IMG/VR virus record: IMGVR_UViG_3300031972_001909
Location: 1-31,823 of that record
Strand: one strand, 5' to 3'
Source: a virus
Length of the DNA: 31,823 nt
Of the stretch, positions 1 through 31,823 are shown piece after piece. Within the stretch, counting starts at the first letter, position 1; each line of letters opens with the position of its first letter. A model generated the notes under the pieces. It was not told where the DNA came from, made no database searches, and saw only the letters and a list, made by a program, of their open reading frames with translations. A program made the position numbers and the translations under genes.

Positions 1-2
1 CG

Positions 3-122
3 CCTAGAGTTAGTAATCTATTTAAAAACCATTGGGAAGTTGAGGCGAAAGGAGTTCAACCAAATCAAGTTCATATCAACCCATTACGAGCCGCAGCAAT
101 CGTTTACCTTTTAATGGAGTAA
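3..122 (+). CDS. C-terminal end of an unidentified protein (5' truncated by window edge)
   Basis: An open frame runs from the window edge to a TAA at 120-122 and encodes 39 residues ending HINPLRAAAIVYLLME. The next gene starts 3 bases after the stop, which fits a coupled rightward operon. Its start lies outside the window and I do not recognise the family. It is the first visible member of the rightward cassette that ends at the terminator near 1562. Confidence 0.55.
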   Translation, partial: PRVSNLFKNHWEVEAKGVQPNQVHINPLRAAAIVYLLME

Positions 123-125
123 AGC

Positions 126-401
126 ATGAAAACATTTAACCGAATAGAGTTCGACGGTGAAACAATCACGGTCCACGGGGTTGGGACGCTAGGTTACAGC
201 GAGAGCTTTGATCTTGATAGTTTCGCTGTGGATAACATGGGTTGCCCCAGGTTGCGAGGTGAACGCTATGTACGAAGAAATATGAGTGAACAAACGACTA
301 GAGACATCCTTGACGTAGCGGCTAGAATCATTTACGCAAAGAACCGATTAGTACCTGCTGAACGATCGTTTAAGCAACTTATGGAGGTGTTAGCGGTATG
401 A
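126..401 (+). CDS. hypothetical phage protein, 91 aa
   Basis: A 91-residue soluble protein with no membrane segment and no domain I recognise. The N-terminal half is beta-strand-like (FDGETITVHGVGTLGY) and the C-terminal half is probably helical (TRDILDVAARIIYAKN). It ends in EVLAV, encoded by a 19-base sequence that recurs at the end of the gene at 669. The following gene starts inside this one with an ATGA overlap, so the two are translationally coupled. Function unknown. Confidence 0.7.
   Translation: MKTFNRIEFDGETITVHGVGTLGYSESFDLDSFAVDNMGCPRLRGERYVRRNMSEQTTRDILDVAARIIYAKNRLVPAERSFKQLMEVLAV
383..401 (+). repeat. 19-bp direct repeat, copy 1 (SD plus stop/start overlap)
   Basis: The 19 bases ggaggtgttagcggtatga are identical to 890-908. 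They hold the Shine-Dalgarno GGAGG, the last codons of the upstream gene (EVLAV) and the ATGA stop/start overlap of the downstream gene. The repeat is a ready-made translational coupling junction. Confidence 0.85.
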
Positions 402-586
402 TACAAAAACTTATCAACGATTTAATAAAACTTAGTGATCTAAAGGACGAAATCGAAAGAAAGCAGATGCTTATCAGAATGCTTCCACCTGATAGAAAAA
501 ATGATAAGCTATGTTACGAGGTTCTGCAGTTAAAATATAAATTTAACGAGGAAAAGCCGTGGTTTATTCGAAAAATGAAATATTAG
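398..586 (+). CDS. hypothetical phage protein, 62 aa
   Basis: A 62-residue, lysine-rich, mostly helical protein. It begins MIQKLINDLIKLSDLKDEI, a good amphipathic or coiled-coil helix, and ends with aromatic and basic residues (PWFIRKMKY). The start is set by the GGAGG in repeat copy 1 and the ATGA overlap with the preceding gene. No family recognised. Confidence 0.65.
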   Translation: MIQKLINDLIKLSDLKDEIERKQMLIRMLPPDRKNDKLCYEVLQLKYKFNEEKPWFIRKMKY

Positions 587-668
587 ATGCGCGGGGAGAT
601 AGATAAGCAACCTAACTTGTCGAGCAAGTATAGCAACACAAAAAAATTGAATACTGAGAGGAGACACT

Positions 669-908
669 ATGGAAATTAAGAAAGGTCAGCGAGTTAAGGC
701 TTATGACGATGACAAAAATGATTATGTCGTGGGGGACTATGTAGAGTGCTTATTAGAGGGGGACGAGGGTAACTTCCCTGAATATCCGCACTGGGTCAGC
801 GTCTGTACTGCACAAGGATCACCGTGGAAACATGTGGTGATTATCCCTGATCACATTGATAATGCTATTTCACTTTTAACTGACTCTACGGAGGTGTTAG
901 CGGTATGA
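669..908 (+). CDS. hypothetical acidic phage protein, 79 aa
   Basis: A 79-residue acidic protein with a strong SD (gagaggag) upstream. The beginning (GQRVKAYDDDKNDYVVGDYVECL) reads like an SH3-like or small beta-barrel fold, but this is only an impression. It ends in TEVLAV through the second copy of the 19-bp junction repeat, and the gene at 905 starts in the ATGA overlap. The 82-base gap before it holds only a poor 30-codon frame (587-679) without an SD. Confidence 0.65.
   Translation: MEIKKGQRVKAYDDDKNDYVVGDYVECLLEGDEGNFPEYPHWVSVCTAQGSPWKHVVIIPDHIDNAISLLTDSTEVLAV
890..908 (+). repeat. 19-bp direct repeat, copy 2 (SD plus stop/start overlap)
   Basis: Identical to 383-401: GGAGG Shine-Dalgarno, codons for EVLAV and the ATGA overlap. 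The two upstream proteins are otherwise unrelated over most of their length, so the junction rather than the gene appears to have been copied. Confidence 0.85.
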
Positions 909-1048
909 ATATATTAAAGTTAGGGTGGTATTGGTTACCAGTGAACGCGGATAGCATTCCCGTTAAGCAATCTTACTGGGAAGGTAGATTCTTTCTTGTG
1001 TTTGGCTTTCCTGTTTACCTAGATGAAGTTAGGGAGAAAAGACGATGA
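905..1048 (+). CDS. small hypothetical protein, 47 aa
   Basis: A 47-codon frame starting in the ATGA overlap with the gene at 669 and led by the GGAGG of repeat copy 2. The protein is rich in aromatic residues (LKLGWYWLPV, EGRFFLVFGFPVYLDE) and has a basic tail (REKRR). It overlaps the next small gene by 4 bases (ATGA). Function unknown. Coupling on both sides and a good SD argue that it is real despite its size. Confidence 0.5.
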   Translation: MNILKLGWYWLPVNADSIPVKQSYWEGRFFLVFGFPVYLDEVREKRR

Positions 1049-1164
1049 TTAACCTAGACATAAACACTAGAGCGGGCGTGGTGAACTGGCGTAGATTAAT
1101 AGTCTTAGGGTGTGTCGCATTCTGGGCTATTAGTATTTTCCTATTGAGTAAGCTTATCGCATAG
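1045..1164 (+). CDS. single-pass small membrane protein, 39 aa
   Basis: A 39-residue frame whose ATG overlaps the previous stop (ATGA). After a short polar N-terminus (MINLDINTRAGVVNWRR) it has one hydrophobic segment at about residues 19-38 (LIVLGCVAFWAISIFLLSKL), consistent with one transmembrane helix. The arginines before the segment predict a cytoplasmic N-terminus. Function unknown. Confidence 0.5.
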   Translation: MINLDINTRAGVVNWRRLIVLGCVAFWAISIFLLSKLIA

Positions 1165-1198
1165 AAATTTACAATTGGTAGGTTTGTTCGTTGGGAGA

Positions 1199-1229
1199 TA
1201 ATATAACTACATCAACTAACGAACTGGAG
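1199..1229 (+). promoter_or_regulatory. shared promoter/leader motif, copy 1
   Basis: TAATATAACTACATCAACTAA followed by CGAACtGGAG nearly matches 14270-14301. TAATAT could be a -10 box, with TTGGTA 18 bases upstream as a weak -35. The motif ends in the SD, 8 bases before the ATG at 1238, the same spacing as in the other copy. This suggests a common promoter and 5' leader for two unrelated genes. Confidence 0.5.
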
Positions 1230-1237
1230 AAATGAAT

Positions 1238-1555
1238 ATGACTACTAAAGCTTATCACTACTCTTACGAATCTTTCGATAATTTTGATTTATCTAAGTGC
1301 GATGGATTTTGGTTTACTGACATTTCACCAGAGTGCGAAGATATGCTAATTGAGATTGGTGCAGCTGGGATGAATTATGTGGCAATCTGCGAACTTGATA
1401 TAGAAGAGACTTTAGTTGGCGGTGAAAACTACGATGTTGAAGATCAGCTGCTAGGGACTGAATTTGATGCTCTTGAAAACATATATGATGGATTTACAGA
1501 CTACGCTCTCATAGATAACTCTAAAATAAAAGTGCTAGAATGGATCAAGCTTTAA
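1238..1555 (+). CDS. possible mini ADP-ribosyltransferase-like protein, 105 aa
   Basis: A 105-residue acidic protein. I chose the ATG at 1238 over the in-frame one at 1232 because GGAG then sits 8 bases upstream, matching the twin leader at 14270. The N-terminus (AYHYSYESFDNFD, then GFWFTD at 23-28) resembles the opening strands of phage polyvalent ADP-ribosyltransferase domains (YHG...FdxFd...G.yFTdd). NYVAICELDIEETL at 46-59 and the final FTDYALIDNSKIKVLEWI resemble the later core strands of that fold. H7 and the FTD motif would be active-site region residues. This is fold-level pattern recognition only; a catalytic glutamate is not assigned. Confidence 0.5.
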   Translation: MTTKAYHYSYESFDNFDLSKCDGFWFTDISPECEDMLIEIGAAGMNYVAICELDIEETLVGGENYDVEDQLLGTEFDALENIYDGFTDYALIDNSKIKVLEWIKL

Positions 1556-1561
1556 AAACAC

Positions 1562-1586
1562 AGCCCCGATTAAGGGGCTTTTTATT
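1562..1586 (+). terminator. intrinsic terminator, probably bidirectional
   Basis: AGCCCC, loop GATTAA, GGGGCT, then TTTTTATT. It lies between the convergent stops at 1555 and 1589. Read leftward, the same hairpin is followed by TGTGTTTTT, so it could also end the terminase transcript. Confidence 0.85.
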
Positions 1587-1588
1587 AC

Positions 1589-3142
1589 CTAGAAGCCTGA
1601 GAAGTTGACGTTGGTTACTGGCTCAAATCTTATATCACTACAGCGATAACGGAACGCATCGTAATCGTGATCTTCTTGGTCTGTGTCGATGTCATCTGGG
1701 TTTTTGCTATCACGCGCCAATATTGGGAAACGAGATATAAACCCTCGGCAATTCTCAAACACATAAACGGCAGGGCGTTCTGGAACGCCTTTCTCGGACA
1801 TAGCACCTTCAACCGCAGACTCTAAAAGTTCACAAATAATGGAAGCTCCGTTAATCCTTGATCCTGCTCGTTTGTCGGCCGCTTTCCAGTGTACCCCTTG
1901 AACGGCCATCTTATCCGCAATACTAATTTGATCGTCGTTAGGCGTGTAGATAGCGCTATCCGCTACCCCCGCTTTAACTGGCGAGTTCACGATGTTAGGC
2001 GTTATATTCATCTGACCATTAACGCTACCCTCGATTAACGTGCCGTCGTACAAGCATTGATCTATTCTCTTAACCATCTTAGCTACGTTAGTGGATGACA
2101 TTTGCAAGCCTTTGTTCGACTCGTTAGGTTGGCAACCATACCACTCACCAATGAGGAAAAGAGTTCCTTTAGGGTAATGCTTAAGTTTACCGTTAATCTC
2201 GACTGGCGTACCGTCTGACTCAGCAAACCATAAGTTACTGAACGGCTTTGACTCGCCCCAGTCGTGCGCTCTGTCAACAGTCCAATCTTTAGGGATATTA
2301 AACGGCTTAACAACGTGTATGGATTCGTCCCACAGATAATCGAAACGACCGCCTGTTGTTACTGACCAGTCGCCATCTACCCATGCTTTGCGCTTGTTAG
2401 GATCTTTAATCGCCATAAGGAAAGCGATATAAGTCTTATCAAGGTACTTGTTTTCTTTCCATGATCCGTGGATAGCCACACGGCTAATCTCTACTCGTTC
2501 TGGCTCGTTACCATCTTCAAGGTCGATTTCCATGTAATCTCTTTGGATTCGACCGCGAGGGACTGGATCAATGAAACGCTTTTTAACCCAATTATGGCCT
2601 ACGCCAAACGGGTTAGTAGTGGAGAAACATTCTAAAGGGATATTAGGCAACAATTGTCCATTTGGTAGCGGGTAATCTTCTGGCCTGAATGATGAACGCA
2701 TACAAGAAAACATAGCGAGATAAAATTCATCGTCTGCTCGCTTGGTTAGTTCGTTATGACCTATAAACGGGTACTCGTTACCGTGGTAGTTCCAATAGCC
2801 ATCTGCTTTGCGCTCATAGCGAAAATGCAACTCCTCGCCTGTAGGCCATACCCATTTTAGATCGGACGGAGATGACAGAAATTTAGCGCCATCTTGGAAC
2901 TTACCAAACAGACGCTTAGATTGTGCGATAATGTCGCCAAGGTTTTTATACTCGATATCGAATATAACGCCACGCCAGAATGAGCCATATCCTAGACCAA
3001 CGAGCCTACGAAACCTCATAAGCTGTGTCGCTGTCTTAGATGATCCGCGAGTACCTTCAAACAGAACTTCATTTGCGGGACAAGAGAGCGCCAATGATTG
3101 CGCCCCTTTTTGCGGCTGTAAAACCACGTTGTAATTAGTCAC
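1589..3142 (-). CDS. terL: terminase large subunit
   Basis: The 517-residue DNA-packaging motor has an N-terminal ATPase and a C-terminal RNase H-like nuclease. I place the start at the GTG (3142-3140), which overlaps the stop of the small subunit. An upstream ATG in the same frame (3277) only adds a shadow of the small-subunit gene. The Walker A-like loop is FEGTRGSSKTA (28-38). The nuclease acidic residues fit D294 (RAHDWGES), E333 (IGEWYG), D395 (GVADSAIY) and D494 (HDYDAFRYR), as in Terminase_6 C-domains. It acts with TerS and the portal; no portal gene follows here because the next genes (below 1556) run the other way. Confidence 0.93.
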   Translation of the reverse strand: MTNYNVVLQPQKGAQSLALSCPANEVLFEGTRGSSKTATQLMRFRRLVGLGYGSFWRGVIFDIEYKNLGDIIAQSKRLFGKFQDGAKFLSSPSDLKWVWPTGEELHFRYERKADGYWNYHGNEYPFIGHNELTKRADDEFYLAMFSCMRSSFRPEDYPLPNGQLLPNIPLECFSTTNPFGVGHNWVKKRFIDPVPRGRIQRDYMEIDLEDGNEPERVEISRVAIHGSWKENKYLDKTYIAFLMAIKDPNKRKAWVDGDWSVTTGGRFDYLWDESIHVVKPFNIPKDWTVDRAHDWGESKPFSNLWFAESDGTPVEINGKLKHYPKGTLFLIGEWYGCQPNESNKGLQMSSTNVAKMVKRIDQCLYDGTLIEGSVNGQMNITPNIVNSPVKAGVADSAIYTPNDDQISIADKMAVQGVHWKAADKRAGSRINGASIICELLESAVEGAMSEKGVPERPAVYVFENCRGFISRFPILARDSKNPDDIDTDQEDHDYDAFRYRCSDIRFEPVTNVNFSGF

Positions 3143-3605
3143 GATGCAAAAGCCCGTCTTGGTTAGCTTGCGCCATCTTCTCCCATTCCTCAGCATTGTC
3201 TGCTTGAGGTACAGGCATGATGTTGTGAACTGTATTGACTGTAAGCGCCTCTTTCTCAAACGCCTTGACATCAACATGCTTACCGCACATTTCTAAAAAC
3301 TTACTTGCTGCGGTTGCGTTAACCATCTTGGGGTTTCCTTCGCTATCGAAAACTTCTTGAGCGTTAAACTCGTAAGACTTTTTCGACTGCTCAAGCACCC
3401 AATTTGCGGATATTTTGGTCTCTTGGCATCTTTCTTGCTTAAGCTCTGCTATTTTTGCTGAAACCTTCGGATTTGCCAACAATCCCGAACCTTGCTGATT
3501 CGCGCTTTTAGGGCTATATCCTGCCCTGATTGCCGCTTGAGTTGCGTTTAAGTCAATAATGAACTCACGGCAAAACTGCAACTGTTTGTCGTTTAAATCG
3601 CTCAT
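3135..3605 (-). CDS. terS: terminase small subunit (Terminase_2-like)
   Basis: A 156-residue protein. The start at 3605 (MSDLNDKQLQF) has GAGGAG about 9 bases upstream; a longer frame reaching 3647 lacks this. NDKQLQFCREFIIDLNATQAA followed by IRAGYSPKSAN and SGLLANPKV matches the N-terminal DNA-binding helices typical of the Terminase_2 family. The middle is probably the oligomerisation helices and the C-terminus may contact TerL. The stop overlaps the terL GTG. It recognises phage DNA for packaging. Confidence 0.9.
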   Translation of the reverse strand: MSDLNDKQLQFCREFIIDLNATQAAIRAGYSPKSANQQGSGLLANPKVSAKIAELKQERCQETKISANWVLEQSKKSYEFNAQEVFDSEGNPKMVNATAASKFLEMCGKHVDVKAFEKEALTVNTVHNIMPVPQADNAEEWEKMAQANQDGLLHRD

Positions 3606-3610
3606 TATAA

Positions 3611-3805
3611 CTACTCCTCTCGTCCGCTCTTCATCGCTAACTCGCATATATGCGCTGAGGCAAAACGGCGTAAATACAGATTCACAGCGCCCATAAAGAT
3701 ATCAAGCTCTTTGCAAATATCTTCTTTTGTTTTGCCTGCTAAGAGTAGCGATTCAATACGAGGCGCCAATTCTGCAACCTCGTGAATTCGTAAACGTTTA
3801 GCCAT
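3611..3805 (-). CDS. small putative helix-turn-helix protein, 64 aa
   Basis: A 64-residue helical protein. RIHEVAELAPRIESLLLAGKTKEDICKELDI followed by MGAVNLYLRRF reads as a helix-turn-helix (GKTKEDICKELDIFMGAVN). GGAG precedes the ATG. It lies directly upstream of terS, whose SD overlaps this gene's last codons. It may be an accessory DNA-binding subunit for packaging or a local regulator; both are inference. Confidence 0.65.
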   Translation of the reverse strand: MAKRLRIHEVAELAPRIESLLLAGKTKEDICKELDIFMGAVNLYLRRFASAHICELAMKSGREE

Positions 3806-3820
3806 CCAACCAAACTCCTA

Positions 3821-4003
3821 TTATGCGTATTGCCAACGGTAGCGCCCTTTGATTTCAGCGCCCTTCTCAGTCAAGTATATCATAGGCTCTGAATGAGATA
3901 CATATCTCTCCGGTCGCTTGACTCGAAACTCACCTTCTGGTGTGTCGATGATAAGCCAAACGCCTACGACAGGATAGAATAATTCGCTGTTCCAGTGTGT
4001 CAT
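3821..4003 (-). CDS. hypothetical phage protein, 60 aa
   Basis: I start this at the ATG at 4003, which overlaps the upstream stop as ATGA; the frame can also open at a GTG at 4012. The protein is beta-rich (VVGVWLIIDTPEGEFRVKRPERY, then IYLTEKGAEIKGRYRWQYA) with no membrane segment. Its position suggests co-expression with terminase. Function unknown. Confidence 0.65.
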   Translation of the reverse strand: MTHWNSELFYPVVGVWLIIDTPEGEFRVKRPERYVSHSEPMIYLTEKGAEIKGRYRWQYA

Positions 4004-4536
4004 ACTACACACTCCAAAAGTCTAATTTGCTGTTCACGTTCTCTGGCAATGTCGGCTTCTGTCTGTATAGCTTGCGATTCGTAGAACTCAGGGTCAACCG
4101 CGATTAGCTTATCAATCAACTCCTCATCAAAGTCTACATCACCAACCGTCATAAAGATTGCTACGTTCTTGCGTCGCTTCTTGTTCATCTTATCCATATC
4201 ATCAATAGCTGTGTAATACGCAGTATTCGCTACGTCTTCATATGTGCCGACGCACTCTAAAACTTTCGTATCGTGCTTGAACTGATTATGGATCTCATCC
4301 CTATCAAGTATTACCGTACAAACCGTCCAAGTGAACTCGAACTCTCGGTAATGCTTAGCGGCTTTATGGTGGATTGCGAACAGGTCTTTAGGGCTATCTA
4401 ATCGAACCGCTCTAAACTGTGCGCTTGATGCTGTGAACCAAAACACGCAACCCGCCATTAACGCCTCGACCTGCTTAGGTAAGTTGTACGCCTCCGATAG
4501 GGCTTTAGACTTAGCGATTAACTTGTTTTTTCTCAT
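4000..4536 (-). CDS. hypothetical phage protein, 178 aa
   Basis: A 178-residue protein of mixed secondary structure. It has a basic N-terminus (MRKNKLIAKSKALSEAY), a hydrophobic-aromatic stretch around residues 27-40 (AGCVFWFTASSAQF), an acidic lysine-containing middle, and a helical C-terminus rich in E, Q and R (TEADIAREREQQIRLLE). No motif I can assign. Coupled to the next gene by ATGA. Confidence 0.7.
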   Translation of the reverse strand: MRKNKLIAKSKALSEAYNLPKQVEALMAGCVFWFTASSAQFRAVRLDSPKDLFAIHHKAAKHYREFEFTWTVCTVILDRDEIHNQFKHDTKVLECVGTYEDVANTAYYTAIDDMDKMNKKRRKNVAIFMTVGDVDFDEELIDKLIAVDPEFYESQAIQTEADIAREREQQIRLLECVV

Positions 4537-4551
4537 TTCCTACCCCCCTTA

Positions 4552-4758
4552 TTAAAAATTCTCAGATACAAAGAAAGAGACGACCGCAAAAAGCAACATC
4601 CAGCTATGCGCCAAGATTAATAGCATTATCGCTTTATCAAGGCGCTTATACGATTGTCTACCTAATCTGCTATCACATGTGACCATCACTGTTATAGCCA
4701 CTAAGGCTCCGACCAAACACGCCCCCGAAACCATAAAAAACAACTGCGTCATATTCAT
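4552..4758 (-). CDS. small membrane protein with two TM segments, 68 aa
   Basis: Starts at ATG 4758 (AGGAG 8 bases upstream) and overlaps the preceding gene by ATGA. Two hydrophobic segments, about residues 5-27 (QLFFMVSGACLVGALVAITV) and 44-64 (AIMLLILAHSWMLLFAVVSF), are separated by a basic loop (CDSRLGRQSYKRLDK). The size and topology would suit a holin or another small phage membrane protein. Third of three consecutive membrane genes. Confidence 0.6.
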   Translation of the reverse strand: MNMTQLFFMVSGACLVGALVAITVMVTCDSRLGRQSYKRLDKAIMLLILAHSWMLLFAVVSFFVSENF

Positions 4759-4943
4759 TTCCCAAGCTCCTGAATAAGCCATGTGCCTACGGCCAATAGC
4801 AAAAATAGTAATGTTAATAGTAAAGACACAATCCCTGCTTTTTCAATCGCCTTGTATTCTAATATAAGTGATAACGATAACACCCCTAACCCAATTACCA
4901 CAAATAGCATGGATGCTAGGAAAAACACCAATACAATATCCAT
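4755..4943 (-). CDS. small membrane protein with two TM segments, 62 aa
   Basis: A 62-residue protein with two hydrophobic segments, about 2-27 and 38-58, linked by LEYKAIEKAG. It starts in a TAATG junction with the gene upstream and ends in an ATGA junction with the gene downstream. Possibly a holin or antiholin-like component by size and context; there is no sequence motif that decides. Confidence 0.6.
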   Translation of the reverse strand: MDIVLVFFLASMLFVVIGLGVLSLSLILEYKAIEKAGIVSLLLTLLFLLLAVGTWLIQELGK

Positions 4944-5083
4944 TATTCACCTCTCCAAGGTTGCGCTAAAAGTAACGCCAATAAGCACAAAACGCAAAAG
5001 CCGCCAAAGATCACACTAATCACGACAATACCCTTTGCCTCGTCGCTTGTTAGGCTCAACGCCTCGATAATATAGTCAATCAT
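4943..5083 (-). CDS. small single-pass membrane protein, 46 aa
   Basis: A 46-codon frame from ATG 5083 (CAGGGGATTTG upstream as SD) to a TAA overlapping the next ATG (TAATG). It has an acidic N-terminus (IEALSLTSDEAKG) and one hydrophobic segment at about 19-40 (IVVISVIFGGFCVLCLLALLLA), then QPWRGE. First of the three-gene membrane cluster and preceded by the alternative hairpins at 5105-5179. Function unknown. Confidence 0.5.
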   Translation of the reverse strand: MIDYIIEALSLTSDEAKGIVVISVIFGGFCVLCLLALLLAQPWRGE

Positions 5084-5104
5084 GTTCAAATCCCCTGTTT
5101 AAAT

Positions 5105-5179
5105 CGCCTCTGACTATCGAATTAGAGGCGTTTAGTTAAAAGTAGTACCTGCAGTAGGGTTATAGCGAAAAACGCCTCT
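5105..5179 (-). promoter_or_regulatory. mutually exclusive hairpins between lipoprotein and membrane-protein genes
   Basis: Read leftward, AGAGGCGTTT (5179-5170) can pair over 10 bp with AAACGCCTCT (5133-5124). The same central arm can instead pair over 7 bp with AGAGGCG (5111-5105). The first arm includes the lipoprotein stop codon and the last arm is about 21 bases before the next ATG. This resembles an attenuator or translation-coupled switch, though no U-tract follows. Confidence 0.4.
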
Positions 5180-5378
5180 AGCCCCATCTCTTCCACGTGT
5201 TCAACTCGTTACACTCAACTACTCGGACATCAATCGGCGAATATTCCTTAACGCCGTAATGTTGTGAGCACGCGTAATCCTGTAAACGTTTTATGCTGTA
5301 ATCTCGATTATTCCCTTCTAAGCCTATTGTCTTACACCCTGCTAAGGAAATTACTACTAATGCTAATAAATATTTCAT
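5178..5378 (-). CDS. small lipoprotein, 66 aa
   Basis: A signal peptide of lipoprotein type: MKYLLALVVISLAGC with lipobox LAGC and lipidated cysteine at residue 15. The mature part is about 50 residues (KTIGLEGNNRDYSIKRLQ, CSQHYGVKEYSP) with two further cysteines. It overlaps the gene upstream by ATGA and sits next to three membrane proteins. A spanin-like outer-membrane role or a superinfection-exclusion lipoprotein are both possible. Confidence 0.65.
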   Translation of the reverse strand: MKYLLALVVISLAGCKTIGLEGNNRDYSIKRLQDYACSQHYGVKEYSPIDVRVVECNELNTWKRWG

Positions 5379-5581
5379 GCTACCAATTCCCCATCAAATG
5401 CCAATACGTCTAAGTACTCTTGCTCAACCCATTCATCTGCAAGGTCATAATCAGGCGTTACCGTGAACTCGATTTCCATAGGGTTGCCATCTTCTCTAAC
5501 CCTCGTAGTGTCGTTCAGGTAATGCGTAACCGTGATTTCAACCTCGCCAAATGTTGGGTGATCCGTTTTGAATGTTTTCAT
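5375..5581 (-). CDS. hypothetical acidic phage protein, 68 aa
   Basis: A 68-residue acidic, beta-rich protein (HPTFGEVEITVTHYLND, MEIEFTVTPDYDLADEW). Its SD (GAGG) is formed by the last codons of the gene upstream, a tight coupling. No recognised family; no membrane segment. Confidence 0.6.
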   Translation of the reverse strand: MKTFKTDHPTFGEVEITVTHYLNDTTRVREDGNPMEIEFTVTPDYDLADEWVEQEYLDVLAFDGELVA

Positions 5582-5582
5582 A

Positions 5583-5786
5583 CTAAACCTCTATTAGGGA
5601 TTCTGTAGCGTCGTAAAAAGCAGGCCTGAAAATATCCATCGACCGCCCACTGTCTTCTTCCCAACCCACATCATAGAAATTCGGTTTCAATTCAAATCCA
5701 GTGATGGTTCCGTCGATGTCTCTAGCAACGAAATTTACCCAGTTTTTGACTTCGTACTTTTTACCTTCGAACACTATTGTTTTCAT
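5583..5786 (-). CDS. hypothetical phage protein, 67 aa
   Basis: I start this at ATG 5786 (MKTIVFEGKKYEVKNWVNF) because TAGGAG lies 8-9 bases upstream; the longer frame to 5897 begins in AT-rich sequence without an SD. The protein is a probable small beta-sheet fold with DIDGTITGFELKPNFY. First gene of the leftward block after the 5787-6224 spacer. Function unknown. Confidence 0.6.
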   Translation of the reverse strand: MKTIVFEGKKYEVKNWVNFVARDIDGTITGFELKPNFYDVGWEEDSGRSMDIFRPAFYDATESLIEV

Positions 5787-6186
5787 TTCTCTAACTCCTA
5801 CCTCGTTATTCGATAAAGCCAGTATGCTACGACTCGCGCCAATGTTCCAATTGGTTGTTTCTATCGAATTGAGTGTTTTGATTAAAATATTCAACAATAA
5901 CGATTAATAAAAAAAGAAATAACAATATAACCCTTTAAACATAAGGGTTTAACTAATTACTTATTATATTATTACTATATATATACTATATTCTATATCT
6001 CTCTCTTATTTCTCTCTTAGGAGATATGCTTATTAGTGATATGTCTTTTAGTGATATTAGGGGTATTAGTATATTTATTTCTTGAAACTCAATAATAAAA
6101 TAAGGAATTCGCAAACCCTCACCACCACTGGGCTATAACGTTATTACCTCAAATATTTTAAAAAAATAACAATAATAAAAGGCATA
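5787..6186. other. AT-rich gene-free spacer with iteron-like repeats and a hairpin
   Basis: No credible gene on either strand. It contains a 7-bp hairpin (AACCCTT 5929-5935 with AAGGGTT 5943-5949), a TA-rich tract (5960-6000), a doubled TCTCTCTTA (5998-6020 area), and TTAGTGATAT at 6033-6042 and again at 6048-6057 with a shorter TTAGTATAT at 6066-6074. A leftward promoter for the block below could be TTGGAA-18-CATACT around 5820-5850. An origin or regulatory region is possible but unproven. Confidence 0.4.
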
Positions 6187-6190
6187 AAAA

Positions 6191-6208
6191 AAGCCCCTAA
6201 AGGGGCTT
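6191..6208 (-). terminator. intrinsic terminator after Prim-Pol/helicase gene
   Basis: AAGCCCC, loop of four, GGGGCTT. Read leftward it is followed by TTTTTATG, directly after the stop at 6225. Same stem as at 1562, 24812 and, reversed, at 11238 and 30821. Confidence 0.85.
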
Positions 6209-6224
6209 ATGGTATTCCTGACAG

Positions 6225-8510
6225 TTATATCTTGCGGTACCTTTCTCGCTTTCTCCCCCTCTTACCTGTCGACTCTACACATTCAATAAGTTTACGATTG
6301 ATCATTTCTTGTACAGTGTCAGTTATGTCAGTAGGCGAGTACTTTTTGCCGCATCTTTGTTTTATGACTGAAATAGGTTCGCCTTCATCGTCGCCACAGA
6401 TGTCTAAAATACGATTTATAAGCACGGTAGTGGCATCTTGAATGTCATTCGACTCGCTCAAAATGTTAGTTTGGGCTAATCGAACCTTGTTTTCGTAGTT
6501 GTCTTTCACGTAAGCAAACGCCCATCGCACATGTTCAGGCTCACGTAAACGACTAGGTATTGCCAAAATATGGCTTATTTTTGCCACCAGCTCATACCCT
6601 CGTCTAGATATGGCTTCTAATCCTGTCTTTGCCTTGTGTCGGTCTCCGTCCTCCTCAAACCAATCAGCAACGCCTTCCAACATGTCGGCCGCTTCTTTTG
6701 TTGTTTGTACTGTCAATCTATCTCCATTCCATTCAACACGATCCATTTCGCAACCGATACCGCCACAGTAAATAGTCTTTAGTGTTGCTGTGATTTTTCT
6801 ATCAATAGGCGCTTTCTTAAATCCTCTTTTACGCTTTGGGTTGGTCTCATGCTCACGAACAATGATGGCGCGACTCATAAAGCCATTCTCCGCCATATCT
6901 TGCCCCATTAAGCTATCGAACGTGCTTGGTGTGGTGTAACCAATAACTGACAGGTAAGGTCGCTCCAAGCCGTTGTCAATAGACGGTATTACACGATCGT
7001 TTAGATGCTTAAACCGCTTGGCATAATGTCCGTGCTCATCCTCGTTTTCGTGTATTTTCTTCTGACATTGAGCTGCTTCTTTAATTAATTCTGTCCTGAT
7101 TGAGTCTTTAACGTCGCCAGAAATTAGAAACGCGTCGTCGGATTTTGTATAAACACTCATAATAGTGCCTATAGCCGCCTCAAGGTAAGATGCTCCAGAC
7201 TTACCAGCATTCATGATCTTTTTAAGCTGTATGCCCAGTTCGTCGATCATGTAGTATGCAGCTTGGTGCCTAACTAAGTTGCGCACTATCTCTTGTTCTG
7301 ATTTGATCCCACCATGAATGGCTGCGGCCAATCCTGTTTCCCTGAATAGTTGGCTAGTTGCCTTTAAAATTGCGTCCTTGCCAGATCCAGAAGCTGCAAC
7401 GCCAAAAAAGATTGTGTTCGCTTCTATGCCGTTATAATCGTCCTCATAACGCATTGCGCCAATGTTACCAACTAGATTTAACGCCGACATAACTGCAAGC
7501 TTTTCCCTTGGGTATCGGCATTGCGAATTAATCCATTGCGTAACTTCACCAACAAAACCAACAGGGCGCAGTAAATCTACAGAGTCGATGGCAAACGGTA
7601 GACCGTCTGTTTCTTGCTCTTCAAGATCGGGCAGACTTAAATCAATTGGCTGCGTCCACCCGCCTTCTTTTGCGTGATGTATAACAGACCCAATAGTGAT
7701 TGGATTAGAACACTTGCCGAATGATTGCCAGTGGATATCCATTTTATCGCCATCGTAGTTTGTCCCTTTCGAGCTCCAATCATCCCATAGGTGAAAACCA
7801 CTACCATGAGTGGCATCATGCAACCCCATACCTATCGATATCCAATCGTCATAAGCAAGGTCTGGGCTAATAAAACTCAAAAGTTCAACAATCTCAGACT
7901 CAGAGATATCAATAAATTCTTTGTCAGTAACTCGCGCCCTAACCCGCTCAGGTTTTTTTAACAGTTCAATTAAACAGGCCGGAGCCTCGCTTATATCTTG
8001 CGGAAACCCTTTTTTCTTTTCGTAATACGCGCCACTACCATGTAATGATCCACAACCAACTAGATACGATCCAGAACCGCTTTTAAAGTCAATGCCAACG
8101 TATTTTTTGTGGTGGCTAATTAATGCTACGCCTTCTGGCGCTTTAAAGAATATGTGTAAGCCGCCACCACCAGTGGCAACAACAAACTCAGATTCTTTTT
8201 CAAAGTCCATACCTAAGTCTTTATTCAACTTGCCTAAGGACTCAAATCCACCATTTCGCTTATCAACATCCAAGACAATATGGTTATCACAGATAATTCC
8301 GTAACCAGTCTCAATAGTGTAGTCGAGCATGTTATTAAACTGTTCTTCTGACCAGTTCGGAACGTTTTGCCATCTTGATACTTTAGGGTGCTTGCCTGCC
8401 GCTTTACATTCGGCATCGCCACAACCACAAGAGCCATCCGCTTTTATTTCATGTAATGGGAATATGCGAAAGTCTGCTTCCCAGTGATCTACTGCTTGTT
8501 TTATGCTCAT
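6225..8510 (-). CDS. bifunctional primase-polymerase / helicase-like ATPase
   Basis: A 761-residue replication protein. The N-terminal Prim-Pol domain has a zinc-binding-like cluster (CGCGDAEC then GKHP, 28-42), catalytic DVD at 81-83, GGGGLHIFF at 114-122 and D141. Residues about 205-285 (DLAYDDWISIGMGLHDATHG, then WSSKG) match a PriCT-2-like linker. The C-terminal ATPase has Walker A GVAASGSGKD (370-379) and Walker B YMIDELG (420-426), as in DUF3987-type helicases. A winged-helix-like end is followed by a basic tail (GKRGRKRERYRKI). It should prime and unwind phage DNA. Start overlaps the upstream stop as TAATG. Confidence 0.88.
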   Translation of the reverse strand: MSIKQAVDHWEADFRIFPLHEIKADGSCGCGDAECKAAGKHPKVSRWQNVPNWSEEQFNNMLDYTIETGYGIICDNHIVLDVDKRNGGFESLGKLNKDLGMDFEKESEFVVATGGGGLHIFFKAPEGVALISHHKKYVGIDFKSGSGSYLVGCGSLHGSGAYYEKKKGFPQDISEAPACLIELLKKPERVRARVTDKEFIDISESEIVELLSFISPDLAYDDWISIGMGLHDATHGSGFHLWDDWSSKGTNYDGDKMDIHWQSFGKCSNPITIGSVIHHAKEGGWTQPIDLSLPDLEEQETDGLPFAIDSVDLLRPVGFVGEVTQWINSQCRYPREKLAVMSALNLVGNIGAMRYEDDYNGIEANTIFFGVAASGSGKDAILKATSQLFRETGLAAAIHGGIKSEQEIVRNLVRHQAAYYMIDELGIQLKKIMNAGKSGASYLEAAIGTIMSVYTKSDDAFLISGDVKDSIRTELIKEAAQCQKKIHENEDEHGHYAKRFKHLNDRVIPSIDNGLERPYLSVIGYTTPSTFDSLMGQDMAENGFMSRAIIVREHETNPKRKRGFKKAPIDRKITATLKTIYCGGIGCEMDRVEWNGDRLTVQTTKEAADMLEGVADWFEEDGDRHKAKTGLEAISRRGYELVAKISHILAIPSRLREPEHVRWAFAYVKDNYENKVRLAQTNILSESNDIQDATTVLINRILDICGDDEGEPISVIKQRCGKKYSPTDITDTVQEMINRKLIECVESTGKRGRKRERYRKI

Positions 8511-9205
8511 TAGTAATTCGCTCCTTTTCTTAGGTTATCTGCAGCCCATAACGCCTGTAAGTTATCTAGAGCGTTTATGTCTGTAGGATTCATATTACCT
8601 TCATCAATAAACGCCTTAATTGGCTTTATATGATCCACATGCCATTCGCCATAGTTTTCCCAGCTCATTCCTTCTAACCATGTTGACTCTATTCTTTTTT
8701 TTAGTTGCTCTTTAGAGTAGCCAAGGATTTTTGATGATGCGGAATCCTTAGAATACCCACGGATTGCCAGCCTGTTTATCGAGTTTCTGCAAAACTGCTT
8801 AAGTTTGAATTCTTTTGTTTTTCTGTAGGCTGCCGCTTTTCGTTTGCTTTTTTCAGTTTTTCTATTTTCATTTTCTTTTTTTCTGTGCTTTTCGGTTCTC
8901 CTTAAAGCGTTGTGCTTCTCTCTATAAGCTTTCGTTTTTCTTAGCTCTGCTTTTCTTTTTTTGTACTTTTCTGTTTTCCTTAATGCTAGTACGTGTTCCC
9001 TGTTTTCATCGTACCATTTCCTTTCTAGAGTTCTTCTAACTTCTATTGTTTTTGCTCTGTATTCCTTGTTGTACGCCTTTGAGCACTCTATGCAGTTACT
9101 CTTAATAGTTCCTCTCTCTGATATATGACCATTTCTACATGGCTCTCCTGTGAAATATCTTTTCAGTCCTAGCGCTTTAGCCTCTTTTCTAGTTACTATT
9201 TTCAT
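8510..9205 (-). CDS. HNH endonuclease with basic 13-residue repeats
   Basis: A 231-residue protein. The N-terminus has a zinc-ribbon-like pair (C23-x2-GH and C38-x2-C41). Residues 76-140 are five tandem 13-residue repeats beginning RKT or RRT, extremely rich in K, R and E. The C-terminal HNH fold has EWHVDHIKPIKAF (187-199; D191, H192) and ALDNLQALWAADNLRKGANY (N215, N224). It nests between a regulator-like gene and the Prim-Pol gene, with a 17-base overlap upstream and TAATG downstream. It could be a free-standing homing endonuclease; the repeats are likely a DNA-contacting helix. Confidence 0.82.
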   Translation of the reverse strand: MKIVTRKEAKALGLKRYFTGEPCRNGHISERGTIKSNCIECSKAYNKEYRAKTIEVRRTLERKWYDENREHVLALRKTEKYKKRKAELRKTKAYREKHNALRRTEKHRKKENENRKTEKSKRKAAAYRKTKEFKLKQFCRNSINRLAIRGYSKDSASSKILGYSKEQLKKRIESTWLEGMSWENYGEWHVDHIKPIKAFIDEGNMNPTDINALDNLQALWAADNLRKGANY

Positions 9206-9383
9206 CGGTCACACCTTTACTATTAGCATATTCAAGTAAGTCCCTGTACTCACTCTCACTTAGCTCTTGTTTGCCGTGATAAGTTCTGTTCAGCCTGTGC
9301 CAAGGGATTCCAGTTTCTATATTAATGATAGTTAGATGGAATCCTGCAAGTTTAAGAGATCTTAATATTTCTAATGAATTCAT
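9189..9383 (-). CDS. small putative DNA-binding regulator, 64 aa
   Basis: A 64-residue protein starting MNSLEILRSLKLAGFHLTII and containing a probable helix-turn-helix (INIETGIPWHRLNRTYHGKQ) followed by ESEYRDLLEYA. The pattern is that of small Cro-like phage proteins, without firm family assignment. SD GAGGG precedes the ATG. It is the first gene of the leftward arm of the divergent promoter, the usual place for such a regulator. Confidence 0.6.
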   Translation of the reverse strand: MNSLEILRSLKLAGFHLTIINIETGIPWHRLNRTYHGKQELSESEYRDLLEYANSKGVTDENSN

Positions 9384-9414
9384 AGTTAAATTACCCTCTG
9401 TTTGAATTTATCTA

Positions 9415-9463
9415 ATAATATTTCATAAAAAGTGTTGACGCAAGCTTTAAAATGAATAATACT
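9415..9463. promoter_or_regulatory. back-to-back divergent promoters
   Basis: Rightward: TTGACG (9435-9440), 16-17 bases, TAATACT (9457-9463). Leftward: TTGCGT (9443-9438), 17 bases, TATTAT (9420-9415). The two -35 boxes overlap in TTGACGCAA, so the polymerases would compete for the same bases. They would drive the rightward DNA-metabolism operon and the leftward replication genes. Confidence 0.65.
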
Positions 9464-9520
9464 GCAGTTGTTCAAAAGCAAAAACAAACCAAATTAAACT
9501 AAAACTAAAGGTGAAAAAAA

Positions 9521-10186
9521 ATGTCTACAGCAACCATTATTATGGCTCCAAGCGGCCACGGAAAATCCTCATCGATGAGGAATCTTGATCCTGAAAAAAC
9601 AATTCTTATACAAACAATTCGTAAGCCTCTTCCTTTTAAGTCAACCGACTGGAAAAACTGGGACGGAGCAACAAAAACGGGATCTATTGCGGTAACCGAT
9701 TCAGCTAGAAATATATGTTCAGCAATAGAAAGAGCGGCCACAAACGGTAAAGAAGTGGTTGTTATAGATGACTTTATTTACTGCTTGACTAATGAGTTTA
9801 TGAGACGATCAAAGGAAAAGTCCTTTGAAAAGTTTAACGACATAGGGCGTGCAGCTTGGGATATTATGACTGCAGCTATGAATGCTCCAGATCATGTCAG
9901 GGTTTATATTCTGTCTCATATTCAGACTGACGAATACGGACAGTACGCCAAGATTAAAACAGTTGGAAAAATGATAGACGAGAAGATTGTCTTAGAAGGG
10001 ATGGTTACAACCGTTCTTAGAGCTGTGAAACAGGATAAAAAATATCTTTTCCAGACTCAATCTGACGGAACCGACACAGTAAAATCCCCAATGGGATTGT
10101 TTGATAGCGAATTTATCGACAATGATTTAAAAATTGTTGATGACCGTATATGTGAATACTACGGGATAGAAACAGAGGGGGAGTAA
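9521..10186 (+). CDS. Sak4-like P-loop ATPase (RecA-fold, recombination-associated)
   Basis: A 221-residue P-loop protein with Walker A APSGHGKSS (9-17) and Walker B VVVIDDF (79-85), then YILSHIQTDEYG as a probable sensor region. This architecture fits the AAA_24/Sak4 group of phage RecA-core annealing proteins, which are often encoded with a ssDNA-binding protein, as here (10677). The leader has the local SD type AAAGGT. First gene of the rightward operon; the Gp157 gene starts on the base after its stop codon. Confidence 0.8.
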   Translation: MSTATIIMAPSGHGKSSSMRNLDPEKTILIQTIRKPLPFKSTDWKNWDGATKTGSIAVTDSARNICSAIERAATNGKEVVVIDDFIYCLTNEFMRRSKEKSFEKFNDIGRAAWDIMTAAMNAPDHVRVYILSHIQTDEYGQYAKIKTVGKMIDEKIVLEGMVTTVLRAVKQDKKYLFQTQSDGTDTVKSPMGLFDSEFIDNDLKIVDDRICEYYGIETEGE

Positions 10187-10663
10187 ATGAAACTCTACGA
10201 AATAAGCGAACAAATACGCCAAGCACTAGAAATGGTAGCGAATGGCGACATACCAGAAGATCAAATGCAAGACACGCTAGAGGCTTTAGGTGTTGAGTTC
10301 TCGGAAAAGGTTGATAATACAGCCGCTGTAATTCGTGAACTTGAGGCCGAGAGCCAAGCGATAAAAGTTGAAGTAGATCGACTGTCTAACATGAAGAAAG
10401 TTCGCGATGGGCACATTGAACGACTGAAAGACTACCTCCGATTAGAAATATCGAAAAGCGGCAAAAATAAAATCGAAGGTAAGCGGTTTAATGTAACTAT
10501 TGGCAAGCCTATTGAAGTGTTAGAAATAACAGGAGAAGTGGAAGGGTACAAGGTAATAAAAGAATCTCTTGATAATGCCGCTATTAAACGCGACTTACAA
10601 GCAGGTAAAAAAGTAAACGGTGCCGTTTTGGTATCGGGTAAACAAAAACTAATCATTAAATAA
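10187..10663 (+). CDS. Siphovirus Gp157-family protein
   Basis: A 158-residue protein with a long coiled-coil region (about 40-95: VIRELEAESQAIKVEVDRL then HIERLKDYLRLEI) and a C-terminal beta part (GKRFNVTIGKPIEVLEITGE, KKVNGAVLVSGKQKLIIK). Length, order and motifs match the phage Gp157 family, commonly found beside the ATPase and SSB of this operon type. Biochemical function is not established; family members have been linked to phage resistance in streptococci. Confidence 0.85.
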   Translation: MKLYEISEQIRQALEMVANGDIPEDQMQDTLEALGVEFSEKVDNTAAVIRELEAESQAIKVEVDRLSNMKKVRDGHIERLKDYLRLEISKSGKNKIEGKRFNVTIGKPIEVLEITGEVEGYKVIKESLDNAAIKRDLQAGKKVNGAVLVSGKQKLIIK

Positions 10664-10676
10664 AAGGTAAATTATT

Positions 10677-11231
10677 ATGTCATTTTGGAAAACATCAGCA
10701 GGCACACCAGTTCAGTCAACAGGTAAAATGGAAATGGGTGGTGGTCAAATGGCCCCAATCCCAGCTGGCACTAAGGTTAAGGCGCTAATCACAGAGGTTA
10801 AGTTTGACACTTCTAGTGAGCGCGATATGGCGAATGGCCTAGGCGAGCAGTTCATTAGTATTCGTTGGGATATTGTTGAGGGAGAATATAAAAAGCGCGT
10901 CATCTTCCAAAAGATTCGCCACATGGCAGAAGACAGCACGAAGCGCGACAAAAACCTTGAAATGTTTGCGGCTATCGATTTTAACGCTGGCGGAAAACTT
11001 CCTAAAGATGAAGAGCCAACAGATATGAGTATGTCTCGCTGTTTGTGCAATTCTCCTATGATTCTTCAATTGCAAGTTTGGGAAATTGAAGATCAGAGCA
11101 AAGACAAGGCAGATTGGGCGCGTGGCAATTGGGTGCAAGCTGTTTATAATGCAACTCAAGTAAAAGCAGATGAGCCTAAGCCTAAAGCATTAGTTCAAGA
11201 TGGCGATTTTGACGACGATTTGAGCTTTTGA
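10677..11231 (+). CDS. single-stranded DNA-binding protein (DUF669-like)
   Basis: A 184-residue protein. It begins MSFWKTSAGTPVQSTGKMEM and has an OB-fold-like core (GTKVKALITEVKFDTS, FISIRWDIVEGEYKKRVIFQ) and an acidic tail ending DGDFDDDLSF, the usual partner-recruiting tip of phage SSBs. It probably coats ssDNA for the Sak4-like ATPase and replication proteins. SD AAAAGGT. A terminator follows at once, so the upper operon can end here. Confidence 0.78.
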   Translation: MSFWKTSAGTPVQSTGKMEMGGGQMAPIPAGTKVKALITEVKFDTSSERDMANGLGEQFISIRWDIVEGEYKKRVIFQKIRHMAEDSTKRDKNLEMFAAIDFNAGGKLPKDEEPTDMSMSRCLCNSPMILQLQVWEIEDQSKDKADWARGNWVQAVYNATQVKADEPKPKALVQDGDFDDDLSF

Positions 11232-11237
11232 TATTAA

Positions 11238-11261
11238 AGGGGCGAAAGCCCCTATTTTTTT
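11238..11261 (+). terminator. intrinsic terminator after SSB gene
   Basis: AGGGGC, tetraloop GAAA, GCCCCT, A and seven Ts. A textbook rho-independent terminator. The genes from 11297 would be read by leakage or from an unrecognised promoter. Confidence 0.92.
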
Positions 11262-11296
11262 AAATGAAAACTAAATTAAATGTAAAGGTAAATTAA

Positions 11297-12139
11297 ATGC
11301 AAAATCTAATAGACCAACTAGCCTACCGATACAAAGAACCCATTAACCACCTATTGCCAGAGCATTACCATCCTTGCGATAGGAATATGTTTTTCCAATT
11401 GCGCAACGTGATGCATGTTAAATATGACGCTCGTATAGAATCGTTTCGCAAAGCGTGCGAGGTTGAAATGCTTAATTGGTTAAAGGCAATCGGTTACAAA
11501 ATTGGCAAAAAAGACGAATTCACAATTGCAAAAATAGAAGATGAAGTTGTTTTGATAATTGTTGACTATGTTGAATTTAAAAGCCCTGTTCACATACAAG
11601 ATCTATTGCGAAAAACAGCAACCGTTAGCCAAAGCGGCCAGTCATTGAAAAAATGCCTGCACTTCAAAGTTATTGATAACTTTCAAATGACATTGGATGA
11701 GATCTTGTATGCTCCGTCTGTGCTTGATGACTTTGATGAAAGAGTGAAGCAGCTAGATAGCCTACCACCTAAAAATGAGAAGCATTGCGCGGGTTGTCAA
11801 TATATTGATTTTTGCAATGAAAATGCACTTGCAAACGTTAATTGCCGAACCTGCTCAAGCATTGAAAGTGACTTTACATGCAAGCACGGAAAGCAGTTAT
11901 GCAAAAACCACTCCTACCATCCTGACTTTGTGAAACTAATAGGGTTTGATGTTGTCAGTGCTGATCCTGAAACTATGACAATAGACTACGGGAAATTCAG
12001 CAACGGCAGAGAAGGTAGTATGACAAGCGAAATGATGCACAAAGCCTATGGCTTGCAATACCTACAAAACGACACGGTACAAGCTATTTTAGACACTTTT
12101 GACGGGAAGTTGGAAAATGTTAAGAGACTATCAGAGTAA
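11297..12139 (+). CDS. PD-(D/E)XK nuclease-like protein with cysteine clusters
   Basis: A 280-residue protein. The N-terminal part looks like a RecB/Cas4-type nuclease core: helical E57, then D90 and E93-F-K95 in VLIIVDYVEFKSP. A CAGCQYIDFC cluster (164-173) follows, then CRTC (183-186) and further cysteines and histidines (C195, C202, H205), likely a metal-binding module. SD AAAGGT. It overlaps the helicase gene by 23 bases, suggesting a nuclease-helicase pair for DNA end processing. The exact active site is inferred. Confidence 0.6.
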   Translation: MQNLIDQLAYRYKEPINHLLPEHYHPCDRNMFFQLRNVMHVKYDARIESFRKACEVEMLNWLKAIGYKIGKKDEFTIAKIEDEVVLIIVDYVEFKSPVHIQDLLRKTATVSQSGQSLKKCLHFKVIDNFQMTLDEILYAPSVLDDFDERVKQLDSLPPKNEKHCAGCQYIDFCNENALANVNCRTCSSIESDFTCKHGKQLCKNHSYHPDFVKLIGFDVVSADPETMTIDYGKFSNGREGSMTSEMMHKAYGLQYLQNDTVQAILDTFDGKLENVKRLSE

Positions 12140-13904
12140 AGCGGTTAACGCTGCAATAGATTGGATTCGTAAGTGCTTTGAACCTTGCGTATTGGTTCTT
12201 GCGACTGGAGCAGGTAAGTCGCACGTTATCGCGGCATTGGCAGATTGGTATATTGAGAAAACGAGCAAGCGTGTATTAGTATTAGGACCAAACAAAGAGA
12301 TAGTAGAGCAAAACTATTTAAAGTTCCTGACCACCGGGAATCCAGCATCCATATATTGCGCATCGTTAAACAGAAAAATATTGAAACACCGTGTTGTTTT
12401 TGGTTCGCCTGATACGGTTATAAACTCGATCGATCGGTTTACAAACTTTGGCTTGGTGATAATAGATGAAACGCACGGGCTAACCAACACCGTAAAGGTT
12501 ATTGTAGATTCGCTAAAGAAAGCAGATCCAAAGCTGCGCATAGTTGGCTTAACAGCTACGCCATACCGAATGAACACGGGATACATATACGGTCACCATT
12601 ATGAGCGAGGTATACAAACAGAAGAATTTGCCATAGAGCCTTTTTATGAATCTTGCGTTTATGAGGTTCCCCCTCGTTTTTTAATAGAAAGAGGGTTTCT
12701 AACTACACCTACAAGCGAGATAGTTGAAACGAGCTATGATACGTCCGAGTTAAAAATGGGGCGCAATGGGTATACGAGCGCAAGTATAGACAAGGCATTT
12801 GTAGGCAAGGGACGAAAAACCGCACAAATAATTGAAGAGGTGGTTTCTAAGTCAAGAAGCAGAAAGTGCGTGATGATATTTGCGGCAAGCGTGGCTCACG
12901 CTAAAGAGGTTATGCAATCCTTGCCACCCGAACTATCAAAGTGCGTAACGGGAAAGACAAAAGGAAGCGAAAGAACCCATATTATAAATTTGGCCAAAAA
13001 TGGAAAGGTTAAATACCTTGTGAGCGTGGGCGCTCTAACAACTGGCGTAGATATTCCGATTGTAGATGTGGTTGCAATATTAAGGGCTACCGAATCGGCT
13101 AGTTTGTTTCAGCAGATCGTGGGGCGTGGATTAAGGTTGGCTGATGATAAGCATGACTGCTTGATTCTCGACTATGCTGAAAACATAAAACGACTATGCC
13201 CAGATGGTGATATATTCGAACCAGAGGTTAAGGCTAGAAAACCGACCGACTCTGAGCCTATGCAGGTTTCTTGCCCTTTATGCTCACACCAAAACACATT
13301 CTTTGCTCGCCCCAATCCAGAAGGGTACGAGTATACCGATGACGGATATTTTGCCGACTTAGCGGGCAATAAGATCGAGCTAAACGAAAAGGAATTGCCA
13401 AGCCACTTTGGTAGGCGGTGCAATGGTGCGATACTGACAAAAGGCGAGCTAGACCAATGCGCGTACAAATGGAGCTTTAAAGAGTGCCCAGAGTGCAATT
13501 ATGAAAACGACATAGCAGCACGATTTTGCAAGAAGTGCCGTGAGGAGCTTGTTGACGCAAATGAGAAGCTAAAAATAGAAGCGGCAAAAATAGCAAAAGA
13601 TCCTTACTCAGTTAAGTTCGCTAACGTTAACCAGATGACAATGACGAAGCACTTAGGGCAAAAAGGCGAATGCCTTCATGTTAAATACTTTACTAAAGAG
13701 GTTGTTGTTTCCGAATGGTTTTTCCCTGAAGCTAACACAACATTTCACATAAATAGATGGATAGCATTCAGCGAAAAGTCCTACGGCTTCGTACCTAAAA
13801 CGAACGATGAAGCTATAAGAGAAAATAAAACAGCACCGAAGGAAATTGCATACAGAAAAATGCGAGGCACGAAATTCCATGAAGTTGTATCAAGAGGTTT
13901 TTAA
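12117..13904 (+). CDS. superfamily 2 DEAD-like helicase
   Basis: A 595-residue helicase. I start at ATG 12117 (MLRDYQSKAV, a typical SF2 Q-motif-like opening) rather than 12099. Motifs: I ATGAGKS (29-35), II DETH (117-120), III LTATPYR (145-151), and VI QQIVGRGLRL in the second RecA domain. The C-terminus has two zinc-ribbon-like parts, CPLCSHQN and CPECNYEND with CKKC. It likely unwinds or remodels phage DNA in replication or recombination, with the overlapping nuclease upstream and VRR-NUC downstream. Confidence 0.9.
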   Translation: MLRDYQSKAVNAAIDWIRKCFEPCVLVLATGAGKSHVIAALADWYIEKTSKRVLVLGPNKEIVEQNYLKFLTTGNPASIYCASLNRKILKHRVVFGSPDTVINSIDRFTNFGLVIIDETHGLTNTVKVIVDSLKKADPKLRIVGLTATPYRMNTGYIYGHHYERGIQTEEFAIEPFYESCVYEVPPRFLIERGFLTTPTSEIVETSYDTSELKMGRNGYTSASIDKAFVGKGRKTAQIIEEVVSKSRSRKCVMIFAASVAHAKEVMQSLPPELSKCVTGKTKGSERTHIINLAKNGKVKYLVSVGALTTGVDIPIVDVVAILRATESASLFQQIVGRGLRLADDKHDCLILDYAENIKRLCPDGDIFEPEVKARKPTDSEPMQVSCPLCSHQNTFFARPNPEGYEYTDDGYFADLAGNKIELNEKELPSHFGRRCNGAILTKGELDQCAYKWSFKECPECNYENDIAARFCKKCREELVDANEKLKIEAAKIAKDPYSVKFANVNQMTMTKHLGQKGECLHVKYFTKEVVVSEWFFPEANTTFHINRWIAFSEKSYGFVPKTNDEAIRENKTAPKEIAYRKMRGTKFHEVVSRGF

Positions 13905-13906
13905 TT

Positions 13907-14272
13907 ATGACAGTTCCAAAAGAATCAGTAGAACAGGTTACTTTTTTAAATGAGTTTGCAAAAGAATGGCCTGACGTTTTAATTCATTCCATTCCAAACG
14001 GAGGGAAGAGGGACAAAAGAACCGCCCAACAAATGAAGTTGGAAGGATTAAAAGCAGGAATACCAGACCTATTCATACCTGAATGGGCGGTATGGATTGA
14101 AATGAAGCGCACAAAAGGGAACGGCTTATCAGTAGACCAAAAAGACATTATCCCAAGGTTGAAAAGATCTGGGTATAGAGTTCTGGTTGCTAAAGGCTAT
14201 ATAGATGCTCTCAATCAGATACGTGAACTCGATAAAAACAACCAATTAGATATTGAGATTGCTAGGGGCTAA
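13907..14272 (+). CDS. VRR-NUC domain nuclease
   Basis: A 121-residue stand-alone VRR-NUC. Motifs are PNGGKR (30-35), GIPDLFI (51-57) with D54, and WIEMKR (63-68) with E65 and K67, plus Q78 in the following helix (SVDQKDII). The family is a PD-(D/E)XK nuclease often acting on branched DNA. It starts 2 bases after the helicase stop. Its last codons overlap the promoter-like motif at 14270. Confidence 0.9.
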   Translation: MTVPKESVEQVTFLNEFAKEWPDVLIHSIPNGGKRDKRTAQQMKLEGLKAGIPDLFIPEWAVWIEMKRTKGNGLSVDQKDIIPRLKRSGYRVLVAKGYIDALNQIRELDKNNQLDIEIARG

Positions 14273-14301
14273 TATACTTACATCAACTAAACGAACAGGA
14301 G
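14270..14301 (+). promoter_or_regulatory. shared promoter/leader motif, copy 2
   Basis: TAATATACTTACATCAACTAA then ACGAACaGGAG, nearly identical to 1199-1229. The SD sits 8 bases before the ATG at 14310, as in the other copy. The -35 region is weak (TTAGAT at 18 bases). The motif overlaps the end of the VRR-NUC gene. Confidence 0.5.
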
Positions 14302-14309
14302 TTAATGAA

Positions 14310-14954
14310 ATGAAACGAGAACATCTTTTAGAAACACTAGTGGCTGAGCTAAAAACGTTTCCCGATGCAATCGCATTATTACCTAGCAACCAAGGTTGGT
14401 CATTTATTGACGGCAAATACGTCCACACAATCCACGATCCGATCACAATAGACGACTGGAACCGAGCGAAGATTAAACCTAATACTAAGATTCGTATTTT
14501 GTCGGAAGAGCATAGAGGGTATGTGCAAAAGCTGGCGTTTGAATCAGGTCACGAGTGGGGTGCGCCCCTAAGTGAGAGTGACTATTTAAATGTTGATTTT
14601 ATGTTTTTCTGGGAAGATGAATTGTTAGGATACTCTTATGATGAAGAGTATTTTGAGGGTCACGTTTACAAAGAAATCTTCATCGAAATGCCGAAAGAAA
14701 CGGAGCATACAAACATCAACGCCAAGGTGCTAGCTGAGAAGGTCAACGCAATAGATGTGCAAATGGGCGGAGATCACTACAAAGATCAACCTATACAGCC
14801 AGTGCAGTACATACATGCAAACAACATAGGATACTTTGAGGGGAATGTAATTAAATATGTGAGCCGTTGGAAAAAGAAAAACGGTATCGCGGATTTAGAG
14901 AAGGCTAAGCATTACATAGAGCTGTTAATTGAATTGGAGGAAAACAAACAATGA
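14310..14954 (+). CDS. DUF3310 (SaV-like / T7 gp1.7-related) domain protein
   Basis: A 214-residue protein. The start at 14310 has CAGGAG 8 bases before it; the longer frame from 14253 runs through the VRR-NUC end. The N-terminal 140 residues are an unrecognised acidic domain. The C-terminal part matches DUF3310: MGGDHYKDQPIQPVQYI (152-168), IKYVSRWKKKNGIADLEKAK (181-200). T7 gp1.7, which contains this domain, is a nucleotide kinase, so a role in nucleotide metabolism is plausible and fits the dUTPase nearby. Confidence 0.82.
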   Translation: MKREHLLETLVAELKTFPDAIALLPSNQGWSFIDGKYVHTIHDPITIDDWNRAKIKPNTKIRILSEEHRGYVQKLAFESGHEWGAPLSESDYLNVDFMFFWEDELLGYSYDEEYFEGHVYKEIFIEMPKETEHTNINAKVLAEKVNAIDVQMGGDHYKDQPIQPVQYIHANNIGYFEGNVIKYVSRWKKKNGIADLEKAKHYIELLIELEENKQ

Positions 14955-15082
14955 CAAAATCAGAAACGCAAAACATCATCAGCTATTACAATCACTGGAA
15001 ACTTAAACAAAAGACTTGTCGTAAGTTCGGCATTACTAAAGCACAACTGGATCGAATCTTAAAAGAGGAGGGTTATGCATGA
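14951..15082 (+). CDS. small putative DNA-binding protein, 43 aa
   Basis: A 43-codon frame with SD GGAGG upstream and an ATGA overlap with the DUF3310 gene. SYYNHWKLKQKTCRKFGITK then AQLDRILKEEG reads as a minimal helix-turn-helix of the resolvase or transposase type. It couples to the next gene by another ATGA. Function unknown. Confidence 0.55.
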   Translation: MTKSETQNIISYYNHWKLKQKTCRKFGITKAQLDRILKEEGYA

Positions 15083-15222
15083 AACAGCAAGAACTAGCAT
15101 TTGTACCAAAAAAGAAAAAGCGCGGACACATGAAAGAACTTGAAGACTTTGACAGAACGGTGCGTGTGCTAAAAAGCGTGCCAAGTAATTTTAAAGCGCC
15201 TACGCGCGGGATGGGGTGGTAA
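15079..15222 (+). CDS. small basic protein, 47 aa
   Basis: A 47-codon frame, SD GAGGAGGG, overlapping the previous gene by ATGA. It has a highly basic segment (PKKKKRGHMKE) and ends TRGMGW. No family recognised. Coupling and a strong SD support it. Confidence 0.55.
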   Translation: MKQQELAFVPKKKKRGHMKELEDFDRTVRVLKSVPSNFKAPTRGMGW

Positions 15223-15224
15223 TT

Positions 15225-15413
15225 ATGACTTGGGTTTTAGGTCTGTGCTTGATGGTGATTTTTGCCCTTCTTCTGTTGGCTTATATCCTGGGTTGGGCAC
15301 TAACTAAATTAAATATACGCTGGTATAAAAAGCTTTGCAGAAAACAATATATAGAGATGATTTCAAAAGAAGCCATCCGAAAATATTTAGACGAAAAAGG
15401 GCGAAACAAATGA
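15225..15413 (+). CDS. single-pass membrane protein, 62 aa
   Basis: Starts at ATG 15225 with GGGGTGG upstream. One strong hydrophobic segment at about 1-25 (WVLGLCLMVIFALLLLAYIL) is followed by a basic cytoplasmic tail (IRWYKKLCRKQY, KYLDEKGRNK). The stop overlaps the dUTPase ATG (ATGA). Function unknown; the topology would be N-out or signal-anchor. Confidence 0.55.
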   Translation: MTWVLGLCLMVIFALLLLAYILGWALTKLNIRWYKKLCRKQYIEMISKEAIRKYLDEKGRNK

Positions 15414-15886
15414 TCAAACTAGAACGACTAACAGAAACAGCACAAGAACCAACATACGGAAGCGACCATGCGGCTTGCTTTGATATTCGAGCGGATATTG
15501 AGGGGCGAGAGGTTACGGCATCTTGGGGGGATTTAACTGATGCTTCTACTCGTAATAGCATAGGCGAAGCAATCCTGTATCCTGATGAGCGCATCCTTAT
15601 TCCGACTGGCTTTGTATTCCATATCCCAGAAGGTTATCAGCTAAAGATTAACCCTCGATCAGGTTTGGCATGGAGAAGCGGAATAACTGTTTTAAACGCG
15701 CCCGCTACGATTGACAGTGATTACAAAGGCGAATTGTTTGTGGTGCTTTATAACACTTCTGGCGAGACTTTCACAATCAATCACGGAGACCGAATAGCTC
15801 AGGCTGAATTGATGCCCGCTATCCGCTGCGATTTTGAAAGCCTTGGCGAACGTAAAGGCGGTTTTGGTAGTAGCGGGAAATCCTAA
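15410..15886 (+). CDS. dut: dUTP diphosphatase (dUTPase)
   Basis: A 158-residue trimeric-type dUTPase converting dUTP to dUMP and pyrophosphate, keeping uracil out of phage DNA. The five motifs are in order: AACFDIRA (21-28), PRSGLAW (82-88), APATIDSDYKGEL (97-109) with the catalytic aspartate, HGDRIAQ (125-131) and RKGGFGSSG (148-156). Start at 15410 by ATGA coupling; a longer frame from 15335 overlaps the membrane-protein gene. Last recognisable gene before the RNA-like region. Confidence 0.95.
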   Translation: MIKLERLTETAQEPTYGSDHAACFDIRADIEGREVTASWGDLTDASTRNSIGEAILYPDERILIPTGFVFHIPEGYQLKINPRSGLAWRSGITVLNAPATIDSDYKGELFVVLYNTSGETFTINHGDRIAQAELMPAIRCDFESLGERKGGFGSSGKS

Positions 15887-15917
15887 TAAGAACCTCGAAA
15901 CCTATAGGTAAAATCAA

Positions 15918-15946
15918 TTATACTTATCTGAGTTTTGTGGCATACT
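15918..15946 (+). promoter_or_regulatory. putative promoter of the structured-RNA region
   Basis: TTATAC (15918-15923), a 17-base spacer and CATACT (15941-15946). Transcription would begin near 15953, a few bases before the first hairpin at 15965. A palindrome ACCTATAGGT lies just upstream at 15900-15909 and may be an operator. Confidence 0.45.
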
Positions 15947-15952
15947 TAACTT

Positions 15953-16490
15953 TCAGAACGAGTTCCTAGCCTCGTTAAAAGCTAGGGTGTTTTAAGAAGT
16001 GTTGTACGCGGCAGCAGAGTACGCCTAGTTAACAGGCAGCAAATGATTGGAATGAAAAAATTTCGCCCGCCCAATCACAGCATTTCTTAAAGCACACTGA
16101 GAGCGGTCGAACTTTGTTCTTATCGGTATGGCATATCGCTAACCATAAAAATGTGGCGTTGGGCAAATTCGGTGATAGGTATGAACCCGCGATATGTCAT
16201 AACCAATAAGAGCATAATGCTGTACCCGTGGCACTGACATCGAGTTAGCCTTGATCCATGAACCTCCTTATGGGGACGCGCACGATGTAGAGATAAACGA
16301 GGTGATGGTGTGGTTAGCCGGAAGAAGAAAATAACCGATTTTATTAGAGTGACGAATGCACGGGCTGACGTGAAGGTTCTATAACGAAACTGACCATTGA
16401 CCATACAGTAAGTAGTTTCGCAAAAGATATTTAGGTCAAATGCTAGAGATCAGCGCTAGCCGTCACTCTAATGAAATCATAACCCCAATA
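15953..16490 (+). ncRNA. candidate large structured noncoding RNA (about 500 nt)
   Basis: The 621 bases between dut and 16508 hold no convincing gene but nest into compatible helices. (1) CCTAGC 15965-15970 with GCTAGG 15981-15986. (2) 15987-16004 with 16078-16095, 18 bp including three G-U; inside it GCCT/AGGC (16023-16037) and TGATTGG 16044-16050 with CCAATCA 16071-16077. (3) 16115-16139 with 16189-16214, about 24 bp with one bulge, one mismatch and two G-U. (4) 16234-16242 with 16283-16290. (5) GGTTA/TAACC 16312-16336. (6) 16337-16354 with 16461-16478, 18 bp with one G-U, enclosing hairpins at 16359-16372, 16385-16420 and 16442-16460. Several helices abut exactly. Nearly all non-Watson-Crick pairs are G-U on the + strand and would be A-C on the other, which indicates + transcription. 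Size and style recall the ornate phage RNAs GOLLD and ROOL, but I cannot assign a class. Ends are approximate. Confidence 0.72.
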
Positions 16491-16507
16491 ACCCTAAAGG
16501 TACCAAC

Positions 16508-16603
16508 ATGGCAGACAAAGGCAAGAAACGACCAAATCCGCACGACATTATTAAGCCAACTGGCTTACCTACACGTGGCAAGCCTACGCGGTCGAGTCGC
16601 TAA
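16508..16603 (+). CDS. small basic protein, 31 aa
   Basis: A 31-codon frame with the local SD type AAAGGT upstream. The product (MADKGKKRPNPHDIIKPTGL, then TRGKPTRSSR) is basic and proline-rich. It lies out of frame with the longer open frame starting at 16440, and its stop is 1 base from the ATG at 16605. Not in a family I recognise. Confidence 0.5.
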   Translation: MADKGKKRPNPHDIIKPTGLPTRGKPTRSSR

Positions 16604-16604
16604 C

Positions 16605-17018
16605 ATGCTACCTACTGAAATCTATATGGCCGTTTTTGCGGCCTTTATCCTCTTCGACTCTACGCGGGTTCCTGCCCTGGCGTGTTTGCTTGTGTCGGTA
16701 ACAGGCTACCAGTTTGAGGGTTTGCCAGACTACGCATACGAGGGTTATTACACATCATGCCAATGGGCTTCATTGCTTGCAGGCGTAATGCTCGTTAGAC
16801 AATATCCGTTAATGTCATTTACCCTTTTAGGCGCTTCTGTGAACGAATATATAGGCCTGAATACGTACCTTACATACGGCGAACCGTCCGGCTACAATTT
16901 GAGAGGTTTCTTTGCTATACTGATACAAATCTTATTGTTATGGAGTGGTGGTCGTGGAGAAATTAGAGATACTATACATAATCTTGTTGGTGTCGTCCGT
17001 AAGCGTCTGCATCTATAA
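16605..17018 (+). CDS. multi-pass membrane protein, 137 aa
   Basis: Start at ATG 16605 (MLPTEIYMAVFAAFILF), coupled to the stop at 16603; the frame also extends back to 16440, but that part overlaps the 31-aa gene and the RNA-like region. Hydrophobic stretches occur at about 6-18, 23-33, 52-62 (ASLLAGVMLV), 68-76 and 101-113 (FFAILIQILLLW). The C-terminus is basic (VRKRLHL). It lies directly before the holin-like gene, so a lysis or membrane role is likely. No family recognised. Confidence 0.6.
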   Translation: MLPTEIYMAVFAAFILFDSTRVPALACLLVSVTGYQFEGLPDYAYEGYYTSCQWASLLAGVMLVRQYPLMSFTLLGASVNEYIGLNTYLTYGEPSGYNLRGFFAILIQILLLWSGGRGEIRDTIHNLVGVVRKRLHL

Positions 17019-17100
17019 TATTTTTAAGGGTCAATTAGATGAAACCAGAATCTCAAGAAGTAGCAAACCAAATAATCCAAAGAGTCGCGGAAAATCCTAA
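16954..17100 (+). CDS. possible overlapping small membrane protein, 48 aa (GTG start)
   Basis: A frame nested across the end of the 16605 gene and the start of the holin-like gene, in another frame. GTG start with GGAG 8 bases before it. It predicts one N-terminal hydrophobic helix (LEILYIILLVSSVSVCIYNIF) and a polar, basic tail (TRISRSSKPNNPKSRGKS). Such overlapping small membrane genes occur in phage lysis cassettes, but this may be chance. Confidence 0.3.
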   Translation: MEKLEILYIILLVSSVSVCIYNIFKGQLDETRISRSSKPNNPKSRGKS

Positions 17101-17248
17101 GTTGGGTATGGCTGTTGGCGGTGTTACTGCGGGGTGGTCATTTACGGCTAATGATGTGGCTTTGTATCTCGGTATCGCGGTTGCAGCTGTCAGTCTTTAC
17201 AACCAGTTAATGGTGGCCATCCGTAGCCGTAAGAAGAAAGACGATTAG
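17039..17248 (+). CDS. holin-like protein, 69 aa
   Basis: A 69-residue protein with a polar N-terminus (MKPESQEVANQIIQRVAENP), a weakly hydrophobic first segment (GMAVGGVTAGWSFTA), a clear helix at about 37-60 (VALYLGIAVAAVSLYNQLMV) and a charged tail IRSRKKKDD. The small size, segments and dense positive C-terminus are typical of holins. SD AGGG. The stop overlaps that of the convergent gene at 17245. Confidence 0.65.
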   Translation: MKPESQEVANQIIQRVAENPKLGMAVGGVTAGWSFTANDVALYLGIAVAAVSLYNQLMVAIRSRKKKDD

Positions 17249-17466
17249 CCTTTCAGTTCAATTTGGATCTGCTCTAAAGTTTTCTTTAAAGAAGCTTCTA
17301 ACTTTTCCATATCACCGTCATAAGCGTGCTCAAGCACGTCCACCACGTTATCATCTATTAAATTCTCAGACGACTTAGATACTAGTCTAGCCCCCCAAAA
17401 CAGCATAGGTTTAGCTATCAACCCCATACCTATATTTTTTAACATTCGTAATATAACAGCGTTCAT
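17245..17466 (-). CDS. hypothetical phage protein, 73 aa
   Basis: A 73-residue protein with an amphipathic to hydrophobic N-terminus (MNAVILRMLKNIGMGLIAKP, MLFWGARLV) and an acidic helical C-terminus (DVLEHAYDGDMEKLEASLKK). It could associate with the membrane. SD GAGGA at good spacing. Last gene of the leftward structural module, converging on the holin-like gene. Function unknown. Confidence 0.65.
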   Translation of the reverse strand: MNAVILRMLKNIGMGLIAKPMLFWGARLVSKSSENLIDDNVVDVLEHAYDGDMEKLEASLKKTLEQIQIELKG

Positions 17467-17487
17467 CCGTTTATCCTCGTTTTGTGT

Positions 17488-17877
17488 TTAAAATTCACCA
17501 TCTGTCAGCGGGTTATACTGCCTGATCACTAGAATAAAAGGTTCATCCCCTTGCTCTTCTAGTAACTTTTCTAGCGCACTGTCTGATCCTAACAAATTGT
17601 ATTCTTTATTGTGATTTAGACCGATTAGAATGCAACCCTCAGAATGATACGGGTATACTCCACCGTGGAATTCTATTGCCGTTCGGGGTTCGGTATCTTG
17701 AACTCGGTAATATTGAAATCGGCCTGTTTTATCCCTGACTACTTCATAAGCCCCCTCAGGTATACACGATATAGAAAACTCGTTGTTAGCCCAAGGTCGT
17801 TCGAGCGTCTTAAATTGCCCCATCTTGCCCACTGTTCTATCGCTTAAATACGATCTAAGTAGTGTTCTAATCTTCAA
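17488..17877 (-). CDS. DUF5675 family protein, possible cell-wall enzyme
   Basis: A 129-residue protein of the DUF5675 type (RTLLRSYLSDRTVGKMG, FKTLERPWANNEFSISCIPE). IEFHGGVYPYHSEGCILIG (68-86) has H71 and S79-E-G-C82, which resembles the His...S-x-G-C catalytic signature of L,D-transpeptidases. The function of the family is not established. Its location at the end of the tail module beside the holin-like gene, and the absence of any classical endolysin in the window, make a peptidoglycan role attractive but unproven. ATGA overlap with the upstream gene. Confidence 0.75.
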   Translation of the reverse strand: MKIRTLLRSYLSDRTVGKMGQFKTLERPWANNEFSISCIPEGAYEVVRDKTGRFQYYRVQDTEPRTAIEFHGGVYPYHSEGCILIGLNHNKEYNLLGSDSALEKLLEEQGDEPFILVIRQYNPLTDGEF

Positions 17878-18155
17878 AGCGGATACTCCTCTTTAATTAG
17901 TGCAACCTCGGCCAGGCCTAAAGCTCTAGCCTCGTCCGCGCCTTCCGTATCACCCTCTGCATCTTTCCTCATCGCTTCTAAGAAGAACTTATCAGAGCGT
18001 GATGCGTAGGCGGCTTCTCGTAATGCAATTTGAGACGATTCAGAAACGTATAACTCAGATTCGTCAACTGTTTTAACGAATTCTTGGTCGTTAAATTGCT
18101 TACGAGCGAATTGTGCGATTATTTTATTGTCTTCATTTCTTTTAACGTATGGCAT
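17874..18155 (-). CDS. hypothetical tail-associated protein, 93 aa
   Basis: A 93-residue acidic protein. MPYVKRNEDNKIIAQFARKQ resembles the N-terminal strand pair often seen in small proteins encoded after tail fibres; the rest is helical (SQIALREAAYASRSDKFFLE, EGADEARALG). Coupled by TAATG to the fibre gene and by ATGA to the DUF5675 gene. It may help fibre assembly, which is inference from position. Confidence 0.6.
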   Translation of the reverse strand: MPYVKRNEDNKIIAQFARKQFNDQEFVKTVDESELYVSESSQIALREAAYASRSDKFFLEAMRKDAEGDTEGADEARALGLAEVALIKEEYPL

Positions 18156-19327
18156 TATCTATTCTCCACTGTCCAGCTCGTTATGCTAAATTCAACACTG
18201 TCAACTTCTGTGACAGCGCTCCCAGACGACCAATAAAAACCTCCATTTTCATTTATCGCTACAGAACGTTCTAGCTGCGCATAACCCAGCCCCGAAGCTA
18301 AACTCATAAATCTTGATTGAGTTGTGCTAGAGCTAACTCCTACCAATAACCCTCTGGCTCCAGTGTCTGTGATTCCGCATGATAAAGATGCTATAACATC
18401 TGGAAGCCCACTCGGAGCAGTAACAATTACTTGTTCTGCCGATCCGGATGCTGGCATGACAGTAAATAAAAACGTTTGGTTTTCTGTTAGAAATATTGAA
18501 TCCCCACGTTGCGAAAAACCTAGAATATTCGATGATGAATCTGTTAAAACGCTATGAACATATCTATAAGCCGTATACCCCGTTGGGATATTTGAACAAT
18601 CTGGATCAGTATCAAATCCGCAATCAACGCTACCGTCTGAATCGTTCACGATCACAAAACAGTGGTACGTTTCATCTGCCGCAATAGTCCCACTAAATAA
18701 ACCACCCGCATTAGTTCCTGCCGCCCACGTTGCGTCAAGTCGCTTAGTCATACCGCCGAAATCAATAGGCGTTAGGCCGTCAGAACTTAGAATTTTACCT
18801 GCGCTAAACACAATATCATGTTCTGCATCTGTCACATCGTTAGCGATAGTGGGCCAGAATTTTTTATCTGAATACGCCGATAAAGAAGGGGCGCTTACGC
18901 TAAGCAGCGTTCCTGTAATACCACTATCAACACCTGTTTCAGGATCGAAATCTAATGGATCACTGAATGTACCAGTGGCGCCATTTTTATCGAATACTTG
19001 ATACGTGTTCGAGTCAACAAAATAGTCTATATCCGTTGTCGATAAGCCCGCAACAATAACGGCAACCGCGGAAGAGTCCCCACCCGCGTATTGGCTTATG
19101 GTAAATGCGACAACGGAGTTCAATCGAATAGAGTCCACGCCACTGATAGACGAGAAATACGCGCTGTCAGTCGGTAAAATCGAACCGTCAGACTCTTGGA
19201 TAGCTACATAAAGCGAACCCGCGTAGGTAAGCTGATCTGTTGGTTTGTAGTTAAACGCAGGTGACGCGCTAAACTCGCCGCGCCACAATGGTTGAACCTT
19301 TCCTAAATTAGCAGTTTGAATTGTCAT
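18155..19327 (-). CDS. putative tail fibre / receptor-binding protein, 390 aa
   Basis: A 390-residue beta-rich protein with many S, T, G and D residues. Near the N-terminus, WRGEFSASPAFNYKPTDQ then LTYAGSLYVAIQES resembles the short carbohydrate-binding repeat (W..Y..gD.V.y.gs.Y.a) common in phage fibres. The C-terminal part has repeated beta motifs (VIVTAPSGLPDVIAS, GLLVGVSSSTTQSRF). Position after the tail tip genes and ATGA coupling to the gene before it support a receptor-binding role. Confidence 0.65.
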   Translation of the reverse strand: MTIQTANLGKVQPLWRGEFSASPAFNYKPTDQLTYAGSLYVAIQESDGSILPTDSAYFSSISGVDSIRLNSVVAFTISQYAGGDSSAVAVIVAGLSTTDIDYFVDSNTYQVFDKNGATGTFSDPLDFDPETGVDSGITGTLLSVSAPSLSAYSDKKFWPTIANDVTDAEHDIVFSAGKILSSDGLTPIDFGGMTKRLDATWAAGTNAGGLFSGTIAADETYHCFVIVNDSDGSVDCGFDTDPDCSNIPTGYTAYRYVHSVLTDSSSNILGFSQRGDSIFLTENQTFLFTVMPASGSAEQVIVTAPSGLPDVIASLSCGITDTGARGLLVGVSSSTTQSRFMSLASGLGYAQLERSVAINENGGFYWSSGSAVTEVDSVEFSITSWTVENR

Positions 19328-19791
19328 GCTACTGTTACCTCAATGATTAAGTTGCCTTCGCTATCTAGATATGGAGCAGTTGCTAAAACCCCATCGTCAT
19401 ACGGCATTAATAAGTTTCCTTCCGCGTCTGTGTACGCTGTACCAATTCCTAAGCCTAGTATACCATTCACTACGGCTTGAGTCTCTGCCGCACTAGCCGC
19501 CGCGGCAATAGAGGTATTTGAATACGTTAAAGCCGTAGCCGTGCTTGCGCTAGCCTCACTAGCGAATACACTAGCCGCATTAGATGACGACTCCGCATCA
19601 TCGGCTAGATCAGTTATTTCCGAACCTACCGTATTAATCTGAGTAACTAGGTCGTTAAGCTCAGGAACGAAGGTTACATCTTGCCACTCTGTCCAGTTTT
19701 GCGCAGCCGCGTCAAACACAGGTTGGCTCTGTGTAGCCTTATAGGGCGGAGTACCTACGAACTCCGTTAACTCTGTGATCGTAGTCGTCAT
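19324..19791 (-). CDS. putative tail fibre shaft/linker protein, 155 aa
   Basis: A 155-residue protein with a central helical, alanine- and serine-rich section (SNAASVFASEASASTATALT, AAAASAAETQAVV), typical of trimeric fibre shafts. The C-terminus repeats a short pattern (DAEGNLLMPYDD, DSEGNLIIEVTVA). Its SD is at the end of the gene at 19794. It likely forms the proximal fibre with the 390-residue protein. Confidence 0.6.
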   Translation of the reverse strand: MTTTITELTEFVGTPPYKATQSQPVFDAAAQNWTEWQDVTFVPELNDLVTQINTVGSEITDLADDAESSSNAASVFASEASASTATALTYSNTSIAAAASAAETQAVVNGILGLGIGTAYTDAEGNLLMPYDDGVLATAPYLDSEGNLIIEVTVA

Positions 19792-19793
19792 CT

Positions 19794-20882
19794 TTAGACT
19801 CCCATTATATCAAGTGTTGCGATTATTTTGTTCGGCGTAATAGTTGGGTTGAAATTATCTAAAACACCGTATGAGAATGTTTCCTGTAAATCAGGAAGCC
19901 CGTAATAGACACAAGGGTAAGCTCGGTTTCTTACAATAGACTGTTTTACCGCGTTAAGATTGTCTCTATCAAAAATAAAGTCATAGGACACGTTGTTTTT
20001 ATATGAACGACTTACGAACGTATAAGCACCGAAATCGTCTGCTTCTATTTTCGAGTAGTCAGTTATGTCTAAACCAGTACCATAGTTAGTTTCTCCTAGC
20101 TGTGCAACGCGCCCAGTGAATACCCCACCAACACCTCTCATGCTCGTATCAGCCCCTGCGGCAAACGTAACGTAAATATAGCCATTAGGGACGACCGAAA
20201 TATCTACTACTAAAGACTGACCTTGTTCGTCTACGTTTGTGTCGTTTTTCGGTAGGTCGTAGTACGCAGTCCAACCTACAGGAAAAGCGGCCGTGTAATA
20301 AGTACCCACATCGAACGACTCACTGCTGACGACTGTTGTATTGTCGGATGCCCTAACCTCTACTGTTACGGTATCAACCTCAAACAGGTTCATCATAACA
20401 AGCTGAGTTGGCTTACTGGCCCGCGTGCTTCGTAGTGAAATGCCATCAAGCGTGCTGTATTCCGAAACTTGGGCAGAGCTTCTAAGCGTCATCGTCCAAT
20501 CTTGGAACGTCTGGTTAGTAGAACTAAATCCGTACGTCCTAGAGCCTAGAATACCGTTAACCATGTTGTATCTGTTAGAGTACGCGATCCAAGACCAATC
20601 TAATGTTTCTGTTTTCGATGGCGTACTTGTAACCCCGTCACTATTACATTTAAATATTGATGAGGCATAACGCACATAATCGTCAGTGTTATAAGTTCCA
20701 GACACCCAGTCACTAATTTCTACGCTTGAGCGAAAGTTAGCAGCGCCCTGTAAAGTTGCGGTTTCAAAGTCGTTTAAGTCGGTACCTACGAAGTTGCTAT
20801 TACCCGCGGTAGAGCTAGGCACTACTGCCCAGCTCCCGCCACGGTTTAAAGATAGATTAATGTCAGGTTGTAACTGAAACAT
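19794..20882 (-). CDS. putative tail tip / distal tail protein, 362 aa
   Basis: A 362-residue protein. It opens MFQLQPDINLSLNRGGSW and has ISDWVSGTYNTDDYVRYASS (about 56-75), again like a carbohydrate-binding repeat. The C-terminal 100 residues (AYTFVSRSYKNNVSYDFIFD then LNAVKQSIVRNRAYPCVYYG) resemble distal-tail beta domains. It follows the tape measure with a TAATG overlap, the standard place for a tail-tip protein. Confidence 0.6.
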   Translation of the reverse strand: MFQLQPDINLSLNRGGSWAVVPSSTAGNSNFVGTDLNDFETATLQGAANFRSSVEISDWVSGTYNTDDYVRYASSIFKCNSDGVTSTPSKTETLDWSWIAYSNRYNMVNGILGSRTYGFSSTNQTFQDWTMTLRSSAQVSEYSTLDGISLRSTRASKPTQLVMMNLFEVDTVTVEVRASDNTTVVSSESFDVGTYYTAAFPVGWTAYYDLPKNDTNVDEQGQSLVVDISVVPNGYIYVTFAAGADTSMRGVGGVFTGRVAQLGETNYGTGLDITDYSKIEADDFGAYTFVSRSYKNNVSYDFIFDRDNLNAVKQSIVRNRAYPCVYYGLPDLQETFSYGVLDNFNPTITPNKIIATLDIMGV

Positions 20883-23800
20883 TAGACAATCTCCACATCT
20901 ACAGGTGTGCTTGAATCAATCAAAATGCCGTTAACGTCCCATCTGTCAACAATCTGTGCGGTTGTCTTGGTATTGGAACCTACCGCTTTTAATCCTGCTA
21001 CGATATTAGAATTCAATGTATACACCGCATTTAATAGCTCTGAGTTATCAAACATTTTAGCACTATCTGCATTAGAATACACGCGGCTAGTTCCCATGTT
21101 CACAATTTCAGGGCCTTGTTCACCAACTAGTGCTAAACCGCCACCGTGGACACCGCCACTGGCGAATGCAGGAATTGTGCCGCCTACTAAATTAGTTAAG
21201 TCCGAAGCAACCGAACTCACACCCGCACCATACTCTAAACCTGTGCTTGCTGCGTCCTTCAAGGCTTCAAGATAAGCGTCCGCGTACGTTGTGATATTGT
21301 CTAGTGCCTCCTGATCGCCCATACTGGCCGCGGCTAATGCGGCTTGATATTGAGATAATGCGCTTTCCAACGTGGTAGAACCATCGGCCGCTAGGCCTAA
21401 TAACTCTCTGACGAAATCGGTTATATCTTCAAAAACATCATCTAGCCCGTCAGAGGCATCTGTTAACTCCGCTAGCGCGTCCGCGGCCGCCATCCATTGT
21501 GCATAACCTTCTGCTGTGAATGAGTCGGAATCTAAAAACGCCTCAAACGCTTCTCGGAATTCCGTCAAGGTAGTGGTAGAGTCCACCCCTAGGTGAGAGA
21601 AATCCTCTAGGTCTTCGGCGGCGGCTTCCATGGCGTTCTGTAGCTGTTCGGCTTCTGTGTAGAACGTGCTTGAGTAGTTAGCGACCTGCTCTGCGAATAA
21701 ATCCCACGCGCTGTCTAGATCAACATTATTGATAAGTGCCACAGATTCTTCTAAGTCTGTCACGAACGTGGTGTAAGCTTCGCTGTATGCGGAGGATAAT
21801 CTACTAGTAACTTCTTCTATATCACTTTCTATATTCTCTACATCTTCTGCCGCGTTCTCAATATTCGCTAGCAAACCTTGACCGATGGCAGTCCCTTCAA
21901 ATCTAGAGTCCCAATTATCTTCTGCTTCTTTCAAAGCCTGTTCGGCTTCTGCTAAATCTTCATTAAGAGACTCTATTTGGGATTCGTAGACATTAGTTAG
22001 ATTGTAGGAGATTCCTGCCACTATCTCATCTACTGCTGTCTCTAACGCATCCACGTTTAGCGTATCGAACGCGCTTTCTAATGCGCCCCACGCCTCTGCG
22101 ATTTCTGATAATGCATCAATCGCGGTTTCGTTTGCATCCATGAACGATTCGATATAAGCCACATTGGCTAAAACGAATTCTTCTGTCAGCTCGTCTACAG
22201 CCCCGGTAATATCTCCGGAGTCGGCTGTGACCGTGGCCGAGAAATCGCTAAAAATAGTTTCTGTATACGCGCCTATCTTCGCTAGATCTGCGGCGGCGTT
22301 AACAAAGTTGGTTCTTAAGCTATTAGCTATTTGTGTAGACTCAATATCAGTGTACGCTTCTGTACTAGATGAAGTTCCCAGCCAATCACTCGTGTCCGTT
22401 ACCGTACCACCTGACACCTCGCCACCATCATATGATACTGACTCCGAAGACGAATCAGAAAACCCATTCATAGACACACCAAGGCTAGCCACTGCCGCCG
22501 CCATAGCCGCCATTCTTGCGAACGCGGTATACGGATCGCCCTGCCCTTGGTTTAGTACCGCACCAATTGCTTGCACTACGTTCAGAGCGGCAAACGCTAC
22601 TTGCATACGATGCGCACTAACCTCAGATTGGGAACCTAATGTACCCATAGCTGTGGCTGCGTCTTCTATACCGCTTACGAACATGTCCATATTGTCGACT
22701 AACGATCCAGTGCCTAGATCACCTATATCGCTAATCGCCTGCGCGTCGATGTTCTCTATAGCGGACTGTTTCTCTACGTCGGATAATTCAGTGCTAGAGT
22801 TGATTAAATCCTTCTGGGCTTGGGCCTTTGCATTTATTGCGTCTACCTCACCCATTGCGTCAAGGGTGAGTTGCTGAGATAGAGCAGAGGCTTGTTTATT
22901 GATTGCCGCTTGTTGAGCTTCTAGTGCGGCGGATTCTTTTTGCGCTTCTGTTAACTCGAAATACTCAACCGCTAAATCACCAATAACGTTCTTGAGGTCC
23001 TCTGAAACGTCAGCGCCCACAGATTGAACAGCGGACAACCTGACCGCCGCCGCTTCGCCCTCGTTCATTAGGGTATTTTGAACAGCTATGCGCTGATTAA
23101 GCGCTAGTATCGCCTGAGCGGCTTGAAGGTTTGCCGCGGCATTGTCAGCAATTGCCGTTTCACTTTTTGAGGCGGCGGTTTCTATGTTCTCGAAAACAGC
23201 TTGTAAGGCTTGTTGGGAGGATATAAGGTTTTGCGCCCTTTGGCTAAGATCCCCTAAGGACACGTTAAGTTCGTTTATTTCATCGTTTGAGAAATTAGCT
23301 TGTTTGGCTAACCCATTCACGATACTGGCCGCATCGATAACACCCTGCGGCGTATCGAACCTAGAAAGCGCGTCTGTTAATAGCAACGCATCTTCTTTTG
23401 ATACGTCTAACCCATCGCTCAACCCATACAACACCGTACGAACGTTAGCTAATTCGTTGGCGGTCTTTTGGAACTCGACAACGTTAGACTCACCGTCATA
23501 AACTAAAGACGACATTAGATCGTTAAATGATCCTTCGAAACTGTCCATTTCCGAAGCGACTGTATCCAAATCAAACCCTGAAAACAGCGCATCTACGGAG
23601 GTAGATACAGTTCCCATTACGGTGTCAACTTGATCTAGTTGTGTTTGTAACTTAGACATTGCTAGGGTAGGATTCGACTCCGCCAGTCTCGCAAAACCAT
23701 CAGACATCGTTACGAGTCCGTCATCTGTTACTTTAACCGTTTGGTTAAGTAACTCTAGCTCCTCGGTGTAGCTTTTAATCTCATCCTCACCTTGAGCCAT

Positions 23801-24136
23801 GTTGTACACAAGACCACCGATCGCACCACCTAACGTGGCAAGCAAACCAGCGGCGGCGCTGAAAGGTGTAAACAGCTGACCACCTTGTTGCGCTAAGATA
23901 GTGAAGGCGTTAGTGCCCATCTGGGCTTGTACCGCGACATCTTGCAATTGATAACTAATATTACCCGCTTGACCGCGTAAGCTGTTAAAGGCTGTACCAG
24001 TTTTGGCGCTAGCCTTCTGTAAGTTAGCTTGCGTTTTGACAACCTTGTTGCCGCTTGTAGCAATATCCTCTAGCGCCTTGTCGCCTTTGACAAGTTGACT
24101 AGAATCCATCGACAAGCCAATATTAAATAAATCCAC
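20882..24136 (-). CDS. tail tape measure protein
   Basis: A 1084-residue protein setting tail length. I accept the GTG at 24136, with GAGGT 8 bases upstream. N-terminal LFNIGLSMDSSQLVKGDKAL then GTAFNSLRGQAGNISYQLQD and AVQAQMGTNAFTILAQQGGQ match lambda-like tape measures. Long alanine-rich coiled coils follow, including ESQIESLNEDLAEAEQALKE. A hydrophobic segment lies near 95-112. The C-terminus ASGGVHGGGLALVGEQGPE is typical of tape measures. At about 1.5 angstrom per residue the tail would be near 160 nm. It is separated from the chaperone by an antisense gene. Confidence 0.92.
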   Translation of the reverse strand: MDLFNIGLSMDSSQLVKGDKALEDIATSGNKVVKTQANLQKASAKTGTAFNSLRGQAGNISYQLQDVAVQAQMGTNAFTILAQQGGQLFTPFSAAAGLLATLGGAIGGLVYNMAQGEDEIKSYTEELELLNQTVKVTDDGLVTMSDGFARLAESNPTLAMSKLQTQLDQVDTVMGTVSTSVDALFSGFDLDTVASEMDSFEGSFNDLMSSLVYDGESNVVEFQKTANELANVRTVLYGLSDGLDVSKEDALLLTDALSRFDTPQGVIDAASIVNGLAKQANFSNDEINELNVSLGDLSQRAQNLISSQQALQAVFENIETAASKSETAIADNAAANLQAAQAILALNQRIAVQNTLMNEGEAAAVRLSAVQSVGADVSEDLKNVIGDLAVEYFELTEAQKESAALEAQQAAINKQASALSQQLTLDAMGEVDAINAKAQAQKDLINSSTELSDVEKQSAIENIDAQAISDIGDLGTGSLVDNMDMFVSGIEDAATAMGTLGSQSEVSAHRMQVAFAALNVVQAIGAVLNQGQGDPYTAFARMAAMAAAVASLGVSMNGFSDSSSESVSYDGGEVSGGTVTDTSDWLGTSSSTEAYTDIESTQIANSLRTNFVNAAADLAKIGAYTETIFSDFSATVTADSGDITGAVDELTEEFVLANVAYIESFMDANETAIDALSEIAEAWGALESAFDTLNVDALETAVDEIVAGISYNLTNVYESQIESLNEDLAEAEQALKEAEDNWDSRFEGTAIGQGLLANIENAAEDVENIESDIEEVTSRLSSAYSEAYTTFVTDLEESVALINNVDLDSAWDLFAEQVANYSSTFYTEAEQLQNAMEAAAEDLEDFSHLGVDSTTTLTEFREAFEAFLDSDSFTAEGYAQWMAAADALAELTDASDGLDDVFEDITDFVRELLGLAADGSTTLESALSQYQAALAAASMGDQEALDNITTYADAYLEALKDAASTGLEYGAGVSSVASDLTNLVGGTIPAFASGGVHGGGLALVGEQGPEIVNMGTSRVYSNADSAKMFDNSELLNAVYTLNSNIVAGLKAVGSNTKTTAQIVDRWDVNGILIDSSTPVDVEIV

Positions 24137-24260
24137 GTAGCATCACCTCTATCTTGTTGATAGTATATTCCTATCTGTATAGCTTAATTGTATCTCAATT
24201 ACCTATTGGTATCACGCGGTACTTAATGCTATGTTTTCCTATATTGATACAGGGGGTAGA

Positions 24261-24827
24261 ATGAACAAATCCGAGCACGAAAAATTATTAGCTAGAGAGA
24301 TACGCGAGATATTCGATTATAGCAATGGGCGCCTAATCTGGAGGAGTAGACCGAGACATCACTTCACTACGAAATCGGCCGCGCGAACATTTAACACGAG
24401 GTTCGCAGGAAAAGCCGCAGGATGCGTTACGAGTAGTAGCGGGTATATGAATCTCACAATAACTTTAGATGGGATATCTAAGCAATATCTAGTTCATAGG
24501 CTTATATGGCTTTGGCACACAGGTTCGCTACCGAAGGAAGTCGATCACATTAACCATCACAAAATGGATAATCGCATAGAGAACTTGCGTGACGTCACTC
24601 ACAAAAACAACAGTCGAAACCAAAGTGCACCTAGAAGTAATACATCCGGACACATGGGCGTAACTGCGTATAAAAACAACAGGTGGCGCGTAAGGGTAAT
24701 GATTGATGGGTATAGTAAGCACATAGGATTGTTTGACACGTTAGATGACGCGGTCATAGCTAGGGACGCATTTTATAGAGAGTTTCGATTTCACGAGAAT
24801 CACGGTCAACAAAAAGCCCCAAACTAG
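24261..24827 (+). CDS. HNH endonuclease with AP2 DNA-binding domain (antisense insertion)
   Basis: A 188-residue protein; start at ATG 24261 with AGGGGG upstream, not 24231. The HNH core runs from YLVHRLIWLWHTGSLPKE (76-93) to VDHINHHKMDNRIENLRDVT (94-113; D95, H96, N104/N108). The AP2-like domain is SGHMGVTAYKNNRWRVRVMI (129-148) with HIGLFDTLDDAVIARDAF (154-171). It lies opposite in strand to the tail genes, between the chaperone and tape measure genes, as a free-standing homing endonuclease would. A promoter may lie at TTGGTA...TAATGCTAT near 24213-24233. Confidence 0.9.
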   Translation: MNKSEHEKLLAREIREIFDYSNGRLIWRSRPRHHFTTKSAARTFNTRFAGKAAGCVTSSSGYMNLTITLDGISKQYLVHRLIWLWHTGSLPKEVDHINHHKMDNRIENLRDVTHKNNSRNQSAPRSNTSGHMGVTAYKNNRWRVRVMIDGYSKHIGLFDTLDDAVIARDAFYREFRFHENHGQQKAPN

Positions 24828-24835
24828 GGGCTTTT
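24812..24835. terminator. bidirectional terminator containing both convergent stop codons
   Basis: AAAAGCCCC, loop AAACTA, GGGGCTTTT, with T-runs on both strands. The tetranucleotide CTAG (24824-24827) gives a TAG stop to each of the two converging genes. Confidence 0.9.
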
Positions 24836-25258
24836 ATTATTTACGCGCATACGTCGAGCTTTACGCATTGCGGCTTGTTGCTGTTTCACTTCTTCTGGCG
24901 TTAAATCGTCGCCCATTGGTTCAGGCGTGTCATTATCGCAAGTATGATAAAACGAACAGAACGTATTGCTTATCCTACGTAAGATTGCCACCTCTTCCGG
25001 TCGTATCTGAATATCAGACAAGCGTACCCAAGCGTCAATCTCGGTATGCGATAGCGTTACTGGACCATTCATACCATGAGCATACAAGCCCATTTCAGCT
25101 ACCCAGTTAATTAGGTGCGAACACTCGAATATTTCAGGGAGTCGTATTAACCGACCTTGTTTCTCTAAGTGTTCAGCGCGATTAACTTTTGTCGCCGTCT
25201 TGCCGGAACCAAAAGAAAGGCTTGAGGATAGCCAAGCCTTCTGTTTAGCCCATAGCAT
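24824..25258 (-). CDS. tail assembly chaperone C-terminal extension (T-like, reached by -1 frameshift)
   Basis: The frame encodes 144 residues from its own ATG at 25258, but it is open 15 bases further up (GVERL) to the slippery site in the preceding gene. There is no good SD for the internal ATG, so I infer it is made mainly as a G-GT-type fusion of about 263 residues. The protein is helical (HLINWVAEMGLYAHGMNGPV, then EEVAILRRISNTFCSFYHTC) and ends in a basic tail (MRKARRMRVNNKSP). It would bind the tape measure during tail assembly. Confidence 0.75.
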   Translation of the reverse strand: MLWAKQKAWLSSSLSFGSGKTATKVNRAEHLEKQGRLIRLPEIFECSHLINWVAEMGLYAHGMNGPVTLSHTEIDAWVRLSDIQIRPEEVAILRRISNTFCSFYHTCDNDTPEPMGDDLTPEEVKQQQAAMRKARRMRVNNKSP

Positions 25259-25266
25259 GAGACGTT

Positions 25267-25614
25267 CTACCCCTTTGGGGAGAATCCGCCCTCAAGCATT
25301 TTGATATGAACTTGGAATGCTACGAAAGAATACTTCTCGAAAATCTCTTTGGCTGCTTCGGTAGAGAACTCAACGGCTTTGCCGCCTTCCTCTACGTTCT
25401 TCCAACCTGTAACAAGCTGAGCCTGAAACTCCGCATCGCTCATCGGCTCATCGCCTTCTTTGCGGTTACGGGCTAGCTTAAGCTGTAAATCACGGTTCGC
25501 TTTAGACGTGTAGCGATAAGCCGTAACAACCATATCTGTTTCTTTACCTGTCGTTGGATCTTTAATGATCACATCAACAGGGGTATCTAAATCTGAAAAT
25601 TTACTTAAGTCCAT
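25267..25614 (-). CDS. tail assembly chaperone (G-like)
   Basis: A 115-residue acidic chaperone (DLSKFSDLDTPVDVIIKD, FSTEAAKEIFEKYSFVAFQV). The order major tail protein, this gene, overlapping second frame, tape measure is the hallmark of lambda-like G/GT chaperones. It ends GGFSPKG at a TAG; the codons CCA AAG GGG just before it are the slippery site. SD GAGGT 7 bases before ATG. Confidence 0.85.
   Translation of the reverse strand: MDLSKFSDLDTPVDVIIKDPTTGKETDMVVTAYRYTSKANRDLQLKLARNRKEGDEPMSDAEFQAQLVTGWKNVEEGGKAVEFSTEAAKEIFEKYSFVAFQVHIKMLEGGFSPKG
25273..25279 (-). promoter_or_regulatory. -1 programmed ribosomal frameshift site
   Basis: On the coding strand C CCA AAG, an X XXY YYZ heptamer in the zero frame; after slipping, the tRNAs read CCC and AAA. 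The next codon in the new frame is GGG, giving ...SPK-GVERLM. The adjoining A AAG GGG is also slippery. It lies just before the zero-frame TAG (25269-25267). Confidence 0.8.
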
Positions 25615-25628
25615 GGTATTACCTCATC

Positions 25629-25642
25629 ATGATAATTATCAT
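25629..25642. promoter_or_regulatory. 14-bp perfect palindrome between tail protein and chaperone genes
   Basis: ATGATAATTATCAT, just upstream of the chaperone SD. The same 96-base gap holds GCGGGC and GCCCGC as a second, wider inverted repeat around 25659-25702. The palindrome could be an operator or an mRNA hairpin that tunes chaperone level relative to tail tube protein. Confidence 0.4.
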
Positions 25643-25710
25643 CCAGAACTAGCGGGCAACGGTGGATGAATCCGCTTTCAGCACTAGAAGCCTAGCCCGC
25701 CAGTAACCAG

Positions 25711-26166
25711 TTACGCCGGAGCTTGTTCCAAGATCTCGTCGTTGATACCTACAGTGATTGTGCGACCGCGAACGGTATTCGCATCACCACCAGTACCCGC
25801 GAAAGACATTACTTTAGCCGCGTAATATTCGATCGTACCGTCTTGCCACTCTTCCATGAAGTAGTAGTCATCATCAGACGCAAGAGCCGCTCTCAATACA
25901 AGCTGACCTGCATCATCAATGTCATCTGCTAGCGTGTAAGTCTCAGAGCCTGCATCAACAGAACCTTTGATCTTTTGAACACGACGAGATGATAACGGTA
26001 AGTGAGTTACTTCTGTATACGTATCACCGTGGCCAGACAAGTTGGTAATTTCACCAACCTCAGTCCAATCGGATAACGCAGCGAAGCCCGTCAAATCGTA
26101 AGTAGCAGGAGCTGTAGCCGTCAAAGACAGCTTAGTACCCGCCATAGTTTGCGCATTAGTAGCCAT
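25711..26166 (-). CDS. major tail (tube) protein
   Basis: A 151-residue protein. Start at ATG 26166 (MATNAQTMAGTKLSL) with GAGGG 9 bases before it; the frame continues to 26181. The beta-rich tube fold shows in FAALSDWTEVGEITNLSGHG, TEVTHLPLSSRRVQKIKGSV and the C-terminal AAKVMSFAGTGGDANTVRGR. Members of this family form the hexameric rings of siphovirus tails. Own extended -10 promoter upstream and the chaperone genes downstream fit high expression. Confidence 0.85.
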   Translation of the reverse strand: MATNAQTMAGTKLSLTATAPATYDLTGFAALSDWTEVGEITNLSGHGDTYTEVTHLPLSSRRVQKIKGSVDAGSETYTLADDIDDAGQLVLRAALASDDDYYFMEEWQDGTIEYYAAKVMSFAGTGGDANTVRGRTITVGINDEILEQAPA

Positions 26167-26220
26167 GATAATAGCCCTCATATATGAGTTAATAGTTTTT
26201 AGCCTGTACAGACTAATGGC

Positions 26221-26266
26221 ATTATAGCATACGCCTATTGACTAGGGGAAACGTGATAGATAAATA
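26221..26266. promoter_or_regulatory. divergent promoters for major tail gene and antisense gene
   Basis: Leftward, an extended -10 TGCTATAAT (26229-26221) about 55 bases before the major tail ATG. Rightward, TTGACT (26238-26243), 17 bases, TAAATA (26261-26266), about 64 bases before the gene at 26330. A 12-bp palindrome CTCATATATGAG lies at 26177-26188 in the leftward leader. Confidence 0.6.
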
Positions 26267-26329
26267 CGATTAGCTTAGGTTCGGGGCGGGTTGTAGTATG
26301 AGGCTATCTTAAATAGAGGAGCAAAGAAC

Positions 26330-26812
26330 ATGGCGGAAGTAGGGGTGGTAACAGACCTGTACGTAAAAGAAAAAACAGATTTGTATATAGAAGTAGAGGT
26401 AGAATTAATAAAAGATAAGTCTAATGACAGAGAATATCACGAGCGTAAAAAATCTATCAGTTCGCTGATAGATGGTCGTATAGAAATGTTACAGGATTTA
26501 GGAGAAAGCGCGGAAAACTTATCAAACATTCGTAGTTTCTTTTTAGAGCAATCTAAAAAAATAGAGTTAGCATTATCGAAACACAGCGCAGGACTTGATA
26601 TTCTTAAAACTTTAGGTTATGTAAACCCCCTTTTAAAAGGTGGTTGGCCTACGCCTAAAGAGCTAGTAGAAATACCTAATTTTGCAGGATTTTACGGGTA
26701 CACAACAGGGGGGTTTTTCATCAACGAAGGGGATGTTGTATGGAAATTCGATAACGGTAATGTTTCCTTCTTTATCACTAAAGAAGAGTTTTTTGCGTTG
26801 GGCTACTTTTAG
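26330..26812 (+). CDS. antisense accessory protein of unknown function, 160 aa
   Basis: A 160-residue protein with SD AGAGGAG. The first 90 residues are mixed beta and coiled-coil (YVKEKTDLYIEVEVELIKDK, LSNIRSFFLEQSKKIELALS). The last 60 are aromatic and glycine-rich (NFAGFYGYTTGGFFINEGDV, SFFITKEEFFALGYF). No family recognised. It has its own promoter and lies opposite in strand to the tail genes on either side, like a moron. No terminator is visible before the convergent gene, 20 bases away. Confidence 0.7.
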   Translation: MAEVGVVTDLYVKEKTDLYIEVEVELIKDKSNDREYHERKKSISSLIDGRIEMLQDLGESAENLSNIRSFFLEQSKKIELALSKHSAGLDILKTLGYVNPLLKGGWPTPKELVEIPNFAGFYGYTTGGFFINEGDVVWKFDNGNVSFFITKEEFFALGYF

Positions 26813-26832
26813 ATAATATCAGCAACCGCTAC

Positions 26833-27246
26833 CTAACCCACCACCCGATAATACACAGAGACGGGAACACCATAATGACTTTCGTTAAGGTGTCTCCCGC
26901 TCGCTACTTCTACCTTTCTAATGTTTACCTCTATGTCATCCTTTACCAATCTAGCATAACGCGGGTATAGCGCCCTGATCGTGTCAACTATCGCCATATT
27001 AGGAAACGAGCCGTGACCCTTTGGTGTTGCAACCATGATCTGCAAAAACCCGTCATCAATTTCATGTCCGGCACCTGATACCGTTGGAGATTCGCTGTTA
27101 GATGGCATGAATGCTGTTGCAAGAAAGCTATCAGTTGCTTCGGGTGTACCCACCCTGTTGTCACCATATATCAAAGACGGTACGCCTGTTGCTCCGTTAA
27201 GCGGTGCCATCAAAGCTGACAAAATATCACTGTAATTATTGCTCAT
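26833..27246 (-). CDS. putative tail terminator protein, 137 aa
   Basis: A 137-residue protein (DILSALMAPLNGATGVPSLI, DGFLQIMVATPKGHGSFPNM, then DTIRALYPRYARLV and YGVPVSVYYRVVG). The alternating helix and beta pattern is that of lambda gpU / DUF4128-like tail terminators, which cap the tail tube. It overlaps the gp10-like gene by 11 bases. The assignment rests on pattern and position. Confidence 0.7.
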   Translation of the reverse strand: MSNNYSDILSALMAPLNGATGVPSLIYGDNRVGTPEATDSFLATAFMPSNSESPTVSGAGHEIDDGFLQIMVATPKGHGSFPNMAIVDTIRALYPRYARLVKDDIEVNIRKVEVASGRHLNESHYGVPVSVYYRVVG

Positions 27247-27685
27247 CTTTAATCGCCTTCTCTAAGTTCTTGCCAAAGTTGTCTATTGCTACACGCACCA
27301 TGCCATAAGGAGATTGCACACTAAAACCGTCGCGGGTTGTCTTGCTTGTGGCGTATGCGCCTGTGCCGTATTGCCCGTACTCAAGTACAGACATATATTC
27401 TAAATTAGATCCGAGGTATAAAGTGTCGCCAAGTTGGAATGATTTTGTACTAGACGAAACCTTGCCAAGTGTAGAGCGCCCGCCTCTATCAGGCGCGCCA
27501 CTCCAATTCAGTGACGTCTTATTTATCCCTGCTGCCCAACTGCCGCGAGCGTAACCCGTGTCAACTGGCGTTCGCATGATAATGTCGCTTGATAGCTCAT
27601 AGAACACCTGAAACGCCACTTGCCTTAGAGAGCGTTGCTTTTTCTCCATGTATGCCGCCAATTGGCTAATATCGAACGTTGCCAT
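27236..27685 (-). CDS. HK97 gp10-like tail completion protein, 149 aa
   Basis: A 149-residue protein. ELSSDIIMRTPVDTGYARGS (about 30-49) is the signature of HK97 gp10-like and related minor tail proteins (v...TPVDTG..r.sW), and LEYMSVLEYGQYGTGAYA is the typical later motif. It should join head and tail. TAATG overlap with the connector gene upstream. Confidence 0.85.
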   Translation of the reverse strand: MATFDISQLAAYMEKKQRSLRQVAFQVFYELSSDIIMRTPVDTGYARGSWAAGINKTSLNWSGAPDRGGRSTLGKVSSSTKSFQLGDTLYLGSNLEYMSVLEYGQYGTGAYATSKTTRDGFSVQSPYGMVRVAIDNFGKNLEKAIKDEQ

Positions 27686-28032
27686 TATCGAATCTGCACT
27701 TTATATAGGATGACTGCGCTAGTAGGCTGTAAAACGTCACTGTTAACAACCGTCCAAGTTCTACCGCCATGGTCTATCAGCATATCGTTATCGGGCTTAT
27801 CACCGTAGTACAGGACGTAAGCGTCTTGCGATTGAATAGTTGTGCCGTCTATCTGGTTCGCACTGTAACCAAATACGGCCCCATCGCCTGTTACCGTTTC
27901 GCCTGTTGTCGTAGTCTCGTTACCGAAGTCGTCATACTCCGTACCGCCTACAGTATAGAACGTGACAGACTGCCCGAACTTCTTAATAAGCCTCTGAGCG
28001 GTGGCGGCTTGTTTCTCATAGGTTGTAGGCAT
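27685..28032 (-). CDS. putative head-tail connector/stopper protein, 115 aa
   Basis: Start at ATG 28032 (MPTTYEKQAATAQRLIKKFG) with GAGG 8 bases upstream; the frame reaches 28062. A helical N-terminus precedes a beta part (QSVTFYTVGGTEYDDFGNET, QDAYVLYYGDKPDNDMLIDH, GGRTWTVVNSD), like head-closure proteins of lambda-type siphoviruses. Flanked by the antisense cassette upstream and the gp10-like gene downstream. Confidence 0.7.
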   Translation of the reverse strand: MPTTYEKQAATAQRLIKKFGQSVTFYTVGGTEYDDFGNETTTTGETVTGDGAVFGYSANQIDGTTIQSQDAYVLYYGDKPDNDMLIDHGGRTWTVVNSDVLQPTSAVILYKVQIR

Positions 28033-28061
28033 GACGTCGACCTCTTCAATAGATAAATACA

Positions 28062-28103
28062 ATTATACATTAAGATAGGTAGGTTGTAATCTATCTCTAT
28101 TCA
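28062..28103. promoter_or_regulatory. divergent promoter region between connector and antisense cassette
   Basis: Leftward: TATAAT (28067-28062) with TTACAA 16 bases upstream, about 30 bases before the ATG at 28032. Rightward: TTATAC at about 28063-28068, 18 bases, TAATCT. The rightward leader shares GGTTGTA(A/G)T with the leader of the antisense gene at 26330. Confidence 0.4.
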
Positions 28104-28126
28104 ATAACGAAAACGGAGCCGTGGGA

Positions 28127-28363
28127 ATGCAACTAGAATCATTGAAAATAGGTCGGAGCTGGAGAAGCAAAAGATTAGAAGGTAATATCACATTCAACAA
28201 TCAGCTTGGGGAGGTTAGTTTAAGGCTAACATCTGACCAAGTTGAAAAGATATTTCTAATCTGTGCCGAGTCAATCGAGGCGACCGCAAAAGAAGCCGCT
28301 CAAGAACTAACCTGCTCAGTAATTGAGCACAGGGAATTAATTGAAAGCAAGGGGGATTTATGA
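28127..28363 (+). CDS. small antisense-cassette protein, 78 aa
   Basis: Start at ATG 28127 with CGGAG 8 bases before it. Residues 1-40 are beta-like (SLKIGRSWRSKRLEGNITFN, GEVSLRLT) and the rest helical (VEKIFLICAESIEATAKEAA). First gene of a rightward six-gene cassette inside the head-tail connector region. ATGA overlap with the next gene. Function unknown. Confidence 0.6.
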   Translation: MQLESLKIGRSWRSKRLEGNITFNNQLGEVSLRLTSDQVEKIFLICAESIEATAKEAAQELTCSVIEHRELIESKGDL

Positions 28364-28830
28364 ACAACGAATTAATAAAAAAGGCATATAAGCTTTTTGA
28401 TGGGGTTTGGCCTTATAGAGATAATTGCAACATGGTTGCAACAGACAAATATGGGGCGGTCGAGTTTTACTACACCACCACGCCGTTTGATGCTTTTTCT
28501 AATGATTCGGGCCTTTGGCATTGGGTGGGCACAAAAGCCGACTTCGATGCATATGGGGAGAGCTTGAAAGAAGAATGGATGCCAGATGTAGGGCAGGAGT
28601 GTGAGTACCCATCTGGCAGTGGAGTTGTTAGGTTGCCGCCTGACATTAATGGCGTATTAATAGTTGAGGAAGGCGAAGAAGGATATAAGAGAGTTCATAA
28701 GTCAAATTGCCGCCCAATTAAATCAGACAAAGAAAAACGAGCAGACGAAATGTTTGACATCGTAAAAGATGCCACGGACACATACCACGCTTGCGAGCTT
28801 CTAGTGCAAAATGGTTACAAGAAGTGTTAG
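28360..28830 (+). CDS. antisense-cassette protein of unknown function, 156 aa
   Basis: A 156-residue, tryptophan- and tyrosine-rich protein. The middle has SGLWHWVGTKADFDAYGESL and a probable small barrel (GQECEYPSGSGVVRLPPDIN). The C-terminal helix holds two cysteines (YHACELLVQNGYKKC). No recognised family. SD GGGGG and ATGA coupling to the gene before. Confidence 0.65.
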   Translation: MNNELIKKAYKLFDGVWPYRDNCNMVATDKYGAVEFYYTTTPFDAFSNDSGLWHWVGTKADFDAYGESLKEEWMPDVGQECEYPSGSGVVRLPPDINGVLIVEEGEEGYKRVHKSNCRPIKSDKEKRADEMFDIVKDATDTYHACELLVQNGYKKC

Positions 28831-28907
28831 AGGCTGACGTTCTAATTCAAACTGTCGTGATTCTGTTTGCGGCTTATCGAATGTATAAATTTAATAAGGG
28901 GCTATGA
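28824..28907 (+). CDS. possible very small membrane protein, 27 aa (GTG start)
   Basis: A 27-codon frame from a GTG overlapping the stop of the previous gene, ending in an ATGA overlap with the next. One hydrophobic stretch (VLIQTVVILFAAYRMY) then KFNKGL. Exact coupling on both sides is the main support; no clear SD. Confidence 0.35.
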   Translation: MLEADVLIQTVVILFAAYRMYKFNKGL

Positions 28908-29110
28908 TGTCTATACGAGAAGATTTAACACAAGCAATAAGGGGCTTGTCTGAGTCTAAGATAAGCGACTTAGACGAGAATGTAGAAAACGTGGTTGAGT
29001 TGTTGGATTCGAAGTTACGTGATATTGAGTTAGCTTTAGAGGCTTTACTAAAGCATACAACGGATAGCGAAATAGAAAACGTTGTACATGAACTCTATAT
29101 GAGTATATGA
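28904..29110 (+). CDS. small acidic helical protein, 68 aa
   Basis: A 68-residue acidic coiled-coil-like protein (IREDLTQAIRGLSESKISDL, VVELLDSKLRDIELALEALL). AAGGGG precedes the ATGATG start. No family recognised. Confidence 0.6.
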   Translation: MMSIREDLTQAIRGLSESKISDLDENVENVVELLDSKLRDIELALEALLKHTTDSEIENVVHELYMSI

Positions 29111-29119
29111 GGGGTCATA

Positions 29120-29272
29120 ATGAGCGAACTATTCCAAGGTGTGAAACCTTGCAACTCTTGTAGACATTACGAGCAAGTTAACCGCGCTCACACTTGCAAG
29201 AAATACAAACAATTAACAGAGACGGCGCGACTAATATCGGTTTCGTGCCACAGAGAGAAGAAGGATAATTAA
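29120..29272 (+). CDS. small zinc-ribbon-like protein, 50 aa
   Basis: A 50-residue frame with SD GAGGGG. Four cysteines in CNSCRHYEQ (C11, C14), C26 and C43 (VSCHREKKDN) are spaced like a minimal zinc-binding protein. It stops 1 base before the next ATG. Similar Cys-rich small proteins are common in phage accessory regions. Confidence 0.55.
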   Translation: MSELFQGVKPCNSCRHYEQVNRAHTCKKYKQLTETARLISVSCHREKKDN

Positions 29273-29273
29273 T

Positions 29274-29597
29274 ATGGAAAAGCCAGTTTGGAGAATGAAT
29301 ACGGGTAGCGGTGTGCCTAAGGACTATAATGGGCTAGCTTACACTCCTAAAGGGTCTAAAAAAATGGATGATTTCCCTAACAATTGGTCACGTGACAGAC
29401 TTTGGACCTTGAATGGGCATCGGGAGGATATATACGCCTACCAAACCAACCGAAATAGGCAGTCAAAATTCCACAGAGTTCAGTGTGATTGGTGTGTGAA
29501 CGGTTACGAACTAACAGGAATATCCACTTGTGATGTTTGTCGCAAATGTGAAGGACACGGTTTTTATTGGGAGAGAATAAAAAAGCGCAGCAATTAA
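29274..29597 (+). CDS. zinc-ribbon protein, 107 aa
   Basis: A 107-residue protein. The first 70 residues are polar with WRMNTGSGVPKDYNGLAYTP. The C-terminal part has CDWCVNGYELTG, then CDVCRKCEGHGFYWERIKKR, a DnaJ-like CxxC / CxxCxGxG metal-binding module. Last gene of the cassette; its stop overlaps that of the convergent connector gene at 29594 and no terminator is visible between them. Confidence 0.6.
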   Translation: MEKPVWRMNTGSGVPKDYNGLAYTPKGSKKMDDFPNNWSRDRLWTLNGHREDIYAYQTNRNRQSKFHRVQCDWCVNGYELTGISTCDVCRKCEGHGFYWERIKKRSN

Positions 29598-30046
29598 TGC
29601 CACGCTCCTTTATGGATTTCAAACGTACCGGAACCGTAGAGAGAGTTTCCGCTTAGGTAAGGCTTTAATAAAGCGTTTATCTGCGTGTAGCTCGTTCTGC
29701 CTGTTTCGTTATCTTGATACTCAACCTCAATCACATCAACCTTCTCACGCTTCACCGCGGGTTCAGTATTCGCCATTGGGTCATTACCCGCATCATACGT
29801 TAAAGCGATCACGATTTGAGCCGTTTCGATCTTGGCAGGCGCTTCCGTATCGCCGTTGCGCGGAAAGTCTAAGTCCTGATCCTCGTCCGTCTTATAGCCC
29901 GACCAATCTTGCAAGCTCAAATAGTCCATAGCCTTAATGAGCTGTTGACTCACATCACCCGTGAACGCCTCGCCTCTATCTGCTACGTATGCCTCCGCTT
30001 CTGCTACGGTCACATACGAGTTTTCGCCTACTGTAATAGTCGCCAT
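29594..30046 (-). CDS. putative head-tail adaptor (DnaT-like domain), 150 aa
   Basis: A 150-residue protein. NSYVTVAEAEAYVADRGE (8-25), QQLIKAMDYLSLQDWSGYKT (34-53) and DLDFPRNG match the phage 'DnaT-like' head-tail adaptor proteins that bind the portal. SD AAGGCGG. Continues the leftward connector order after the capsid genes. Confidence 0.78.
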   Translation of the reverse strand: MATITVGENSYVTVAEAEAYVADRGEAFTGDVSQQLIKAMDYLSLQDWSGYKTDEDQDLDFPRNGDTEAPAKIETAQIVIALTYDAGNDPMANTEPAVKREKVDVIEVEYQDNETGRTSYTQINALLKPYLSGNSLYGSGTFEIHKGAWH

Positions 30047-30060
30047 ATATCCGCCTTATA

Positions 30061-30651
30061 TTAATCGTTAAAGCGTTCTTCCCATTGTAGGAAGTATTGC
30101 ATTGTAGTCGGGTCGTTTCCTACGATGTCCTCAAACACCAAGAAGAACGAATCGCCCGCAGCAACACCGCTTAAATTACTATCTGCCGAGCCTGTTGTGT
30201 TTGCTCGGTTGTTGTTACCGTCCGTCTTGAACATATCCCCGTTAGGGAACTGATCATCATCGAGGATGGTGAATTGATCGGCACCCGTTAGAAATCCAAC
30301 AGAAACAGTAACCTCGGAAGTAGTTGTCTGAACTTGATTGTTCACACGTCGCACCGTCACTGGCGTTGTGATAGCAGACTCTTGAGTTGTGTAGCTACCA
30401 TCGTTAGGAATAACAAGATACTCTCGCCCACCCTCGGAACCTCTGATAGTTCTATCCATAATGTTTAATGCATTAACGGTGTCGAACTTAAAAGCGATCT
30501 GAGTAGTCGCGGGAATATCCACAAACCGATGGAAGATTTTAAACTGCTCGCCTGCCTCATAGCTCGTTGGTTGAGCGTCTACCTTCACGCGCCCCGTATC
30601 GTCACTCGCTGTCAGTAGATCCCAAAGAAACTGTAGATTGTCGCGTATCAT
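30061..30651 (-). CDS. putative structural protein, 196 aa
   Basis: A 196-residue beta-rich protein (SYEAGEQFKIFHRFVDIPAT, TPVTVRRVNNQVQTTTSEVT, GDSFFLVFEDIVGNDPTTMQ). It lies two genes after the major capsid protein and before the adaptor, so it is likely a virion protein such as a head decoration or minor head protein. No family recognised. It overlaps the upstream gene by 50 bases. Confidence 0.6.
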   Translation of the reverse strand: MIRDNLQFLWDLLTASDDTGRVKVDAQPTSYEAGEQFKIFHRFVDIPATTQIAFKFDTVNALNIMDRTIRGSEGGREYLVIPNDGSYTTQESAITTPVTVRRVNNQVQTTTSEVTVSVGFLTGADQFTILDDDQFPNGDMFKTDGNNNRANTTGSADSNLSGVAAGDSFFLVFEDIVGNDPTTMQYFLQWEERFND

Positions 30652-30799
30652 TTTTAACCGCCTTAGCTTTTCGCTTAGTCTTTAGCGGGTCAATCCAATC
30701 CGCAGGTGCAAATTTAATATCTAGTATTTTGTATCCTTTACCCATTAGCTCTTTCTTGCGCTCTTCACTAATAGGATGCTTCTCATAATATACCGTCAT
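30602..30799 (-). CDS. small hypothetical head-region protein, 65 aa
   Basis: Start at ATG 30799 (MTVYYEKHPISEERKKELMG) with GAGGG upstream; the frame can open at 30829. A basic N-terminal half with FAPADWIDPLKTKRKAKAVK and a polar tail. It follows the capsid terminator and overlaps the 196-residue gene. Function unknown; possibly a head-completion or accessory protein. Confidence 0.6.
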   Translation of the reverse strand: MTVYYEKHPISEERKKELMGKGYKILDIKFAPADWIDPLKTKRKAKAVKNDTRQSTVSLGSTDSE

Positions 30800-30820
30800 A
30801 GCCAAACCCTCAATATAATA

Positions 30821-30840
30821 AAGGGGCAATTAAGCCCCTT
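30821..30840 (-). terminator. terminator or attenuator after major capsid gene
   Basis: AAGGGGC, loop TTAATT, GCCCCTT, then TATTATA on the coding strand. It would reduce read-through from the abundant capsid message into the connector genes. Confidence 0.75.
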
Positions 30841-30861
30841 TTGTGTTTCTCTTAGTAGCGC

Positions 30862-31815
30862 TTACTGATCCGCATCAGCTAAAGTGATAACACCCGCTGT
30901 GTGTTTGATGTCAGTAGCGACTTTAGTCCAGTTTGCACCAGTTGCAAGCTCTGCATCAGAAGGAGATTTGCCGCCCGCTGTCTCGTCCCAAGTGTAACCT
31001 TTAAGACCTAGACCGAACGTGTAATCTACTTGCATTGTAGTCTCAATGCGAGATTGACCGTTGTTAGTCTGGATATTAGAGATAATATCATTTGAGTCGT
31101 GAACAACCGCAGCACCTTCTACTAGAGAAAGAACCTTAGATACGTTCGGAGTACCAGTTTCGTACAATGCAGGCGCATCAGTGACAACAACCATTTTACC
31201 TAGAATGTCTACCACGCGTACATTCTGAGCCTGGAACAACTGAGGCGTGTTAGTCAAGTTAGCACCGACTAGCTTGTGGTACGCTGCGCCAGTCATGATC
31301 TGAGCCGCTAGATCGCCTGAACGATCGCCGAACTTAGCGTGTGCGTTGTTCATTGCAGTGTAAGACAAGCCCGCAGAGCCAGACACGTCGTTAGTGGCAG
31401 TCGTTTGGTTAGAGATAGCAGCAACCAATGCTGCAATAGCAGAGTTAAGCTGGTCTTGCATCAACGCTTCTGCGAAGTTGCGGCTTGCTACTTCAATGCC
31501 TTCTGCTGTTGGCTTGTTCAACCAAGTAAGCTGTGAAGGTTCGTAACGGATAGGGCCGAAACCACCTGCAACTTTAACACTAGAGTGTTTAAGCTGAGAT
31601 AGATCAGTTGCTGTTTCCGTTGCTTGAGCCGCATAACGATCAACACGGCGCTGTGCTGAGTGAATAGCTGCAAAGAATGACTCTTGCAAGAAATCACCGT
31701 CAAAGCCTTCGGTCGTTAAGCGGATTGCGTTGCCTGACGCAGTATTGAATTTGTCAACCATTTGGCCGAGTGTTTCAATAGTCGCAGGCATGATGTATTG
31801 GTTAAATACTTCCAT
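30862..31815 (-). CDS. major capsid protein
   Basis: A 317-residue protein with an HK97-type capsid look: N-terminal MEVFNQYIMPATIETLGQMV, a helical RRVDRYAAQATETATDLSQL, then IEVASRNFAEALMQDQLNSA and beta segments (NVRVVDILGKMVVVTDAPAL, MQVDYTFGLGLKGYTWDET). Length and composition fit a coat protein without a decoration domain. Its start is 8 bases from the window edge, so its promoter and the portal or scaffold genes lie outside. Confidence 0.85.
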   Translation of the reverse strand: MEVFNQYIMPATIETLGQMVDKFNTASGNAIRLTTEGFDGDFLQESFFAAIHSAQRRVDRYAAQATETATDLSQLKHSSVKVAGGFGPIRYEPSQLTWLNKPTAEGIEVASRNFAEALMQDQLNSAIAALVAAISNQTTATNDVSGSAGLSYTAMNNAHAKFGDRSGDLAAQIMTGAAYHKLVGANLTNTPQLFQAQNVRVVDILGKMVVVTDAPALYETGTPNVSKVLSLVEGAAVVHDSNDIISNIQTNNGQSRIETTMQVDYTFGLGLKGYTWDETAGGKSPSDAELATGANWTKVATDIKHTAGVITLADADQ

Positions 31816-31823
31816 TTGAGATA

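Follow-up and report, generated by a model that had tools for sequence, protein, structure and literature searches.

We analysed a virus record of 31,823 bases, the whole of which is referred to here as the window. Its gene content is that of a tailed phage and includes genes for terminase, head, connector, tail, Prim-Pol primase, SSB, DNA helicase and dUTPase. The dUTPase gene (15412-15886, + strand) matches Pfam PF00692, PHROG 135 and NCBIfam dUTP diphosphatase above cut-off and forms the upstream boundary of the predicted RNA described below. The first gene 3' of this RNA is a 31-amino-acid ORF (16508-16603, + strand; translation MADKGKKRPNPHDIIKPTGLPTRGKPTRSSR). Its ATG at 16508 is preceded by a phage-style ribosome site, CCTAAAGGTACCAAC, in which AAAGGT follows the style of the phage's early genes. 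An earlier interpretation made from the letters of the DNA (the sequence-only reading) had described 621 gene-free bases at this locus. With the dUTPase stop at 15886 and the next credible + strand start at 16508, the interval 15887-16507 indeed lacks a credible gene.

Codon scores give no coding signal on either strand of 15887-16507. A 94-amino-acid ORF on the - strand (16120-16404) has a negative codon score, compared with 0.16-0.35 for most confident genes. The downstream genes had been labelled 'lysis-type', a label for which family support is absent. The nearest hint of lysis is a DUF5675 protein encoded on the opposite strand (17488-17877), and searches of IMG/VR, phages and plasmids found no relatives of the 137- and 69-amino-acid downstream proteins. 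No tRNA genes were found in the 31.8-kb window, and the record may be a fragment.

A promoter-like TTATAC-17-CATACT had also been proposed just upstream. Its two elements match the consensus at just 2/6 and 4/6 positions, which makes the claim weak, and our scan returned 3 promoter-like sites against 3.8 expected from shuffles. A possible extended -10 element, TGGCATACT (15939-15947, + strand), can be read from the sequence; it is a weak candidate, as the scan showed no excess, and it might set the RNA start near 15954. In the interval from the end of the last helix (16478) to the ATG (16508), we found no intrinsic terminator. The sole candidate terminator (16628-16643) sits within the next ORF and does not exceed chance expectation. 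With no terminator before 16508, the RNA could belong to the mRNA of the downstream genes.

Predicted domains and fold statistics

The predicted RNA begins with an H-type pseudoknot (15957-15986, + strand) made of two perfect 6-bp stems and short loops, a geometry that we take to be the classical, textbook form. Stem S1 pairs AACGAG (15957-15962) with CTCGTT (15971-15976), stem S2 pairs CCTAGC (15965-15970) with GCTAGG (15981-15986), and loops L1 and L3 are TT and AAAA, respectively. Written as RNA, the element is AACGAG-UU-CCUAGC-CUCGUU-AAAA-GCUAGG, with one loop of 2 nt and an A-rich loop of 4 nt. Pseudoknots of 6+6 bp with short loops occur once in the window, both strands included, and 6 were found in 60 whole-window shuffles. 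This 5' pseudoknot is a feature additional to the sequence-only reading, which overlooked it in stating that all helices nest without conflict.

The last base of the pseudoknot (15986) directly abuts domain P1 (15987-16095, + strand). The 19-bp closing helix of P1 (15987-16005/16077-16095; pair probability 0.97) is the second-best stem of the window's + strand (score 39.0) and encloses two inner hairpins, at 16023-16037 (loop AGUUAAC) and 16045-16076. Domain P2 (16115-16214, + strand) is an arm (16115-16139/16189-16214; pair probabilities 0.83-1.00) of 9+3+12 bp with one mismatch and one bulge. This arm carries a hairpin at 16143-16156 and ranks fifth among the + strand stems of the window even when scored ungapped. 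Domain P3 (16217-16311, + strand) is a branched arm (16217-16229/16297-16311; pair probabilities 0.87-0.98) with an inner helix at 16237-16242/16283-16288. Between P3 and P4, the minimum free energy fold of the 621 nt contains a GGTTA/TAACC linker hairpin (16312-16336, + strand). Its loop, GCCGGAAGAAGAAAA, is purine-rich, and positions 16317-16331 have a mean unpaired probability of 0.93.

Domain P4 (16337-16478, + strand) is closed by an 18-bp helix (16337-16354/16461-16478; pair probability 1.00) that is the top stem of the whole window (score 40.5). Its multi-branch loop holds a mini-hairpin (16358-16365), an arm (16366-16438) and a hairpin (16442-16460), in agreement with the earlier description of a third helix closing a multi-branch junction. 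All three long helices of that description were found where it had placed them, with mean pair probabilities of 0.83-1.00; the first is 19 bp long. The AGUUAAC loop in P1 (16027-16033) contains the palindrome GUUAAC (16028-16033), through which two copies of the RNA could kiss and dimerise, as multimeric ornate RNAs do. Among a dozen loops, chance alone could well supply one of this kind, and the palindrome is only suggestive of loop kissing.

The tip of P3 is the hairpin UCCAUGA-ACCUCC-UUAUGGG (16255-16274, + strand), which has a 7-bp stem and loop bases that are 0.98-0.99 unpaired. ACCUCC makes up the entire loop, and the extended match, ACCUCCUUA (16262-16270), is identical to the 3'-terminal sequence of proteobacterial 16S rRNA, which is the anti-Shine-Dalgarno sequence. 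This loop, too, is additional to the sequence-only reading. The 9-mer has no other copy on either strand of the window. It arose in 15 of 20000 region shuffles. The match was spotted after the fact, and a correction for all the other motifs that might have caught attention would leave it no more than marginal. We regard the anti-Shine-Dalgarno loop as a lead with moderate support.

The + strand of the 621-nt interval folds at -186 kcal/mol and beats its shuffles (z = -4.84), while the - strand reaches z = -1.82. For the 537 nt of 15954-16490, the corresponding values are z -4.6 on the + strand, where 0 of 100 dinucleotide shuffles fold as well, and z -2.5 on the - strand, where 1 of 100 does. 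Scored without gaps, the top two stems on the entire 31.8-kb + strand (40.5 and 39.0) both lie inside the region, and none of 120 whole-window shuffles contained two stems scoring at least 39. The scores of the region's top three stems sum to 109, more than 10 SD above 400 region shuffles (60.2 +/- 4.5, maximum 77). The same sum is at most 75.5 in all native window segments outside the region (350 scanned). The region does not stand out in a 200-nt sliding z-score, which is uninformative here because the signal resides in long helices. The core helices contain six non-Watson-Crick pairs that are G-U on the + strand, in line with the earlier claim; on the other strand they would be A-C mismatches.

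The region is non-coding, folds better than chance, favours the + strand and matches no family catalogued so far. Its folding scores, the bias towards one strand, a pseudoknot found nowhere else in the window and the absence of coding signal together give good support to the earlier proposal of a large structured RNA on the + strand.

Searches for relatives and comparison with known large RNAs

The sequence-only reading could assign no known class, and the Rfam search bears this out. No relevant family reached its gathering score, and a permissive cmscan covering 801 bases, extended to E 10, produced only two weak and irrelevant matches. Blastn searches of 50,697 phage and 72,556 plasmid records gave only chance matches of 30-40 bases. 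We also gathered related loci via the dUTPase and helicase genes. These contain no DNA similar to the region and, outside G+C-rich sequence, no non-repetitive stem pair of comparable score. Exact loop-and-junction patterns had zero matches in IMG/VR or in 84,980 genomes. Two covariance models, R1 and R2, each built from one sequence, matched the window alone in 1.27 Mb of related loci. Applied to samples of 300-400 genomes (bacterial orders, a family and a class), they returned nothing, a weak blank given the insensitivity of a single-sequence model. The genome holds no second copy of the region. With no homologue, covariation, the strongest test, falls away.

At the equivalent place, loci L024 and L025 have small ORFs and no RNA. 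Locus L002, in which the first 111 bases of the dUTPase gene are 96% identical to those of the window, has a different gene after dUTPase and no RNA there. Sampling around this phage is poor, with the nearest helicase relatives at 53% identity, and the singleton status of the region reflects sampling or recent gain. We found no complementarity of at least 12 bases to other phage transcripts, a result that gives no support to a simple antisense role.

Large ornate phage RNAs are, to our knowledge, few; some are among the most abundant RNAs of the cell, and their roles are not known. GOLLD RNAs in phages frequently have tRNA genes close by, and ROOL is an RNA-only nanocage assembled via kissing loops. 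Like the RNA predicted here, both are hundreds of nucleotides long, multi-branched, pseudoknotted and phage-encoded. The resemblance to GOLLD and ROOL noted earlier extends to size, ornateness and phage setting but not to their Rfam covariance models, neither of which matches the region (none up to E 10). The tRNA island of GOLLD is also absent here.

The nearest functional parallel is found in Vibrio phage ICP1, whose most abundant transcript is an ORF-less RNA of ~800 nt that lies between gp139, which opens the lysis cluster, and gp140, with no tRNAs nearby (PMC7567579). Both RNAs occupy gaps of comparable length that hold no ORF, in tailed phages and away from tRNAs. The ICP1 RNA adjoins a lysis cluster, whereas the neighbours of the window RNA are not proven lysis genes. 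The ICP1 RNA region (L142 5150-6100, - strand) folds better than shuffles (z -2.69), and no Rfam model matches it above the gathering score. A clear GC hairpin with a U run (a terminator) closes the ICP1 gap, which lacks CCUCC, whereas the window RNA has the ACCUCC loop and no terminator that we could find. Neither R1 nor R2 matched the ICP1 locus, and R2 did not match the whole ICP1 genome. The two RNAs are thus alike in kind but show no family relationship.

In OLE RNA, P6 holds a perfect anti-Shine-Dalgarno mimic that binds ribosomal protein bS21 (PMC12054373). OLE resembles the window RNA in being large and ornate and in having the mimic (CCUCCU) in a stem (PMC12054373). The OLE anti-Shine-Dalgarno sequence is paired to a Shine-Dalgarno-like strand, whereas ACCUCC of the window RNA sits in an open loop. 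OLE is also mostly a cellular RNA of Bacillota, and its covariance model does not match the region. By covariance model, the window RNA is not GOLLD, ROOL, OLE or any other Rfam family.

Competing explanations and a proposed role

We give about an even chance to the reading that ~15954-16490 encodes a large structured phage RNA on the + strand that is stable, acts in trans and perhaps touches translation. The main rival, which we consider possible though improbable, is a cis-acting 5' leader: a structure in the mRNA of the 31-, 137- and 69-amino-acid genes that governs the timing of their translation or the lifetime of the mRNA. The last helix lies 30 bases 5' of the ATG at 16508, which has a normal ribosome site; nearby genes on the + strand are all co-oriented, and no terminator intervenes. 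However, no strong predicted helix sequesters the ribosome site, which lies outside P4, no switch between two alternative folds stands out, and ~540 nt with four domains is far above the size of known leaders.

Chance pairing of the AT/GC arrangement, or decay of a former coding sequence, would suit a singleton that the 200-nt sliding z-score does not mark. We consider it quite unlikely, as shuffles seldom reproduce the stem scores, the pseudoknot or the z-score singly and would do so for all three together much more rarely, and coding signal is absent. Long inverted repeats in intergenic gaps can also be DNA signals, and the helices might be read as a replication origin, a packaging site or a mobile hairpin element. 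The G-U character of the six core non-Watson-Crick pairs on the + strand and the much worse fold of the - strand make such a DNA element very unlikely. The terminase gene is also far off (1589-3647), the genome has no second copy, and the gap at 5898-6224 beside the primase, rich in AT and in repeats, makes a better candidate for the origin; its equivalent holds repeats in relatives such as L040. The size would also suit a divergent intron of group I or II, a HEARO element, or another known ribozyme or RNA missed by the Rfam models, and an HNH endonuclease is encoded elsewhere in the window (24231-24827). We hold this reading to be most unlikely: Rfam recognised no catalytic core (two irrelevant chance matches at E up to 10 in the cmscan of 801 bases), the flanking genes are intact, and the HNH gene stands alone 8 kb away.

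Under the reading of a trans-acting phage RNA, the 5' H-type pseudoknot would be followed by P1-P4 as mostly independent domains, with long helices that abut and little linker between them. The RNA would be transcribed during infection as a stable species, with the pseudoknot and long helices perhaps protecting it from RNases. It may then act in trans, like the abundant large phage RNAs (the ~800-nt RNA of ICP1, GOLLD and ROOL). The P3 apical loop, with its exact 9-nt copy of the 16S rRNA 3' tail, would meet the translation machinery. It might do so by base-pairing to Shine-Dalgarno sequences or by sequestering a protein of the 30S platform, for example bS21, by analogy with the anti-Shine-Dalgarno mimic of OLE. 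That the loop acts on the translation machinery by either route is a tentative and rather doubtful proposal. A fuller version, which we consider unlikely, is that the RNA is the first example of a previously undescribed class: large phage RNAs that are pseudoknot-capped and have a 16S 3'-end mimic loop, which captures Shine-Dalgarno sequences or bS21 and redirects host translation. If true, an unrelated large phage RNA with a molecular handle would indicate that such RNAs arise repeatedly in phages. The exposed anti-Shine-Dalgarno loop and 5' pseudoknot would also allow a direct test of a role in translation, as OLE RNA seems to have.

Observations elsewhere in the genome

Some of the gene-free gaps of more than 300 bases in the gathered loci are repeat-rich, origin-like and near primases. 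In L040, the gap equivalent to the AT-rich, repeat-containing one beside the Prim-Pol primase of the window (5898-6224) lies at 3555-3995 and contains TTCAATAATCGA-type repeats. The gap at 5898-6224 is a probable replication origin.

The HNH endonuclease gene (PHROG 99; 24231-24827, + strand) is located inside a - strand cluster of tail genes and is likely a selfish insertion. A small group of + strand genes (28121-29597) lies between the head and connector genes. Within it, the stretch 28199-28909 shares ~88% identity with L002, in which these genes are found just upstream of dUTPase. Together with the 111 dUTPase bases at 96% identity, this points to mosaic exchange with the L002 virus. The major head protein (30862-31815, - strand) shares 77% identity with a counterpart encoded on a Comamonas chromosome, and the helicase is nearest to those of phages such as Pseudoalteromonas phage H103 (47-53%). 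The pairing of a Comamonas-like head protein with an H103-like helicase indicates that the genome is strongly mosaic.
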